Below, one piece after another: positions 1 to 64,000 of a stretch of 64,000 bases of DNA. Positions within the stretch are counted from its first letter, which is position 1, and each line of letters begins with the position of its first letter. A model generated the notes under the pieces. That model was not told the DNA's origin. It saw only the letters and a program-made list of their open reading frames with translations, and did no database searches. The translations under genes were made by a program, and so were the position numbers. This DNA comes from Methyloligella sp. GL2 (GTDB lineage: Bacteria > Pseudomonadota > Alphaproteobacteria > Rhizobiales > Methyloligellaceae), in contig NZ_CP054476.1 of assembly GCF_013341275.1 (NCBI RefSeq), forward strand, positions 1,563,501 through 1,627,500. Direction: 5' to 3'.

Positions 1-2
1 TC

Positions 3-1520
3 GCCTTGCGCAAAGAGGTGGAGGCGTGCGGGCGATGCCACGGGCGCAGGTCGCAAATCTCCGAGGATTGGGTACCGGGGCAGCCGCTCTCGGAAACCCA
101 TCGCGTGGCGCTGCTGGCCGAAGGGCTCTACCAGCCGGACGGGCAGATGCTGGACGAGGTCTATAATTACGGCTCGTTCAAGGAGAGCAAGATGTTCGCC
201 GCAGGCGTCACCTGCAGCGATTGCCACGATCCGCACGCGGCAAAGCTGAAGGCCTCCCGGACCGAGGTCTGCCTGCAATGCCATGCGCCGGCTTATGCGG
301 AAGACTCCCATACCCATCATCCGGCCGGCGCGGCGGACGGACCGGACTGCGTCTCCTGCCATATGCCGACGCGCACCTTCATGGTGATCGACGACCGCCA
401 CGACCATAGCTTCCGGGTGCCGCGCCCCGACCTTTCGGAGCTGCTGGATACGCCGAATACCTGCACCGATTGCCATACCGAGGAGAGCGCCGGCTGGGCG
501 GCGGCGAAGATCGAGGATTGGTTTGGCCCGGAGCGGAAGGGCTTCCAGGATTACGGCCCGGCCTTCCATGCCGCCTGGAACGAGGAGGCGGATGCGGCGG
601 CGCAGCTCACCAAAATCGCCTCTAATGATGACGAGCCGGCTTTCGTGCGGGCCAGCGCGCTGGAGTCGCTGAGCGCGTTTCCCTCGCAAGACTCGTTGGC
701 GCTAGGACGGCAGGCGCTGAGCGATCCCGATCCGATGGTCCGCCGGGCGGCGCTGGAGATGTTCGAGGGCTTTCCGCTGGCGCAAATCTGGCCGATTCTT
801 TCGCCGCTGCTTGCCGATCCGGTCCGCAGCGTGCGCATCGCGGCGGCCTCCTTGCTCGCCGGCATGCCGGCGGACGGCTTGTCGGAGCAGGAGGCGGCGC
901 TGCTCGCCTCGGCGGAGGCGGATTTCGTCGCCGCGCAGGAGCTCAATGCCGACCGGCCGGAAGCGCGCACCAGCCTTGGACGCTTCTATGCGGCGAAGCG
1001 CGATGCGGAGAAAGCCGAGGCCGAATACAAGGCGGCCCTCAGGCTGGGGCCGGATTTCGTGCCGGCGACGGTCAATCTCGCCGATCTCTATCGCGCGCTG
1101 GGACGCGAGGACGAGGCCCTGGCGGCGCTGCATGAGGGGCTGGAGCGCTCACCCGACGAGCCGAGCCTCTATCATGCGCTGGGGCTCGCCCTGGTGCGCG
1201 CCAAGCGGCAGGACGAGGCGCTGGACGCGTTGCAGAAGGCGGCAGCGCTGGCGCCGGAAAATCCACGCTATGCCTATGTTTACGCGGTCGGGCTCAACTC
1301 TTCCGGCAGGAGCGACGAGGCGATCGCGATTTTGCAGGACAATCTGAAGCGCCACCCGGCGGACCGGGAGACGCTGATGGGGCTGATCAGCTTCACGCGC
1401 AATGCCGGCGACCTTGCAGCGACGCTACGCTACGCCGAGGCGCTGCAGAAAATCGAGCCGCAAAACCGCGAGTTGGAGGCTTTGATTCAGACGCTGCGGC
1501 AGCAGACCGGCGGACGGTAA
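3..1520 (+). CDS. Multihaem c-type cytochrome with HEAT and TPR repeats (5' truncated)
   Basis: The reading frame is open at the left edge, so the N-terminus lies outside the window. Five CxxCH haem-attachment motifs are visible (CGRCH, CSDCH, CLQCH, CVSCH, CTDCH at visible residues about 8, 70, 89, 115, 153). They are followed by a HEAT-like helical stretch (about 195-290) and three or more tetratricopeptide repeats (about 310-495). Proteins of this build are periplasmic electron carriers with a protein-interaction tail; electron donor and acceptor cannot be told from here. The haem motifs are plain; the role is inferred. Confidence 0.85.
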   Translation, partial: ALRKEVEACGRCHGRRSQISEDWVPGQPLSETHRVALLAEGLYQPDGQMLDEVYNYGSFKESKMFAAGVTCSDCHDPHAAKLKASRTEVCLQCHAPAYAEDSHTHHPAGAADGPDCVSCHMPTRTFMVIDDRHDHSFRVPRPDLSELLDTPNTCTDCHTEESAGWAAAKIEDWFGPERKGFQDYGPAFHAAWNEEADAAAQLTKIASNDDEPAFVRASALESLSAFPSQDSLALGRQALSDPDPMVRRAALEMFEGFPLAQIWPILSPLLADPVRSVRIAAASLLAGMPADGLSEQEAALLASAEADFVAAQELNADRPEARTSLGRFYAAKRDAEKAEAEYKAALRLGPDFVPATVNLADLYRALGREDEALAALHEGLERSPDEPSLYHALGLALVRAKRQDEALDALQKAAALAPENPRYAYVYAVGLNSSGRSDEAIAILQDNLKRHPADRETLMGLISFTRNAGDLAATLRYAEALQKIEPQNRELEALIQTLRQQTGGR

Positions 1521-1593
1521 ATCCGCGGTTTCATCCAACGCGGGCGAGGTTTTTCCAGCGAAACCGGCGATTTCGGTTCATTTCGCAGTTGCG

Positions 1594-1611
1594 AGATTTG
1601 TTCGCAGGTGC
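1594..1611 (+). promoter_or_regulatory. 18-nt element shared with the 54.4 kb intergenic region
   Basis: The sequence AGATTTGTTCGCAGGTGC occurs here, 54 nt before the MscS start, and again exactly at 54400-54417 before a second plus-strand gene. In both places AACTGT follows within a few bases. Nothing else was seen in the 1521-1664 gap. Function unknown; a promoter or operator element is the simplest guess. Confidence 0.35.
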
Positions 1612-1664
1612 GGAACTGTGCTTGAGTAGAGGCGTTAGCGCCGAAACCTTCGCCGGAGCGCCGT

Positions 1665-2873
1665 TTGGATAAAATAGCCGGGTATTTGCAGTCGCTCGAT
1701 CAGAGCATGTCGTGGTGGCCCGATTGGGCGACCAGTCTCTGTCTGCTTTCGGCGGCGATTTTATTCGGGCTCTGGCTTCACGCGTTCTGCTTTCCCTTCA
1801 TCGAACAATTGGTCAGCGGCCAGGATCTGTTCCGCCGCTCGCTGGTGGCGCGCACCCGGGCGCCGTCGCGCCTCGCCGTCGTGCTGCTGTTCATCGGGCT
1901 TGCCGCCTCGGTGGCGCCGTTCACCTGGCAGGAGGCCGATGCGGTCTGGAAGGTGATCATCGCCGGCCTCGTGGTGTTGTTCGGCTGGTTCGTTCTCACC
2001 GCGCTGCATATCTGGATGGTGCTCTATTTGCGCCGCTTCAGCCTGGACGCGGAAGACAATCTTCTGGCGCGCAAATACATCACCCAGTTCCGCATTCTGG
2101 AGCGGGTCGCCAAGATCGTCATCGTGCTGCTGACCGTCGCCGCGGCGCTGATGACCTTCGACGGGGTCCGGCAATACGGCGTCAGCCTGCTCGCCTCTGC
2201 GGGCGCGGCCTCTCTGGTGGTCGGTCTTGCCTTCCAGCCGATGCTGCGCAATCTGATTGCCGGGCTGCAGCTCGCCGTCACCCAGCCGATCCGTATCGAC
2301 GATGCGCTGCTGGTGGAGGGCGAGTGGGGCAATGTGGAGGAGATCACCTCGTCTTACGTGGTGGTGCGGCTGTGGGATTGGCGGCGCATGGTGGTGCCGC
2401 TCAGCTATTTCATCGAGCAGCCATTCCAGAATTGGACCCGCGAGGAGGCGGCGCTGATCGGCACGGTGTTCCTCTATACCGATTTCACCGTGCCGGTGGA
2501 CGCGGTGCGGGCCAAGCTTGAGGAGGTGGCGCGCTCATCGCCGATCTGGGACGGCAAGGTGGTCAATCTCCAGGTCACCGACTTCAAAGAACAGACCATG
2601 GAGCTGCGCATGCTGGTGAGCGCCAAGGATGCGCCGAAGACCTTCGATCTTCGCTGCGAGGTGCGCGAGAAGATGATCGCCTGGCTGCAGGAGAAATATC
2701 CGCTCGCTCTGCCGCGGCTGCGCGCCGATATGAGCCGTCTGGGGCCGCGTCCGCTCGAGGCGCAAAGCGGCAATGGCCGGGCGCAGGGAAACGGGCGGGG
2801 CCAGGGCGGTCAAGACAAGGCCCAAGACCAGGGTCAAGACCCGCGGCCCGGCGCCGAGGCCCCGGCCGAATAG
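1665..2873 (+). CDS. Small-conductance mechanosensitive channel (MscS) family protein
   Basis: 402 residues starting at a TTG with GGAG about 8 nt upstream; the next in-frame ATG (residue 15) is the alternative. Four to five hydrophobic segments (about 22-45, 65-85, 92-115, 150-175) precede the MscS pore helix and beta domain (AGAASLVVGLAFQPMLRNLI at about 182-201), then a cytoplasmic domain and a Gln/Gly-rich tail. The family releases osmolytes under hypo-osmotic membrane tension. It is convergent with a second MscS gene 6 nt downstream, so two unlike paralogues lie tail to tail. Confidence 0.88.
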   Translation: MDKIAGYLQSLDQSMSWWPDWATSLCLLSAAILFGLWLHAFCFPFIEQLVSGQDLFRRSLVARTRAPSRLAVVLLFIGLAASVAPFTWQEADAVWKVIIAGLVVLFGWFVLTALHIWMVLYLRRFSLDAEDNLLARKYITQFRILERVAKIVIVLLTVAAALMTFDGVRQYGVSLLASAGAASLVVGLAFQPMLRNLIAGLQLAVTQPIRIDDALLVEGEWGNVEEITSSYVVVRLWDWRRMVVPLSYFIEQPFQNWTREEAALIGTVFLYTDFTVPVDAVRAKLEEVARSSPIWDGKVVNLQVTDFKEQTMELRMLVSAKDAPKTFDLRCEVREKMIAWLQEKYPLALPRLRADMSRLGPRPLEAQSGNGRAQGNGRGQGGQDKAQDQGQDPRPGAEAPAE

Positions 2874-2879
2874 GGCAGG

Positions 2880-4415
2880 CTAGGCCTTCTCCTCGCCGCC
2901 TTGCTCCTTGCTCTCCTGCACGATGGGAAGCTGGCCGGAGCGGATATGCAGATCGCGCTGCGGGAAGGGGATCTCGATCTCGTATTTGCGCAAGGCCGAC
3001 TCGATGGCCCAGCAGTAATCGGCGTTGACCGCGGCGGGGCGCAGCACCGCTTCGGGCTGCAGCCAGACCACCAGCTCGAAATCCAGGCTGCTGTCGCCGA
3101 AGCCGACCAGCCAGACCTTTGGCTCCCGGCCTTTCACGCCGAGCAGGGTGTGGGAGACCTCCTCGGCCGCTTCCAGCCCGGCCTTGCGCACCAGCTCCTT
3201 ATCGCTGCCATAGGCGACGCCGAACGGGATGCGCAGGCGGCGGAATGCGTCGCGCAAGGTCCAGTTGGTCATCTGCTTGCTGATGAATTCGGAGTTCGGC
3301 ACCAGCACATCGATATTGTCGTTGGTGGTGATCAGCGTGCTGCGGATGGTGATCTCGCGCACGCTGCCGCGGGTGCCGTCGGGCAGCTCGATGAAGTCGC
3401 CGACCTTGATGCTCTTCTCCGACAAGAGAATGATGCCGGCGACCAGATTGCTGAACACCGATTGCAGGCCGAAACCGATGCCGACGCCGATGCCGCCGAA
3501 CAGCACGGTCAGCGCGGTGAGGTCCACGCCGACGGCATTCACCGCGATCATGATGGCGACGGTCAGGAGGCCGAGCCGGACGGTCTGGCCGATCAAGGTA
3601 CGGACCGAGGGGGTGAAGGCGCCGGTCCGTTTGATGCGCGAGTTCACCGCCCCGGCGACCAGGCTTGCCAGCCAGAGCAGCAGAGCGGCGAACAGTAGCG
3701 CTTTCAGGATCAGATAGAGCGACAGGCGCATATCGCCGAGGCGCAGCGCGATGCTGTCGAGAAAGGCGACGGTGGGGTCGAGAAGCTGCAGGATATTCAG
3801 CGCCGCGATGATCCAGGCGACGGTGGCGAAAGCCTTGGACCAGAACGGGTCGGGCACCAGGGCCGAGAACAGGCGGATGACGATCCAGGCGTTCAGAAGG
3901 CTCGCCGCGGCGGTGAGGATCAGGCTGGTATGGCCGAGCTGGGAGAGAAGCGAGGCGCTGAACCAGAGCAGCACCACGGCGATCAGCGGGGCGACGAGAT
4001 TGATCACCACCTGGCGCAGCATGTTGATTGTGGGAAGACGCCATGCCTCCGTCGCCGGCCAGACCCGCGCGAGGAGCTGCTTGCCCGGCCGCGCCAAGGT
4101 GTAGGCAATGACGCCGACGGCGAAGAGGATGGAGAGCTCCAGCGCGACGTCGAGGGTCAGCACCTTCTCCTGCACGAAGGTCAGGGCATCGCCGGTCCAG
4201 TCCACGGCGGTATCGACGGTCTCGTCGAGCGCCTTGCTGACCGATTCCGGCTCGGGGAGATGGGCCTCCGGCGGCGGGGCGGCGGTGTCGGCACCTGGAG
4301 TTGGCGTGGGCGCGGGCATAGGAGGCGCCGCAGGCTCGGCTGCGTGGGCAGGGGGCTGCTCGGGCGCCGCTTGGGCTAATCTGAAATCTGCAGGGAGCAT
4401 ACCGCTTAGATCCAT
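2880..4415 (-). CDS. MscS family mechanosensitive ion channel with Pro/Ala-rich N-terminus
   Basis: 511 residues from an ATG that overlaps the stop of the upstream zntB-like gene, so the two are probably cotranscribed and translationally coupled. The frame stays open far upstream, but that part is a shadow of the CorA gene. Residues 20-60 are rich in Pro and Ala. Several membrane helices follow, then the MscS signature (LFGGIGVGIGFGLQSVFSN) and a cytoplasmic vestibule domain. Expected role: turgor-regulated release of small solutes. Confidence 0.88.
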   Translation of the reverse strand: MDLSGMLPADFRLAQAAPEQPPAHAAEPAAPPMPAPTPTPGADTAAPPPEAHLPEPESVSKALDETVDTAVDWTGDALTFVQEKVLTLDVALELSILFAVGVIAYTLARPGKQLLARVWPATEAWRLPTINMLRQVVINLVAPLIAVVLLWFSASLLSQLGHTSLILTAAASLLNAWIVIRLFSALVPDPFWSKAFATVAWIIAALNILQLLDPTVAFLDSIALRLGDMRLSLYLILKALLFAALLLWLASLVAGAVNSRIKRTGAFTPSVRTLIGQTVRLGLLTVAIMIAVNAVGVDLTALTVLFGGIGVGIGFGLQSVFSNLVAGIILLSEKSIKVGDFIELPDGTRGSVREITIRSTLITTNDNIDVLVPNSEFISKQMTNWTLRDAFRRLRIPFGVAYGSDKELVRKAGLEAAEEVSHTLLGVKGREPKVWLVGFGDSSLDFELVVWLQPEAVLRPAAVNADYCWAIESALRKYEIEIPFPQRDLHIRSGQLPIVQESKEQGGEEKA

Positions 4416-5413
4416 CGCAGCCGCCGGAACAGATAGACCTCGAGCGCGAGGAGAAGCACCAGACCGGCGCAGGTGAGCCAGAAGCCGAGGCTGTTCTCCA
4501 CCCCCGGCATACCGCCGACATTGACGCCTAACAGGCCGGTGATGAAGCCGAGGGGAAGGAAGATGCCGGCGATCATGGAGAGCACATACATGCGCTGGTT
4601 CATGGCCTCGGCGAGACGGTTGGAGAGCTCGTCGCGGATCACCATGGCGCGGTCGCGGGCAGCGTCGAGATCCTCCACATAGCGCTGCAGCTTGTCGGCG
4701 GATTCGCGAAGCTGGATCGCAAGCTCGCGGTCGAGCCAGGCGGGCTGCTCGATATGGATGCGGGCCAGGGCCTCGCGCTGCGGGCCGATATAGCGGCGGA
4801 GGCTGACGGCGGCCTGGCGCGTATTGGAGAGCTTGCCGCGCAGCTCCGAGGTGTCGCCGGTGTCGAGCTGGGCTTCGACCTCGTCGAGCGCTTCGTCGAG
4901 CTGCACCACTTCGGAATTCATCCGCTCGGTGAGGCGCTCGGTCAGCCGCACGAACAGCGAAGGGATGGTCGCCGGCCCAATGCGCTTGTCGATCAGCTCG
5001 GAGAGCATGTCGCGCGGTGTCATCATTGGCCGGTAGCGCACGGTGATGAGGCGGTCTCGGGTGACGCAAGCCCGCAGCGCCAGCATATCGTCGGGCTCGG
5101 CGCCGGTATTGAGATTGATGCCGCGCAAAATGGCGATCAGCCCGTCGCCGGAAGAGAAAACGCGCGGGCGGGTCTCTTCTTCCAGCAGGGCCTTGGCGGT
5201 GGTCTCGCTGAGGCCCGCGTCTTCGGAGAGCCAGCTTATGGCGCCTTCGGCACCGCGGTCGAAATGGATCCAAAGCGGGGCGTCGGGTGGTGCATCCCCG
5301 TTGAGCTCGGTCCAGCCAATGCGCCGGGCGCCGCCTTTGCCGTCCAGGAGGCAGGCAAAGACCAGCCCGTTATCGCTTCCGCTTATGGTTTCGGAACGTT
5401 CGCCAGCGGCCAT
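4406..5413 (-). CDS. zntB: ZntB-type CorA family divalent cation transporter
   Basis: 335 residues from the ATG at 5413, which has GAAGAAG 8 nt upstream; a GTG 27 nt earlier is possible but has no such site. A long cytoplasmic alpha/beta and coiled-coil domain is followed by two C-terminal membrane helices separated by GVNVGGMPG, the form of the GxN selectivity motif seen in ZntB rather than the GMN of CorA. ZntB proteins transport Zn2+ (import by proton coupling in recent work). The gene overlaps the start of the downstream MscS gene. Confidence 0.85.
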   Translation of the reverse strand: MAAGERSETISGSDNGLVFACLLDGKGGARRIGWTELNGDAPPDAPLWIHFDRGAEGAISWLSEDAGLSETTAKALLEEETRPRVFSSGDGLIAILRGINLNTGAEPDDMLALRACVTRDRLITVRYRPMMTPRDMLSELIDKRIGPATIPSLFVRLTERLTERMNSEVVQLDEALDEVEAQLDTGDTSELRGKLSNTRQAAVSLRRYIGPQREALARIHIEQPAWLDRELAIQLRESADKLQRYVEDLDAARDRAMVIRDELSNRLAEAMNQRMYVLSMIAGIFLPLGFITGLLGVNVGGMPGVENSLGFWLTCAGLVLLLALEVYLFRRLRWI

Positions 5414-5553
5414 CGATGCAACTTCTTCACCGTATTGCACAGCCTATTGGTGTGAACTGTGCCACGGATTGGAAGCCTCACCAAGTTGCGCCGACGTTGT
5501 TCTCGCTGTGGCGCGGCCGGCCGGTACGGAAGCTCCGGCCGGGGAAGGCAGAC

Positions 5554-5599
5554 AAAAAAAGGGCCTCTGAAGCGGGTGTGTCCACCCGGTCCAGAGGCC
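5554..5599 (-). terminator. Rho-independent terminator after the P450 gene
   Basis: On the minus strand an 8-bp GGCCTCTG/CAGAGGCC stem is followed directly by seven T residues, 23 nt after the P450 stop codon. It separates the GS/P450 operon from zntB. Confidence 0.8.
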
Positions 5600-5621
5600 G
5601 TCTCCAGGTCAAGGGAGAGGG

Positions 5622-6848
5622 TTATGCCGCCGCTTGCGCGCCTTCCGGATCGAAGCGGATCGGCAGAGAGATCGGCCCGGTATTGCCGCTATCGGGCAGC
5701 CAGGTGCCTTGGCCGTTGGCGCGGATATTGCGCATGCGGCGGGGCAGGATCCTCAGCGCCACGGCCATGTCGCTCTTGGCGATGGCGTGGCCGAGACAGT
5801 GATGGATACCGCCGCCGAAGCCGAAGGAGCGGGCGCGGCCTTCCACGGTGATATCGAAATCGATCGGATCGAAGATCGTCGGATCGGTGCCGGCGGCTTC
5901 GGAGATCAGATGGATGGTGGTGCCCTTGGGGATCACCACGCCCTCATACTCGATATCCTCGCAAGCCTCGCGGGTGACCCAGGTGATGGTCGGGCGCACC
6001 CGCATCACCTCGTCCACGGCGCGCGGGGCGAGATCGGGATTGTCGGCGAGCAGCTCCCATTGCTCCGGATTGTCCAGGAACATGGAGATGCCGAGGCCGA
6101 GCTGGTTGCGGGTGGTGTCGATGCCGGCGAAGACCAGCATCAGGACCATGTCGCGCAGCTCCTCGTCGGAGAGGGCGTCATTGTCCTCGCTCGCCGCGAC
6201 CAGGTTCGACATGAAGTCGTCGCCGGTTTGCGGGTTGGCGCGCCGCTCGGCCACGATCTTGTCGGCATATTGGTACATCTCGACCGTGGCTTGGTTGATC
6301 GCGTCCTCGTATTTCTTGAAGTCGACGCCGAGAGCGTGCCCCATGACGGCCGAGAGCTCCAGCACGTGAGCCGCTTCCTCCTGGGGCAGGCCGAGCACGT
6401 AGCAGAGCACGCGGCTTGCGTAAGGATTGGCGAATTCCGCCATGAAGTCGCATTCGCCCTTGGAGGTGAAGCTGTCGGCGAGCTCGGTCGCTATGGCTTC
6501 GAAGTCCGGCTTCATGGCCTCGATCACGCGTGGGGAGAAGGCGGGATTGACCAGCTTGCGCAGGCGCGAGTGATCTTCGCCCTCCTTCACCAGGATGGTG
6601 CGGACCCACCAATCGGCGAAGATGCCTTCGACGTTGTTGTGGCCTGGCCAGGTGTGGCTGCCCTGGCGCAAACCCTTGTGGAGCAAGAGCTTGCGCACTT
6701 CGTTGTAGCGAAGCACGGCGATGCCGTAGGGCGTGCGTGCGAACCAGCTCTCGTCCCGCGCCTGTTTGATGGGCGCGGAACGGATGGAGAGCATCGGGTC
6801 TGCAAGATTGATGAACGGGGCCTCTTCGAGCCTTGCAGCAGGGTCCAT
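5622..6848 (-). CDS. Cytochrome P450, class I bacterial type
   Basis: 408 residues with AGGAG ahead of the ATG. The I-helix oxygen-binding motif is AGIDTT (241-246), the K-helix ExxR lies in DEVMR (279-283), and the haem loop is FGFGGGIHHCLG with Cys351 as thiolate ligand. It is soluble and would need external ferredoxin and reductase, which are not in the window. It lies 25 nt downstream of a glutamine-synthetase-like gene, so it is probably part of the same transcript; this suggests oxidation of a glutamylated or free amine. The substrate is not identifiable. Confidence 0.93.
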   Translation of the reverse strand: MDPAARLEEAPFINLADPMLSIRSAPIKQARDESWFARTPYGIAVLRYNEVRKLLLHKGLRQGSHTWPGHNNVEGIFADWWVRTILVKEGEDHSRLRKLVNPAFSPRVIEAMKPDFEAIATELADSFTSKGECDFMAEFANPYASRVLCYVLGLPQEEAAHVLELSAVMGHALGVDFKKYEDAINQATVEMYQYADKIVAERRANPQTGDDFMSNLVAASEDNDALSDEELRDMVLMLVFAGIDTTRNQLGLGISMFLDNPEQWELLADNPDLAPRAVDEVMRVRPTITWVTREACEDIEYEGVVIPKGTTIHLISEAAGTDPTIFDPIDFDITVEGRARSFGFGGGIHHCLGHAIAKSDMAVALRILPRRMRNIRANGQGTWLPDSGNTGPISLPIRFDPEGAQAAA

Positions 6849-6873
6849 TATTCTTCTCCTTTGGGATCCTTCC

Positions 6874-8343
6874 TTACGGCAGGTAGTCGAGATAGGTATC
6901 GAGATCCCAATTCGTCGTGGTGTGCATGAAGCGCTCCCACTCGTCGGTCTTGTACTCGCTGTAGAGGCCGTACATCTCGCCGGGCATGGCCGACTTGATG
7001 ACGTCGTCCTTGGACAGCGCGACGAGGGCGTCGCCGAGAGACATCGGCAGCTTCTCCACCTGCTTGCCCTCTTCGATGGCGGCGTAGATGTTGCGCTCCT
7101 CCGGCTGGCCGCACGGGATCTGATTGCTCAGACCGTCATCCATGGCCTGCAGCAGGCCGGCGGCCATCAGGTAAGGATTGACCATGGAGTCCACGGAGCG
7201 GAACTCGAAGCGGCCGGGGGCGGAGATGCGCAGGCCAGTGGTCCGGTTTTGGAAGCCCCAATCCTTGAACACCGGCGCCCAGAAGCCGGTATCCCACAGG
7301 CGGCGGTAGGAGTTGACGGTGGAGCAGCCGATCGAGGTGAGGGCATCGAGATGCTTGACGATGCCGCCGATGGCGTATTGGCCGACCTGGCCGGGCATCT
7401 GGCTGTCGTCGCCTTCCGGCATGAAGGTGTTGTGGCCGCCGGAGCGGTAGGTAAACACCTCGTCCATCGCTGCGCGGGTCTTCTGGCCCAGCGGCTTGGT
7501 GCCGTCCTCGCCGTCCTTCCACAGCGAGATGTTGTGGTGGCAGCCGGAGGCCGAGACGCCCATGAACGGCTTGGTCATGAAGCAGGCGATGAGGTTGAAC
7601 TCGCGCGCCACCTGAGCGCAGATCTGGCGATAGGTGGTGAGGCGGTCGGCGTTCCTCAGCGCATCGTCATAGGTCCAGTTGAGCTCCAGCTGGCCGGGCG
7701 CATCCTCGTGGTCGCCCTGGATCATGTCGAGACCCATGGCGCGGGAATACTCCATGACCTTCATATAGACGGGCCTGAGGCTCTCGAACTGATCGATGTG
7801 ATAGCAATAAGGATTGGAGAAGCCGCCATTAGGCATGCCGTTCTCGTCCTTCTTCAGCCACATCATCTCCGGCTCGGTGCCGGCGCGCAGCTCCAGGCCG
7901 TGACGCTCCTTGAAGGCCTCGTGCAGGCGGCGGAGATTGCCGCGGCAATCGGCGGTGAGGAACGCACCAGGATCGACCCGTTCCTCGCGGTTGCGAAATA
8001 GGGTGCAGTAGACGCGGGCGACGCGCTTATCCCAGGGAAGCTGGCAGAAGGTCTCCGGCTCGGGGATGCCGACCAGCTCGGCGGCTTCCGGCCCGTAGCC
8101 CATGTAATCGCCGTGGCGATTGACGAACAGATTGACCGTCGCGCCATAGACCAGCTGGAAGCCCTTCTTGGCGATGCTTTCCCAGTGATCGGCGGGGATG
8201 CCCTTGCCGCAGATACGGCCGGTAATGGAGACGAACTCTAGATAGAGATATTCGATGCCGAGCTCGTCGATCAGGCGGCGTACCTCCTTGACCTGCTCGT
8301 CCCGGCCCGGCGCCTCAACAAAACTCTCAATATCGGTACTCAT
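6874..8343 (-). CDS. Glutamine synthetase family ligase (type III-like gamma-glutamyl ligase)
   Basis: 489 residues from the ATG at 8343 (GGAG 11 nt upstream). The GS catalytic landmarks are present: EPEMMW (glutamate/metal), GDHEDAPGQLELN, KPFMGVSASGCHHNISLW (ATP/metal loop), NSYRRL, and PGRFEFRSVDSMVNPY near the C-terminus. Members in catabolic operons usually join glutamate to an amine (GlnA3, IpuC, PuuA, GMAS) rather than to ammonia. Here the gene is followed by a P450 and faces a FadR-type regulator, so gamma-glutamylation of an exogenous amine is the favoured inference; the amine is unknown. Confidence 0.85.
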   Translation of the reverse strand: MSTDIESFVEAPGRDEQVKEVRRLIDELGIEYLYLEFVSITGRICGKGIPADHWESIAKKGFQLVYGATVNLFVNRHGDYMGYGPEAAELVGIPEPETFCQLPWDKRVARVYCTLFRNREERVDPGAFLTADCRGNLRRLHEAFKERHGLELRAGTEPEMMWLKKDENGMPNGGFSNPYCYHIDQFESLRPVYMKVMEYSRAMGLDMIQGDHEDAPGQLELNWTYDDALRNADRLTTYRQICAQVAREFNLIACFMTKPFMGVSASGCHHNISLWKDGEDGTKPLGQKTRAAMDEVFTYRSGGHNTFMPEGDDSQMPGQVGQYAIGGIVKHLDALTSIGCSTVNSYRRLWDTGFWAPVFKDWGFQNRTTGLRISAPGRFEFRSVDSMVNPYLMAAGLLQAMDDGLSNQIPCGQPEERNIYAAIEEGKQVEKLPMSLGDALVALSKDDVIKSAMPGEMYGLYSEYKTDEWERFMHTTTNWDLDTYLDYLP

Positions 8344-8408
8344 TCGATCATCTGCTCCCGTGCTACGTGGTTGGCCTAACCTCACCCAAAGCTAGGCCCT
8401 TTGGCAAG

Positions 8409-8429
8409 GCCAATTGAGGACCGATTTTT
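8409..8429. promoter_or_regulatory. Candidate FadR-type operator upstream of the GS/P450 operon
   Basis: GCCAATTG, a 5-nt spacer and a degenerate right arm. Fifteen of 21 positions match the perfect inverted repeat at 8673-8693, next to the regulator gene. It starts 66 nt upstream of the GS start codon, where an operator would be expected. Confidence 0.45.
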
Positions 8430-8672
8430 AGTCTTTTGCACAAATATGAGGCGGCAGTCTGCGCTGTCTATGAGCCAGGCAGGACGGTTTCGGGTGCACG
8501 GCGGCTTTCTTTCAGTGCCACCGAAACGCAATTAAAATAGTTTATATCAATGGCTTGTGTTTCTTTCTGTCAGCGCGTTGTGTGGCGCCTGATTGCACGG
8601 TTTTGCGCCGACCGCTGAAATCCCTGCTATTTTAGGGCGATTGTCTTTTCAACCAAAAGCCCGTATAAGGAT
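8430..8672. other. Divergent intergenic region between the GS operon and the FadR gene
   Basis: This stretch is less GC-rich than its flanks and carries no open frame with coding character. It should hold the divergent promoters. Apart from the two operator-like sites at its ends I see no defined element. Confidence 0.5.
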
Positions 8673-8693
8673 GCCAATTGCAGACCAATTGGC
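8673..8693. promoter_or_regulatory. Perfect inverted repeat, candidate operator of the adjacent FadR-type regulator
   Basis: GCCAATTG-CAGAC-CAATTGGC, with 8-bp perfect arms, ends 15 nt before the start codon of the GntR/FadR gene. The central ACCAATT resembles one half of boxes bound by FadR-subfamily proteins such as PdhR. Autoregulation is inferred. Confidence 0.55.
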
Positions 8694-8708
8694 TTGGGGC
8701 GAGCGAGT

Positions 8709-9500
8709 ATGAGCGATCCAATTTACCGGCCGGGGCTTTCGGCGGTTCCCGCTTTCGAGGCAGAGGGCAATTCCAGCGCCTCGGCTGAGGGCTCTACCGG
8801 CGTCCCGCCAGGCGCAGGGCGGCGGCCGGTGCAGAATGCGGCGGCGATCACCTCGCGGCTCAGGCATGCCATCGAGGCGGGGGAGTATTCCAAGGGCGAC
8901 CAGCTTCCCCCCGAGCGGGATCTGGCGGAGCGGTTCGGGGCGGCGCGCAGCACGGTGCGGCGGGCGCTGGACCGGCTGGAGCGGGCCGGGCTGGTGTCGC
9001 GCAAGGTCGGCAGCGGTACCTTCGTCACCTGGTCCGGCGGGCTCGACCGGCTGGAGGATATTTCAGATGCGGTGAGCCCGCTGCAGCTAGTGGAAATGCG
9101 TTTTGCCATCGAGCCTTACATGAGCGAGCTCGCGGTGCTGCATGCCACGCGCAAGGATCTGGAGAGCATGAGCGCGCTGCTCGACCGTCTGGAAAGACTC
9201 GAGCACGACAAGGATGCGTTTTCCGAATGGGATGCGGAGTTTCATCTCTCCCTGGCGCAGGCCTCGCGCAACCCGCTGATCGTCTATATCTACCGCCAGA
9301 TCAACGAGGTGCGGCTGCACGCGCAATGGAATGCGCAGAAGGAGAAGACCCTGCATCCGGCGCGGATCGCCACCTATAACCGTCAGCACCGGGCCATTTT
9401 CGATGCGCTTTGCCAGCGCGATGCAGAAACGGTGAAGACGCTCCTGCGCGAGCATCTGGAGCTCGCCCGCACGGACCTGATCGCCAATAACAGCGATTAA
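8709..9500 (+). CDS. GntR family transcriptional regulator, FadR subfamily
   Basis: 263 residues from ATG 8709 (a TTG 15 nt earlier is in frame but weaker). A winged helix-turn-helix at about 40-105 (GDQLPPERDLAERFGAARST, then VSRKVGSGTFV) is followed by an all-helical FCD ligand-binding domain (about 120-255) with Asp/His residues such as EWDAEFHLSL that bind metal or carboxylates in the family. It faces the GS/P450 operon and has the second GS-like gene downstream on the opposite strand. It probably controls both; the effector may be an amine or its glutamyl derivative. Confidence 0.88.
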   Translation: MSDPIYRPGLSAVPAFEAEGNSSASAEGSTGVPPGAGRRPVQNAAAITSRLRHAIEAGEYSKGDQLPPERDLAERFGAARSTVRRALDRLERAGLVSRKVGSGTFVTWSGGLDRLEDISDAVSPLQLVEMRFAIEPYMSELAVLHATRKDLESMSALLDRLERLEHDKDAFSEWDAEFHLSLAQASRNPLIVYIYRQINEVRLHAQWNAQKEKTLHPARIATYNRQHRAIFDALCQRDAETVKTLLREHLELARTDLIANNSD

Positions 9501-9556
9501 GAGGGGATCACACCCCGGCGATATAGGCTGTCAGCTAGGCACGGGCGAGTTCTGGG

Positions 9557-9596
9557 CATCCACGAAAAGCCGGCATTGTCTCGAAAGACGTGGATG
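9557..9596. repeat. Dispersed palindromic intergenic repeat (rhizobial type)
   Basis: CATCCACG and CGTGGATG form an 8-bp stem around a 24-nt loop. The flanking minus-strand text reads as MAWLVPAIHV...WMPRTRP, a translation commonly met in the dispersed repeats of Rhizobiales intergenic regions. Confidence 0.6.
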
Positions 9597-9660
9597 GCCG
9601 GGACAAGCCAGGCCATGACGCGGGATGGGCGACTTCTCGCAAAGCGCCGAGCACTCGGAC

Positions 9661-9706
9661 CGCGTCTCCTTCGAGGCCCGCTTTGCGGGCGCCTCAGGAT
9701 GACGCG
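9661..9706. repeat. Second palindromic intergenic repeat
   Basis: CGCGTC...GACGCG outer arms enclose CCGC-TTT-GCGGG. This matches the familiar rhizobial REP-like pattern built on a CTTCGAGGC / GCCTCAGGAT pairing. It may also act as a bidirectional terminator between the convergent FadR and GS-like genes. Confidence 0.55.
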
Positions 9707-9752
9707 GCGAGAGGCTGTGCCTAACGGCGTGTGAGGCCGCGCGTAAAGCCGC

Positions 9753-11084
9753 CTAAGACGTTTCCAGATAGCGCGCCAGCTCGAAGGGCGAGACATGAGC
9801 GTGGAAGGCTGCCGATTCGGCGGCGCAGCGGGCGGCGTAGTGCTGCACGAAGGCCTCGCCGAACAGCGCCTTGGCGGCGTCCGATTTGGCGAAGCGGTGG
9901 CCGGCTTCCTCTAGCGAGATGGGAAGCGCGTGGTCGGGGCTGACCTCGGCAAGGCGTCCGTTGCCGTCCACCGGCTCGCCCGGATCGGCGTCGTTCTCGA
10001 TACCCCAAAGCCCGGCCGCCAGCATCATGGCGGTCGCCGTATGGGGGGCGACATCGGCGCCGGGGAGGCGGAACTCGAAGCGCGTCTCCTTGGCGTTGTG
10101 GGTGACGACGCGCACACCGCAGGTGTAGTTGCCGATGCCCCAATTGGCCGCGCGCGGCGCCCAGTTGCCGGGGCGGAGCCGCCGATAGGCATTCACCGTG
10201 GAGGCGAACATGCACATCAGCTCCGGGGTCAGCGCCACGATCCCGCCGAGGAAGGCGCGGCCCGTCTTGCTCAGCTTGTAGGGATCGCTCTCGTCGTAGA
10301 ATACCGGCTCGCCGTCGGCGGTGCGCAGCGACATGTTGATATGGCCGCAGAGCCCGGGGAAGCTGTCATCGAGCTGCGAGACGAAGCAGGCGGTCAGCCC
10401 GTGTTGGCGGGCCATGGCCTTGGTGAAGGTCTTGAACAGGGCGGCATCGTCCGCCGCCTTGACGATCGGGTCGGGACCTAAGGTGTATTCCACGCAGCCC
10501 GGCCCCAGCTCCATGCAGTGATGGTTGAGGGAGATACCGGCGGCGCGCAGCTTCTCCTGCACCTCGGCGAAGTAGGCGGCGTCGGCGGCGGGTGCAACGC
10601 CGGACCAGCAGCGGTTCTCGGTGAAGGCAGGGGCGACGCCCTTCCAGCCCTTCTCGCGCAAGGAGGGGCCGGTCTCGTCGAGAAAGATGGTCTCGAACTC
10701 GAAGCCGCCGATGGCCTGAAAGCCCATGCCAGCGGCCTTGTCGACGATGCGGGTCAGGGTCGCGCGGGGCGAGATCGCGGCGCTGGGGCCGGAATATTCG
10801 CCGATCGCCAGGCAGGCGCCGGGCTCGAACGGATAGGGGCGGATCGCCGCCTCGTCGATCGCCACCGATTCGTCGATGAAGCCGCGATCTTCGAAGCAGG
10901 TCTCGTCATGCATCCAGAAGGGCAGGGCATCGATGAAATGCCAGCCCGACTTCAGCGCCGTCTGAAAGGCGGAGGCATCGATCCGCTTCTCGCGGAAATT
11001 GCCGGTGAAATCGAAGATTCCGAGATGGGCGACGTCGAACTCGCCGATCTTCGGCCAGGAATGCGGGGCAGCGGACGCTGTCAC
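9753..11084 (-). CDS. Second glutamine synthetase family protein
   Basis: 443 residues. GS landmarks are recognisable but more divergent than in the 6.9 kb paralogue: GGFEFETIFLD, CMELGPGCVEYTLGPDP, FVSQLDDSFPGLCGHINMSL, NAYRRLRPGNWAP and KETRFEFRLPGADVAPH. Two GS-like ligases, a P450 and a FadR regulator in 5.5 kb suggest an amine or amino-acid derivative pathway with two glutamylation steps, or one step on two substrates. Biosynthetic GlnA is unlikely on context. A substrate cannot be named. Confidence 0.8.
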   Translation of the reverse strand: MTASAAPHSWPKIGEFDVAHLGIFDFTGNFREKRIDASAFQTALKSGWHFIDALPFWMHDETCFEDRGFIDESVAIDEAAIRPYPFEPGACLAIGEYSGPSAAISPRATLTRIVDKAAGMGFQAIGGFEFETIFLDETGPSLREKGWKGVAPAFTENRCWSGVAPAADAAYFAEVQEKLRAAGISLNHHCMELGPGCVEYTLGPDPIVKAADDAALFKTFTKAMARQHGLTACFVSQLDDSFPGLCGHINMSLRTADGEPVFYDESDPYKLSKTGRAFLGGIVALTPELMCMFASTVNAYRRLRPGNWAPRAANWGIGNYTCGVRVVTHNAKETRFEFRLPGADVAPHTATAMMLAAGLWGIENDADPGEPVDGNGRLAEVSPDHALPISLEEAGHRFAKSDAAKALFGEAFVQHYAARCAAESAAFHAHVSPFELARYLETS

Positions 11085-11220
11085 GAGAACTCTCCAAATG
11101 GCTGTGAGCGGAAATCAAAGTGGTTTCGTAAGGTGCAATAAAATTGCCTGATAGGAAACCCCTGTTGCTTCCGCTCACCGCCGCAAAGTCTCATGTCCGG
11201 CGTTCGCCGCCAGGGCGCGC

Positions 11221-11736
11221 TTATTGGCGCTGGCCGGCCTCGTACAGGAACCAGACGCGCTTCTCGGCCTCGTCGATAAAAGGCTCGAGGATGCTGACGG
11301 TGGCGACATCGCCAAGCTCGTCGCAAAGCGAGTGGGCCTCGCGCATCCGCGCCGCGACGGCCAGATTGTCCTCGCGCAGCTCGGCGAGCATGTCCTCCGG
11401 GGTCACGAAATCGGCGTCGTTGTCATCGACCCGCTGCAGCTTCCCGATCTGGCCGATGGAGTGCAGGGTCAGGCCGCCGATCTTGCGCACGCGTTCGGCG
11501 AGTTCGTCGGTGGTGGCGAGGATCTGGCTCGCATGATCGTCGAACATCAGGTGATAGGAGCGAAAGCTCGGCCCGGAAACGTGCCAGTGGAAATTCTTGG
11601 TCTTGAGATAAAGCGCAAACATATCCGCGAGTAGGGCGTTGAGTGCCCCGGAAATATCTTTGACTTCATTGTCTCCGAAATTGGAGCGCGTTTGCAGCGG
11701 AGCCGTGCGGCGCGTGGCTGCGTCTTTGGTCGACAT
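11221..11736 (-). CDS. dps: Dps family DNA-binding ferritin-like protein
   Basis: 171 residues; GAGGAGG precedes ATG 11736. The ferroxidase ligands H50, H62, D77 and E81 keep the 12-15-4 spacing of Dps dodecamers (FHWHV, YHLMFDDH, DELAE). The Arg/Lys/Thr-rich tail at residues 1-25 may bind DNA. Dps stores iron as ferric oxide using H2O2 and protects DNA. It is a single gene; no Fur/Irr/OxyR box was recognised upstream. Confidence 0.93.
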   Translation of the reverse strand: MSTKDAATRRTAPLQTRSNFGDNEVKDISGALNALLADMFALYLKTKNFHWHVSGPSFRSYHLMFDDHASQILATTDELAERVRKIGGLTLHSIGQIGKLQRVDDNDADFVTPEDMLAELREDNLAVAARMREAHSLCDELGDVATVSILEPFIDEAEKRVWFLYEAGQRQ

Positions 11737-11906
11737 GGGACCCTCCTCAAAAGAAAAAAACACATGCAATCGGAGCCGTTGGGGCCGGCTTCGCGATTGA
11801 TATAGGTATCCTGACGGATAAGCGCTACGAAGACTTTAAGCGCTTAAGGGCGGTTTTGTTTCATCGGAAACCGAAGAGGAGGGAGCGGCCGCGCACGGGC
11901 CGCCGG

Positions 11907-12563
11907 TCAGAATTCGACGTCGAGTTCCTCGAGCTCGTCGGGCTCTTCCTTGGCGGCGTCGACCCACTCCTCCATGAGAGGCCAATTCATGATGGTGGCA
12001 CAGTAACTTGCGCTGACCGGATCGAGCTTCACATCATAGGTATAGAAGCGGGTGCAGACCGGCGCGTACATGGCGTCGGCCAGGGTCGGCTGCTCGCCGA
12101 ACAGGAACGGTCCGCCATAGGTCTGCTGGCATTCCTGCCAGATGGTCAGCACGCGTTCCACATCGCTCTTCACGCCGGTCCAGGCGGCGAAGGAGGGCAG
12201 CCGCGCCTTGATATTCATGGGCAGAGCCGAGCGGAGGTTCTGGAAGCCGGAATGCATCTCGCCGGAAATCGCGCGGCAATGGGCGCGGGCCGGCGTCTCT
12301 TGCGGCAACAGACCGGCGCCGGGAAAGCGCTCGGCCAGGTATTCGGCGATCGCCAGGGTATCCCAGACGCGGACCCGCTCATGGGTCAGACAGGGGACCA
12401 GGAAGGAGGGCGACAGCAACAGAAGCTCGGCCCGGGTGGACGGATCGTCGGAAGGGAGACTCTCTTCTTCGAATTCGAGACCTGCCATCTTGCAAAGTAG
12501 CCAGCCGCGCAGAGACCAGGAGGAGTAATTCTTGCTGCTAATGGTAAGGACGGCTTGCGCCAT
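11907..12563 (-). CDS. Glutathione S-transferase family protein
   Basis: 218 residues from ATG 12563 (GAAGGGA upstream). N-terminal thioredoxin fold with SSKNYSSWSLRGWLL, where a Ser replaces the usual catalytic Tyr/Cys, then the SxTI-like turn VWDTLAIAEYLAERFP, then the helical C-terminal domain. Family members conjugate or reduce electrophiles with glutathione. It is divergent from phaZ and separated from it by about 170 nt. The ORF stays open upstream of the chosen start without coding character. Confidence 0.88.
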   Translation of the reverse strand: MAQAVLTISSKNYSSWSLRGWLLCKMAGLEFEEESLPSDDPSTRAELLLLSPSFLVPCLTHERVRVWDTLAIAEYLAERFPGAGLLPQETPARAHCRAISGEMHSGFQNLRSALPMNIKARLPSFAAWTGVKSDVERVLTIWQECQQTYGGPFLFGEQPTLADAMYAPVCTRFYTYDVKLDPVSASYCATIMNWPLMEEWVDAAKEEPDELEELDVEF

Positions 12564-12733
12564 TACGCTTATCCCTTCTCGATACTTGCCCCGATAGTGA
12601 CGGCGGCCTTGTGTCACGCCCGGGTTAAAAAATGCTCGCCGTCTATCGCAGGATGCACTAGCGTTTGCCGACTGCGCAATGGTTGCCGCCGCCAAATCAG
12701 GGGAGGTGCGGCGACCTGTCTGTCAGGGAACGA

Positions 12734-13963
12734 ATGCTGTATCGCGCCTACCAAGCACATAATAATTTCTTTGAGCCTGCCAAATCCTTCGCCCGCACAT
12801 CGCTTGCGTGGCTGGATATGTGGCGCTCCAAAGGGCCCACGCCCTGGATGGAGACGCCTTGGGTGGATTCGCTGGCGGCCGGGTTCGAGCTGGTCTCGCG
12901 TGCCGAGCTGAGCCACACCCGCCCCAATTACGGCATCGAATCGGTGACAGTGGGCAACCGCGAGGTGGCGGTGACCGAGGAGCCGGCGCTCACCTTGCCG
13001 TTTGGGACGCTGCTGCATTTCAAGAAGGATATCGAGGCGCCGCAGCCGAAGGTGCTGGTGGTCGCGCCGCTCTCGGGGCATTTCGCGACGTTGCTGCGCA
13101 ATACCGTGCGCACCATGCTGCCGGACAATGACGTCTACATCACCGATTGGCACAATGCCCGGGATGTCAGCATGGAGGCGGGGCGTTTCGGCTTCGACGA
13201 TTTCGTCACATATCTGATCCGCTTCATGGAGGAGCTGGGGCCGAAATCCCACATCGTGGCGGTGTGCCAGCCTTGCGTGCAGGCGCTGATCGCGGTGGCG
13301 GTGATGTCGATGCGCAACAATCCCGCGACGCCGCGCAGCATGACCTTGATGGCCGGGCCGGTGGATACCCGCATCAGCCCCACCAAGGTGAACAAGCTGG
13401 CCACCGAGAACCCGATCGAGTGGTTCGAGCGCAATCTGATCGCCACCGTGCCGCATCCTCACGAGGGGGCGGGGCGGAAGGTTTATCCCGGCTTCATGCA
13501 GCTCACCGCCTTCGTGTCGATGAACGCGCCGCGGCATATGCAGGCCCATCGCGATTTGTATGAGCATCTGGTCAATGGCGACGATGCCGAGGCCGAGCGC
13601 ATCAAGCAGTTCTACGACGAGTATTTCGCGGTGATGGATATGCCGGCGGAGTTCTACCTGGAGACCGTGCAATGGGTGTTCCAGGAGGCGCGGCTGCCGA
13701 AGGGCGAGCAGACCTATGAGGGCGAGCCGATCGATCTTGGGGCGATACGCCGCACCGCGCTTCTCACCGTCGAAGGCGAGCGGGACGATATCTGCGCGCT
13801 GGGCCAGACGGCCGTGGCGCATTCCCTATGTACCGGGCTGCGCGCCCATAAAAAGCAGCATTATCTGCAGCCGGGCGTCGGCCATTACGGGGTGTTTTCC
13901 GGACGGCGCTGGGAGGGCCAGGTTTATCCAACGGTCCGCAACGTTATCCTCACCAATAATTGA
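12734..13963 (+). CDS. phaZ: Intracellular polyhydroxybutyrate depolymerase
   Basis: 409 residues from ATG 12734 with AGGGA upstream; an earlier GTG-type extension is not supported. It has the alpha/beta-hydrolase core of intracellular PhaZ enzymes, with Cys178 in AVCQPC taking the place of the lipase-box serine, as in Cupriavidus PhaZ1, and the C-terminal PHB_depo_C part (YLQPGVGHYGVFSGRRW) with the catalytic His. It degrades native PHB granules to hydroxybutyrate units. The gene stands alone, which implies carbon storage elsewhere in the genome. Confidence 0.93.
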   Translation: MLYRAYQAHNNFFEPAKSFARTSLAWLDMWRSKGPTPWMETPWVDSLAAGFELVSRAELSHTRPNYGIESVTVGNREVAVTEEPALTLPFGTLLHFKKDIEAPQPKVLVVAPLSGHFATLLRNTVRTMLPDNDVYITDWHNARDVSMEAGRFGFDDFVTYLIRFMEELGPKSHIVAVCQPCVQALIAVAVMSMRNNPATPRSMTLMAGPVDTRISPTKVNKLATENPIEWFERNLIATVPHPHEGAGRKVYPGFMQLTAFVSMNAPRHMQAHRDLYEHLVNGDDAEAERIKQFYDEYFAVMDMPAEFYLETVQWVFQEARLPKGEQTYEGEPIDLGAIRRTALLTVEGERDDICALGQTAVAHSLCTGLRAHKKQHYLQPGVGHYGVFSGRRWEGQVYPTVRNVILTNN

Positions 13964-14169
13964 CCGGCTGCCATCTTTCCGCCCAGGGTCTGCGCCATCA
14001 ACGACCTCGTAACCTATTGTTGATAGGGTACGATTCGCGTTGTCGAGGGAACCGATTGGTACGGCGTAAGTTTGGTTCCTAGAGATGGCCGGGGGCACCG
14101 GTCGTCGCAACGTATTTGCAGGAATACGGACCTCTTTTGCGTTCGTTAGACAGTCCAAGGGGGACAGAT

Positions 14170-14304
14170 ATGCAAAATCCCGTCAAACTCGCGGTGGCCC
14201 TGGCGGTCGTCGCTGCCAGCCTGACGCTTGGCGGCTGCTTCCACCACCACCAGAAGACCTACACCACCGAGGTTCTGCCGCCGGCAGCTCCCCCGCTGAA
14301 GTAA
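14170..14304 (+). CDS. Tiny lipoprotein (44 aa), function unknown
   Basis: ATG 14170 is preceded by AAGGGGGA. The peptide is MQNPVKLAVALAVVAASL followed by the lipobox TLGGC, three His, and a short hydrophilic tail ending in PPAAPPLK. After processing only about 22 residues remain, anchored by lipid. Small lipoproteins of this kind are often overlooked; entericidin-like or envelope-structural roles are possible. It is followed by a stem-loop, so it may be a monocistron. Confidence 0.65.
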   Translation: MQNPVKLAVALAVVAASLTLGGCFHHHQKTYTTEVLPPAAPPLK

Positions 14305-14324
14305 GGTCAACGCAAGTTGGACGT

Positions 14325-14349
14325 GTCAGGGCGCCTACGGCGTCCTGAC
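14325..14349 (+). terminator. Stem-loop after the small lipoprotein gene
   Basis: GTCAGGGCGCC-TAC-GGCGTCCTGAC, an 11-bp stem with one mismatch, 20 nt after the stop codon. No T-run follows directly. Confidence 0.55.
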
Positions 14350-14423
14350 GCCACCTTCTCAAAACCGAAGACGATCTGATGGCCATGCGCGGCGATGCCG
14401 GGCGTGGTTTTTTTACATGCGAA

Positions 14424-14456
14424 AACGCCGCCAGCCGGTTTCCCGGCGGCGGCGTT
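14424..14456 (-). terminator. Stem-loop after the heme monooxygenase gene
   Basis: AACGCCGCC...GGCGGCGTT stem between convergent genes. On the minus strand it is followed by TTTTCGC, so it probably ends the isdG-type transcript. Confidence 0.6.
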
Positions 14457-14494
14457 CGCGTTTCTCGGCTTTGCCTTGAAAGATGAGGTCTGCG

Positions 14495-14830
14495 CTACTC
14501 GGCGGCGACCTTGGGGCTGGCCTTCACCTCCTGGATGGTGGTGAAGCCCTCGAACTCCGGATGGCCCTGATAGAGCGGCTTGTTGTTGCCGGCGCCGGCA
14601 TGAGCCTTGCGGAAGGCTTCCGACTTGGTCCAGGCCTCGAACGCCTCATAGGACTCCCAAAGGGTGTGAGAGGCGTAGAGGGTGTACTCCTCCTTTTCCG
14701 GCCCTTTCAGCAGGTGGAAGGTGATGAAGCCCGGCAGATCCTCAAGATGGGTCTCGCGGCTCAGCCAGACATTCTCGAAATCCTTCTCCGATCCCTTGTT
14801 CACCTTGAAGCGGTTCATGGCGATAAACAT
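14495..14830 (-). CDS. IsdG/HmoA-type heme-degrading monooxygenase
   Basis: 111 residues from ATG 14830 (GAGGAG upstream). The ABM/IsdG fold shows the catalytic triad N6, W67 and H77, which are the positions used by staphylococcal IsdG/IsdI (N7, W67, H77). It should open the heme macrocycle in the cytoplasm and free iron. It follows the heme receptor gene on the same strand after 160 nt and completes the uptake pathway encoded by the surrounding hmu genes. Rhizobial equivalents are HmuQ and HmuD. Confidence 0.9.
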   Translation of the reverse strand: MFIAMNRFKVNKGSEKDFENVWLSRETHLEDLPGFITFHLLKGPEKEEYTLYASHTLWESYEAFEAWTKSEAFRKAHAGAGNNKPLYQGHPEFEGFTTIQEVKASPKVAAE

Positions 14831-14989
14831 CAGCGCTCTCTCCTCAAGCTCATAAATGGCCGTGGCAACGGCCGGTTCTTTCCCAAAGTTATAACGCAAA
14901 CATCGGCGAGGGTGAGACCCCCGCCGATGGCTTCTCCTGATTTGCGAAAGGCGGCTGCCGGTGGGCGGCAGCCGCCTTTGACGCACCTC

Positions 14990-17293
14990 CTAGAACTGAC
15001 CGCGCGCGGTCAGCAGGAAGGTCCGTCCGCGGCCCGTATCGAGCCCTGCGATCGCGCCGGTGGCACCGGTGCTGAGGGCAGGGGTATAGGCCTTGTCCAA
15101 CAGGTTCGAGATGGTCAGCCCAACATCGAGACCGTTCCGGAGCTCATAGCTGGTGTAGAGGTCGACCAGGCCGTAGCCGTCGTCATAGGGATCTTCGCCC
15201 GCCGCGACATTGACCTCACCGACATAGGCTTCCGACGCGAAGTAGAGCCGGGAACCGATCACCCAGCGCTGATCCATCAGACGGACACCGCCGTCGAAGG
15301 TGGCAACGTGATCCGGCAGATAACTATGCGCACCAAGACCGTCGAGCTGCGAGGGCAGGTCGGTGTGGGTATAGGTGTAGGTCATGCCCGCATAGTAGGC
15401 GCCTGCATCGTAGAAACCCTCGATCTCGACGCCGTTGATGTTGGAGCGGCCGGGGGTGTTGCAGAAGTAGTACGGGCTCATCGAATAGAAGCCGAAATTG
15501 ATCACGAGGTCGCTCTCGCAAGCCGTGATGTAGTTGTCGACATTCATATCGTAGTAGTCGGCCTTGAACCGGAACCGGTCGCCAGCGGTGAACACGTCGT
15601 TCTGCATGACGTTGAAGCCGAGCTCCCAACCCTTCTGCGTCTCCGGCTCCAGATAGGGGTTCGGATAGAAGAACGATGTGGTCCCGGGATGGACGCCGCC
15701 CATCAGGGTTTCGGCCACGGTCGGAGCCCGCATGGATTCCGAATAGGTCACGTAAGGCATCAGCCAAGGCTTCACCTGTGCGGCCAAGGTGATCTTCGGA
15801 TCGAGGCGACCGTCGGAATCGTCGACGGAGTAGGGGCCTGACGGTATGCCGAGATGGCCGCCAACGGCAACCGCACCCTCGCCTTCGGTCTTGAAGTAGT
15901 CGTAGCGGAGGCCGGCGGTCAGATCCCAGATTCCGTATGAGAAGGTGGTCTCGGAGAAGGCGCCGAAGGTGGTCTGCTCGCCTTCGGGGTTCACACCGCC
16001 GTTCAGTGCATTGGCGTCGTCGTGGTTGTACTCGGCGCCATACTCGGTCGCCACGGCAATCTCGCCGATATTGAAGCGGGACGTGTTCGCGGCATTGAAG
16101 CCCGTACCCCTGTCCTGCAGATGGCGGCCGCTATAACTGCCGCCTCCGAGCGGATCGTAATAGTCGTAATACTCCATCTCCACGTCGGAGAAATTGAGAT
16201 TGCCCTCGAAGTCGATCCAGTTATTGGCTGCCGGATTGTAGACGAATTTCGTTGTGTAGATATTCGACCGGATGGCCTGATCGTACGAGTTGGCGGTGAA
16301 GTGGTTGTTGTAAAGCACGGTCCCGAAAGACAGGCGGGCGGCTGGCGTGATGTCGATATGAGCCTTCACCAAGCCTGAGATCAGGTCTTCATTTGTGTTC
16401 GGCACGGTCTCGCCGTTGCCGTTCTCGTAGTCGTTTTCGTCGTGCTTGCTGACGGCGCCTGCGACGGAGACGCGGCCCGACTGAGCCGCGACAGCGCCCA
16501 TCTCGGCCCAGCCGACACCGTTGCTGCCCCAACTGCCGGTGACGAGCGCACCGTAATTTTGGCCCGGACGGAGAATGTCCTGCACGTCGAGGGTGCGCAT
16601 ATTGGCGCTACCGGCCAAGCTGCCGCCTCCGACCGTGGTGACCGCGCCGCGCTCAACGTCGATGCCGGCGAGGAGCTGAGGATCGACATAAGCGAAGCCA
16701 CTCGCCTCGTGGCCGGTGATGCCGAAGTTCTGGCGCACGCCGTCGATCATCATGTTGACGCGGCCGGAACCTTCAAGACCGCGGATATTCACCGCGATGC
16801 CGGGATTGCTGATGCTTTCCCGCGTGGAGGTGCCCGGCATGGAGCGGAAGATGCTGTTCAGATCGTAAGAGCCGAAGGTCTCGATCTCGCCCCGTCCGGC
16901 AGTGCTGACGCTCGCCGGCACGGTGTAAGGCACGTCCGATTCCGAAATGGCATCGGTCTCAGCTGATTCAGCTGGCTCCGGAGCAGGCTGGGCTGGCGCC
17001 GGTGTGGCCGGAGCGCTGTAGACTTGGCGCGGTGCCGGGGCCGGCGCTCCGGCTTCGACGGTGATTTCCGGCAAGCTCGCCGAATCGTCGGCTTCCTGAC
17101 CGAAGACCGGGCCGGACAGGCCGATGGCCAATGCGGCGCCGACGGCAACGAGCGCAACCGGTCCCCAAACCGAGCTGCGAAGTTCTTCGGCGCCCTTGGG
17201 CTTTCTCGCTAGTGCTGAATTAGTTGGTAGAGAGTGCGAAGCCAGCGGTCTTTCCGCTGACAGTGACGCACGCGCGTTTGGATGCACGTTCAT
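14990..17293 (-). CDS. hmuR: TonB-dependent heme/hemoglobin outer-membrane receptor
   Basis: 767 residues from ATG 17293 (GGGGG 10 nt upstream; a TTG 9 nt earlier is in frame). Long signal region (about 40-66, ending GPVFGQ), a Pro/Ala-rich linker, then the plug domain (FRSMPGTSTRESISNPGIAV) and a 22-strand barrel that ends in aromatic LLTARGQF. It is divergent from hmuP, the known activator of this receptor in rhizobia. It imports heme across the outer membrane with TonB/ExbBD, which are not in the window. Confidence 0.92.
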   Translation of the reverse strand: MNVHPNARASLSAERPLASHSLPTNSALARKPKGAEELRSSVWGPVALVAVGAALAIGLSGPVFGQEADDSASLPEITVEAGAPAPAPRQVYSAPATPAPAQPAPEPAESAETDAISESDVPYTVPASVSTAGRGEIETFGSYDLNSIFRSMPGTSTRESISNPGIAVNIRGLEGSGRVNMMIDGVRQNFGITGHEASGFAYVDPQLLAGIDVERGAVTTVGGGSLAGSANMRTLDVQDILRPGQNYGALVTGSWGSNGVGWAEMGAVAAQSGRVSVAGAVSKHDENDYENGNGETVPNTNEDLISGLVKAHIDITPAARLSFGTVLYNNHFTANSYDQAIRSNIYTTKFVYNPAANNWIDFEGNLNFSDVEMEYYDYYDPLGGGSYSGRHLQDRGTGFNAANTSRFNIGEIAVATEYGAEYNHDDANALNGGVNPEGEQTTFGAFSETTFSYGIWDLTAGLRYDYFKTEGEGAVAVGGHLGIPSGPYSVDDSDGRLDPKITLAAQVKPWLMPYVTYSESMRAPTVAETLMGGVHPGTTSFFYPNPYLEPETQKGWELGFNVMQNDVFTAGDRFRFKADYYDMNVDNYITACESDLVINFGFYSMSPYYFCNTPGRSNINGVEIEGFYDAGAYYAGMTYTYTHTDLPSQLDGLGAHSYLPDHVATFDGGVRLMDQRWVIGSRLYFASEAYVGEVNVAAGEDPYDDGYGLVDLYTSYELRNGLDVGLTISNLLDKAYTPALSTGATGAIAGLDTGRGRTFLLTARGQF

Positions 17294-17476
17294 AAGTGCC
17301 AACCCCCATTATCCCTTCTTGTGTGTTTGTGGGCTGGCTGGCTTGTGCGGCTTCTAATCCGTAGCGGGCTCGCCTCTCCTTTCCGCTGCTGCTCTGAAGA
17401 TGTTGCTCAAAAGCCACGAGCATCGCAGGCGAAAATGTGCCCAGCGCGTCGCTAGGCTTGCGCAGGCTATAAATCA

Positions 17477-17491
17477 TGACTATCAAAGTCA
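17477..17491. promoter_or_regulatory. Inverted repeat in the hmuR-hmuP divergent promoter region
   Basis: TGACT-ATCAA-AGTCA lies in the 17303-17628 gap, next to an AT-rich stretch (ATAAATCATGACTATC). It could be an iron-responsive operator, but no canonical Irr ICE box (TTTAGAA-type) or Fur box was seen in this gap. Confidence 0.3.
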
Positions 17492-17628
17492 ACAAACACC
17501 GGCAGCGCTAAACCGCCGAATTGTTAGGGCAATTCGGCTTTCTGCCGAGAGCGTTGCTTTTTGGATACAGGTCGGGCTGCCGTGCGGGATAGCGGGCAGG
17601 ACCGGCGTTTTTTAGAGGGTCACGGCTT

Positions 17629-17838
17629 ATGGACTGTGCTTCGCGCAAGAACACCGATGGCGGGGCGGGTGCCCCCGAAGACCGGAAGGACGAGCCGCAG
17701 ACTTCCGAATCGAACAAGCCTTTCCGCTGGGCTATTGCGGATCTGCTCAAAGGCGGCCGCGTGGCGATCATCGAACATGCGGGCGAAGAGTACCGGCTGC
17801 GCCTGACCGCAAACGACAAACTGATTCTCACCAAATAG
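17629..17838 (+). CDS. hmuP: Hemin uptake protein HmuP
   Basis: 69 residues. The conserved C-terminal half (GGRVAIIEHAGEEYRLRLTA, then KLILTK) is diagnostic for HmuP. In Bradyrhizobium HmuP is a coactivator acting with Irr at the heme-receptor promoter. It is the first gene of hmuPTUV, 10 nt before hmuT, and lies back to back with hmuR. Confidence 0.93.
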   Translation: MDCASRKNTDGGAGAPEDRKDEPQTSESNKPFRWAIADLLKGGRVAIIEHAGEEYRLRLTANDKLILTK

Positions 17839-17848
17839 GGAGACCGCT

Positions 17849-18793
17849 ATGAATAGCGCCGTAACTTGGCCGGCGGCCTTGCGCGCAAGCATCGTGCTGG
17901 CCGCAGTCGCCGTTCTGCTCGCGCCGCTGAGCGCTCGTGCAGAGATGACGGTGACCGATGCCGGAGGCCGCGAGGTCAAAATCGAGGACACCTCCCGGAT
18001 CGTTTCCATCGGCGGTGACATTACCGAGATCCTTTACGACCTGAACCAGGACGGCAAGATTATCGCCGTCGACACCACGAGCCAGTTTCCCGCCGAGGCG
18101 CTGGAGGAGAAGCAAGAGGTTGGCTATATGCGCGCGCTCTCCGCCGAGGGCGTGCTGTCGACCAATCCCAGCGTGATCATCGCATCGGCCGGCTCCGGCC
18201 CGCCGGAGGTGGTGAAGCTGCTGAAATCCTCCTCGGTGCCCTATGTTGAGGTGGTGGACGATCCCTCGCCCGAGGCCATCGCCGAGAAGGTGCGTTTCGT
18301 CGCCAAGGTGGTGGACCAGGAAGAGGCGGGCGAGAAGCTCGCCAAGCAGGTCGAGGACGATTTCGAGGCGCTGGCCAAGGGACGCGAGCAGGTCAGCAAG
18401 CCGATGCGCGCGATCTTCATTCTCAGCGTTCAGAACGGCCGCGCCATGGTGGCGGGGAAGGGCACCGGGGCCGACGCGATTCTGCAGCTTGCGGGCGCGG
18501 AGAACGCTGCTGGCGAGATGACCGGCTATAAGCCTGTCGCCAACGAGGCCGCCATGGAGCTCGCCCCCGATGCGATCGTGACCATGAGCAATGCGGGTGC
18601 CGAGACCGGGCTCGACCGGGTCCGTTCGGTGAAGGGCATGGATACGACGCCGGCGGTGAAGAACGGCCGGGTGATCACCATGGACGGACTTTATCTTCTC
18701 GGCTTCGGGCCGCGGGCCGGACAGGCGGCGCGCGATCTGATGAACAAGCTCTATCCCAATCTGGCGCAATCGAATCCGGATCAGAGCGAATGA
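17849..18793 (+). CDS. hmuT: Heme ABC transporter periplasmic binding protein
   Basis: 314 residues with a cleavable signal peptide (to about residue 32, LSARAEM). Cluster VIII binding-protein fold with a long bridging helix. RIVSIGGDITEILYDLNQDG and the EEKQEVGYMRALSAEGVLS segment, which carries the heme-ligand Tyr region, match HmuT. It delivers heme to HmuUV. Its stop overlaps the hmuU start by 4 nt (ATGA). Confidence 0.93.
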   Translation: MNSAVTWPAALRASIVLAAVAVLLAPLSARAEMTVTDAGGREVKIEDTSRIVSIGGDITEILYDLNQDGKIIAVDTTSQFPAEALEEKQEVGYMRALSAEGVLSTNPSVIIASAGSGPPEVVKLLKSSSVPYVEVVDDPSPEAIAEKVRFVAKVVDQEEAGEKLAKQVEDDFEALAKGREQVSKPMRAIFILSVQNGRAMVAGKGTGADAILQLAGAENAAGEMTGYKPVANEAAMELAPDAIVTMSNAGAETGLDRVRSVKGMDTTPAVKNGRVITMDGLYLLGFGPRAGQAARDLMNKLYPNLAQSNPDQSE

Positions 18794-19875
18794 CGGCTGA
18801 GACGACGGCTCCGGCGGTATTGCGGCCGGCGAGGGCGCGGCTTATTCCGCGGTTTCTCGCTGCCGCTGCCCTGGTATTGGCATTCGCGGCTTTGCTGTCG
18901 CTTTCGCTGGGACCGACGGGCATCACGCTCACCTCGCTGCCGCGAGCGATCGAGGCCTGGATCTTCGGAACCGACGATGCGGCGGCGGCGCGGGAGCAGC
19001 TCGTGCTGCTCGATATCCGCCTGCCGCGCACCTTGCTGGGCATGTTCGTCGGGGCGGCGCTCGCCGTGGCCGGGGCGATGATGCAGGGGCTGTTTCGCAA
19101 TCCGCTGGCCGATCCCGGGCTGATCGGCGTTTCCGCCGGTGCAGCGCTGGCCGCGGTTGCCACCATCGTGCTCGGCAATACCATGCTGGCGCCGATCATC
19201 GCGCCGCTCGGCATCTATGCGCTGCCCGTTGCCGCCTTCATCGGCGGGGCGGTCTCCACCGGCGTGCTGGTGGCCATTGCCGGCCGGCACGGACAGCTCG
19301 CCATCGGAACCTTGCTTTTGGCGGGCATCGCGCTTGGCGCCCTGGCCGGGGCGCTGACCGGGCTGCTCGCCTTCGGCAGCGACGATCGCGAGCTGCGCGA
19401 TCTCACCCTGTGGTCGATGGGGAGTCTAGGCGGCGCAAGCTGGCCGAAGGTCTTCGCCGTGCTGCCCTTCGCGTTCGTGGTGGCGCTTTTGATTCCGCGC
19501 ATGGTGCGGGGGCTGAACGGCTTCCTGCTGGGCGAGGCGCAGGCTTTCCATCTCGGGGTGAACGTGGAACGCACCAAGCATCTTGCTATTCTGGCGACGG
19601 CGGCGGCCGTCGGCGCCGCCGTGGCGGTCGCCGGTGTGATCGGCTTCGTCGGCATCGTGGTGCCGCATATGGTGCGGCTGGTGGCGGGGCCCGATCATCG
19701 GGTGGTGCTGCCGGGCTCGGCGCTGCTCGGCGCGGCGATGCTGATCTTCGCCGATGTGTTCGCCCGCATCGTGGTGCGTCCGGCCGAGCTTCCCATCGGC
19801 ATCGTGATGGCGGTGATCGGCGCGCCGGTCTTTCTGCATCTGGTGCTGAAGCGCGGTGTCGGAGGCTTCGGTTAA
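18790..19875 (+). CDS. hmuU: Heme ABC transporter permease
   Basis: 361 residues, FecCD/BtuC-type permease with about ten membrane helices. Signature segments are RLPRTLLGMFVGAALAVAGA, MMQGLFRNPLADPGLIGVSA and GFVGIVVPHMVRLVAGPDHR (the last holds the ATPase-coupling loop). It forms the inner-membrane channel for heme with HmuV and is coupled by overlap to hmuT. Confidence 0.94.
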   Translation: MTAETTAPAVLRPARARLIPRFLAAAALVLAFAALLSLSLGPTGITLTSLPRAIEAWIFGTDDAAAAREQLVLLDIRLPRTLLGMFVGAALAVAGAMMQGLFRNPLADPGLIGVSAGAALAAVATIVLGNTMLAPIIAPLGIYALPVAAFIGGAVSTGVLVAIAGRHGQLAIGTLLLAGIALGALAGALTGLLAFGSDDRELRDLTLWSMGSLGGASWPKVFAVLPFAFVVALLIPRMVRGLNGFLLGEAQAFHLGVNVERTKHLAILATAAAVGAAVAVAGVIGFVGIVVPHMVRLVAGPDHRVVLPGSALLGAAMLIFADVFARIVVRPAELPIGIVMAVIGAPVFLHLVLKRGVGGFG

Positions 19876-19878
19876 GCC

Positions 19879-20676
19879 ATGCTGCATGCCTCTCACATCA
19901 CGTTCGAAATTGCCGGCAAGTGTCTGGTCGAGGATGCCGATATCCTGCTTGAGCCGGGCCGGGTGATCTCCGTGGTCGGGCCGAATGGCGCCGGCAAATC
20001 GACTTTGCTGAAGCTGCTTACCGGCGAGATGCAGCCGACCGACGGGCATATCCGTCTCGATGGCCGGCTGCTTGACGAGGTCAATCCGCACGAGCTTGCG
20101 CGGCGGCGCGCGGTGGTGCCGCAATCGACGGCGCTGTCCTTCTCCTTCACCGTGCTGGAGGTGGTGCTGCTCGGCGCCACGGTGCCGGGCTTCGGCCTCC
20201 GCACCGACCATCTGATGGGCGTGGCCTACGACGCGATCGCCTCAGTGGGCTTGCGCGGCTTCGAGGAGCGGCTCTATCCGGAACTGTCCGGGGGCGAGCG
20301 GCAGCGTGTGCATATCGCGCGCGCCCTGTGCCAGCTCGCGGCGGCGGAGACCCCCGGCGCCGAGCCGGCGATCCTGTTTCTGGACGAGCCGACAGCCAGC
20401 CTCGACTTTTCGCATCAGAGCATCGTGCTTGGCGAAGCGCGGCGTCAGGCCGAGCGTGGCCGCGCCGTGTTCGTCATTCTGCACGACCTCAATCTCGCTG
20501 CGGCTTATGCCGACGAGATCGTGCTGATGCATCGGGGCAGGGTGGTGGCCAAGGGCGGTGCGCTGGAGGTGCTCGAGGACGAGCTTCTGTCGGAGGTCTA
20601 TGGCTGCCCGGTCCGCACCAATGTGACGCCGCCGGAAGGCACGCCTTTCATTCTGCCCTATATCGGCGCGGTGTGA
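19879..20676 (+). CDS. hmuV: Heme ABC transporter ATP-binding protein
   Basis: 265 residues, 3 nt after hmuU. Walker A is GPNGAGKST, the ABC signature is LSGGERQRVHIARAL, Walker B is AILFLDEPTASLD, and the switch His is in VILHDLNLA. It powers HmuU. It ends the hmuPTUV operon; no clear terminator follows. Confidence 0.95.
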   Translation: MLHASHITFEIAGKCLVEDADILLEPGRVISVVGPNGAGKSTLLKLLTGEMQPTDGHIRLDGRLLDEVNPHELARRRAVVPQSTALSFSFTVLEVVLLGATVPGFGLRTDHLMGVAYDAIASVGLRGFEERLYPELSGGERQRVHIARALCQLAAAETPGAEPAILFLDEPTASLDFSHQSIVLGEARRQAERGRAVFVILHDLNLAAAYADEIVLMHRGRVVAKGGALEVLEDELLSEVYGCPVRTNVTPPEGTPFILPYIGAV

Positions 20677-20802
20677 GCGGTCGCGGCCTGGCGGTTTCAT
20701 CTATTAAGGTTACACGCTGTTCAGGTTAACAAGCGCATTTGCTCGCCATACGGGTAGGATTCCCAGTAGGTTGCCGGTCCTAATTAAACTGACGGGACAT
20801 CT

Positions 20803-22275
20803 ATGTTGGGTAGGGCGGAGAGTTTTTCCGGCGCAACGCCAAAGGCGAGCGGCGCGCGCGTTCTAGCGCTCGATCTCGATCATGCGCTGCTGCGCACCGA
20901 TCTACTCTACGAGACGGCCGTCGGCTATCTCTCGGGCAATCCGTTGCGCGTTTTCAAGCTTGCCGGCTGGCTACTCCAGGGCAAGGCGGTGCTGAAGCGG
21001 CGCTTGAGCGAGCTTGCCGCGCTCGACGTCGAGCATCTGCCGGTTAACGAGGATCTGGTGGCCTATGCGCGGCGGCTGAAGGACCAGGGCTATCGCGTCG
21101 GCATCGCCTCGGCGAGCGACGAGCTGCTGGCGCACCGCATCGCCAAGCGGTTCGATTTCTTCGATTTCGTCGTCGCCAGCGATGGCGCCAGCAATCTGAA
21201 GGGCCAAGCCAAGGCGAAGCTGCTGAAAGAGCGCTTCCCGAACGGTTTCGTCTATGCGGGCGATGCCAAGTCCGACATTCCGGTGTGGAAGGAGGCCGAT
21301 GCCATCGTGCTGGCGGGTGCATCGCCGGCGACGGCCCGCGCCGCCTCCAAGCTCGGCAAGCCGATCCAGGCGGAGTTCCCGGCCGAGAGTTTGAGCCTGA
21401 AGGGCTGGATGAAGGCCCTCCGGGTGCATCAATGGGTGAAGAACGGGCTGATCTTCGTGCCGCTGATCCTATCGGGTATGGCGGCGGATCCGGGCTCGGT
21501 GCTGAAAGCCTTTATCGCTTTCGCCGCGCTGTCGCTGATCGCGTCGGGCACCTATCTGGTCAACGACATGTTCGACCTGACCGACGACCGCAAGCATTGG
21601 AGCAAGAAGGAGCGGCCGCTCGCCTCCGGCAAGATGCGGCTTACCGAGGGAATCCTGTCAGCAGGCGTTCTGATGCTTGCCGGCTTTACCCTCGGCGTCA
21701 CCCTCGGGCCAGGCGTTCTCGCGCTGCTGTTCGCCTATATGGCGATCACGCTGGCCTATTCGGTCTATCTGAAGCGGCAGCCGATCGTGGATGCCTTTAC
21801 CCTGGCGACGCTGTTCACCTTGCGGCTTGGGCTCGGCGTCGTTGCGGTCGGCGCTGAGCCGTCCGCCTGGCTCCTGGTGTTCTCGATGTTCCTGTTCACC
21901 TCGCTCTCCTTCGCCAAGCGGCAGACGGAGATTCAGCGCAGCGGCATCAATAACGGGGCGTTCCTGAACGGGCGCGGCTATCGCGGCGAGGATACGCCGC
22001 TGGTGCTGGCCATGGGCGTGGCGACTGGCATGACCGCGGTCACCATCATGGTGCTCTACATCATCAACGATGCGTTCAGCGCCGAGTTCTACAGCCAGCC
22101 GCTGTTCCTGTGGGCGTTTCCGGCCGTGCTGTTCATGTGGATCTCGCGGGTCTGGCTGCTGTGCCACCGGGGCGAGCTGCACGACGATCCGGTGGCCTTT
22201 GCGGTGCGCGATCCGATGAGCATCGCGCTTGGCGGTATCATGGTCGCCGCCTTTCTGGCAGGCTGGCTGTCGTGA
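20803..22275 (+). CDS. HAD phosphatase-UbiA prenyltransferase fusion (DPPR-synthase-like)
   Basis: 490 residues. Residues 20-195 form a HAD hydrolase (LDLDHALLRTD with the Asp pair 24/26, and YAGDAKSDIPVW as motif IV). Residues 200-490 form a UbiA-type membrane domain with NDMFDLTDDRKHWSKKERPL, like decaprenyl-phosphate phosphoribosyl transferase. The fusion could transfer phosphoribose to a polyprenyl phosphate and remove the 5-phosphate. It is followed with a 4-nt overlap by a GtrA-family gene, consistent with a lipid-linked sugar pathway of the envelope. The final product is unknown. Confidence 0.88.
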   Translation: MLGRAESFSGATPKASGARVLALDLDHALLRTDLLYETAVGYLSGNPLRVFKLAGWLLQGKAVLKRRLSELAALDVEHLPVNEDLVAYARRLKDQGYRVGIASASDELLAHRIAKRFDFFDFVVASDGASNLKGQAKAKLLKERFPNGFVYAGDAKSDIPVWKEADAIVLAGASPATARAASKLGKPIQAEFPAESLSLKGWMKALRVHQWVKNGLIFVPLILSGMAADPGSVLKAFIAFAALSLIASGTYLVNDMFDLTDDRKHWSKKERPLASGKMRLTEGILSAGVLMLAGFTLGVTLGPGVLALLFAYMAITLAYSVYLKRQPIVDAFTLATLFTLRLGLGVVAVGAEPSAWLLVFSMFLFTSLSFAKRQTEIQRSGINNGAFLNGRGYRGEDTPLVLAMGVATGMTAVTIMVLYIINDAFSAEFYSQPLFLWAFPAVLFMWISRVWLLCHRGELHDDPVAFAVRDPMSIALGGIMVAAFLAGWLS

Positions 22276-22730
22276 AACGCATCAAGGGCATCGCCGTCAA
22301 AGTCTCGCAGCATCAGGGGGTCCGCTTCCTGGCGCTCGGCGGCTTCGCGGCGCTGGTCAACTGGCTGGTGCGGTTTCCGCTGTCCCTGATCATGCCGTTC
22401 GAGGCGGCGGTGTTCGTCGCCTATTGCATCGGCATGTCGGTCGGCTTCACGCTCTATCCGCGCTACGTCTTTCCCGGCTCCGACCGGCCGGTCACCCATC
22501 AGCTGGCGATCTTTGTTGCCGTGAACCTTGCCGGCGCCGGCGTGGTGCTGGTGGTCTCTTACCTGCTGTTGCAGGCGCAAAGCGCGTTTCCCTATCCGCT
22601 CTTCATCAAGGAAGGGCTGGCGCACGGCTTCGCCATCGGGGTTGGGGCGGTGGCCAATTTCTTCGGCCATAAGACGCTGACCTTCCGGGTGCGTCCGCCG
22701 GAAGAGAACGGGGCTAGCTCCCGCGTCTGA
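22272..22730 (+). CDS. GtrA family membrane protein
   Basis: 152 residues from a GTG that overlaps the upstream stop (GTGA), so translation is coupled. Four membrane helices; FLALGGFAALVNWLVRF and ANFFGHKTLTFR are the usual GtrA ends. GtrA proteins are thought to flip or help transfer polyprenyl-linked sugars. Here the partner is the HAD-UbiA fusion immediately upstream. Confidence 0.88.
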   Translation: MKRIKGIAVKVSQHQGVRFLALGGFAALVNWLVRFPLSLIMPFEAAVFVAYCIGMSVGFTLYPRYVFPGSDRPVTHQLAIFVAVNLAGAGVVLVVSYLLLQAQSAFPYPLFIKEGLAHGFAIGVGAVANFFGHKTLTFRVRPPEENGASSRV

Positions 22731-22779
22731 GTGCAAGGCATTCTAAAAGGTGCTCTAAGCGCTCTATCTAAGCTTCAGC

Positions 22780-24006
22780 TTAGCTCGCCAGCATGCCGCC
22801 GATGGCAATCATCGCCAAGGTGACGGTCATGGAATAGGCGATCAGCAGCGAGAGCGGCGCGGTGTACTCTTTCCGCCAGCCGGCGCACATGAAGACCAGC
22901 AGGATCGGCAGCCAGTCGAGGGCATAGCGCTGGGCGCTATACTGAGAAAAGCCGTTGGAATGGTAGAACAGCGTCACCCCAAGGATCGCAGCGCAGGTGA
23001 TCAGCCCGAACCAGAAGGCGCGGTTCCAGCGGGCCAGGAAGGCGAAGAGCAAAGCGGGCGTCACCAGGAAGAGCGAGGCGCCGTTATTGTCGAAGGCGCC
23101 GAACTCGGTCTTGTACTTGCCGACGAATTCCAGATGCGGACCCTGCACGAACATGTAGAGGACGTTGAACGGCAGATACTGGGTGGAGAAGCTGCCGAGC
23201 TCCCGAAGACGGTTCTTGATGAAGCCGGGGTCGTTCGGATCGGGATCGAGCTCGCGGGGAAACAGGTATTTGTAGCCGGTCTCCAGCGGGGCACCGAAAC
23301 GGGCCGCGTTATAGGCCAGATAGCCGGCGAGAAACAGCAGCGGGAAAGCGGCGAGCGAGAGGCCGCGCTTCAGCGCCGCGCCGTCGATGCGGAAGAGCGG
23401 CGTGTCGTCGTCGAGCAGCAGCACATAGAGGAACGGCAGATAGAGAATCGACATCTGCCGGCAAAGGAAGGCGAGCCCGATGAAAAGCCCGGTGAGCAGG
23501 GCGCGCTTCTGGATCAGCGCCGCATAGATGGCGGCGGAAGCGAACAGGAAACCCCAGCTCTGGGCGAAGAACCAGATCTTGTCGCCGCGTAAGGTGACGA
23601 AGAAGATCGGCGTCGCGAACACCACCAGCAGCACCAGCAGGCTGTTCAGCTCGCGAGTCTCGACCAGCTTCTGGCCGATGCGCCACCAAAGATAGGCGGT
23701 GGCGGCCAGGGCGATCATCGACAGCAGCATGAAATAGTGGAACTCGACGCCGAAGATGGCGACGAAGGGCATGGCGATGACGGCGGGAAGCGGCGGGAAG
23801 ACGACGAAATATTTGTCGCCGAAACGCGCGCAATCCTCGTCGAAGCAGCGGGAGACGTCGAATCGCCCATGCAGGAAGGCATCGGCGAGGAGGGCATAGG
23901 AATTGCTTTCCGGCGCTTCGCGCAAAATGGCGACCGCCAGCACGGCAAGAAAGCCAAGCACTAGGCCTGTGAAGATCACTGTGATGGAGAGCCGTTTGGC
24001 CGTCAT
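22780..24006 (-). CDS. Polytopic membrane protein, glycosyltransferase-39/mannosyltransferase-like
   Basis: 408 residues from ATG 24006 (GGGGA upstream). Ten or more hydrophobic segments. An early periplasmic loop with ESNSYALLADAFLHGRFDV and CARFGDKYFVVFPPLPA recalls GT-C enzymes, whose catalytic Asp lies in the first loop. It is convergent with the HAD-UbiA/GtrA pair, so a role in lipid-linked sugar transfer is plausible. No close named family was recognised. Confidence 0.65.
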   Translation of the reverse strand: MTAKRLSITVIFTGLVLGFLAVLAVAILREAPESNSYALLADAFLHGRFDVSRCFDEDCARFGDKYFVVFPPLPAVIAMPFVAIFGVEFHYFMLLSMIALAATAYLWWRIGQKLVETRELNSLLVLLVVFATPIFFVTLRGDKIWFFAQSWGFLFASAAIYAALIQKRALLTGLFIGLAFLCRQMSILYLPFLYVLLLDDDTPLFRIDGAALKRGLSLAAFPLLFLAGYLAYNAARFGAPLETGYKYLFPRELDPDPNDPGFIKNRLRELGSFSTQYLPFNVLYMFVQGPHLEFVGKYKTEFGAFDNNGASLFLVTPALLFAFLARWNRAFWFGLITCAAILGVTLFYHSNGFSQYSAQRYALDWLPILLVFMCAGWRKEYTAPLSLLIAYSMTVTLAMIAIGGMLAS

Positions 24007-24190
24007 TCCCCGTTCCCCCACGTCGTTTCGCGCGAAGGGTAGGGGCAACACACTTCGGAAACGTGAATAGGACTACCGCCTGCGAGCGGCGCTAAGTCAC
24101 TTGCGAGATTGCGATCATTGTCGCACTTCCACCTGGATTTGTTGGCAGAAGGCCACAGCGATTGTTATAGAATTGGAGAAATCCCGCCCA

Positions 24191-25453
24191 ATGACGCGTT
24201 CCAGAACCGGATTCCGACTCTTGTCAATTCTCCTGCGCTCCAAGGCTGCCTTCCGAGATTTCGTCGAAGCCGAATCCGCCGGAGGGCTGGTGCTGATGGG
24301 CGCGGCGGCGGTCGGGTTCTTCCTCGCAAACAGCCATTGGTCGGACGAATACACCCATGTTCTGCATTCGAAGGTGGGCGGGCTCGACGTTCTGCACTGG
24401 ATCAATGACGGGCTGATGGCCCTGTTCTTCCTGCTCGTCGGCCTCGAAATCAAGCGCGAGATGGTGGACGGCCAGCTCAGCACCTGGTCGACCCGGGTGC
24501 TGCCTTGCGCGGCGGCGATCGGCGGCATGGTGTTTCCCGCCATCATCTTCATGGCGGTGAACTGGGACGTGCCGGAGGATTGGCGCGGCTGGGCAATTCC
24601 GAGCGCCACCGATATCGCTTTTGCCCTCGGCGTGCTCTCCTTCTTCAACTCGCGGGTGCCGAACTCGCTGAAGGTGTTCCTCACCTCGCTGGCGATCATC
24701 GACGATCTGGGTGCGATTTTGATCATCGCGCTGTTCTATTCCAGCGGCTTCTCCTTCCTGGCGCTCGGCATCGACGTCTTGGCGCTGATCGCGCTGATCG
24801 CGCTCAACCGCTTCGGGGTGATGAAGCTCATCCCTTATCTCATTCTCGGCTTCATTCTCTGGGGGGCGATGCTGTTTTCCGGTCTCCATGCGACGCTGGC
24901 CGGCGTGCTGCTGGCCATGACCATTCCGATCGGAGCGCTCGGCAAGGGCGAGATGGATGCCGATGGCGAGCATGAGGGCCATACCACCTCGCCGCTGCAC
25001 CGGCTGGAGCATGGGCTGGAGAAATGGGTCGCCTTCCTGATCGTGCCGATCTTCGGCCTGGCCAATGCGGGCGTCTCGCTGGAAGGCGTGGGCTTCGACG
25101 TGATGTTCCATCCCTTGGCACTGGGTATCATCCTGGGCCTGTTCCTCGGCAAGCAGCTCGGCATCATGCTGACCGTCTGGGCCGCCACCAAGACGGGGCT
25201 CGCGAATTGGCCGGAAGGGGCGACATGGCGCCAGACCTATGGCGTCTCCATCTTCTGCGGCATCGGCTTCACCATGAGTCTCTTCATCGGCTTGCTGGCC
25301 TTCCCGGACGTGGAGCGCCAGGACATCACCAAGCTCGCCGTTCTTGTCGGCTCGCTGCTCTCGGTGGTCGCCGGCTCGATCGTCTTTCTCTCGCCGGGCG
25401 GCAAACGGCTTGCCGAGCTCGCCAAGGAAGAAGAGCGGGTGCCGCGCTTCTAG
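24191..25453 (+). CDS. nhaA: Na+/H+ antiporter NhaA
   Basis: 420 residues from ATG 24191 (GGAG upstream). Landmarks: FFLLVGLEIKREMVDGQLS, IPSATDIAFALGVL and the paired-Asp ion site SLAIIDDLGAILIIALFYS. Eleven to twelve membrane helices. It exports Na+ in exchange for protons, giving salt and alkali tolerance. It stands alone; the convergent FAD monooxygenase ends 5 nt away. Confidence 0.95.
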   Translation: MTRSRTGFRLLSILLRSKAAFRDFVEAESAGGLVLMGAAAVGFFLANSHWSDEYTHVLHSKVGGLDVLHWINDGLMALFFLLVGLEIKREMVDGQLSTWSTRVLPCAAAIGGMVFPAIIFMAVNWDVPEDWRGWAIPSATDIAFALGVLSFFNSRVPNSLKVFLTSLAIIDDLGAILIIALFYSSGFSFLALGIDVLALIALIALNRFGVMKLIPYLILGFILWGAMLFSGLHATLAGVLLAMTIPIGALGKGEMDADGEHEGHTTSPLHRLEHGLEKWVAFLIVPIFGLANAGVSLEGVGFDVMFHPLALGIILGLFLGKQLGIMLTVWAATKTGLANWPEGATWRQTYGVSIFCGIGFTMSLFIGLLAFPDVERQDITKLAVLVGSLLSVVAGSIVFLSPGGKRLAELAKEEERVPRF

Positions 25454-25457
25454 GCGC

Positions 25458-26639
25458 TCAAGCGCCGTAAAGCCAATCGAACTGATCGAGGGCCGTCTCC
25501 GGGTTTCGGTTCCGCAGCATCGCGTTGCGGACCGCCCGGCGCATGCCGCCGAAATGGTAGATCGTTCCCATCCGTGCCGACTGGGCCATCACTTTCAACG
25601 CCCGGGGCCGGCGTGTCGCCTCGTAAGCGGCGAAAGCCTTTTGGCGGTCGGCGCTGTATTGGGTGAGCGCATCGGCGAGATGCGCCGCATCCTCGATAGC
25701 GAGCGCTGCGCCTTGCGCCAGGAAGGGCAGGATCGGGTGGGCGGCATCGCCCAGCAGCACGGTGTTGCCCCGGCTCCAGCGTGGCATCTTGCGTAAACGA
25801 AACAGCGACCAGCGGCGCCAGGTCTCGATGCATTCAACAAGATCGCGGGGCGCCGCGGCCCAGCCCTCGGTGAGGGCCAGAAGATCGTCCCGTTGAGTGT
25901 TCCAGTCGCGGTTCCAGCCGGACTTCGGCTCGCCGCCCTCGAAACCCAGCACGACATTGAGCAGCTCGCCGCCGCGCACCGGATAGGTGACGAGATGGGC
26001 GTGCTTGCCAAGCCATAGGGTGACGGTGCCGGCATCGAAGGGTGCGCCGAGCTTCTCCGTCGGGATCAGTGCCCGGGCGGCGGTGCGGCGGGTGAAGGCC
26101 AGTGCGGCCTCCGGCGCGACGCTCTGGCGGATGCGCGACCACAATCCATCGGCGCCAACCAGGAAGGAGCCCGGAAAGCTGAGTCCTTCCGTGCTTCTAA
26201 CCGAGACGGCTGAGCCATCGTCTGAAACCGTGTCGGCGGTGACGTTGGTTGTGAGGCTGATGGGCGAAAGCCCCATACAGGTTCGATAAAGTGCCTGATG
26301 CAGGTCGGCGCGGTGCAGACAGAGATAGGGCGCGCCGTAGCGGGCCTCGTACGCGCTGCCGAGGGGCACCGAGGTGAGCTTTTCGCCGCTTCGCGCATCG
26401 AACAGCCAGACCGCCTCGGGGCGGTAGGCCGCCGCCGCGACAGAGTCGAGCGCGCCGAGTTCGCGCAGACGCCGCGACGCGTTGGCGCCGAGCTGGATGC
26501 CGGCACCGGTCTCGTCGGCGAAGGCGCCGCGTTCCAGAATCAGGCTCGGGATATTTGTGCGCGCAAAGGCGATGGCGGCGGTGAGACCGCCAATGCCGCC
26601 GCCAGCGATCAGCGCCCGCTTATCGCCGGACATGGCCAT
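25458..26639 (-). CDS. FAD-dependent aromatic monooxygenase (salicylate hydroxylase-like)
   Basis: 393 residues. Rossmann motif GGGIGGLTAA (about 13-22), the DG motif GADGLWSRIR, and the GD motif LLGDAAHPILPFLAQGAALAIEDA place it in the class A flavin hydroxylases. Substrates in the family include salicylate, hydroxybenzoates and urate; none can be chosen here. It lies 12 nt downstream of the CHCC zinc-finger gene and is probably cotranscribed. Confidence 0.88.
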   Translation of the reverse strand: MAMSGDKRALIAGGGIGGLTAAIAFARTNIPSLILERGAFADETGAGIQLGANASRRLRELGALDSVAAAAYRPEAVWLFDARSGEKLTSVPLGSAYEARYGAPYLCLHRADLHQALYRTCMGLSPISLTTNVTADTVSDDGSAVSVRSTEGLSFPGSFLVGADGLWSRIRQSVAPEAALAFTRRTAARALIPTEKLGAPFDAGTVTLWLGKHAHLVTYPVRGGELLNVVLGFEGGEPKSGWNRDWNTQRDDLLALTEGWAAAPRDLVECIETWRRWSLFRLRKMPRWSRGNTVLLGDAAHPILPFLAQGAALAIEDAAHLADALTQYSADRQKAFAAYEATRRPRALKVMAQSARMGTIYHFGGMRRAVRNAMLRNRNPETALDQFDWLYGA

Positions 26640-26651
26640 CGCAGTAGGACT

Positions 26652-26900
26652 TTACGCCGGCTCGGTCACCACATGGACGCAGCCCGCCGGGTCGCTGTCC
26701 TCCGGGCCGAGCGCCGGATCGTAGAGATAGAGCGTAGAGCAATATGGGCAGATGATCTGGTTGTCGGCGCCCATGTCGAGGAAGACGTGCGGATGGTCGT
26801 AAGGCGGGGAGGCGCCCATGCATTGGAATTCCTTTACGCCGACCTTGATACGATCGACCCCCTTGTCGTTTACGAAATGCGGCACCACAGTTTGCGCCAT
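26652..26900 (-). CDS. CHCC zinc-finger protein, NDUFS6-like
   Basis: 82 residues from ATG 26900 with GAGGAAGGAAG upstream. The ligand pattern is C (KEFQC), H (DHPHVF), CxxC (IICPYCSTLY), which is the zf-CHCC domain of mitochondrial complex I subunit NDUFS6. The family is found in alphaproteobacteria, the mitochondrial ancestors. A role in complex I assembly is inferred; no nuo gene is near. Confidence 0.82.
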   Translation of the reverse strand: MAQTVVPHFVNDKGVDRIKVGVKEFQCMGASPPYDHPHVFLDMGADNQIICPYCSTLYLYDPALGPEDSDPAGCVHVVTEPA

Positions 26901-26962
26901 AGCCAACTTCCTTCCTCAACGTCACACTGGCTGGCGTTCAGCATAATTGTCTGGTCCCTTCG

Positions 26963-27727
26963 ATGATAGAGCGAATACAGCACTTCTCCTCCGACGGCAT
27001 CGAGCTGGCGTATCTCGACGAAGGCGAGGGGGAGCCGATCTTGCTGGTCCATGGCTTCGCCTCCAACATCTTCGCCAATTGGGTCGATACGGGCTGGGTG
27101 AGAACGCTCACCAAAGCGGGGCGGCGGGTGATCGCCTTCGACAATCGCGGCCATGGACGCAGCACCAAGCTCTACGAGCCGGAGCTTTACGGCGCGCCGG
27201 ATATGGCGGCCGATGCGGTGCGGCTGCTCGATCATCTGAATATCGATAAGGCCGACGTGCTCGGCTATTCCATGGGCGCGCGGATCGCGGTCTTTATGGC
27301 GCTACGCTATCCGGAGCGGATGCGCAGCCTGATCATCGGCGGGCTCGGCATCAATCTGGTGCGGGGCATGATCGGGTCGTTGCCGCTGGCGCACGCGCTG
27401 GAGGCGGATAGTATCGACGAGGTCAGCAATCCGACGGCGCGGAGTTTCCGCAGCTTTGCCGAATCCACCAAGAGCGACTTGAAGGCGCTCGCCGCCTGCA
27501 TGCGGGGCCCGCGGGAAAAAGTGCTCCGGGAAGATCTCTCCACGCTCTCCCTGCCGGTGCTGGTGGTGGTGGGCGATCAAGATGTGATCGGCGGCTCGGG
27601 CGGAGAGCTTGCAGCCTTGATCCCCAATGCCCAGTTCACTGAGTTGAAGAACCGGGATCATATGCGCGCGGTTGGCGATAAGAGTTTTAAGGAAGCCGTA
27701 CTCGACTTTTTAAGCCAGCGGCGTTAA
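26963..27727 (+). CDS. Alpha/beta hydrolase
   Basis: 254 residues. The oxyanion region is LVHGFASN, the nucleophile elbow is GYSMGAR (Ser at about 95), the acid is in VVGDQDVI, and the His is in LKNRDHMRAVG. The fold covers esterases, lactonases and dehalogenases; the substrate is unknown. It is divergent from the zinc-finger/monooxygenase pair across a 60-nt gap and has no clear ribosome-binding site. Confidence 0.88.
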   Translation: MIERIQHFSSDGIELAYLDEGEGEPILLVHGFASNIFANWVDTGWVRTLTKAGRRVIAFDNRGHGRSTKLYEPELYGAPDMAADAVRLLDHLNIDKADVLGYSMGARIAVFMALRYPERMRSLIIGGLGINLVRGMIGSLPLAHALEADSIDEVSNPTARSFRSFAESTKSDLKALAACMRGPREKVLREDLSTLSLPVLVVVGDQDVIGGSGGELAALIPNAQFTELKNRDHMRAVGDKSFKEAVLDFLSQRR

Positions 27728-27795
27728 GCCGACAAAAGGTCCAAAGAGGGCTTGAGGCGCGAAGCGCCCTTCTCGGGAAATGCCCAGAGGTTGCC

Positions 27796-28629
27796 ATGTC
27801 GAAGACCGCTGTCAAACAGCAGCAGCTGAAGAGTGTCGATCCGATCTGGTCGCGCATTCAGTCGGAAGCCGATCAAATCCGCATTAGCGAGCCGGCGCTT
27901 GCCGGTTTTGTCTATGCCACCGTGCTGAGCCATGCACGGCTGGAGGAGGCGCTGTGTCACCGGCTTTCCCAGCGGCTGCAGCATACCAGCGGCGATGCCG
28001 GGCTGCTCAACCGGACCTTCCTGGAGATTGTGGAGCAGGCGCCGGAGCTGGGCGAGAAAGTGCGCTCGGATCTGGCCGCTTGGGCAACGCGCGATCCGGC
28101 CTGCGAGCGGGTGATCGAGCCCTTGCTGTATTTCAAGGGCTTCCACGCCTTGCAGACCTATCGCTTCGCCCATGAGCTGTGGAAGCAGGGGCGCCGCGAT
28201 TTCGCGCTCTATCTGCAGAGCCAGGGCAGCCGCGTCTTCGCTGTCGATATCCACCCGGCAGCGCGCATCGGCAAGGGCATCATGCTCGATCATGCCACCG
28301 GCATCGTCATCGGCGAGACGGCGGTGATCGGCGATAATTGCTCGCTGCTGCACGGCGTCACCCTGGGCGGCACCGGCAATGAGAGCGGCGACCGGCATCC
28401 GAAGATCGGCTCCGGCGTGATGCTGGGGGCGGGCGCCAAGGTTCTGGGCAACATCAAGATCGGCGATTGCAGCCGGGTTGCTTCGGGCAGCGTGGTGCTG
28501 AAGGATGTGCCGGCCCGGCGCACGGTGGCCGGGGTTCCGGCCCGCGAGGTCGGCTTTGCCGGCTGCGAGGAGCCGGCCATCACCATGGACCAGTTCGTGG
28601 CAGGGATCGACGAGGCCGATCGGGACTAG
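27796..28629 (+). CDS. cysE: Serine O-acetyltransferase
   Basis: 277 residues with CAGAGG before the ATG. An N-terminal helical domain (1-160) precedes a left-handed beta-helix (DIHPAARIGKGIMLDHATGI, GETAVIGDNCSLLHGVTLGG) containing the catalytic Asp/His pairs. It forms O-acetylserine for cysteine synthesis. The C-terminal tail that mediates cysteine feedback and CysK binding is present but does not end in the classic DFSI/Ile form. Confidence 0.95.
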   Translation: MSKTAVKQQQLKSVDPIWSRIQSEADQIRISEPALAGFVYATVLSHARLEEALCHRLSQRLQHTSGDAGLLNRTFLEIVEQAPELGEKVRSDLAAWATRDPACERVIEPLLYFKGFHALQTYRFAHELWKQGRRDFALYLQSQGSRVFAVDIHPAARIGKGIMLDHATGIVIGETAVIGDNCSLLHGVTLGGTGNESGDRHPKIGSGVMLGAGAKVLGNIKIGDCSRVASGSVVLKDVPARRTVAGVPAREVGFAGCEEPAITMDQFVAGIDEADRD

Positions 28630-28736
28630 AACGCGCGTCCAAGGCGCAAATCAGTAGATTTCGCCGTTTTCGCCCGAATGGCTCCGCCGATCTTACAGGC
28701 GGCCGATTGGGAGCTGGCGGCAGTAAAGGAGAGTTC

Positions 28737-28949
28737 GTGACCAAGGAAGAGATCATCAAGCTTGAGCAGTACATGCAGCGCCTGTTCCGCCTGCCGGATT
28801 TGCAGGTGCGGCAGCGGCCGAAGAAGGACGATTCCGCCGAGGTCTATATCGGCGACGAGTTCATCGGGGTGCTGTTCCGGGACGATGACGACGACGATCT
28901 CGCCTATCAGTTCCAGATGGCGATCCTGGATTTCGATCTCGCCGGCTAA
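28737..28949 (+). CDS. DUF3126 family small protein
   Basis: 70 residues from GTG 28737 with AAGGAG 5 nt upstream. The text KLEQYMQRLFRLPDLQVRQR, EVYIGDEFIGVLFRD and DEDDLAYQFQMAIL-like acidic end are typical of DUF3126, a short alphaproteobacterial family often found next to cysE. Function unknown. It is followed by a strong terminator and lies about 110 nt after cysE, so the two may be cotranscribed. Confidence 0.85.
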   Translation: MTKEEIIKLEQYMQRLFRLPDLQVRQRPKKDDSAEVYIGDEFIGVLFRDDDDDDLAYQFQMAILDFDLAG

Positions 28950-28999
28950 CGCTGAATCGCGCGTCTCGCTTTGAGGCGGGCTCGCGCCGCGTATTTTCC

Positions 29000-29028
29000 A
29001 GAGGGGCCTCGCTTGGCCCCTCTTTTTT
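29000..29028 (+). terminator. Rho-independent terminator after DUF3126
   Basis: AGAGGGGCC-TCGCTT-GGCCCCTCT followed by six T. It ends the cysE-DUF3126 transcript. Confidence 0.92.
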
Positions 29029-29112
29029 ATTCATTCGCAATGGCTTAGCGCCGCCCATGCCGGTCCGGTAGGCGCGCGCCGCGGCGATCTTCGTCTGCCT
29101 TGCGGACGATGG

Positions 29113-29127
29113 TTAACCAATAGTTAA
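29113..29127 (-). promoter_or_regulatory. CtrA-binding box
   Basis: On the minus strand this reads TTAA-N7-TTAACCAT, the full consensus of the alphaproteobacterial cell-cycle regulator CtrA. It lies 75 nt upstream of the 29202 gene start. Binding is inferred from consensus alone. Confidence 0.65.
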
Positions 29128-29201
29128 AATTTCATACAAACCCCATGGTTTGCTTGGTTAGAGTGGCCTCACGGGAAGGCAAGCATCGTGGGGGAGAGCC
29201 G

Positions 29202-29513
29202 ATGCAATCTGTTTGGGTCACGCTCTACATCATGGCGGTCGGCTTCGTGTCGGCAGGGATCTTGTCGAGCTTCGTGCAATGGATCTCGGGGAAGCCAGCC
29301 CGTTTCGAACTCGCACCGGAGACGTTTCTTGCCTCGCTTGTCGGCGTGGCGCTGGGCGCGGTCGCCGGACCGGCAATTCTGATGCGCAATGCCTGGTGGG
29401 GGTTGAAGCTGCAGGACCGGCCGCCGTTCTGGTTCGGCCTTTCGGCCATTCTCGCCGGTGTTTGGAGTCTTTTTTCGGGCACTATCCTGCTGGCCATCGT
29501 TTTCGCCGTCTAG
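29202..29513 (+). CDS. Small integral membrane protein (DUF6949-like)
   Basis: 103 residues from ATG 29202 (GGGGGAGAG upstream). Three hydrophobic helices (about 5-27, 42-62, 78-102) with the central motif NAWWGLKLQDRPPFWFGLSA. It looks like a short conserved membrane protein of Hyphomicrobiales, possibly DUF6949. Function unknown; the upstream CtrA box hints at cell-cycle control. Confidence 0.7.
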   Translation: MQSVWVTLYIMAVGFVSAGILSSFVQWISGKPARFELAPETFLASLVGVALGAVAGPAILMRNAWWGLKLQDRPPFWFGLSAILAGVWSLFSGTILLAIVFAV

Positions 29514-29560
29514 GCGATCGTGCGATCCAGCCTTCGAGAACTCCGCCTCAAAAAGGAAGA

Positions 29561-29594
29561 GAGCCGGTCTCTTGGGGGAGAGACCGGCTCAGTT
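29561..29594 (+). terminator. Rho-independent terminator after the 29.2 kb membrane protein
   Basis: Perfect 12-bp stem GAGCCGGTCTCT/AGAGACCGGCTC followed by AGTTT. A second stem (GGCCCGGCG/CGCCGGGCC, 29597-29636) next to it may serve the convergent BTLCP gene. Confidence 0.85.
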
Positions 29595-29680
29595 TAGGCC
29601 CGGCGGGGTCGGGGATGGGTGGGATGGCGCCGGGCCCTGGGGGAACTGTGTGATTCCGATTGGCCGGTGAGGGACCTCGT

Positions 29681-30334
29681 TTATCGGTTGCTCTGGGATG
29701 CCGAGAACTGGGTCTGCGGCAGCTGCGAGGGCGGAACCAGCGAAATCCAGACCAGCGGATTGCGCTCCGATTGCCGCTTCACATAGACGTAGGGCGTGTC
29801 GGTCCACAGCCGGATCTGGGACTGCTTGTTGTCGAGGATGTAATCGCCCTTGTCGGTCCGCACCGTCAGAACGGCATGGCCTTCATTATTCTCGTCGCGC
29901 ACCACGGTGATGAGCAGGGCCGATTGCGGCCAGCCGCGCTGCATCAGCATCTTGCGCTTCAACAGCACGTAGTCTTCGCAATCGCCGCTGGAGGCAGGAT
30001 AGGTCCACACCTCCGGCTGGCCGTAGAGCTCCATATCGCTCATCGGCGCGATCGACTGATTGACCATCTCGTTGACGCGGATCAGCTCGCCGATAGAGCG
30101 CTCGCTCAGCCGGACACGAAACCGCTTCACGGAACGGTCGGTGCATTCGCCGCGGTTTTCGCGGCAGAAGGTGACATAGCCGATCGGCGGCAGAGTCTGC
30201 CCGAAGGCCTGCATATAATAAGCCTTCTGCACGGTGGCGGTGTGCGTCACCGGGATAACGTGGTCGGTCGTTGCTTTCGCCGAGTACGATGACGCGAACA
30301 TCAGCAATGCCATGCCAAGCAAAAAGTGTCTCAT
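29681..30334 (-). CDS. BTLCP transglutaminase-like cysteine peptidase
   Basis: 217 residues with AGGGGGGC upstream of the ATG. Signal peptide to about residue 22 (YSAKATT). The papain-like triad is Cys in SSGDCEDYVLLKR, His in NEGHAVLTV and Asp in DYILDNKQ. Bacterial members (DUF920, LapG-like) cleave adhesins or process periplasmic proteins. No LapA/LapD partner lies nearby. The upstream region is AT-rich and carries repeated elements. Confidence 0.88.
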   Translation of the reverse strand: MRHFLLGMALLMFASSYSAKATTDHVIPVTHTATVQKAYYMQAFGQTLPPIGYVTFCRENRGECTDRSVKRFRVRLSERSIGELIRVNEMVNQSIAPMSDMELYGQPEVWTYPASSGDCEDYVLLKRKMLMQRGWPQSALLITVVRDENNEGHAVLTVRTDKGDYILDNKQSQIRLWTDTPYVYVKRQSERNPLVWISLVPPSQLPQTQFSASQSNR

Positions 30335-30380
30335 AAAGCCCCCCTGTTCTTGAGAGGCACTGTCTCACAAAGTTTTTTAT

Positions 30381-30481
30381 GTCGAGATAAGTCGAGATAC
30401 TTGTTTCAATATGTATTTGAGATTGTTTCTCGGAAAATTTGTCTAAAATTTTAGCGATCTGAAATTTATCTAAAATTTTAG
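30381..30481. repeat. AT-rich regulatory region with two kinds of direct repeat
   Basis: A tandem 10-mer (GTCGAGATAA, GTCGAGATAC at 30381-30400) is followed by two near-identical 20-mers (30435-30454, 30462-30481; 19 of 20 match). Each 20-mer ends in the 12-bp palindrome CTAAAATTTTAG. It lies 45-150 nt upstream of the BTLCP start in a strikingly AT-rich patch. It probably contains operator sites; the protein is unknown. Confidence 0.6.
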
Positions 30482-30565
30482 GGAAACTGGTACAAAACAT
30501 AAACCAAACGCGATCATCCCGCCGGTTTGAGAACAAACGGGCAGGGGAGGTCGCCTCGATGGCCT

Positions 30566-30595
30566 GGGCCTCCGCTTCTCGGAGGCCCTTTCGCT
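30566..30595 (+). terminator. Strong plus-strand terminator without an upstream gene
   Basis: GGGCCTCC-GCTTCTC-GGAGGCCC followed by TTTCGCTTTT. The T-rich side is on the plus strand, where no plus-strand gene ends. It may end a small RNA starting in the AT-rich region, or serve the minus-strand PilZ gene, whose stop is 34 nt away. Confidence 0.6.
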
Positions 30596-30628
30596 TTTGT
30601 CGGTGTGAAGAGTGACGCGCCGGGGCGT

Positions 30629-31327
30629 CTAGCCGAAGGAGTGTTCGATACTGTCGGGATCTTGGACTTCGGCGAATTTAATTGCGACGCCGTGCTCGTG
30701 GTCGCGGATCACCCGGCCACGCATGCGGCCCAGCACGACCATCGTGCCCATCGGCGGCTTGGGCGTGACCTCGATAGAGGCGCCGCTCAAGGAGACGTCG
30801 ATCACCCGGCAGTCATAGGACTTGCCGTCGGGCAGGATCAGCTTGGATTGGCGCTTCTTCGGGGCGCGGCGCTCATGGATGCGCGTTTCGGCGTCGCCGA
30901 GGAGATCCTGGTTCGACGACCAGGTCAGCAGATTGGCAATCTTCTCGCGGCGCACCGGGCTGGCGACGATCTTGACGGCGAAGCCGCCTTCGAAGCCGCG
31001 CGCGACGATACCCTCGATGCGGCCGAAATTGTCGAGATAGGCGACGATGCGTTCGCCGCGCTGACACGAGACCGGGGAGAGCAGCGCCATTCCGCCGGCC
31101 GACATGTTGATGACGCGGCAGGGGAATTCCTGCTTATCTTCACGCATGAAGCGGCCGAAGATGCGCACCGGCACACGGCGAAACATCCTGCGGTCAGGCA
31201 CGATGCGAGGTCTGTGCCGGCTGGATTGAGGCTTGGCTTCCGGGTGTGGCCCGGCGTTGGGATCGGCCGAGATATGCTCGGCTGTGTGAGCGCTTATCAT
31301 TGTATGGACCCGCAGCCGCCATTTCAT
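30629..31327 (-). CDS. Tandem PilZ-domain protein
   Basis: 232 residues; ATG at residue 10 (31300) is an alternative start, since neither has a clear ribosome-binding site. Domain 1 (about 45-125) has RRMFRRVPVR and VINMSAGG; domain 2 (about 145-228) has ERRAPKKRQ and VIDVSLSG. Both keep the RxxxR...(D/N)xSxxG pattern that binds c-di-GMP in PilZ proteins, the first with Asn for Asp. No enzymatic domain is fused. It is probably a c-di-GMP effector in motility or surface behaviour. Confidence 0.85.
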   Translation of the reverse strand: MKWRLRVHTMISAHTAEHISADPNAGPHPEAKPQSSRHRPRIVPDRRMFRRVPVRIFGRFMREDKQEFPCRVINMSAGGMALLSPVSCQRGERIVAYLDNFGRIEGIVARGFEGGFAVKIVASPVRREKIANLLTWSSNQDLLGDAETRIHERRAPKKRQSKLILPDGKSYDCRVIDVSLSGASIEVTPKPPMGTMVVLGRMRGRVIRDHEHGVAIKFAEVQDPDSIEHSFG

Positions 31328-31381
31328 GCGGCTAGCTTTATGAGCCTTTGTCCAGCGCTGTCGAGGCTAGGGCCAAGCCTA

Positions 31382-31396
31382 TTAACGAATGGCTAA
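31382..31396 (-). promoter_or_regulatory. Near-consensus CtrA box upstream of the PilZ gene
   Basis: Minus strand reads TTAG-N7-TTAA, one mismatch from TTAA-N7-TTAA, 55 nt upstream of the PilZ start. Weaker than the 29.1 kb site. Confidence 0.3.
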
Positions 31397-31443
31397 AAGC
31401 CTGACCAAGTTGGGCAAAATAATCCGTGTGCTTACCAATTGCT

Positions 31444-32049
31444 TTAATCGCGCGAACTCAATCCGCCGTCATGCACGGTGAAGCGGGAGCGGATGAGCGC
31501 CTCGAGCTGGCTCGGATGAGGTGCCTCTTGCGGGCGCGGCGCTTGTGCCGGCTCGCCCTTCGGCCAGTGCAAGGCGGTGTCGATCAGCTCCAAGGTGAGA
31601 TCCGGCTCGGCGCCAAGCCAGAAGGGCGCATCGGCGGCGGCGATGGCGCCGAGACAGCGATTCACCGCATCCCCGCCATGGGTCAACGGCATGAGCAGCA
31701 GGTCGAACCGGCAGCTGCGGCCGGACTTGGTGTGGGCGAGGAAGGTCGCTTCGCCGACCGCGCCTTCGCCGAAGATGCGCACCAGAAGAGACGTCACCTC
31801 TTCACGATCCTCTTGCTCCCAAAGATCAAGGAAATCGGTTCCGCCGAGCTCGCGGCAGAATTGATGGCAGATCTTGGTGCCGACCAGACGGAAGCGATAG
31901 CGCATCGGCCCGGCGCATTCGGCGATAAAGGTTTCCGGCAATAGGGGTGCGATCGCGGCCGGCTCGATATCCAGACGGCGCGGAGCAAGACGTCCGTTTC
32001 GGACGCGGTTCCAATACGCGTAGAGAAGTTTCACTGTAGACTGTTTCAT
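31444..32049 (-). CDS. PAS domain protein (PAS_5 family)
   Basis: 201 residues. LLYAYWNRVRNGRLAPRRLDIEPAAIAPLLPETFIAE, RYRFRLVGTKICHQFCRELGG and LLLMPLTHGGDAV follow the pattern of the alphaproteobacterial PAS_5 family, stand-alone single-domain sensors whose ligands are unknown. A Pro-rich tail follows from about 165. No kinase or cyclase domain is attached. The 32050-32343 gap upstream holds promoters for this gene and rhomboid; no clear motif was seen in it. Confidence 0.75.
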   Translation of the reverse strand: MKQSTVKLLYAYWNRVRNGRLAPRRLDIEPAAIAPLLPETFIAECAGPMRYRFRLVGTKICHQFCRELGGTDFLDLWEQEDREEVTSLLVRIFGEGAVGEATFLAHTKSGRSCRFDLLLMPLTHGGDAVNRCLGAIAAADAPFWLGAEPDLTLELIDTALHWPKGEPAQAPRPQEAPHPSQLEALIRSRFTVHDGGLSSRD

Positions 32050-32343
32050 TACCCACCCCGTGGGCTCACGCTACATCCTCGCTTTGGCCTTCGCCTGCCT
32101 TGGCGCCGAAAAAGGTAAACGTCCCATTTTGGCACAAAGGCCTTAACTGCAAGGCCGCTCCTACAGATCTAAGCAGGGGCCGTGCCAAAGCGGAAAAAGC
32201 CCGGGGTTAATTAGCGTTACGGCTGGCAATCGAGGCGTTTTGCTGAAAAGGATGGTTAACCGGGCCTGGGGATAAACGGGCTTGGCAAGGCTGGGCGAGA
32301 TGCCGCCTTGCAGCCGGTGTCCCGCTATGGGAACAGGAGACCC

Positions 32344-33066
32344 ATGGAGCCCTCTGAACCGCTATTCAATGTGCCGCGTGCGGTGCTGTATTCGATGCTG
32401 CTGATGGTCGCGGTGCAGGCGATCCGCGTCATGCTGCCGGATGAAACCGATCTGATTATGCTGCTCAGCCTCGCCTTCATTCCGGCGCGCTATAGCGGGG
32501 AGGCGGGGATTCTGCCCGGCGGCTATGTGGCGGCGGTCACCTCCTTCGTCACCTATATGATCGTGCATGGCGGCTGGGTGCATCTGCTGGTCAATATGCT
32601 GTGGATGCTGGCCTTCGGCAGCGCCGTGGCGCGGCGGATCGGCAGCTCCCGCTTCCTGTATTTCTCGATCCTGGCGGGAATCGCCGGCGCACTGACGCAT
32701 CTGGCGTTCCATTGGGGCGAGCAGGCCCCGGTGGTCGGCGCCTCGGCGGCGATTTCGGGACAGATGGCGGCGGCGATCCGCTTCGTGTTCCGGGCCGGGC
32801 CGCAAACCTACGCTCTTGCGGGGCAGCGCGATTGGTCCGCGGTGCCGCTGGCCAGCCTCGGCCAGACGCTGAGCGATCCGCGGATCTTGCTGTTCCTCGG
32901 GATCTGGGTGGTGATCAACATCGCCTTCGGGCTCAGCACGCCGATCTCCGGCGTTTCCAGCGGCGGGGTCGCCTGGGAGGCCCATATCGGCGGCTTCCTG
33001 TTTGGACTTCTGGCGTTCGGATGGTTCGATCGTCCGACCCCGAAGCCGGATGCGGCGACGGTCTGA
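32344..33066 (+). CDS. Rhomboid family intramembrane serine protease
   Basis: 240 residues from ATG 32344 (AGGAGA upstream). Six membrane helices; HGGWVHLLVNMLWM (HxxxN in helix 2), the serine in VGASAAISGQMAA, and the catalytic His in AHIGGFLFGLL. It cleaves substrates within the membrane. A large Arg-poor insert (FRAGPQTYALAGQRDWSAVP) sits between helices 4 and 5. It is ended by a terminator overlapping the stop codon. Confidence 0.9.
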   Translation: MEPSEPLFNVPRAVLYSMLLMVAVQAIRVMLPDETDLIMLLSLAFIPARYSGEAGILPGGYVAAVTSFVTYMIVHGGWVHLLVNMLWMLAFGSAVARRIGSSRFLYFSILAGIAGALTHLAFHWGEQAPVVGASAAISGQMAAAIRFVFRAGPQTYALAGQRDWSAVPLASLGQTLSDPRILLFLGIWVVINIAFGLSTPISGVSSGGVAWEAHIGGFLFGLLAFGWFDRPTPKPDAATV

Positions 33067-33089
33067 AACGGCCGATTTTTGGCCGTTTT
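33066..33089 (+). terminator. Rho-independent terminator after rhomboid
   Basis: AAACGGCC-GATTTTT-GGCCGTTT and a T-run, beginning on the last base of the stop codon. A second small stem (GCGC-AAAAA-GCGC-GTTTT) follows. Confidence 0.8.
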
Positions 33090-33198
33090 GCAGCGCAAAA
33101 AGCGCGTTTTCCTTCCCAGAAGAGCTTGTCAGGCATCATTTGCGGGGACATGATGTCGCAATCTAAGCGGGCGATGACGCCTGCACTGGGAGGAAACG

Positions 33199-33630
33199 AT
33201 GAATGTTGCGGCAATTCTAAAACTAAAGGGGCGGGAGGTCATGACCGTGACTCCCGAAGCCTCGCTGCTTCAAGTCGCCGATCTGCTCACCGAACGCGGT
33301 ATCGGCTGTGTCGTCGTCGCCGAGGATGGCGGCAACGTGGTCGGCATCATCTCCGAGCGCGATATCGTGCGGGCGCTGGGCAAGCGCGGCGCGAAGGTGC
33401 TGGAGGAGCCGGTCAGCTCCTGCATGACCAAGGATGTGGTGAGCTGCCGCGAGGCCGATACGATTGAGCAGCTGATGTCCGAGATGACGGCGCATCGCTT
33501 CCGGCATATGCCGGTGGTCGAGCGCGGCCAGCTTGCTGGGCTGGTGTCGATCGGCGATGTGGTGAAGATGCGGATTGCGGCGGCGGAGATGGAAGCGGCC
33601 GCGATGCGCGATTACATCGCGACCGGCTAA
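33199..33630 (+). CDS. Twin CBS-domain protein
   Basis: 143 residues; GGGAGGAAACG precedes the ATG. Two CBS motifs (VMTVTPEASLLQVADLLTER with GIISERDIVRAL; CMTKDVVSCREADTIEQLMS with LVSIGDVVKMRI). Stand-alone twin CBS proteins bind adenosyl ligands such as AMP, ATP or NADH and tune partner enzymes. Its stop codon shares bases with the stop of the convergent patatin gene (CTAA, 33627-33630). Confidence 0.92.
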   Translation: MNVAAILKLKGREVMTVTPEASLLQVADLLTERGIGCVVVAEDGGNVVGIISERDIVRALGKRGAKVLEEPVSSCMTKDVVSCREADTIEQLMSEMTAHRFRHMPVVERGQLAGLVSIGDVVKMRIAAAEMEAAAMRDYIATG

Positions 33631-34550
33631 ACCGCCATCATGCTGATGGAATTGCGGATATCGCTGAGGTGACGCGCAGTCGCCTCGGCGCCCGCCGTGA
33701 TGGCTTCTTCCGCCCGATGGAAATCGAACAGGCCGATATTGCCGACGCGCGGATTGATGGTGATATCCGGCGGGTCGCCGGCTAGGCGCGAGCGGGAGAT
33801 GCGGTCCTGGGTGATGTTGATCGCATCCATCATCACCGAAGAGATGCCGGGCGCATCGCGCTTGCCGAAAAGCTGACGCTGAAGCAGGCGGACCGCCGAC
33901 CGGCCGTTACCGCCCGGCGCTGCTGCGTCGGTGGGGTCGGGCTGCTCGGCGATGGCGTTCTGATCGGGAATGACCCCGCCGCGGCTGAACAGATCCGAGC
34001 TGAGATTGACCGCGATGACCAGCCGCGCGCCCAGCGCCCGGCAGACCGAGACGGGAATCGGGTTGACCAGCGCGCCGTCGATCAGCCAGCGGCCGTCGAT
34101 CTGGATGGGCCGGAAAATGCCGGGGAGGGCGTAGGACGCCTTCAGCGCATCGACCAAGGAGCCCTTGCTGAGCCAAACCTCGTGCCCGGTGCCGAGCTCG
34201 GTGGCCACGGCAACGAATTTCCGCGGCAGATCCTCGATGCTGTAATCGTTGAGATGGGCTTCCAGCCGGCTTGAGAGCCGTTGGCCGGTGATCAGTCCGG
34301 AACCGCCGAAATTCAGATCGACGAAGCCGAAAACCCGGCGGCGGGTGAGGCTGGTTGCGAATTCGTGCAGCTCAGGGAGGCGGTCCGTCACATAACAGGC
34401 GCCCGCAACGGCGCCGATCGATGTACCAGCGATGATGTCGGGTTCGATCCCCGCCTCGCGCAAGCTGCGTAGAACGCCAAGATGCGCCCAGCCGCGCGCT
34501 GCGCCGCCACCAAGGGCGATGCCGATTTTCGGTCTCGCCATGTAATTCAT
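33627..34550 (-). CDS. Patatin-like phospholipase (RssA-type)
   Basis: 307 residues. Oxyanion hole GGGAARGWAHLG, nucleophile GTSIGA (Ser at about 43), and catalytic Asp in DGALVNPIP form the patatin dyad. RssA-type members are cytoplasmic serine esterases. It contains a Pro/Gly-rich stretch (about 195-215). It ends in a 4-nt convergent overlap with the CBS gene. Confidence 0.92.
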   Translation of the reverse strand: MNYMARPKIGIALGGGAARGWAHLGVLRSLREAGIEPDIIAGTSIGAVAGACYVTDRLPELHEFATSLTRRRVFGFVDLNFGGSGLITGQRLSSRLEAHLNDYSIEDLPRKFVAVATELGTGHEVWLSKGSLVDALKASYALPGIFRPIQIDGRWLIDGALVNPIPVSVCRALGARLVIAVNLSSDLFSRGGVIPDQNAIAEQPDPTDAAAPGGNGRSAVRLLQRQLFGKRDAPGISSVMMDAINITQDRISRSRLAGDPPDITINPRVGNIGLFDFHRAEEAITAGAEATARHLSDIRNSISMMAV

Positions 34551-34652
34551 TCTAAAACCCCGAGCATTGCGCGGGCGGGTTACGCCTTACTTCTCCAGCA
34601 TATGAGCATAGAGCAGCATAATGTGGAGTCTTTAAGGTTCACTTGCGGCGTC

Positions 34653-35111
34653 TCAATGATCGTAGGTCTTTGCCGGATCGAACAGCTTATTATCGTCGAC
34701 GAAGCGTAAACGGGTGCTCCCATCGGGGGCAGAAGAGGCGGCCCGATAGAAACAGGTGCGCCGTCCGGTATGGCAGGCGGCCTTCTCGCCCCGCATTTCA
34801 ACCAGCATCCAGACGGCATCCTGATCGCAATCGGTGCGGAGCTCGACGACCTTCTGGGTGTTGCCGCTGGTCTCGCCCTTCTTCCAGAGCTTGTTCCGCG
34901 AGCGGCTGAAATAATGCGCTTCGCCGGTCTCCAGGGTGAGCCGGAGCGCCTCGTCGTTCATATAGGCGAGCATCAGCACCTGCCCGGTCTTCGCGTCTGT
35001 CGCGACGACCGGCAGGGTGCCGTCAGGTCCGAATCTGGGAGTGAACGCGGTGCCTTCTTCGAGGGCCTGCTTGCCGGTTTGGTCCGCGCTCGATGGGGGC
35101 GCGGAAGACAT
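34653..35111 (-). CDS. hisI: Phosphoribosyl-AMP cyclohydrolase
   Basis: 152 residues. The metal-binding core DCDQDAVWM, the [11 protein letters not shown] cysteines and [19 protein letters not shown] are diagnostic. It opens the purine ring of PR-AMP in step 3 of histidine synthesis; there is no fused HisE. It starts 4 nt after the folE stop, so folE-hisI is an operon, an arrangement common in alphaproteobacteria. Confidence 0.95.
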
Positions 35112-35114
35112 GGC

Positions 35115-35744
35115 TTAGCGGCCGCCGCGCTCGGAAACCAGCATCATGAAGCGCGCCTGCTGGGCCGGGTCTTCCTTGAAGATGCCGGTGAACTGGGTGG
35201 TGATGGTGGCCACGTCCGGCTTCTTCACGCCGCGCAAGGACATGCACTGATGCACCGCCTCGATCATCACCGCCACGCCCTTGGGCTTCAGCACATCGTC
35301 GATGGCCTCGGCGATCTGAGCGGTCATGGTCTCCTGAGTCTGGAGACGGGCGGAGAAGATATCGACCACGCGGGCCAGCTTGGAGATGCCGACCACCCGG
35401 TCCGTCGGGAAATAGGCGACATGCGCCTTGCCGATGAACGGGATCATGTGGTGTTCGCAATGAGAGTTCAGCTCGATATCGCGCAGCATGACGATGTCGT
35501 CATAGCCGCCGACCTCGTCGAAGGTGCGGGACAGAACCTCGTGGGCGTCCTCGCGGTAGCCGGAGAAGAACTCGTCATAGGCGGCGACGACGCGCTTCGG
35601 CGTGTCGATCAGGCCTTCGCGGTCCGGATTGTCGCCGGCATAGGCGATGAGCGTGCGGACGGCTTCCTGGGCCTGCTCCCGGCTGGGGCGCTCGACGACC
35701 GCTTCGGCTTCTTGCGGTTTCTTCTTGCTGACAAAGGCGTCCAT
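35115..35744 (-). CDS. folE: GTP cyclohydrolase I
   Basis: 209 residues from ATG 35744 (GAGGAC upstream); the frame is open 24 codons further but lacks a site. Zn ligands are in HCEHHMIPF and [24 protein letters not shown] and [13 protein letters not shown] are conserved. It converts GTP to dihydroneopterin triphosphate for folate. First gene of the folE-hisI operon. Confidence 0.95.
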
Positions 35745-36012
35745 GAATTCGTCCTCAGTGGCTAGTCTGGCGTCGTCCGCGCCGTAAGTGTGAAGCTGAT
35801 AAGGGGGATAATGCACCGGTCTGGCTTCGCTTTTCGCTGTGGTGTTATGTCCGCCCGAAGGCAGAGCGTCCCGTTATTGTTCCTGGCGAAGACCCCCGAA
35901 CCCCATAGTCGGCGAGGCGCCTGGGATTTGGCTCTCGCCTGCAAATGCGTCCAGGAAGCATATATATGTCGAAAGAGAAGGGTTCAAGCTGGACGGCAGG
36001 GTACAGGTTTAC

Positions 36013-36492
36013 ATGAGTTTACAGGACGATATCTACAGCCAGAGGATTCTGGAGCTGGCGAGCCGCATTCCGCGCTGCGAACGGCTGGAGCATCCGCAAG
36101 CCAGCGCTACGGCGCATTCCAAGCTTTGTGGCAGCACCGTCACCGTCGATCTGGCGATGGATGGCGATGTCGTCACCGATTTCGGCCAGTCGGTGAAGGC
36201 CTGTCTTCTGGGCCAGAGCTCCGCCTCGGTGATGGGACGGGAGATCGTCGGCTCCACGGCGGCGGAGCTGCGCGAAATCGGGGCGGTCATGCGCAAGATG
36301 CTGAAACAGGACGGGCCGGTGCCGGAAGGGCGCTGGGCGGATCTCGCCGCGCTGCAGCCGGTGAAGGATTATAAGGCGCGGCAGCCCTCCACGCTTCTGG
36401 TGTTCGACGCGGTGGAAGATGCGATCGGGCAGATCGAGGCGGCGCGCGCCGGCGGCGGGAGCGAAGCCGCGGCCGCATCGTCGGCAGAGTGA
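36013..36492 (+). CDS. IscU/SufU-like iron-sulfur scaffold, third cysteine missing
   Basis: 159 residues. The fold is recognisable by SKLCGSTVTVDL (Cys39) and SVKACLLGQSSASVMG (Cys64). In IscU the third ligand Cys lies in a K-C-(S/A)-L segment; here that place reads ARQPSTLLVFDAVEDAI, with no Cys. Two of three cluster ligands remain, so it may be a carrier or helper rather than a full scaffold. It is followed 7 nt later by a cupin gene and yidD. Confidence 0.8.
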   Translation: MSLQDDIYSQRILELASRIPRCERLEHPQASATAHSKLCGSTVTVDLAMDGDVVTDFGQSVKACLLGQSSASVMGREIVGSTAAELREIGAVMRKMLKQDGPVPEGRWADLAALQPVKDYKARQPSTLLVFDAVEDAIGQIEAARAGGGSEAAAASSAE

Positions 36493-36499
36493 GGCGCCC

Positions 36500-36976
36500 A
36501 TGAGCGAGCGCAAGACATGCTGGCTGGATGCGATGGAGGTGACGCCCCGCACGGGCACCGGCTATCCCGCCCCGTTTGCCGAGCCGCTAGCCGGGCGCCT
36601 GAAACGCGCGCTCGGCGATCCGCTCGGCCTGACCCAGTTCGGCGTCAATCTGGTGACCTTGGCGCCCGGCACCTGGTCCTCGCAGCGTCACTGGCACGCC
36701 AATGAGGACGAGTTCGTCTATGTGCTGGCGGGGGAAGCGACTCTGGTGACCGATGCGGGCGAGACGGTGCTCACGCCGGGCATGGCGGCAGGGTTTCCGG
36801 CGGGCATTGCCGACGGGCATCATCTAATCAATCGCGGTGAGGTGCCGGCGGTCTATCTGGAGATCGGCACGCGCGCGGCCAGCGAGGTCGCAGACTATAG
36901 CGATATCGACATGACGGCGCGGCGCGAGGGCGGAGCGTTCGTCTACACCCGCAAAGACGGCGAGCCATATCCATGA
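36500..36976 (+). CDS. Cupin-domain protein
   Basis: 158 residues from ATG 36500 (GAGG upstream). A double-stranded beta-helix with metal motif HWHANEDEFVYVLAGE and a second motif GMAAGFPAGIADGHHLIN. The role is open (isomerase, dioxygenase or storage-like cupin). It sits between the IscU-like gene and yidD and overlaps yidD by 4 nt (ATGA). Confidence 0.88.
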   Translation: MSERKTCWLDAMEVTPRTGTGYPAPFAEPLAGRLKRALGDPLGLTQFGVNLVTLAPGTWSSQRHWHANEDEFVYVLAGEATLVTDAGETVLTPGMAAGFPAGIADGHHLINRGEVPAVYLEIGTRAASEVADYSDIDMTARREGGAFVYTRKDGEPYP

Positions 36977-37314
36977 GCGGGACGTTCGGACAGCGGCTGG
37001 CCAAGGCGCTGATGCTGGCGCCGATCATGGCCTATCGCTACACATTCTCGGGGCTGGTCGGGGCGCATTGCCGGCATCTTCCGACCTGTTCGGACTATGC
37101 GCGCGAGGCCATCGACATCAACGGCCCCTGGCGCGGCGGCTGGCTGACCTTGGCCCGGCTTTGCCGCTGCAACCCTTGGGGCAGTCACGGCTTCGACCCC
37201 GTCCCCGACATCCGCGCCGAACATCATCCCTTTGCCCCTTGGCGCTACGGGCGATGGCGATTATGTTCCGGGGCGCCGGAGACGAATCCGGCGGAGGCGC
37301 GCAAGCCGTCTTAA
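36973..37314 (+). CDS. yidD: Membrane protein insertion efficiency factor YidD
   Basis: 113 residues, coupled to the cupin gene by ATGA. Conserved Cys motifs CRHLPTCSDYAREAI and CNPWGSHGFDPVP and the start YRYTFSGLVGAHCR. YidD helps YidC insert inner-membrane proteins; here it is away from the usual rnpA-yidC neighbourhood. Confidence 0.93.
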   Translation: MSGTFGQRLAKALMLAPIMAYRYTFSGLVGAHCRHLPTCSDYAREAIDINGPWRGGWLTLARLCRCNPWGSHGFDPVPDIRAEHHPFAPWRYGRWRLCSGAPETNPAEARKPS

Positions 37315-37393
37315 CCGCACGGCGCGCCGGCCTCCCGATTTCAGCTTCCAAGCTCTTACCTGCGGCGGTTCGCAGGAGTGAGAGGAGACAGAT

Positions 37394-39337
37394 ATGATTT
37401 CTCTGACGTTCCCCGATGGTTCTGCGCGCGAATTTCAGCCCGGTGTAACGGGCAAGGACGTCGCTGCGTCGATTGCCAAATCCCTTGAAAAGAAGGCAGT
37501 TGCGGTCGAGCTCGACGGTGAATTGCGCGATCTGGCGCAGCCGATCGAGGAAAACGCCAAGATCCGCATCATCACCCGTTCCGACCCGGAGGCGCTGACG
37601 CTGATCCGGCACGATGCGGCGCATGTGATGGCCGAGGCGGTGCAGGATCTCTATCCCGGCACCCAGGTCACCATCGGACCCGTGATCGAGAACGGATTCT
37701 ATTACGACTTCGCCCGCGAGGAGCCATTCACGCCGGACGATCTTCCGGTGATCGAGAAGAAGATGGCCGAGATCGTCCAGCGCGATCATCCCTTCACCGT
37801 GGAGGTATGGGACCGCGACAAGGCGAAAAAGGTGTTCGCCGAGAAGGGTGAGAACTTCAAGGTCGAGCTGGTAGATGCGATCCCGGAAGGGGAGAGCGTC
37901 AAGATCTACCACCAGGGCGACTGGTTCGATCTGTGCCGCGGGCCGCATATGGATTCCACGGGGCGCATCGGCAAGGGCTTCAAGCTCTTGAAGATCGCGG
38001 GCGCCTATTGGCGCGGCGATTCCAACAATCCGATGCTGCAGCGGATCTACGGCACCGCCTGGGCGAATGAGGAAGAGCTTAAGGCCTATCTGCATCAGCT
38101 GGAGGAAGCGGAGAAACGCGACCACCGCCGGCTGGGCCGGGAGATGGATCTGTTCCACTTCCAGGAAGAGGCGCCGGGCGCCGTATTTTGGCACGCCAAG
38201 GGCTGGTCGCTGTTCCAATCGCTGATCGGCTATATGCGCCGGCGCCAGCAGGAGTGGGGCTATAACGAGGTGAACTCGCCCGACATGATGGACCGCTCGC
38301 TCTGGGAGCAGTCCGGCCATTGGGAGAAGTTCGCCGAGAACATGTTCATCTCCGAGACGCCGGACGAGCATATCTATTGCTGCAAGCCGATGAACTGTCC
38401 GGGCCATGTGCAGATTTTCAAAAACGGGCTGAAGAGCTATCGCGAGCTGCCCTTGAAGGTCTCTGAGTTCGGCAAGGTGCACCGCTACGAACCGTCGGGC
38501 GCGCTGCACGGGCTCTTGCGGGTGCGCCATTTCACCCAGGACGATGCGCATATCTTCTGCACCGAGGATCAGATTACGGAAGAATGCGTGAAGCTGAACG
38601 AGCAGATGCTCTCCATCTACCGGGATTTTGGCTTCACCGATGTGCGCATCAAATTCTCCGACCGGCCCGAGAAGCGGGTCGGCGAGGATGCGGTCTGGGA
38701 CAAGGCGGAAGCCGCTTTGAAGCATGCGGTGGAGGCGGCCGGGTTATCCTACGAGCTGAACCCGGGCGAGGGTGCCTTCTATGGCCCGAAGCTGGAATAT
38801 GTGCTGCGCGATGCCATCGGCCGCGATTGGCAATGCGGCACGATCCAGGTCGATCTCAACATGCCGGGCCGGCTCGGCGCGTTCTATATCGGCCCCGACG
38901 GAGAGAAGGCGACGCCGGTGATGATCCACCGCGCCATGTTCGGCTCGCTGGAGCGCTTCACCGGTATCCTGGTCGAGCATTACGCCGGGCATCTGCCGCT
39001 ATGGCTTGCTCCGACGCAAGTCGTGGTGGCGACCATCGTCTCTGAGGCCGACGAGTATGCCAATGAGGTGCTGGCCGCGCTGAAGCAGGCGGGGCTCCGC
39101 GCCGAGGCCGACCTTCGTAACCAGAAGATCAACTACAAGGTGCGGGAGCATTCGGTGACGAAGGTTCCGGCTTTGCTGGTGGTCGGTAAGCGCGAGGCGG
39201 AGGAAGGCACGGTCTCGGTGCGGCGGCTGGGCAGTCAGGGCCAGACGGTGATGAGCCTTGAGGAGGCGATCACTTCTTTGAGTCGTGAAGCAGTGCCCCC
39301 GGATTTGCAAAGCCGCCAATTGAAGCCGGCGGCGTAG
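37394..39337 (+). CDS. thrS: Threonyl-tRNA synthetase
   Basis: 647 residues, full length. TGS domain 1-62, editing domain with [10 protein letters not shown] and the CRGPHM zinc-type motif, class II core ([30 protein letters not shown]) and the C-terminal anticodon-binding domain. It charges tRNA-Thr and edits Ser. Its last 68 nt overlap the tail of the convergent secreted-protein gene. Confidence 0.97.
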
Positions 39338-40484
39338 CGGATTCGCCGGCGAAGTCGGCGCTGCCGGCGCCGGTGGGATTGATGATCGATTCCAGCACTT
39401 CGGGTGAGGAGGGGCCGTCCTTGACGGCCACCTCGACCTGCTCCGCATCGCCCGGCTCGACGGTGAATTTCCGGGTATAGCTGAGACCGTTATGTCGGGC
39501 GACGACGGCGTAATTGCCGGCGGCGAGGATATGGCTCGGCAGCGCGCCGGCGCCTTGCTTCACCACATCGCCGGTGGGCGTCAGGATGGTCCACTGGGTG
39601 TCGGCGAGGGCTTCACCGCCCGGCGTCTGCACCAGCTTCAGCGTCACCTTGGCGGCCGAATGCTTGATGGTCACAACGGTCAGCTTGCCCGGCTCGACGG
39701 TGACGTCGGCGCGGACCTTGGCGTTGGCATCGCCGCAGGTGGAGACGATGTAGTAGCCGCCAGCATTGAGGCGCACCATCCGCTCCGGCTTCACGTCGGA
39801 GAGAAGAGTCTTGCGATTGCCGAACTGGTCTTGCTCGTCCGACATGATGTCGAAACGGACATCGCCGTCGAGCAGCTTGTGGTCGGCAAGCTCGGCGGAG
39901 AGTTTCAGCGCCCCGGTATTGAGGATGAAGTTCTCTTCCGGCTGCTCGCCCTTCTTGACCTCGATCTTACGGGTGAGGTTGGACAGGCCGTAGGCGGCGT
40001 TGACGAGATACTCGCCGGGCGGCAGCGCGACGGTCGGATGCGATTCCCGGTGGGTGCTGATCAGCTGATGCTTGCCGTCGGGACCGGCCAGGGTGAAGAC
40101 GCGCCAGATCACGCCGGAGTTCAGCGGCGGGCCTTGCTCGGTGAGGAGGGCGTGCAGGTTCACGGGAATGACGTCGCCGTCGAAGCTTTGCTGGCTCGGC
40201 GGCGCGAAGCGCTCGTCGTCGGGTGCCGTGATGTCCTGCGCAGGGAAGCGGTCGGCGGGCACTGCCGGCGGGATGTCGAAAAATCCGGGATTGGCGGACG
40301 GAATGCCGTTGGGCCGGGGCGGCGGCTCGCTGCCGCCGCTCAGCAGACCGAGCGGCGCGTCGATCGCGGGCTGGGATACGCCGCCGGAGAACAGCTCCTG
40401 CGCACTTGCAGGGCAAAGCATCGCGGCGAGCGCAAACGCCGCGACAAGCGATCGTATCAGCCAGGCTTGGCTGTTCCCCCACAT
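39270..40484 (-). CDS. Secreted protein of unknown function with Ig/CNA-like repeats
   Basis: 404 residues with a signal peptide (cleavage near AQELFS, about 29). A Pro-rich spacer (50-105) is followed by three or more similar beta-rich units, each with a phrase such as [26 protein letters not shown] and [13 protein letters not shown], followed by KFTVEPG-like ends. They look like carboxypeptidase-regulatory or CNA-B-type folds. No catalytic motif was seen. The last 23 codons overlap thrS in antisense. Confidence 0.7.
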
Positions 40485-40706
40485 GCTCTGCGTTCCGTCC
40501 CGATTATGCCGTCGGCGATCCTACACCCTCACCCAGCCGCCACCAAGTACGCCTGGCCGGACCGAGAGGCAATCCCTCCTCGCTACCAAATCGGTCGATT
40601 TGGGCAAGCTTGGGACCTGAAACTGCGACAAAAGCAGGGAATGGGCTGCGTTGTCCAGGGGCGCTTTTAGCTGTAGGGAAATGGCTATGGAGCGATTGAA
40701 GCAAGA

Positions 40707-41285
40707 ATGACAAATCCAATTCTCGATCACCTGCTCTCGCGGCGCTCGGTGGCAGCCAATAATTTGGGCGAGCCGGGGCCAAGCGAGACGGAAATTCAAC
40801 AGATTTTGACGGCGGCGGCGCGGGTTCCGGACCATAAGAAACTGGCCCCCTGGCGCTTCATCCTGTTTCAGGGCGAGGGGCGGGCCGTGTTCGGCAAGGT
40901 CTTGGCCGAGGCTTGCGCGAAAGCGGAAGATGCGCCCGGGGAGGGGCGGCTGGCATTCGAATCACAGCGCTTTTTGCGTGCGCCCTTGGTGGTGGCGGTG
41001 GTCTCGCATGTCGTGGAGACTCCGGCCGTGCCCGAATGGGAGCAGGTGCTTTCGGCGGGGGCGGTGTGCCAGAATATGCTTACCGCCGCGACCGCGCTCG
41101 GCTTCGGCGCGCAATGGCTGACCGAGTGGTATGCTTTCGACGAGACGGTGCGTGCCGCCTTGGCGCTTGCCGAAAATGAGCGCCTGGCCGGTTTCATCTA
41201 TATCGGCACCAAGCAGGCCGAGCCGAGCGAGCGGCCCCGTCCGCTGCTGGAGGATATCGTGACGGTCTATCGCGGGCCGGCTTAG
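40707..41285 (+). CDS. Nitroreductase family protein (YdjA-like)
   Basis: 192 residues. The FMN-binding start LLSRRSVAANNLGEPGPSE, VPDHKKLAPWRFILF and AVCQNMLTAATALGFGAQWLTEW are typical of the short YdjA branch, which reduces nitroaromatics or quinones with NAD(P)H. It stands alone on the plus strand. The natural substrate is unknown. Confidence 0.92.
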   Translation: MTNPILDHLLSRRSVAANNLGEPGPSETEIQQILTAAARVPDHKKLAPWRFILFQGEGRAVFGKVLAEACAKAEDAPGEGRLAFESQRFLRAPLVVAVVSHVVETPAVPEWEQVLSAGAVCQNMLTAATALGFGAQWLTEWYAFDETVRAALALAENERLAGFIYIGTKQAEPSERPRPLLEDIVTVYRGPA

Positions 41286-41297
41286 TCCTGTGACTAC

Positions 41298-41720
41298 CTA
41301 GTCCTGGGCCATCGGGCCGAGAAGATCGGCGGTTTGCTCGCGCAAGTCCTTCAGGGATTCGGCGATCTGATCGCGGTTGCCGCCGGACGCATCCTGCGCG
41401 GCCTCGGCGATCGCCTTCACATGCGCGGTGGCGAGCTGTTTGAAGCCGTCTTCGGGCAGCCAGTAATTGAGCAGCCGGCAGAGCGAGGCGGCGAGCTTAG
41501 CCACTTCGGGATAGCCGAGGGTGGGGGCTTGGCCCTTCAGCGTATGGGCGGAGAGGAAGATGCCCTGGCGCGATTGAAGCGAGAAATCCTCCGCCTCGGC
41601 GGCTTCGCAGGCGAGCTGCAAGGCTTCCACCTCTTCGGCGAGCCAAGCTTTGAATGCCGGCGACAGGGCTTCGACAGCGGCTTTGGCTCTTTCGATGGCG
41701 GCTCGTGCGGATCTCGACAT
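41298..41720 (-). CDS. Hpt-domain phosphotransfer protein
   Basis: 140 residues, all helical. The phosphorylatable His lies in SAHTLKGQAPTLGYPEVAKLA, a modified HxxKG motif. There is no kinase core. It lies 78 nt downstream of a response-regulator gene on the same strand, which suggests that the pair belongs to one phosphorelay with an unlinked histidine kinase. Confidence 0.82.
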   Translation of the reverse strand: MSRSARAAIERAKAAVEALSPAFKAWLAEEVEALQLACEAAEAEDFSLQSRQGIFLSAHTLKGQAPTLGYPEVAKLAASLCRLLNYWLPEDGFKQLATAHVKAIAEAAQDASGGNRDQIAESLKDLREQTADLLGPMAQD

Positions 41721-41798
41721 GGGAACTCTTCGTCTGGTTAGCGCCGAAGCGTCTAAGCTACTGCAATGAACACAAAAATATCGGCCAGATAGAGGCAG

Positions 41799-42362
41799 CT
41801 AGAGCGGCCTGGCCGGCCGGTTGGGCGCCGTCTCGGATTTGGTGAAATCCAGAATGTAGCGGCCGCCCATGCGGACTTTTTTCGCCTTGCGCGACACGGT
41901 CGCGCTACGTCCGGCGTTGCGGCGCCGGTCCGGCCCGAAATAGCTCTTGGTGCGGATGAAGGGGGCCGGGTCTTCCAACACGCGATGCAGCGCGTGATAG
42001 AGCGCGTCGGCCTCCACCGGCTTTTGAAGGACTTCGTTGGCCCCGGCATTGCGCGCCGCGGTCAGATGGCGCGGCTCCGAATGGGCGGTGAGCACGATAA
42101 TCGGCTGGTAGGGATTGCGCGAGATCGCCGGGTTGCGGACCGCGCTGGTGAGTTCCAGCCCGTCCATCTCGTTCATGGCGATATCGACGATCAGCGCGTC
42201 GATGTCCTGTTCGGCGAGGATGGCGAGGGCTCGCTTGCCGTCGGTGGCCGTGTGGACTTCCCGGCAGCCGAAACCATCCAGGATCGTTGCCACGATGCGG
42301 CGCATATGGACGTTGTCCTCCACCACAAGCACGCGCGCCGCGTCGATCTTCGTTTTCGCCAT
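41799..42362 (-). CDS. Single-domain response regulator with basic tail
   Basis: 187 residues. Receiver domain 10-130 with acidic pair ED (15-16), phospho-acceptor Asp in LIVDIAMNEMDG, switch Thr in VLTAHSEP, and Lys in LQKPVEA. A Lys/Arg-rich tail (FGPDRRRN...SRKAKKVRMGG) follows; the YFGPDRRR motif is common in alphaproteobacterial CheY-like/PAS proteins. No output domain. Probable partner of the adjacent Hpt protein. Confidence 0.88.
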   Translation of the reverse strand: MAKTKIDAARVLVVEDNVHMRRIVATILDGFGCREVHTATDGKRALAILAEQDIDALIVDIAMNEMDGLELTSAVRNPAISRNPYQPIIVLTAHSEPRHLTAARNAGANEVLQKPVEADALYHALHRVLEDPAPFIRTKSYFGPDRRRNAGRSATVSRKAKKVRMGGRYILDFTKSETAPNRPARPL

Positions 42363-42465
42363 GAATTCTCTCCACCCCTAATCCGCGCAGTACTACAGCG
42401 ACGACCTTAAAGTTCGCTGAATCGGAGGGGCGGAAGGCGATTCCGCGGCAGCACTACTTGAGGTG

Positions 42466-43236
42466 CTAATACTCGAATTGCTCGGAGAGAATGCGCTCGG
42501 TCAGGCTGTGGCCGGAATCGAACATCATCAGGATGTCGATCTTGGCTTCCTCGCGCACATCCACCGTCACGACATTACGGAATTCGGTGTGGTCGGCGAC
42601 GGCGCTGACCGGCCGCTTCTCCGCCTCCAGCACCTCGATGCGCACTGTCGCCTCGTTGGGGAGCAGGGCGCCGCGCCAGCGCCGAGGGCGGAACGGGCTG
42701 ATCGGGGTGAGCGCCAGCAGGGGCGCCTCGATCGGCAGGATCGGCCCATGGGCGGACAGATTGTAAGCGGTGCTGCCGGCCGGGGTGGAGACCAGCACCC
42801 CGTCGCAGATCAGCTCGTTCATGCGCACCCGCCCGTCCACGGCGATCCGCAGCTTCGCCGCCTGGTAGCGCTGACGGAACAAAGAGACCTCGTTGATAGC
42901 AAGTCCTTGATGTTCTTGTCCGTTCTGGTCGATGGCGACCATGCGCAAGGGATGGATGACGTTCACCTCGGCCGTCTCCAACCGCTCGGGTAGCATCTCC
43001 TCGCTATATTGGTTGAGCAGGAAACCCACCGAGCCGCGATTCATGCCGTAGATCGGAATCTTGTCGGTCATGTAGCGGTGCATGGTCTGCAGCATCAAAC
43101 CGTCGCCGCCGAGCGCGACAATGGCGTCTGCCTTGCTGGGCTCGACATTGCCGTAGAGCTCGGTCAGCCGCCTAAAGGCGGCTTGGGCTTCGTCATGCTC
43201 GCTGGCGACGAAGGCGATCTTGCGGAAATGGGCCAT
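42466..43236 (-). CDS. nadK: NAD kinase
   Basis: 256 residues. [14 protein letters not shown] (GGDG motif with catalytic Asp), [12 protein letters not shown] (Arg replaces the usual Thr/Leu in NxGxxGFL) and [17 protein letters not shown] are diagnostic. It phosphorylates NAD to NADP. It starts divergently from the Aat-like cluster across a 280-nt gap. Confidence 0.94.
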
Positions 43237-43397
43237 GGTCTTTCGCGCTAGGGCGTTTTCAAACGTTGGCGCCGGCGCGTTCGGTCCGGCAGGGAAGCGG
43301 GCACTATAAAGGCTGCGTGCCCACGGAAGGCAAGCCCGTCATCGCGTTTCGATGTTTCAAAGTGTCCTGACACGTATCGGCTGCATTTAATCCAACA

Positions 43398-43516
43398 CGG
43401 CAAGTCTATCTTAAGCTTCGCCCGATACCCGTTAGTGGCGCTGGCCCGGAGGGGTAAGGCGGCCGGTCTCGCTACGCACGGGGGCCTTGGGAAACTCTAA
43501 ATTTCGGAGTGATTTC
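43398..43516 (+). repeat. Leader of the first Aat-like gene, copy 1 of a duplicated leader
   Basis: CGGCAAGTCTATCTTAA and, further on, TACCC and AAGGCGGCCG recur in the same order at 44627-44755. About 26 of the first 37 positions match. The copy directly precedes the GTG start, so the duplication took the promoter or leader with it. The 43237-43397 part shows nothing further. Confidence 0.55.
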
Positions 43517-44545
43517 GTGTCCCTCTCACAGGACGTGTCCGGCGCCCCTCGGGCGGTTGCAGCTTCCTTGAACGAGACCCCGGCCGACCGCCAGCGCCTG
43601 CGTGAGGAGTTGTTTCGCGAGACCCCGCTGGATTGGCTTGAGCGCAACGGTCTCGGAATCGCCTGGTCTTTCGCGCCGGAGCGGGTTGCCAGCATGCCGG
43701 CGCTCACCTGGCTCTGGCTGAAGGACGTGCTGGCCCGCAGCAACGGATTGCCGGACCCGGAATCTTCGTTGAATGCCGGCGGTGTGGTCGGGATTTGCCG
43801 TGATCTTTCGGTGCCCACGTTGATCGAGGCGTCGAAGCGCGGACTGTATCCTCACAGTCATGTCGGACGTCCGAAATGGTGGTCGCCGGAGCAGCGGGCG
43901 ATCCTGGATCTGGAAGAGTTTCATATCGGCAAGCAGGTGCGGCGCACCATGCGCCGCGGCGATTATCGGGTTACCTTCGATCAAGACTTCGAGCGGGTGA
44001 TCACCGCCTGCGCCGGCAAGCGTCCGGGACATTGGCATCTCAACTGGATCACGCCGAAGATCATGTGGAGCTATGCCGATCTGTTCGATGCCGGCATCGC
44101 GCATTCCTTCGAGGTCTGGGACCGCGAGGGCGAGCTGGTCGGAGGCGGTTACGGCATTGCCGTCGGTTCTGTCTATATCGGGGAATCGCTGTTCTCGCTC
44201 CGGCGCGACACCTCTAAGATCGGCGTCGCGATGTTGGTCTGGCATCTGGCCAAGTGGGGCTACTCCTTCATCGACACCAAGCATATGAATCCGTTGATGG
44301 AGAGCTTCGGCTTTCGCGCAGTGCCGCGCGCGGAGTTCCTGGCCTTGAACGAAGAGGCCATGGCGAAGCCCGGCCGTATCGGCCGCTGGCATGCCGAGGC
44401 CGGAACCGAGGTCGTTGCGGATTGGCGTCCGGACCATGCGGTGTCCGCTGCGCCCAAGGCGGAGGCGGATCACGGCGGATGTCAGCACCGCTCGTCCGAG
44501 CCGGCTATCGATACGCAAGTGCAGCGGACCGGAACGGGCGACTAG
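43517..44545 (+). CDS. Aat-family aminoacyl-tRNA-protein transferase paralogue 1
   Basis: 342 residues from GTG 43517 (GGAG 8 nt upstream); the second paralogue starts at the equivalent GTG. Residues 1-85 are an extension absent from E. coli Aat (234 aa). Residues 86-290 match Aat: GLYPHSHVGRPKWWSP (109-124), YRVTFDQDFERVITACAG, WITPKIMWSY, HSFEVWDREGELVGGGYG, GES (222-224, Glu223) and FIDTK (Asp253, Lys255). In E. coli Glu156, Asp186 and Gln188 occupy these places, so Gln is replaced by Lys. Family members transfer Leu/Phe from tRNA to protein N-termini; the substrate here is unknown. Confidence 0.85.
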   Translation: MSLSQDVSGAPRAVAASLNETPADRQRLREELFRETPLDWLERNGLGIAWSFAPERVASMPALTWLWLKDVLARSNGLPDPESSLNAGGVVGICRDLSVPTLIEASKRGLYPHSHVGRPKWWSPEQRAILDLEEFHIGKQVRRTMRRGDYRVTFDQDFERVITACAGKRPGHWHLNWITPKIMWSYADLFDAGIAHSFEVWDREGELVGGGYGIAVGSVYIGESLFSLRRDTSKIGVAMLVWHLAKWGYSFIDTKHMNPLMESFGFRAVPRAEFLALNEEAMAKPGRIGRWHAEAGTEVVADWRPDHAVSAAPKAEADHGGCQHRSSEPAIDTQVQRTGTGD

Positions 44546-44626
44546 CCGCAGCGATACCGATTGCCGGTGTATCGGTGCGAGCCGGCTGCGCAAATCGTGG
44601 TTAGTAATTTCTGTATTTCCGTCCCC

Positions 44627-44755
44627 CGGCAAGCCAATCTTAATTCTTCCCCAGTACCCCTAATGACGATGGGCCGGCGCCCAAGACGCCGGTGTTGCTG
44701 TCGGCGGCGCCCTGCAAGGCGGCCGTTGCGGCAAGAAACGTTCGGGGTATTTCGC
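44627..44755 (+). repeat. Leader of the second Aat-like gene, copy 2 of the duplicated leader
   Basis: CGGCAAGCCAATCTTAA, TACCC and AAGGCGGCCG repeat the pattern of 43398-43516, shifted by about 1230 nt. It lies between paralogue 1 and paralogue 2 and may hold a second promoter. Confidence 0.55.
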
Positions 44756-45781
44756 GTGTCCTCATCGGGCCAATCGTCATGCGACCGCGCCGTAGCGGCC
44801 GGGTCCTCCGAAATGCCGCCGCCATCGGCGGAGCGCCGGAGGCTGCGCGATGCGCTGTTCCGGGAATCGGCGCGCGATTGGCTGGAGCGGAACGTGCTCG
44901 GCACCGCCTGGTCGCTGATGCCTTCGCGGGTTGGCGACGTGCCGGTCATGGCCCGCATCTGGCTCAACGACCTGCTGGGCGGAGGCAAGGACTTGCCGGA
45001 TCCGGAATCGCCGCTGAATGCCGGCGGCGTCGTCGGGGTGGTGCACGATCTTTCGATCCCGACCATCGTCGCGGCGGCTAAGCGCGGGCTGTTTCCGCTG
45101 GGCCATACCGGGGGCCCGAAATGGTGGTCGCCTTCGGTGCGCGGCATCGTCTTCTTGGACGAGTTTCACATGCCGAAGCGCCTGCGCCGGCTGATGCGCC
45201 AGGGGCGCTACACCGTCACCTTCGATCGCGATTACGAGCATGTGGTTTCCCACTGCGCCGGCAAGCGGCCGGGCCGTTGGCATCTCACTTGGGTGACGCC
45301 GGAGATGATGCGCGCCTATGCCGATCTGTTCGACGCCGGGCTGGTGCATTCCTTTGAGGTTTGGAACGAGAAGGGCGAGCTGGTCGGCGGCGGCTACGGG
45401 CTCGCCGTCGGCAGGGTGTTCATCGGGGAGTCGCTTTTCTCGCTCGAGCCCAATGCTTCGAAGGTCGCCCTTTCGGTGCTCGCCTGGCACCTCGCCAAAT
45501 GGGGCTTCTCCTTCATCGACACCAAGATCGTCACCCCGGTGACCAGCAGCCTCGGCTTCCACGAAATTCCGCGCGCCGACTATCTGGCGCTGAACCAGAA
45601 GGCCATGGCCGGGCCGGGCAAGCCCGGCCGCTGGGAGGTCGAAGCGGGGCCTGAGATCGTCGCCGATTGGCGCCCCGAAAAGGCGGTCAAGCCGGGCGGT
45701 ACGGGAGGAGCGGGGCCGGCCGGCGCGGAAGACGGGGCGGCCAAATTCAGTGAAACAGATATGACTTCGGTAGGTGCGTAA
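44756..45781 (+). CDS. Aat-family aminoacyl-tRNA-protein transferase paralogue 2
   Basis: 341 residues from GTG 44756, homologous in position to the start of paralogue 1. It shares the N-terminal extension (LRDALFRESARDWLERNVLG; paralogue 1 has LREELFRETPLDWLERNGLG) and the Aat core: GLFPLGHTGGPKWWSP, WVTPEMMRAY, GES (Glu225) and FIDTK (Asp255, Lys257). The Glu-Asp spacing of 30 equals that of E. coli Aat. The tail is Gly/Ala-rich. Its stop shares one base with the third gene (TAATG), so the two are translationally coupled. Confidence 0.85.
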   Translation: MSSSGQSSCDRAVAAGSSEMPPPSAERRRLRDALFRESARDWLERNVLGTAWSLMPSRVGDVPVMARIWLNDLLGGGKDLPDPESPLNAGGVVGVVHDLSIPTIVAAAKRGLFPLGHTGGPKWWSPSVRGIVFLDEFHMPKRLRRLMRQGRYTVTFDRDYEHVVSHCAGKRPGRWHLTWVTPEMMRAYADLFDAGLVHSFEVWNEKGELVGGGYGLAVGRVFIGESLFSLEPNASKVALSVLAWHLAKWGFSFIDTKIVTPVTSSLGFHEIPRADYLALNQKAMAGPGKPGRWEVEAGPEIVADWRPEKAVKPGGTGGAGPAGAEDGAAKFSETDMTSVGA

Positions 45782-46554
45782 TGAGTTTCAATGTGTTGCC
45801 GGTCCGTGTTGCCGGCTATGGACGAGCGGCGGGTGCTGCGCCCGTGCTTCCCAATCCCGAGATCGCCAGCGCTTCGGACGGACGGGCCGGAACCTGCGGG
45901 GCACTCAGTATCGAGACCCTGCTTGCCGCCTACAGCAAAGGCTTGTTCCCGCGCCGTGTCGCCGGGTGCACCGAGTGGTGCGCGCCGGCCAACCGTATGG
46001 TGCTGTTCATCGAGAATTATCATCTCGGCAGCCGGCTTGCCGCCAAGCTGACCCGGCCCGGCTATCGCGTCACCTTCGACCGGGCTTTCGAGGAGGTGGT
46101 GCAGGCCTGTACCGTCCACCGCCCGCGCCAAGGGCGCCGGGAGTGGCTCGACAATGAGGTGGCGTCGGCGTTCGTTGCCGCGTTCGAGGCCGGGATCGCC
46201 CATTCGGTCGAGGTCTGGGATGCCGACGGAGATCTGGTCGGCGGCGCGTACGGGCTGGCCGCGGGCAAAGTGTTCTTCACCGAGGCGCAATTCTCATCGC
46301 TTCCCGATGCGGGTAAGCTGGCTTTCGCCACGCTGAATTGCCATTTGCAGCGCGCCGGCTATTTCGCCAACGACGCTAAGTACATGACCGGCGCATTGCT
46401 GCGGCAGGGCTTTACCATGGTGCCGCGCGACGCATTCAATCGCTTCATCGAGAAGGCCAGCGCCATTCCGGCCGCGACCGGAAGCTGGGCCGGGGAAGAG
46501 ATTTCGGTTGGCGGCTGGCGGCCGAAAGCGCACTGGCTCGCAGGCGCGGCGTAA
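45781..46554 (+). CDS. Aat-family aminoacyl-tRNA-protein transferase paralogue 3 (divergent, short)
   Basis: 257 residues without the N-terminal extension. Core: ALSIETLLAAYSKGLFPRRV, EWCAPANRMVL in place of WWSP, YRVTFDRAFEEVVQAC, HSVEVWDADGDLVGGAYG, TEA (Glu168) and NDAK (Asp198, Lys200). The 30-residue Glu-Asp spacing and D-x-K are kept even though the surrounding text is different. The loss of WWSP, which lines the aminoacyl pocket in Aat, suggests a different tRNA or acceptor. It is coupled to paralogue 2. Confidence 0.78.
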   Translation: MSFNVLPVRVAGYGRAAGAAPVLPNPEIASASDGRAGTCGALSIETLLAAYSKGLFPRRVAGCTEWCAPANRMVLFIENYHLGSRLAAKLTRPGYRVTFDRAFEEVVQACTVHRPRQGRREWLDNEVASAFVAAFEAGIAHSVEVWDADGDLVGGAYGLAAGKVFFTEAQFSSLPDAGKLAFATLNCHLQRAGYFANDAKYMTGALLRQGFTMVPRDAFNRFIEKASAIPAATGSWAGEEISVGGWRPKAHWLAGAA

Positions 46555-46732
46555 GCCGCCTCCGGCGGGTTTGCGGTGGCACGCTCCAAGCAAAGCTGTA
46601 TAAGTCTGACGGCGGCAGACTCGGCTGCGCGCCCGCGAGGGCGGCTGCCGGAAAACGGAATTGCGGGCTGCGATCGCGGCAGAACATTCCTTGTGCTTGG
46701 AGGCGCATTTAGTCCCCTTGGCTCACTTAGCG

Positions 46733-48928
46733 ATGAAGCGTCCGGGCAAGCCTGAGGCTTTGATCATTGGCCGAGATGCGATCGCCGGCGTGATCGCCGC
46801 GGTCGTGCAGATCGCCTATTGTATTTCTTTCAGTGCACTGATTTTCCAGGGCGCCATCGCGGGCGGCTTCGCGCTCGGCCTCGCGGCGCTGCTGATGGGC
46901 ACTATCGTCACCGGTTTCGTGGTGGCGCTGACCACCAGCCTGGTGCCGGCCGATGCCGGGCCCGATACGCCGGCCGTGGCGGTGATGAGCGTGCTGGCGA
47001 GCACCGTTGCGGCCAGTCTCCTGGCCCAGAATCTTCCCGAGCAGACCATCATCATCAATGTGCTGCTGGCGCTTTCCATCAGCACGCTGTTCACCGGCAT
47101 TTTGCTGTTCGGGCTCGGCGTGTTCCGTCTCGGCCAGTGGCTGCGTTTTGTGCCTTACCCGGTGATCGGCGGCTTCCTTGCGGCTTCCGGCTGGCTGCTG
47201 ATGACCGGCGGTGTCGAGGTGGTGACCGGCACCAGCCTGACGCTTTCGCCGGCAAGCTGGGCGGAGACCTTCTCCTTCGCGCATGCGCCTGAGCTGGCTG
47301 TCGGGCTGTTCTTCGCGCTCTCCGTCGTTGTCTTGCGGCAATGGGTCAGCACCTTCCTGGCGCTCCCCATCGCCTTCGTCGCCTTCGTGGCGGTGATGGA
47401 TGCCGTGCTGCTCGGCTTTCATCCCGGCGGCTCCGATCACTGGTTTCTGGCCGGCGTCGGCCAGCTCACCCCGTGGTGGCCGATCGGGGCGACAATGCGG
47501 GCCGATATCGACTGGTGGGCCCTGGCGCAGAGCAGCGCGGAGATTGGGGCGGTGTGCGGCGTCACCGCGATCTCCATGCTGCTAGACGTTTCGAGCCTTG
47601 AGGTGGCGCGGCAGAAGACCGCCGATCTGGACAAGGAGCTGCGGGTCAACGGGCTGGCCAATGTTCTGGCCGCGGGGCTTGGCGGCGTGGCCGGCAATCT
47701 CTCGCTGAACGGCAGCATCCTGATCAAGGAGGCGGGCGCGGTCACCCGCTGGAGCGGTGTCGCCGTTGCCGCGACCTGCGGCGTGGTGATGTTCGCCGGC
47801 ATCGATGTCGGCAGCTTCGTGCCCAAGGCGGTGCTGGGCGGCATGCTGGCCTATCTCGGCGTGGTGATTCTGATCGAGGCCTTGCTGCATTCGCCGGCAC
47901 AGCGCTCCTGGGCGGATTTCGCGCTCGCCGCGGCGATCATGATCGTGATCTGCTATTTCGGCTATCTGCTCGGCGTGGTGCTGGGGGTGATCGGCGCCTG
48001 CCTGCTGTTCGCCATGAGCTATAGCCGCATCGGGGTGATCCGCCGGCATCTGACCCGGCGGGAATTCGCCGGCAATGTCGAGCGCGCGCCGGAGCAGCGC
48101 CGCATCCTGCAGGAGGAGGGCGGGCGCATCCATATCTTCTGGCTCTCCGGCTTCATCTTCTTCGGCTCCTCCAACGGGCTGTTCGAGCGGGTGCGCCAAG
48201 CGATCGACAATGCCTGTGAGCACGGGGTGCATTACGTGATCCTGGATTTTACGGCCGTCTCTGGCCTGGACACCTCGGCGGTGCTGAGCCTGGTGAAGCT
48301 GCGCAACTATTGCGAGGAGCATGGCGTCACCTTGGTGTTCTCCGGTCTCGACGAGGGGACGCGCAGCAATCTGGCGCGAGCCGGGTTCTTCTCCGATGGC
48401 GGTGGGCATCAGGCGTTCCGCAGCCGCAACGAGGCGCTGGAATGGTGCGAGGATCATCTGCTGCGGCCGCATGAGGCGGCGGCTTCCAGCGACCGGAGCT
48501 TCGAATCCTGGCTTAAGGCCGAGTTCGGCGAGATCGGCAATCTCTCCCGTATCGCACCCTTCCTGGAGCGCTGCGAGCTGGCCGAGGGCGATGTGCTGTT
48601 CGAGCAGGGAACGCCGTCGGACTCGGTGGAGCTGATCGCCGAGGGCTGCGTGGTCATCACCATCCACGACGAGGCGGGGCGGCGTATCCGTCTGCGGCGC
48701 ATGGTGGGGCAGACCGTGGTCGGCGAGATGGGCTTCTACCGCAATCTGCCGCGCACCGCCGACGTGATCGCCGAGGAGCCGACGATCGTCTACCGGCTGT
48801 CGCGGGAGTCGTTCGAGAAGATGAAGCAGGAAGATCCGGCCGCCGCCGCCGCCTTCCACGAGCTGATGGTGCGGCTTCTGGCGGACCGGCTGGACTTCGC
48901 CAACCGCGAGATCTCGGCGCTGGTCTAG
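46733..48928 (+). CDS. SulP anion transporter with STAS and cyclic-nucleotide-binding domains
   Basis: 731 residues from ATG 46733; TTG 46718 nearer to a GGAGG is the alternative. Residues 10-420 form the SulP/SLC26 membrane part, about 440-560 the STAS domain (YVILDFTAVSGLDTSAVLSL), and about 590-720 a cNMP-binding domain whose phosphate cassette is GEMGFYRNLPRTADVIA. Such transporters carry sulfate, bicarbonate or dicarboxylates; substrate unknown. The C-terminal domain implies gating by cAMP or cGMP. A class III cyclase lies tail to tail next to it. Confidence 0.9.
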   Translation: MKRPGKPEALIIGRDAIAGVIAAVVQIAYCISFSALIFQGAIAGGFALGLAALLMGTIVTGFVVALTTSLVPADAGPDTPAVAVMSVLASTVAASLLAQNLPEQTIIINVLLALSISTLFTGILLFGLGVFRLGQWLRFVPYPVIGGFLAASGWLLMTGGVEVVTGTSLTLSPASWAETFSFAHAPELAVGLFFALSVVVLRQWVSTFLALPIAFVAFVAVMDAVLLGFHPGGSDHWFLAGVGQLTPWWPIGATMRADIDWWALAQSSAEIGAVCGVTAISMLLDVSSLEVARQKTADLDKELRVNGLANVLAAGLGGVAGNLSLNGSILIKEAGAVTRWSGVAVAATCGVVMFAGIDVGSFVPKAVLGGMLAYLGVVILIEALLHSPAQRSWADFALAAAIMIVICYFGYLLGVVLGVIGACLLFAMSYSRIGVIRRHLTRREFAGNVERAPEQRRILQEEGGRIHIFWLSGFIFFGSSNGLFERVRQAIDNACEHGVHYVILDFTAVSGLDTSAVLSLVKLRNYCEEHGVTLVFSGLDEGTRSNLARAGFFSDGGGHQAFRSRNEALEWCEDHLLRPHEAAASSDRSFESWLKAEFGEIGNLSRIAPFLERCELAEGDVLFEQGTPSDSVELIAEGCVVITIHDEAGRRIRLRRMVGQTVVGEMGFYRNLPRTADVIAEEPTIVYRLSRESFEKMKQEDPAAAAAFHELMVRLLADRLDFANREISALV

Positions 48929-48946
48929 GCTGAACGCGTCAGCGTC

Positions 48947-51157
48947 CTACTTGCCTTCCGCTTCGCTGGTGCCGTCCCAATTCTTCGGCGGCGGGGATTT
49001 GCGGAAAACTGCGATGCGGTCCTTATACAGCCCGTAAAGCGCCGCCAGGTCGGGATGCGTTTCGGCAAGCGCGTCGCAAAGCTTCTCAGCGCCGTCCCAA
49101 TCCTTGGCGCGGTATTTCTGCAGCAAGTCTGCGTGGCGCGCCGCATGAGCCTGGAAATCGGGGTCGGCTTTCGCCGCGCCATCGCCGCGCAAGGTGAAGA
49201 TGCGCACTGCCTCGGTCTTGCCTTTCACCTTCAGGAGATCGAGCTCCAGATAGGCAAAGTCGGGAGCCAGTTCCGCGGTGCTTTCGCCCACCACGCTGTC
49301 GACACCATAGGTCTTGCACTGGCCTTCCAGGCGCGAGGCGATATTCACATTGTCGCCGATGACCGAATAATCGAAGCGGGTCTCCGAGCCGAGATTGCCG
49401 ACACAGCACGGCCCGGTATTGAGGCCGATGCCGATCACCACCGGATGGAAGGGGCGTCCTTTGGCGTCCGCCGCGGCGCGCCATTTGGCGTTCAGCGCAT
49501 CCATGCCGCCGGCAATGCGAAGCGCGGCGCGGGCGGCATTGGCGGCATGGTCGGCGTCGTCGAGGGGCGCGTTCCAGAACGCCATCACCGCATCGCCCAT
49601 ATACTTATCGATGATGCCGTTCTCCTCCAGGATGATCTCGCTGAGCGGCGTGAACAGCTCGTTGAGAAGGCGGGTCAGCTCCTCCGCATCCAGCCCCTCG
49701 GAGATGGTGGTGAAGCCGCGCACATCGGAGAACAGCAAGGTCATGTCGCGGGTCTCGCCGCCGAGCTTGAGGCGCGAGGGATCGGCGGCGAGCCGCTCCA
49801 CCAGAGCGGGCGCCATATAATGGCTGAAGGCGTTGCGCACGCGGTTCCGCTCATGTTCGGTGCGCAGGAACACGAACAGCGTGCCGGCAAGATAGGTCGC
49901 CACAAGCGCGATGGCCGGATAGACCGGATCGACCAGCCAGCCGAGGCTTTCATAGGCGTACCAGGAGAAGCCGATCACCGCGGCGATGGCGGCAATGCCG
50001 ATGCCGGCGCTGAGCAGCGCCCCGGCGCGGTAGATCAGCACCGCGATCAGAATGCCCAGAGCCAAGATGTAGATCAGCTCGGCAGGCTTGGCGAAATCCG
50101 GCCGCAAGAGAAAGTCGCCGGTAAGGATTTGTTCCACCGCTTGGGCGTGCAGCTCCACGCCGGGGATAGCGGCATCGAGCGGCGTGGCGCGAAGGTCGAG
50201 CAGGCCGGCGGCGCTGGTGCCGATCAGGATGATGCGGCCCTCAATCGCCTCGGCGCCGATTTCGCCCTGCAGCAGGGCCCAGGCGGGGATATAGCGATCC
50301 CGATTGGCGGGGCTGAACTTCATCCACATCTCGCCGCGCGCATCGGTCGGCACTTCGAAATCGCCGACGCGGATCTTGGCGATGCCGGTCTTCTCGCCGA
50401 AGGCTTCCTCGCCGCTGGCGCCGGAGGACTTCACCACATAGGTGGAGGCGCCTTGAGCGATGCGCAGCAACTCGCCGGCGAAGGCCGGATAGAGCCGGTC
50501 GCCGACCGTGGCCAGCATGGGCATGCGGCGGATGACGTGATCGTATTCCGGCACCCAGTTGAGCGAGCCGGAGCCCTTGGCCGCATCTTGCAGGATCGGC
50601 AGGCTGGCGGCGGCACCTTTAAAGTGGGGCGCGAAGAGTTTCGGATCGTCGCCGCCGAAGGCGAAGCCCGCCTTGCTCACCGGCTGGCCGCCTCCGGCGT
50701 CAAGGCCGATGAAGCCCAGCGTCACCGGGGCTTGGCCGATCGCCTCGGCGAAGACCGCATCGTTGGAGGGCAGGGCGCCGAGCGTGCTTTCCAGCCTTTC
50801 AGCCTCGTCCCGGTCGGGCCAGCTCTTCAGGATATTGGCCGGCGACATGCGGTCTTCTTCGGGGAAGACGATATCGAAGCCGATGGCGGCGGCGCCCATC
50901 TCCGTCAGCTGCTCGGTCAGCTCGGCGAGCAGGGTGCGCGGCCAGGGCCATTGGCCGAGGCGCCGCAGCGACTCCTCGTCGATATCGACGATGCGGACCG
51001 GGAGCTGGGGCTGGAACTTGGCGGGCCTCAGCTGCTGATAGGTATCGAAGGCGAGGCTGCGCAGCCGGGCCACCGGCACCGGGTCCCACAGGCGCAGCAG
51101 CAGCGCGGCGAGGATGACAGCGCCGACGATAAGGCCATAGAGAAGGCGAGAATTCAT
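48947..51157 (-). CDS. CHASE2-domain adenylate cyclase
   Basis: 736 residues. A membrane helix (6-24), periplasmic CHASE2 (about 35-340), three membrane helices (about 345-430) and a class III cyclase domain (about 460-640). The metal Asp residues lie in LLFSDVRGFT and DAVMAFWNAP; Lys in NGIIDKYMGD is the adenine-selecting residue. It should make cAMP in response to an extracytoplasmic signal. A C-terminal tail with a TPR-like helical pair (660-725) follows. It is convergent with the cNMP-binding SulP gene, 18 nt apart. Confidence 0.92.
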   Translation of the reverse strand: MNSRLLYGLIVGAVILAALLLRLWDPVPVARLRSLAFDTYQQLRPAKFQPQLPVRIVDIDEESLRRLGQWPWPRTLLAELTEQLTEMGAAAIGFDIVFPEEDRMSPANILKSWPDRDEAERLESTLGALPSNDAVFAEAIGQAPVTLGFIGLDAGGGQPVSKAGFAFGGDDPKLFAPHFKGAAASLPILQDAAKGSGSLNWVPEYDHVIRRMPMLATVGDRLYPAFAGELLRIAQGASTYVVKSSGASGEEAFGEKTGIAKIRVGDFEVPTDARGEMWMKFSPANRDRYIPAWALLQGEIGAEAIEGRIILIGTSAAGLLDLRATPLDAAIPGVELHAQAVEQILTGDFLLRPDFAKPAELIYILALGILIAVLIYRAGALLSAGIGIAAIAAVIGFSWYAYESLGWLVDPVYPAIALVATYLAGTLFVFLRTEHERNRVRNAFSHYMAPALVERLAADPSRLKLGGETRDMTLLFSDVRGFTTISEGLDAEELTRLLNELFTPLSEIILEENGIIDKYMGDAVMAFWNAPLDDADHAANAARAALRIAGGMDALNAKWRAAADAKGRPFHPVVIGIGLNTGPCCVGNLGSETRFDYSVIGDNVNIASRLEGQCKTYGVDSVVGESTAELAPDFAYLELDLLKVKGKTEAVRIFTLRGDGAAKADPDFQAHAARHADLLQKYRAKDWDGAEKLCDALAETHPDLAALYGLYKDRIAVFRKSPPPKNWDGTSEAEGK

Positions 51158-51391
51158 CGGGCGCCCCTATATCCCCGCAATAAAAGCGTCATATCCGAAC
51201 ACTAAGCGGGCAGAGCCTAGTCGATGCCTCGCCGGTGCTCCACAGCGTTTCCGATCCGTCTTGAAAGTGGTTGGTTTGCTGCAACGGATGCGGGCCGGGT
51301 GCGGCACGGGAGAAATTGAATTGCGGCGCGGGATGGATTACCACCGCGCCTTGGTTGCGCGCGTCAGCCGCGAGCTGGAGGGGATTGCTTC

Positions 51392-52693
51392 GTGAATATT
51401 TGCATGATCGGTGCGGGCTATGTGGGGCTGGTCTCGGCGGCCTGCTTCTCCGAATTCGGCTGGAACGTCACCTGCATCGAGAAGGATCCCGACAAGCTGG
51501 AGCGTCTGCGCGCCGGCGAGGTGCCGATCTACGAGCCGCGGCTGGACGAGCTGTTGGAGCGCAATTTGCGCATGGGACGCATCTCCTTCACCGACGAGGC
51601 GAAGGATGCCGTCGCCAACTCGGAGATCGTGTTCCTGGCGGTCGGCACTCCCATGCGGCGCGGCGACGGCTATGCGGATCTGACCTTCATCTACGAGGCG
51701 GTGGAGGGGATCGCGCCCTATCTCACCGGCTTCACCGTGATCACCACCAAATCCACCGTGCCGGTGGGGACCTCCCGCGAGATCGAGCGGCGCATCCGCG
51801 CGCTTCGGCCCGATGCCGATTTCGCTGTCTGCTCCAATCCGGAGTTCTTGCGGGAAGGCTCGGCGATCTACGATTTCACTCATCCGGACCGGGTGTTGGT
51901 CGGCTGCGACAACGACCGGGCGCAGGAGCTGATGGAGCAGCTCTACAAGCCGCTCACTTTGCGCGATGCGCCGGTGATGTTTGTCTCGCGCGAATCGGCG
52001 GAGCTGGCGAAATACGCCTCCAACGCCTTCCTCGCCATGAAGATCACCTTCATCAACGAGGTGGCCGATCTTTGCGAGCAGGTCGGCGCCAATGTGCAGG
52101 AGGTGGCGACGGCGGTCGGCGCCGACGGGCGTATCGGCGACAAGTTCCTGCATCCGGGGCCGGGCTATGGCGGCTCCTGCTTCCCCAAGGACGTGGCGGC
52201 CATCGTGCGCACCGCGCGCGAGGCGAAGGCGCCGCTTTCGCTGATCGAGCAGGTGCAGACCGCCAATTCGGAACGGAAGATCGCGATGGCGCCGCGGGTG
52301 GAGCAGGCGGTCGGCGGCTCGGTGCGCGATCTGACGGTCGGTATTCTGGGCGTCGCCTTCAAGCCGAACACCGACGATATGCGCGATGCGCCGAGCCTGA
52401 CCCTGATCCCGATGCTGCAGGAGCGCGGGGCCAAGGTGAAGGCCTACGATCCGGAAGCCATGGAGAACGCCAAGGGGCTGCTCCCCGATGTGGCGTGGTG
52501 CGCGAGCGCGCTGGATGTGGCGGAAGAGGCCGATGTGCTGGTGGTGGTCACCGAGTGGAACGAGTTCCGCGCGCTGCAGCTTCCGACCCTGAAGGCGAAG
52601 ATGCGCGGCGACGTGCTGGTGGATCTGCGCAACGTGTTCTCGCCGGCCCAAGCCAAGCAGGCCGGCTTCACCTATTCCAGCATCGGGCGCTAG
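51392..52693 (+). CDS. ugd: UDP-glucose 6-dehydrogenase
   Basis: 433 residues from GTG 51392 (GGAGGGG upstream). MNICMIGAGYVGLVSAACFSE is the NAD site, the catalytic Cys lies in GPGYGGSCFPKD, and STVPVGTS is conserved. It oxidises UDP-glucose to UDP-glucuronate for exopolysaccharide or lipid sugars. No glycosyltransferase gene lies next to it; it is convergent with the FMO gene. Confidence 0.96.
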   Translation: MNICMIGAGYVGLVSAACFSEFGWNVTCIEKDPDKLERLRAGEVPIYEPRLDELLERNLRMGRISFTDEAKDAVANSEIVFLAVGTPMRRGDGYADLTFIYEAVEGIAPYLTGFTVITTKSTVPVGTSREIERRIRALRPDADFAVCSNPEFLREGSAIYDFTHPDRVLVGCDNDRAQELMEQLYKPLTLRDAPVMFVSRESAELAKYASNAFLAMKITFINEVADLCEQVGANVQEVATAVGADGRIGDKFLHPGPGYGGSCFPKDVAAIVRTAREAKAPLSLIEQVQTANSERKIAMAPRVEQAVGGSVRDLTVGILGVAFKPNTDDMRDAPSLTLIPMLQERGAKVKAYDPEAMENAKGLLPDVAWCASALDVAEEADVLVVVTEWNEFRALQLPTLKAKMRGDVLVDLRNVFSPAQAKQAGFTYSSIGR

Positions 52694-52707
52694 GACGCCG
52701 CAGCCGG

Positions 52708-54189
52708 CTATTTGGCGGAGACGGAGGAGGACGCGCCCGCGGCGCTCTTCTTCTTGGCCGCGCTCGGTGTTTTTGCGATCTCGGCCTTGGCGCCGTTGAC
52801 GCAAGGGGTCTCCGCCGCCTCGATCGCGGCGATGAAGGGCTCGCTTTCCACCACGTCCGATTTTAGCGGCGCGCCGCTCAGGCTCTGCTTGGCCAGGGCA
52901 CCGAAGCGGCGGATCAGCTTCTTGGCCAGCCGCCGATAGGCGAAGTAGTTGGTCTCAAGCGTATGCCGTTCGCTCTGTACATAAGAGCGGTGCGCAATCC
53001 CGCGGCGTTTCTTCTCGGCAAACCACTCCGCCTTGGGATCGTGCTTGCTGCGGGCGATCAGATAGCTGGCAATGAGCGTCGACTGGTCGTCGGCGAGGCG
53101 CCAGATGCTGCCATTGGCCTGGATCAGCCCGACGGCGAAGAAATCGTCATATTCGGGATGGAACACGTTCAGATAGAGGATCGGCTTGCCGTCCGCATCG
53201 AACACCAGATCGTTGTCGAGGAAGGGCAGGCTGATCTCGTATCCCGTGGCGAACACCACCAGATCGGCCTCCACCTCCGAGCCGTCGGCGAAGCGGACGA
53301 GATTGCCGTCGAATTCGGCGATGTCCGGCTTGATGTCGATCCGGCCATGGGCGACGAGCTGAGGCAGGATCGTGTTCATGGTCGGGTGGCTGTCGAGGAT
53401 CCAGTAATCCGGCTTGGGCAGGCCGAACTTCTCCGGCCGTCCAGCCATCAGCCGCATCCAGCGGGTATAGAGCCGGTTCCGCAGCCAATAGGGCATCGGG
53501 AAGTTCTCGAAGAAATGCACGATGCCGTCCGTGGGGCGGCCGAGGATGAATTTCGGCACGAAGTGATAGCCGCGGCGCAGGCTTTGATGCACCGATTTGG
53601 CGACGCTGGTGGCGTCCACCACGATATCGCAGGCCGAGTTGCCGCCGCCGGCGACGACGACTCGCTTGCCGGCGAGCTGCTGCACATTGCGGTAATCGCG
53701 CGAATGCATGATCTCGCCGGAGAAGGTGCCCGGAATTTTCGGAATGCGGGGGATGTGATGATGGCCGTTGGCCATCACCAGCCCCTTGTAGAAGCGCGGA
53801 TGCGATTCGCCCTTCACATGCACGCGCCAGCCGCCATCGGTGCGCTTGGCCTCGACCACCTCGGCGTTGAACTCGATGCGCTCGTCGATGCCGAACGCCT
53901 TGGCATAGGCCTTCAGATAGGTGAGCACCTGGGCGTGTGAGGGATAGATCGGATAGTCGTCCGGAAACGGGAAGTCTTCGAAGCCGGTATGGCGCCGGGA
54001 GGAGACCAGGAAGGTGCTATCATAGACCACGCCGGTCTCGGTATGGGCGTTCCACAGCCCGCCGATATCCCCCTCCCGCTCCAGACAATCGAATGGGATG
54101 CCGCGCTGCTTGAAGGTCTTCGCGGCGGCGAGTCCCGAAGGGCCGGCTCCGATGATGCAAAGCTTGTCTGTCTCGGCTCGAATATCCAT
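52708..54189 (-). CDS. Flavin-containing monooxygenase (FMO)
   Basis: 493 residues from ATG 54189 (GGAG upstream). FAD motif IIGAGPSGLAAA, FMO fingerprint FSGEIMHSRDY, NADPH motif VVVAGGGNSACDI, and ATGY near the middle (VVFATGYEISLP). FMOs oxygenate amine or sulfur compounds, for example trimethylamine; substrate unknown here. A long Lys/Ala/Ser-rich tail (about 445-493) is unusual for the family. Confidence 0.9.
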   Translation of the reverse strand: MDIRAETDKLCIIGAGPSGLAAAKTFKQRGIPFDCLEREGDIGGLWNAHTETGVVYDSTFLVSSRRHTGFEDFPFPDDYPIYPSHAQVLTYLKAYAKAFGIDERIEFNAEVVEAKRTDGGWRVHVKGESHPRFYKGLVMANGHHHIPRIPKIPGTFSGEIMHSRDYRNVQQLAGKRVVVAGGGNSACDIVVDATSVAKSVHQSLRRGYHFVPKFILGRPTDGIVHFFENFPMPYWLRNRLYTRWMRLMAGRPEKFGLPKPDYWILDSHPTMNTILPQLVAHGRIDIKPDIAEFDGNLVRFADGSEVEADLVVFATGYEISLPFLDNDLVFDADGKPILYLNVFHPEYDDFFAVGLIQANGSIWRLADDQSTLIASYLIARSKHDPKAEWFAEKKRRGIAHRSYVQSERHTLETNYFAYRRLAKKLIRRFGALAKQSLSGAPLKSDVVESEPFIAAIEAAETPCVNGAKAEIAKTPSAAKKKSAAGASSSVSAK

Positions 54190-54331
54190 CGTTGATCTTC
54201 TAACTCCGGTTTTCCGCCCTTTCTGGTACCGCCTATCGGTTTGTTTTCGTTTAAATTTACTTCGGCACCACACCTATAATTTACGCCTCGCCGCCGATCC
54301 TCGAAACGGCAATTTGCGATGAAACCGCGCA

Positions 54332-54369
54332 GTTGTGCACAAAGCGTCGAATCTTCGCAGGTGCACAAC
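54332..54369. promoter_or_regulatory. Inverted repeat upstream of the FMO gene
   Basis: GTTGTGCAC and GTGCACAAC form 9-bp perfect arms 20 nt apart, 143-180 nt upstream of the FMO start. TTGTGCACAA is itself a palindrome. The 54190-54495 gap is otherwise AT-rich without coding. Confidence 0.4.
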
Positions 54370-54399
54370 CGATTTTGGCGCTACAGTGACATCTCCGGC

Positions 54400-54417
54400 A
54401 GATTTGTTCGCAGGTGC
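54400..54417 (+). promoter_or_regulatory. 18-nt element identical to that at 1594-1611
   Basis: AGATTTGTTCGCAGGTGC, 79 nt upstream of the zincin-like gene. It is followed by a short A-run and AACTGT; the 1.6 kb copy has AACTGT too. The TTCGCAGGTGCA core also occurs at 54354-54365. Confidence 0.4.
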
Positions 54418-54495
54418 AAAAAAACTGTTCCGCTAAGGCTCCGCGCCGCATTAGATTTAAGAACTGGGAGCCTTGCTAGCAAAGGGTAGACGAGA

Positions 54496-55023
54496 ATGCG
54501 TCTTCCGCTTCTGGCCATTGCAACCCTCTTCGCTTTCGCGCTGTTCCGCAGCGCCACTGTCGACGCTCGGCCGATGTGGCTGCCGGAAGTCGAAAATCCC
54601 TATTGCGATATCGCCACCTTCGTGGCCCCCAACGTGCCCGAGCAGGCGGTGTCGTTGGCCGGTGACGACGGTAAGGGGATGATCGTGGTCAGCGCGCGGA
54701 CCTTGTCGCAGTCGCCGGAATACGGCCACTTCCTGATGGCGCATGAATGCTGCCATCACACGCTGGGGCATGTGCGGATGTTCAATCAGGAGCTCGGCCA
54801 GATGGGGCCGCAGCCGTTCTTCTATATCAAGCCGGCCTTGCGCAGCATGGAGCTGGACGCCGATTGCTGCGCGGTGAAGATGCTCAAAGCGACCCATGAG
54901 CCGATGAGCATCGTGGCCGGCGAAGCGGTGATGTCGAAATTCGGCGACCGGCCGACCGGGGCCTATTATCCGACCGGCACCGAGCGGGCGGCCAATATTT
55001 CCGCCTGCGAGGCACGGGACTAG
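54496..55023 (+). CDS. Small secreted zincin-like protein (HExxH)
   Basis: 175 residues with a signal peptide (to about residue 24, ATVDARP). HECCHHTLGH (83-92) is a zinc-protease HExxH motif in which both middle residues are Cys, and SMELDADCCAVKML (118-130) offers the third ligand Glu119, as in M48-like gluzincins (ExxxD). No membrane domain besides the signal. It may be a compact periplasmic metalloprotease. Function not known; the extra CC pairs could alter metal binding. Confidence 0.65.
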   Translation: MRLPLLAIATLFAFALFRSATVDARPMWLPEVENPYCDIATFVAPNVPEQAVSLAGDDGKGMIVVSARTLSQSPEYGHFLMAHECCHHTLGHVRMFNQELGQMGPQPFFYIKPALRSMELDADCCAVKMLKATHEPMSIVAGEAVMSKFGDRPTGAYYPTGTERAANISACEARD

Positions 55024-55254
55024 CGCGCCAGCGGCGCGGTTTGGCTTCGGATTCGATTCAGAGTGCGCCCCTAACCAACGAGAATCCCTATTCTTTTCGG
55101 ATATCTGGCGCGAAAGCCGGCTGGCTGCGCCCGGTGGTCACGCTTTGGCGATCTGAGCGCTCGCGTCGGCCCCATGGTTTGGTCGATATGCTATGATTAT
55201 CTGTCTCGCCGAGGTGAATGCGGGTCGAGGACGATCCGGAAATGGAGATGCGTG

Positions 55255-56130
55255 GTGTCGGCTGTTCGCCGGAATAATCCATTGGCGCCGTGGCGTGCCG
55301 TGCTGGCGGCGGCGGTCGCGATATTCGCTCTGATCCAGGCGCCGGCAACCGTCCGGGCGGAGCCGGAGAATGGCGTCTTGCGGGTCTGTGCCGACCCGGA
55401 CAATCTTCCCTTCTCCAACCTGAAGGGGGAGGGGTTCGAGAATAAGCTCGCCGAGCTGATCGCCGACCGTCTCGACCTCAAGCTGAGCTATAGCTGGTAT
55501 CCGGAGGTGCATGGCGGCATGCCCACCCCGTTCAGCAATCGCGATTGCGATATCGTCATGGGCTATGCCCAAGGCACCGAGCTGATCGAGGATACCAATC
55601 CCTATTATTACACCTCCTATGCGCTGATTTATCGGCGGGACGATCCGGCGCTGCAAGGCGTGACGCGGCTGTCCGATCCGCGTCTGAAAGGGAAACGAAT
55701 CGGTATCTTCTCCCGCACCCCGCCGGCAACGCTGCTGGCGACCAACGGGCTGACCTCCAGTGCGGTGCCGTTCGATTCGCCCTTCTCGGGCGACGCCGAC
55801 CAGACCCACGATCTGCCGCGGCAGATGATCAACCAGGTGGCATACGGCAAGCTGGATGCGGCGATCCTGTGGGGACCGATCGGCGGGTATGTCGCCAAAA
55901 GCTCCCATGTGCCGCTGGAGGTGGTGCCGCTGGTGAACGAGACGGCGGGGCCGGAGATGATCTACGGCATCACCATGGGGGTGCGGCCGAACGAGCCGCA
56001 ATGGAAGCACCGGCTGAACAAGCTGATTGCCGAGGACCAGCCGGCGATCAATGCGATCCTGTTGCGCTATAACGTGCCGCTGCTGCAGCCCAACGGGAAG
56101 GTGATTAAAGCCGCCTCCGCTGAGCGCTAG
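55255..56130 (+). CDS. MoxJ/XoxJ-like periplasmic binding protein (quinoprotein-associated)
   Basis: 291 residues from GTG 55255 (GGAG 7 nt upstream). Signal peptide to about residue 36 (TVRAEP). VLRVCADPDNLPFSNLKGEGFENKLAELIAD and YPEVHGGM, CDIVMGYAQGTELIEDTNPYYY match the amino-acid-binding-like proteins found next to PQQ methanol/alcohol dehydrogenases (MoxJ, XoxJ). They are thought to help dehydrogenase maturation, not transport. No dehydrogenase or cytochrome gene lies within this window. Confidence 0.82.
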   Translation: MSAVRRNNPLAPWRAVLAAAVAIFALIQAPATVRAEPENGVLRVCADPDNLPFSNLKGEGFENKLAELIADRLDLKLSYSWYPEVHGGMPTPFSNRDCDIVMGYAQGTELIEDTNPYYYTSYALIYRRDDPALQGVTRLSDPRLKGKRIGIFSRTPPATLLATNGLTSSAVPFDSPFSGDADQTHDLPRQMINQVAYGKLDAAILWGPIGGYVAKSSHVPLEVVPLVNETAGPEMIYGITMGVRPNEPQWKHRLNKLIAEDQPAINAILLRYNVPLLQPNGKVIKAASAER

Positions 56131-56151
56131 GCTAGCGCCGCCCCGCTTTCC

Positions 56152-57438
56152 CTATCCGCCAACGGCCGTGCATTCGGTCTCGTCCTCGTCGATGCCGAGG
56201 GTATCGACTAGGCGGTCCGGTGCGCTCGGATGTGGGAAGCCGGGCTGGGGCGAGACGGAGACCACGATCTTGTCGGTGGCGAGCAGGATGGGCTGGCGGA
56301 ACTGGCCGTCCCAGGCGCGATAGGTGTGCTTGATGCCTTTGAAGGCGTTGAGCTGGAAGCTGTCGCCGTGGATGAAATCCTTGATAGTCTGGAAGTCGGC
56401 GCCGCGATTGCGGGTGATCGCCTCGCCGACGCTGCGGGCGGCGACATAGCCGTGATAATCCACCGGCAGCATGAGACGCTGATGCTCGTCCTCGAAATGC
56501 GCGTTGAGCTGGCGGGCGCCCCATTTCATATGTGAGGCGTTCCAGCTGGTCGGCATCAGCCCGGCGCTGCCGACCACCGGGCGGAGGGCGCCGCCGCGAT
56601 AGGGCGCGAACGGCGACCAGGCCTGCTCTTCATCGGCGACCACCACGACGTCGAAATTGGGCACGCCTTCTTCGCCCGCGGCGCCCTGACTCGGATCGGG
56701 CAGGGTGCCGATCTCGTCGCGGTCGCGGCCGGGGATCTCCCGATAGACCCGCTCATCGACGATGGTGGCGCCGAAGCGGTTGGCGGCACGGTCGATGGCG
56801 CGAGCATAAGCCTTGTCGGCGTCACTCTCGCCGCGCACCAGCAGCCAATCGGTCCAATGTCGGGCGACGAGATATTGCGCCAGGGCATCGGCCAGCATGG
56901 TGCGGTCGGGGGCAACATGCAGGATATTGGCGCGGCAATCGGCCTGGCGCAGCCGGGTCTCCGGCGCGCGGATATTGAACAGCAGAACGTCCTTATCCTT
57001 AGCTGCATCGGCCAGCGCCAGCAGCGTATCGGCGGGCGCATCGACAACGACATATTGGACGCCGCGATCGAGCAGACCGTTCAAGGCCGCGACCGCGTCG
57101 CCATCGGGCGGGACGGTCTCCTCCTCGATCGTATAGTGGAAGCCGGTGAACTGGCCGGCAGCGTTGTTCTCGCGCAGCGCGGTATCGACGCCGGCAAGGC
57201 CGATATCCTCCGGCTCCGCATCGAGGCGGGAGGCAGGCAGGATCTCCGGGCGGAGCTGTTGGCGCAGCACGCCGATCGGCACCTCGGTCAGCTTCTTGGC
57301 CTGGGCCTCTTGCAGGGGGGTGGGCATGTCCTTGGCGTGGCTAGCGCCAATCGGCGCCAGACCGGCTGCGAGTGCCACAGCAAGACATACGCAGATGCTC
57401 CGTGCTGCACGGACTTGGCGGTAACGAGGATACGCCAC
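56152..57438 (-). CDS. PQQ-dependent-catabolism-associated ABC substrate-binding protein
   Basis: 428 residues from GTG 57438 (GGGAGGTTGAGC directly upstream). Signal peptide to about residue 34. The branched-chain-amino-acid-receptor fold, with DCRANILHVAPDRTMLADAL and YHGYVAARSVGEAITR, agrees with the family found in PQQ-dependent alcohol dehydrogenase systems (PQQ_ABC_bind). It is convergent with the XoxJ-like gene. The ABC permease and ATPase of that family's usual operon are not in the window. Confidence 0.75.
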   Translation of the reverse strand: MAYPRYRQVRAARSICVCLAVALAAGLAPIGASHAKDMPTPLQEAQAKKLTEVPIGVLRQQLRPEILPASRLDAEPEDIGLAGVDTALRENNAAGQFTGFHYTIEEETVPPDGDAVAALNGLLDRGVQYVVVDAPADTLLALADAAKDKDVLLFNIRAPETRLRQADCRANILHVAPDRTMLADALAQYLVARHWTDWLLVRGESDADKAYARAIDRAANRFGATIVDERVYREIPGRDRDEIGTLPDPSQGAAGEEGVPNFDVVVVADEEQAWSPFAPYRGGALRPVVGSAGLMPTSWNASHMKWGARQLNAHFEDEHQRLMLPVDYHGYVAARSVGEAITRNRGADFQTIKDFIHGDSFQLNAFKGIKHTYRAWDGQFRQPILLATDKIVVSVSPQPGFPHPSAPDRLVDTLGIDEDETECTAVGG

Positions 57439-57660
57439 GCTCAACCTCCCTAGGTCGTGCCCGGTCCTCTCGTTGCGTTGGCGCAATCCGTGCCGGGGCA
57501 GGAAAATGTGGTATCACTTCCGGGAAGTGTTGGCAATTTGTCGCAGGGGCGAGGTAGCCGGCGGCGAGGCTCATCCGGGGACCACGCCGGCAAATCGTGC
57601 TTGTGGAAAACGATCCCGGGCGCCGCGCCGCATTTGGGGCGGCGTGATAGCTTTCTGCCT

Positions 57661-58704
57661 ATGAATTTTCCGATCCTCGGCACCATCCGCTATGGCTGGG
57701 AGGCGTTCAAGCAGCGCTCGTGGCTCTATCTCGCCGCGACGGTCATCTTCGCGGTGGTCTCCTTGGCCATCAGCATGCTCAGCGTGATGATCGACGGGCT
57801 GCTCAACGGATGGGACGGGCCGGACGGCATCCCGCAGGAAAGCTTCGTCGGCACGATTTTCAGTCTCGCGCTCAGCACGCTGGTCTATATGGGCGTCACC
57901 GGCTTCTACCTGAAGGCGTTCGACGCGCCGGACCGAGTGGCGCTGTCCGATCTGTGGCAGCCGCATCCGTTTTGGAACTATCTCGGCGCTTCGGTCCTGG
58001 CTGGCCTTTCGGTCGGGGTCGGGCTGGTCCTGCTGATCGTGCCCGGCATCATCTTCGCCTTGATGTTCGCCTTCGGAACCGTGGTTGTGATGGATCGCGG
58101 GCTGGGGCCGATCAAGGCGCTGGAGGAGAGCCGCCGCATCACACGCGGTCATCGCTGGCGGCTTTTGGGCTTCGGTCTGCTTCTGGGGCTGCTCAACCTT
58201 GCCGGGCTGTTGGCCTTCGGGTTGGGGCTCTTGGTGACGGTTCCGGTCAGTTTCCTGGCCGGCATCTACGCCTATCGTCTGCTGGAGGATGCGGCGGGGC
58301 CGGGGCCCTATGCCGGCTTTAGCGCGGCGTCGCGCGGGGCAGGCCGCTCGGGACGCGGGTTTCGCCTGAAAGCTGAGGAAAACTCGCAATCTCCATGGCG
58401 GTGGCAACGGTACGCCATGCTACTTTACGGCTATGGCATTCTCGATTGGCGATTCCATCAAGGCGGGCTGGGAGATCTTCAAATCCCGGCCCTGGATCTT
58501 TATTGGCGCGATTTTGGTGCTGTTCATCGTCTCGATGATCGCAAGCAGCATTATCGGCATGATCGACGTTGCGCTTTTCGGTGCGCCGGAGATTCCCCAG
58601 CCGGGCGAGATGCCAACCATGCCGCCGATGCGGCCCTTGGCAGGGATCCTCAATTTCATCATCAGCATGCTGATCTCGATGGGTGCCATGTCCTTCTTCC
58701 TTAA
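57661..58704 (+). CDS. Polytopic membrane protein paralogue A, reading into paralogue B
   Basis: ATG 57661 begins a protein with six membrane helices (IRYGWEAFKQRSWLYLAATV; MDRGLGPIKALEESRRITRGH; GLLVTVPVSFLAGIYAYRLL). Paralogue B, just downstream, repeats this plan and ends at the matching point. Here the frame runs on about 415 nt, the last 272 out of phase within paralogue B, adding Gly/Arg/His-rich text of shadow character. The natural end is probably near 58300. A TAG at 58320 in another frame would be reached by a 1-nt indel. Function unknown (DUF975/GPDPase membrane-domain-like). Confidence 0.6.
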   Translation: MNFPILGTIRYGWEAFKQRSWLYLAATVIFAVVSLAISMLSVMIDGLLNGWDGPDGIPQESFVGTIFSLALSTLVYMGVTGFYLKAFDAPDRVALSDLWQPHPFWNYLGASVLAGLSVGVGLVLLIVPGIIFALMFAFGTVVVMDRGLGPIKALEESRRITRGHRWRLLGFGLLLGLLNLAGLLAFGLGLLVTVPVSFLAGIYAYRLLEDAAGPGPYAGFSAASRGAGRSGRGFRLKAEENSQSPWRWQRYAMLLYGYGILDWRFHQGGLGDLQIPALDLYWRDFGAVHRLDDRKQHYRHDRRCAFRCAGDSPAGRDANHAADAALGRDPQFHHQHADLDGCHVLLP

Positions 58705-59083
58705 GGGGCACGACAACCCGCAGACCGTCTCCTTAGGCGATCTTTGGCACCCGGAATCGCTGCTGTCCTTTATCGGCACCTATATCCTGGTCGCCATCGT
58801 CGTCGCGATTGGCCTGATCCTGTTCGTTATTCCGGGCATCATTCTTGCGCTGATGCTGATGTTCGCCCTCTGGTTCGTGATCGATCGCGGCTTGGGGCCG
58901 ATCGAGGCAATGAAGGCGAGCAACGAGATCACTCGCGGCCATAAATGGCAATTGCTCGGCTTTCTGATCGTGCTTTGGTTGATCAATCTGGTCGGCGCGC
59001 TGGCCTTGGGCATCGGCCTCCTCGTCACCGTGCCGGTCACCGTATTGAGCATCATAGAAGCCTATCGCCGCCTCGGCGGGTAG
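58433..59083 (+). CDS. Polytopic membrane protein paralogue B
   Basis: 216 residues. IKAGWEIFKSRPWIFIGAIL, SLGDLWHPESLLSFIGTYIL, VIDRGLGPIEAMKASNEITR and LGIGLLVTVPVTVLSIIEAYRRLGG are the counterparts of paralogue A, so the pair is a tandem duplication. Five to six helices; the short loop xDRGLGPIxA...ITRGH is the most conserved part. Possibly a membrane-domain protein of the glycerophosphodiesterase/DUF975 type. It lies between the PQQ binding proteins and pqqE but need not share their function. Confidence 0.75.
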   Translation: MAFSIGDSIKAGWEIFKSRPWIFIGAILVLFIVSMIASSIIGMIDVALFGAPEIPQPGEMPTMPPMRPLAGILNFIISMLISMGAMSFFLKGHDNPQTVSLGDLWHPESLLSFIGTYILVAIVVAIGLILFVIPGIILALMLMFALWFVIDRGLGPIEAMKASNEITRGHKWQLLGFLIVLWLINLVGALALGIGLLVTVPVTVLSIIEAYRRLGG

Positions 59084-59218
59084 GGGCTTCAGCGGTGCGG
59101 CTGAGGGATTGAGTCCGGAAGCCGAGATAAGTCTCTCCGCCACCACTGAAATCCCCTGTGCACCCTTTTCGTCGGCACGCCGTTTGCGACGCTGCCGTCA
59201 ATCTTGTCAGCCGACATG

Positions 59219-59249
59219 AAAAGGCCGGGGCAAATGCCGCCCCGGCCTT
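59219..59249 (-). terminator. Terminator after pqqE
   Basis: Perfect 11-bp stem AAGGCCGGGGC/GCCCCGGCCTT with a 7-nt loop. T-rich sequence lies on both sides (TTTT on the minus strand), so it can end pqqCDE and also the plus-strand pair. Confidence 0.88.
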
Positions 59250-59274
59250 GAGATTTTACAGGAGAGAATTCGGT

Positions 59275-60513
59275 TTATTCGGCCGGCGTCAGCTCGGCGT
59301 CTTCCTTCTTCGCCTTGAGGGTCTGGGCCGCGTTCTTCGGGTTGCGGTAGACGTAAGGCTTCACCGGCTGATGCGATTCCTCGCGCGCCACGGCGACCAT
59401 CTCGCGGTGATAGGGCGAGAGCGAGCAGGCCGGGTCGGTATTGGTCGGATCGCCGGTCATAGCCATGGCCTGGCAGCGGCATCCGCCCCAATCGATCTCC
59501 TTGAAGGCGCAGGAGCGGCAGGGCTCCTTCATCCAGTCGGTGCCGCGGAAGGCGTTGAACGCGTCAGAATGCAGCCAGATGTCGAGCAGCGGCCGGTCCT
59601 TGGCATTGTCGAAGGTCAGTTGCGGGATGCTCTCCGCCGCATGGCAGGGCATCACCTTGCCGGCGGGGGTGATATTCATGAAGCCCTTGGCCCAGCCGCC
59701 CATGCAGGGCTTCGGCCGCTTGGCGTAATAATCGGGCACCACCATGTCGATGGTGAGCACGCCTTTGAGGCGCTCGCGCGCCGCCTCCACCACATCGACG
59801 CTCTGCATGGTCTGCTCGTAGGTGGGGATCAGCGAGGCGCGGTTGAGAAACGCCCAGCCGTAATACTGCACATGGGCGATCTCCAGACGCTGGGCGCCGA
59901 GATCGACGGCGAGGTCGATATAGCGGCCGACATTATGGATGTTCTGGCGGTGGATCGGCGCGTTGATGGTGAGCGGCAGGCCCATATCGGTGACCCAGCG
60001 GGCGACCTCCAGCTTCTTCGCCGTGGCGCCGGGATAGCCGCCGATACGCTCGGCGTTCTCCGCATCCACATCCTGGAAGGAGATCTGCACATGGTCGAGG
60101 CCGAGCGCTTTCAGCTTCTCCAGCCGCTCACGCTTTAGGGTGACCGCGGCGGTGATCAGGTTGGTGTAGAGCCCGGCCTTGGCCGCCGCCTCGACGATAT
60201 CTTCTAGGTCCTTGCGCGCGGTCGGCTCGCCGCCGGAAAGATGGATTTGCAAGATGCCCATCTCGCCGGCCTGCTCCATCACCGAAATCCACTGCTCGGT
60301 GGTGAGCTCGGCATTGACCCGCTCCAGCTCGATCGGATTGGAGCAATAGCCGCATTGCAGGGGACAGCGATGGGTCAGCTCGGCGAGCAGACCGATCGGC
60401 GCGCGGGCGCACAGAATGCCCGCCGATTCATCGTTCGCCTCGATACCGGCCGTCGGCTCGTCGTCGACGGTGACCGATTCGAAATGGCCGTTCTGTTTCA
60501 GTTCGTCCGTCAT
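59275..60513 (-). CDS. pqqE: PQQ biosynthesis radical SAM protein PqqE
   Basis: 412 residues from ATG 60513; a GTG 9 nt earlier is the alternative. The radical-SAM cluster motif is in HRCPLQCGYCSNP (CxxxCxxC); C-terminal SPASM cysteines are in PCHAAES, EPCRSCAFKEIDWGGCRCQA. It joins Glu and Tyr of the PqqA peptide. Last gene of pqqCDE. Glu/Thr-rich N-terminal 35 residues precede the barrel. Confidence 0.96.
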   Translation of the reverse strand: MTDELKQNGHFESVTVDDEPTAGIEANDESAGILCARAPIGLLAELTHRCPLQCGYCSNPIELERVNAELTTEQWISVMEQAGEMGILQIHLSGGEPTARKDLEDIVEAAAKAGLYTNLITAAVTLKRERLEKLKALGLDHVQISFQDVDAENAERIGGYPGATAKKLEVARWVTDMGLPLTINAPIHRQNIHNVGRYIDLAVDLGAQRLEIAHVQYYGWAFLNRASLIPTYEQTMQSVDVVEAARERLKGVLTIDMVVPDYYAKRPKPCMGGWAKGFMNITPAGKVMPCHAAESIPQLTFDNAKDRPLLDIWLHSDAFNAFRGTDWMKEPCRSCAFKEIDWGGCRCQAMAMTGDPTNTDPACSLSPYHREMVAVAREESHQPVKPYVYRNPKNAAQTLKAKKEDAELTPAE

Positions 60514-60537
60514 AGCTGTCACTTCGCCTCATTGGGC

Positions 60538-60843
60538 TCAGAACGCTTTCAGAAACCCCTTATCGGCCAGGTCCTGCAGCAGCTCGACGACATCCTTCTG
60601 GATCACGTCGACCGGGGCCGAATACTGCTCGGCCATCTGGCCGGAGATTTCCTCTACGTTCTTCACGCCGTCGCAAAGCTGCAAAATCTCGACGGCGATC
60701 TTGTCCGGAGACAAAATCCGCTCCGGTGCTAGCAACACCCACCGGTCGCGCCCCTTGTCGTAGCGGAGCTTCATGAACGGGGGCAGGTAAGGCTTGGTCC
60801 CCTGATCGACGATCAGGCGGCCAGGCCGGTTCGTTTCAGCCAT
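60538..60843 (-). CDS. pqqD: PQQ biosynthesis peptide chaperone PqqD
   Basis: 101 residues. LPPFMKLRYDKGRDRWVLLAPERIL and VEEISGQMAEQYSAPVDVIQKDVVELLQDL-type text are typical. PqqD binds the PqqA peptide and presents it to PqqE. Its ATG overlaps the pqqC stop by one base (TAATG). Confidence 0.95.
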   Translation of the reverse strand: MAETNRPGRLIVDQGTKPYLPPFMKLRYDKGRDRWVLLAPERILSPDKIAVEILQLCDGVKNVEEISGQMAEQYSAPVDVIQKDVVELLQDLADKGFLKAF

Positions 60844-61577
60844 TATTTTTGATCCGGTACAAATGCTCCTGGCGGGATCATCCCCGGATCATAATACGCC
60901 AAATAGAGTGCATCGAGCTGCACCCAAAGCACATTGGTCTTAAAGCGCAGCGCATCGAGCACACCGGCCTGGGCCTCGGGGGTGCGGGCGTGGCGCTTCA
61001 CATATTCGAGGGCGAAATTGGCATCGCGCGGCGCCTGGGTCAGGCGGCGGCGGAAATAGGCCATCACATCGTCGGTGATGAAGTCGTAATTCTCCAGCAT
61101 GCCGGAGATGCGCTCTTCGTGGATCTTCGGGGCGAAGAGCTCGGTCAGCGAGGAGGCGACGGCCTCGACAAGCGTCTTCTCGCGCACGAAGCGGACATAC
61201 GCCTCCACGGCGAAGCGCGTTGCGGGGAGGGCGCCCTTCATCGACATCACATAGTCGCGGTCGAGGCCAAGCCCATCGGTCAGGACCAGCCAGCGTTCGA
61301 TGCCGCCTTCCTCGCCCGGCTTGCCGTCGTGATCCTCGATGCGGTGGATCCATTCCTGGCGCAGCTCGCGGTCGAAGCAGCGGCTCATCAGGGCGGCGTC
61401 CTTGCGCGGCACGGCCGACTGATAGCAGTAGCGGTTGAGCGCCCAGGCCTGGACCTGGCCCTTATTCAGCTTGCCGCCATGCAGCAGCTTATGAAACGGG
61501 TGCTTGTCGTGGTAGCGCTCCGCGCCGATGGCGCGCAGCTCCGCCTCCAATTCATCGGGACTCAAAATCTTGGTCAC
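60843..61577 (-). CDS. pqqC: Pyrroloquinoline-quinone synthase PqqC
   Basis: 244 residues from GTG 61577 (GTGAGGTAAC upstream). HDKHPFHKLLHGGKLNKGQVQAW, RYCYQSAVPRKDAALMSRC, GGIERWLVLTDGLGLDRDYV and ALYLAYY are diagnostic. It carries out the final ring closure and eight-electron oxidation to PQQ. First gene of pqqCDE; no pqqA or pqqB was found upstream. Confidence 0.96.
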   Translation of the reverse strand: MTKILSPDELEAELRAIGAERYHDKHPFHKLLHGGKLNKGQVQAWALNRYCYQSAVPRKDAALMSRCFDRELRQEWIHRIEDHDGKPGEEGGIERWLVLTDGLGLDRDYVMSMKGALPATRFAVEAYVRFVREKTLVEAVASSLTELFAPKIHEERISGMLENYDFITDDVMAYFRRRLTQAPRDANFALEYVKRHARTPEAQAGVLDALRFKTNVLWVQLDALYLAYYDPGMIPPGAFVPDQK

Positions 61578-61910
61578 GGCGTTACCTCACTTCCGGGGCC
61601 GGCCATCCTGCTTCTCCCAAGCGATGGCCTTGTCCGGTTTTCGTTTTTATCTTCGCACTTGCCTTGTTCAGGGAGGTTCATAGTGGGCTCCCGTTTCGGT
61701 CAAGTTTATCTTTGCACCAAATCATAACCGCGATCGGGCTTGGCCGTCATGAACAAGAGGAAAAACCAAGATGAAGAAATTCCAACAGCGGCGGTGCGCG
61801 CGGTCCGGTGTCCTGATCGTTCGTTGTGCTGAAAATACCGGCCGTGCAGGTGCTTAGGCGAATTTCCTGAGATTAAACCTGAGTGATACGCGCTGCCGTG
61901 GAGATACGAG
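61578..61910. other. Intergenic region upstream of pqqC
   Basis: About 330 nt without a supported gene. It should hold the pqqC promoter. I searched both strands for a PqqA peptide (E-x3-Y) and saw none; a short plus-strand frame at 61771 (MKKFQQRRCARSG...) has no such motif. The centre is AT-richer than the flanks. Confidence 0.5.
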
Positions 61911-61940
61911 GGCGGGGCAGCCGAAAAGAGCCGCCCCGCC
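61911..61940 (-). terminator. Terminator after the acidic secreted protein
   Basis: GGCGGGGC...GCCCCGCC stem six nt after the stop codon; the loop is T-rich on the minus strand but a T-run after the stem is missing. Confidence 0.6.
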
Positions 61941-61945
61941 GCCGC

Positions 61946-63220
61946 TCAAAGCTCGTATTGCTCGGTTTCGTCCAGGGTTTCGTCCGGTTCGGCAGATTCG
62001 GGCTGCTCGGGGATCGAACCGGTCTCGGTGTCGGTATCGGCTTCCGGCTTCGGCGCTGCGGCTTCCTGCTCCTCCACGGCATCGTCCGAGCCGTCATCGG
62101 ACGGTGCGTCCTCAGAAGGGGCCGGCGCGGTCTTCTTGTCGGGCTGGTCTTCATCTGATTTGTCATCGGGCTCGGCCGGGGCCGTCTCTTCTTCCGACGG
62201 CGCCTCGCCGGCATCGGGTTTGTCCGTTGCCTCGGTGACAGGCTCGCTGGCCGGCTCTTGATTGGAGGGCGCTGCCGCTTCCTCGCCATCGTCGGCCGGC
62301 CCATCGGCGGTGTCGCCTGCCGGCTCCTCTGCCGCCGCATCCGTGGACGGCGCGGCGCTGTCCTTCGCATCGGACTCGGCGGCTGCGTCGCTATCGGCGT
62401 CCGGCTCGCCGTCATAGAGGCTGTTGCTCTCTTCGCCGGTCTCCTCGTCGGCATCCTCGCCGGCCGTCTCGTCTAACGCCTCGCTATCGTCCGTGGTGTC
62501 GGCAGGTTCGGATTGCGTCTCCGCGCCGTCGCCCGCCGCTTCCGTCTCGTCGGCTGCCGGTTTCTCCTCCTCGGCCGGAGGCTCTTCCTTGGTCTTTTCG
62601 ACCAGGTGGAACGAATCGCGGAAGCGCTTGGCCGCCTCGCTCTTGGTGTGGCCGCGCGGGCCGACCGAGACCAGCATGTAGATCCGGTCGCCGGCGGGAG
62701 CGATATCGATCAGGTGATTGAGCTTGCCGTCGCTGGCGGTCGCCTCAAAGCCCTGCAGCCCGGCGATCTTCGTGGGACCTTGGGACACCAGCTTGGAGCC
62801 ACTGCCTTGCGCATAGGCCGAAACCAGGCGCTCGTAATAGTCGGTGTTGGTTTTGGGGGCGCGGCCTTCCGGATATTCGAAGACGATGGCGTGATACGCG
62901 GTGCCGTCTCCCGGATCGAGCTGATAGTCGTGCTGAATCAAGGGGCTCTGCCCAGCAACGGATTTCGCCGAGACGGTGGGCTTTTCCGGGAAAGAGATGC
63001 CGAAGCCCTGTTCGGGAACCTCGAAGTCGAACCACGTCTCCTGCGGCTCTTCCGGCGTCTCGCCGGTCTCGTCCGCATCCTCTTGGGCCGCGGCGGGGCT
63101 CACGCCGAGCAAGCCGTCCAAGGGCGCCGGCGCGAGGTCCGTCTGCAACAGGCTCAGGCACGCGGCGAGCGCGAGAATGAAACAAATCTGTCCGGTTACC
63201 GATGTTATACGGCTGGGCAT
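61946..63220 (-). CDS. Secreted protein with long acidic low-complexity tail
   Basis: 424 residues. Signal peptide (to about residue 45, SPAAAQ). Residues 60-210 form a folded domain (WFDFEVPEQGFGISFPEKPT, YAQGSGSKLVSQGPTKIAGLQGFEA, HLIDIAPAGDRIYMLVSVGP), similar in outline to PsbP/Mog1-like domains. Residues 211-424 are almost only Glu, Asp, Ala, Pro, Ser and Thr, without Cys, so disordered and strongly negative. Such tails may bind Ca2+ or basic partners. No known family assigned. Confidence 0.7.
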   Translation of the reverse strand: MPSRITSVTGQICFILALAACLSLLQTDLAPAPLDGLLGVSPAAAQEDADETGETPEEPQETWFDFEVPEQGFGISFPEKPTVSAKSVAGQSPLIQHDYQLDPGDGTAYHAIVFEYPEGRAPKTNTDYYERLVSAYAQGSGSKLVSQGPTKIAGLQGFEATASDGKLNHLIDIAPAGDRIYMLVSVGPRGHTKSEAAKRFRDSFHLVEKTKEEPPAEEEKPAADETEAAGDGAETQSEPADTTDDSEALDETAGEDADEETGEESNSLYDGEPDADSDAAAESDAKDSAAPSTDAAAEEPAGDTADGPADDGEEAAAPSNQEPASEPVTEATDKPDAGEAPSEEETAPAEPDDKSDEDQPDKKTAPAPSEDAPSDDGSDDAVEEQEAAAPKPEADTDTETGSIPEQPESAEPDETLDETEQYEL

Positions 63221-63369
63221 CCCCTCTGGCCTCCCAAGGCTTTTTTGCTGATTCTCTGTTTAACATAGGCCGGTGACGATTGAGTGGGCGAAGCGGGGAT
63301 TAGGCAACGGGCCCCATTCTCTCAAGCTGTTGCTGCGAGGGACCACTTTCTCGGGGAGGCTTGCGCATC

Positions 63370-64000
63370 ATGGCGGGCGACCAGGCGGGATCGTGCAGGC
63401 AGCGTGGCGGCGGACGATTGCGCCGCTCCCTGAGATGGGCGCTGTCGGTCCTGCTGCTGGCCGTGCTGGCGCTTGCGTGGTTCCACTATGGCGACCGGAT
63501 CCGTCTGCCGAGCGAGGCGGAGATCTCGGCGGTTCTGGCGACGGTCGGCGTTTGGGGGCCGCTGGCGATCATCGGGCTGCGCGGCGTGACCGCGCTGCTC
63601 GCCGTGGTGCCGAGCGCCGTCATCGTCATGGCGGCGGGGGCCATCTACGGCGTCGCGCTCGGCTCGCTCTATATTCTGATCGGGGCGGAGATCGGCGCGC
63701 TGATCGCGTTTCTCACCGGGGCGTGGCTCGGCCGCGGCTATGCGGAGCGCCATGGCTGGCTCGACCGCCTGCGGCGCACCCGGGCCGGCGCCTGGTTGCT
63801 GGACGAGACGGCCGGCCAGAGGCGGCTCACGTTGGCGGTGCTGTATTGCCGCCTGCTGCCCGGGCTCAATTTCGACGGGATGAGCTATGTCGCCGGCGTG
63901 ACCCAGATCCGGCTTTGGCGCTTCCTGCTGGCGACGCTGATCGGGCTCATTCCCTATACGGTGCTGTTCGCCGCGTTCGGCGAGGGGCTGATGCAGATGG
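63370..64000 (+). CDS. TVP38/TMEM64 (SNARE-associated/DedA-like) membrane protein, 3' truncated
   Basis: ATG 63370 with GGGGAGG 10 nt upstream; the frame is open to the window edge (210 residues seen). A basic N-terminus, one hydrophobic helix (about 20-40), then the family core VVPSAVIVMAAGAIYGVALG, IGAEIGALIAFLTGAWLGRGY and LLPGLNFDGMSYVAGVTQIR. These proteins act in membrane-lipid scrambling or stress handling. The remaining C-terminus is outside the window. Confidence 0.85.
   Translation, partial: MAGDQAGSCRQRGGGRLRRSLRWALSVLLLAVLALAWFHYGDRIRLPSEAEISAVLATVGVWGPLAIIGLRGVTALLAVVPSAVIVMAAGAIYGVALGSLYILIGAEIGALIAFLTGAWLGRGYAERHGWLDRLRRTRAGAWLLDETAGQRRLTLAVLYCRLLPGLNFDGMSYVAGVTQIRLWRFLLATLIGLIPYTVLFAAFGEGLMQM

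Follow-up and report, generated by a model that had tools for sequence, protein, structure and literature searches.

A clade of extra Aat-like proteins in Hyphomicrobiales, including a tandem trio in Methyloligella sp. GL2, carries an altered catalytic and donor-pocket signature

Aat, the L/F-transferase, is treated as a single-copy enzyme of the N-degron pathway. In the E. coli Aat structures (2z3k and 2dps, the numbering of which is used throughout), D186 and Q188 serve in catalysis and acceptor binding, with Q188 at the acceptor amine. The donor pocket is highly hydrophobic, and conserved Trp residues stack on the tRNA 3' adenosine (PMC4052509). Three further groups of enzymes are relevant for comparison. 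ATE1 and Bpt share the aminoacyl-tRNA-protein transferase logic and a distant fold match, but belong to another family (PF04377). In the FemABX type (FemX, DhpH-C, Sbb17/Sba18), a lysine is important for catalysis or substrate contact in FemX and DhpH-C (PMC12945691). MprF and the aminoacyl-phosphatidylglycerol synthases use an aminoacyl-tRNA donor and have a related double-GNAT fold.

The window, that is, the whole stretch of 64,000 nucleotides analyzed from Methyloligella sp. GL2, contains three Aat-family genes (g1-g3) arranged head to tail (Table 1). All three are intact open reading frames that match Pfam Leu_Phe_trans (PF03588) over the whole domain, with E-values of 1.3e-53, 1.4e-55 and 2.2e-44 and profile scores of 181, 188 and 151 bits for g1, g2 and g3, respectively, relative to a curated cut-off of 22.7 bits. 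This places them in the Aat fold family. Against the NCBI aat equivalog model (TIGR00667, cut-off 143.55 bits), g2 alone passes with 155.9 bits, and g1 (141.1 bits) and g3 (112.8 bits) fall below. g1 and g2 are 54.5% identical, and g3 shares about 36-37% identity with either. The starts of g1 and g2 were placed by the homology of their upstream regions, which extends to GTG-TCC in both genes. The array, the TAATG coupling of g2 to g3 (the TAA at 45779-45781 overlaps the ATG of g3) and the absence of clpS and clpA from the vicinity, with clpS about 98 kb away, are as a sequence-only reading of this DNA had described them. That reading also reported an N-terminal extension of 85 residues common to two of the genes and lacking in a short, divergent third; the extension is confirmed in g1 and g2, where it covers about 76-78 residues ahead of the E. 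coli Aat start point, near the length reported.

Table 1 Aat-family genes of Methyloligella sp. GL2 and the upstream regions of g1 and g2. Ranges are window positions; single positions refer to the genome.
Feature	Position	Strand	Description
Upstream region of g1	43381..43522	+	core ATCTTAAGCTTCGCC at 43408-43422
g1, AatX type I	43517..44545	+	342 aa, GTG start, PF03588 match; modelled helical N-terminal extension, then Aat-fold core
Upstream region of g2, duplicated copy	44611..44761	+	core ATCTTAATTCTTCCCC at 44637-44652
g2, AatX type I	44756..45781	+	341 aa, GTG start; tandem paralogue of g1
g3, AatX type III	45781..46554	+	257 aa, ATG start; short form without extension
Canonical aat	2,200,093		235 aa
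Single AatX copy	407,868		
Single AatX copy	1,632,362		about 5 kb beyond the window

The adjacent trio is real, but the family is larger than the three paralogues first noticed: the genome (3.23 Mb, a single contig, 93% complete) holds six PF03588 genes. One of these is a canonical aat. A Bpt/ATE-type gene (Bpt-like, PF04377) is also present once, separate from the trio. Thus, together with clpS, the genome has a full N-degron gene set besides the trio. A phylogenetic tree of 77 sequences splits canonical from extra copies with full support (100/100). We refer to the clade of extra copies as AatX, of which Methyloligella sp. GL2 has five (the trio plus two that stand singly), all with intact open reading frames. 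In a small first sample of the order, genomes outside the window's family had one Aat each (16 of 16), and most sampled genomes of the window's own family, which takes in Methyloceanibacter superfactus and M. methanicus, had two to five. As a group, AatX proteins have about 75 residues ahead of the E. coli Aat start point, and a survey with a profile of this extension detected AatX in 38 of the 347 genomes surveyed from the order Hyphomicrobiales, representing 16 of 134 genera. Among the carriers with a name are Pseudorhodoplanes, Rhodoplanes, Pseudolabrys, Afifella, Methyloceanibacter and Parvibaculum. The class sample yielded one strong case outside the order, with the same protein length and profile score as the Parvibaculaceae locus L110, and matches elsewhere in the phylum were weak, most of them covering just the E. 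coli-like N-terminal part. Our search of the open-access literature turned up no account of such Aat paralogues.

We also considered mobile elements as a source. The best plasmid matches listed are annotated canonical aat genes, and the sole match on a viral contig is canonical as well (motif IDCQ), so that a viral or plasmid origin of AatX was rejected. This last gene (L210:2992-3666) lies on a contig of 497 kb that IMG/VR lists as viral but that may be bacterial, and the adjoining ORF, judged by eye, resembles an FHA-domain protein. A defence system was likewise rejected, as PADLOC gave no match.

Inspection of the catalytic and pocket positions revealed a consistent difference between the two groups. 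Of 88 AatX sequences readable at position 188, 85 have K, two R and one G, versus Q in 86 of 86 canonical sequences; near-duplicates occur among the AatX sequences, which are thus not all independent. No readable AatX sequence has Q188, and the trio lacks the D186-x-Q188 motif, reading FIDTK in g1 and g2 and ANDAK in g3. The three exceptions at 188 (L109, L191 and L194) are extended AatX-like proteins, two of which also have M158 and V185. Among the 85 AatX sequences with K188, E156 is always kept and D186 almost throughout; W111 is kept in 75, and W49 is usually replaced. Positions 76, 80 and 83 are basic (R/K) in 78-87%. In the pocket, M158 is replaced by Q in 64 of 85 and I185 by N in 53 of 85, and an added lysine replaces L57 in 79 of 85. 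The pattern T155-E156-Q158-N185-D186-G187-K188 recurs in deep lineages, including Parvibaculum, and thus is probably the ancestral AatX state. Within Methyloligella sp. GL2, E156, D186 and K188 are invariant across all five AatX proteins. Their pockets vary, compared with M/L144, M158 and I185 in canonical Aat: G144, L158 and I185 in g1 and g2 (hydrophobic at 158 and 185), A144, Q158 and N185 in g3 (polar), Q158/R185 in the copy at 407,868 and Q158/C185 in that at 1,632,362. K57 is present in g1 (PKWW) and g2, and g3 has E57. The presence of at least four different pockets among five copies suggests that their donors have diversified.

These observations bear on what AatX does. Since canonical aat, clpS and bpt are found elsewhere in the genome, and since AatX forms a separate clade with an altered signature, a role distinct from N-degron tagging is likely. 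The main rival is that AatX proteins are extra N-degron transferases feeding ClpS/ClpAP, with a wider or shifted N-terminal specificity and several paralogues on one proteolytic pathway. The kept Aat fold and E156/D186, the presence of clpS in the genome and the hydrophobic pocket of g1 and g2, which might still take Leu or Phe, are consistent with this, as are donor shifts known in the Aat family, such as that of the arginine-specific Plasmodium enzyme mentioned in PMC6135404. It is nevertheless unlikely: position 188, next to the acceptor amine, has lost its Q throughout AatX, the ancestral AatX pocket is probably polar, and Lys/Arg and Asp/Glu N-termini are already served by canonical aat and bpt. 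We instead favor, at a probability of roughly 0.6, the reading that AatX is a neofunctionalized family of aminoacyl-tRNA transferases with a donor and/or acceptor unlike those of Aat.

The predicted structures point to the aminoacyl-tRNA transferases. The g1 model (pLDDT 88) superimposes on the E. coli L/F-transferase with a Z-score of 28 over 225 residues at 33% identity, and the g3 model is confident as well (pLDDT 87). The next tier for g1 comprises FemX and the streptothricin-type synthases Sbb17/Sba18 at Z 12-13, and the Foldseek list also contains ATE1, MprF and A-PGS; in both structure lists the tier below Aat consists mainly of aminoacyl-tRNA transferases. These matches favor, rather than prove, continued use of aminoacyl-tRNA. 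The likeness to FemABX enzymes is structural only, as no FemABX chain was found in sequence searches of the PDB, and FemX Lys305 would be a candidate counterpart of AatX K188. A different possibility is that AatX has moved off tRNA altogether and acts as a GNAT acyltransferase dependent on acyl-CoA or an acyl carrier. Acyl-CoA GNAT enzymes do match the C-terminal half of the g1 model at Z of about 10, and there are weak, sub-threshold Acetyltransf_6 matches, but the top non-Aat matches are aminoacyl-tRNA transferases and AatX keeps the whole Aat architecture with its basic tRNA helix and W111, which makes such a change of donor class improbable.

The N-terminal extension raises the question of the membrane. 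Residues 15-72 of g1 are modelled as confident helices, and the extension is about 44% hydrophobic across AatX with a median charge of +4. It could thus be imagined that AatX proteins attach amino acids to a membrane lipid or to an amine resembling one and fill the role of MprF, with hydrophobic, basic N-terminal helices directed to the membrane. LPG_synthase_C (PF09924) is not among the Pfam matches of the trio, and the genome has no such MprF-type domain; across the order PF09924 is rarer in AatX genomes (3 of 38 versus 86 of 309 others, Fisher p 0.006, uncorrected for shared descent). When genera are counted, the association disappears (p 0.53), and it is weak and not significant once the window's family is set aside (p 0.15). 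Furthermore, the extension has a confident predicted fold, neither a transmembrane segment nor a flippase was seen, in contrast to the flippase membrane domain of MprF, and g3 dispenses with the extension. Taken as an account of AatX, lipid aminoacylation is very improbable. A hopanoid acceptor (aminobacteriohopanetriol with amino acids) was rejected for Methyloligella sp. GL2, as no squalene-hopene cyclase was found in its genome (G000) or in the congener G001; the hopanoid-AatX association across the order is not significant (Fisher p 0.09). A broader proposal, an undescribed aminoacyl-tRNA-dependent family marked by K188, with paralogues tuned to different donor amino acids, that would in Hyphomicrobiales decorate an acceptor other than protein (a small amine or a lipid of the membrane), is tentative, and we regard it as possible but doubtful.

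The genomic context gives no acceptor, as neither a dedicated partner gene nor a dedicated tRNA accompanies AatX. At the loci compared, no recurrent pathway gene was found and the neighbors are mostly housekeeping genes. A dedicated operon was rejected because the neighbors (NAD kinase, CutA, SulP-STAS-cNMP, GMP synthase, RsmB, LigT and Ppx/GppA) are explained by vertical synteny, and a dedicated tRNA because none lies within the window or in most AatX loci. Four Methyloceanibacter genomes (L043, L046, L048 and L074) do have a tRNA-Gln(CTG) gene about 1-2.5 kb from their AatX gene of type I, probably reflecting common synteny. The sixth Aat copy has as its neighbor a glutaminase fusion protein with STAS and cNMP-binding domains (L037:4196-6109), and the SulP transporter adjoining the trio has the same STAS-cNMP tail. 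As the genome has six STAS domains, finding two of them next to AatX genes could be a coincidence.

The sequence-only reading had proposed a dedicated three-gene system, and this did not hold up when the gene order and co-occurring genes were sought in relatives. Among the genomes compared, the three-gene array is present in Methyloligella sp. GL2 alone; in the congener G001 there are a single g1-like gene and a frameshifted g3. In much of the family, genes of the g3 type hold the slot between the NAD kinase and SulP-STAS-cNMP genes, mostly by themselves. Type I genes (the g1/g2 subfamily) are usually located away from this locus, and their Xanthobacteraceae relatives lie between guaA and rsmB. 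Type I adjoins type III also in M. superfactus (L047) and two other genomes (L039 and L050), while Pseudorhodoplanes and a further Methyloceanibacter have AatX genes as tandem pairs. The regions upstream of g1 and g2 are homologous over about 140 bp (alignment score 63; the highest of 200 shuffles reached 39), and the core ATCTTAA-N-CTTC-N-CC occurs at two sites only in the genome, upstream of g1 and of g2. Thus, g1 and g2 duplicated together with their promoter region, and, together with the locus comparison, this indicates that the trio came together recently and is not a conserved system of three genes. Upstream of the orthologue in the congener (L039, about 6635-6670) lies a sequence resembling this core. 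In the most plausible course of events, type I genes would have arrived next to the type III gene that was ancestral at the NAD kinase-SulP locus and would have been duplicated with their promoter region.

Such a recent array could also consist of decaying or non-enzymatic copies with no selected function. The g3 gene sits on a long branch and has lost K57, and its orthologue in the congener is split by a frameshift (L039:8009-8506), which may be decay or an error of the draft assembly. Substitutions among the genes are, however, mostly at third codon positions, with pairwise dN/dS of about 0.3-0.4, a crude estimate at such divergence. This indicates that the genes have been under constraint and, with five intact reading frames and their invariant E156, D186 and K188, leaves decay with hardly any probability.

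Taken together, a separate role drawing on aminoacyl-tRNA, as proposed from the sequence alone, is upheld insofar as a function distinct from Aat N-degron tagging is likely, but not as a three-gene system. AatX retains the fold of Aat together with its basic helix facing the tRNA, its stacking Trp111 and its catalytic Glu156 and Asp186, and would most likely still draw its aminoacyl group from aminoacyl-tRNA. With Gln188 changed to Lys nearly throughout and a pocket that is usually polar, we infer that AatX would probably pass this group to an acceptor other than that of Aat, and that most members would probably use a different donor amino acid too.

The NCBI model names AatX proteins, g2 at least, as Aat. 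If our reading is true, aat annotations in Hyphomicrobiales are partly wrong, and AatX, with a catalytic residue and the donor pocket changed clade-wide and as many as five copies in one genome, would put aminoacyl-tRNA to a new use beyond translation. The variation in the pockets and the K/Q switch would then offer a direct, testable handle on how the Aat fold chooses its donor and acceptor.
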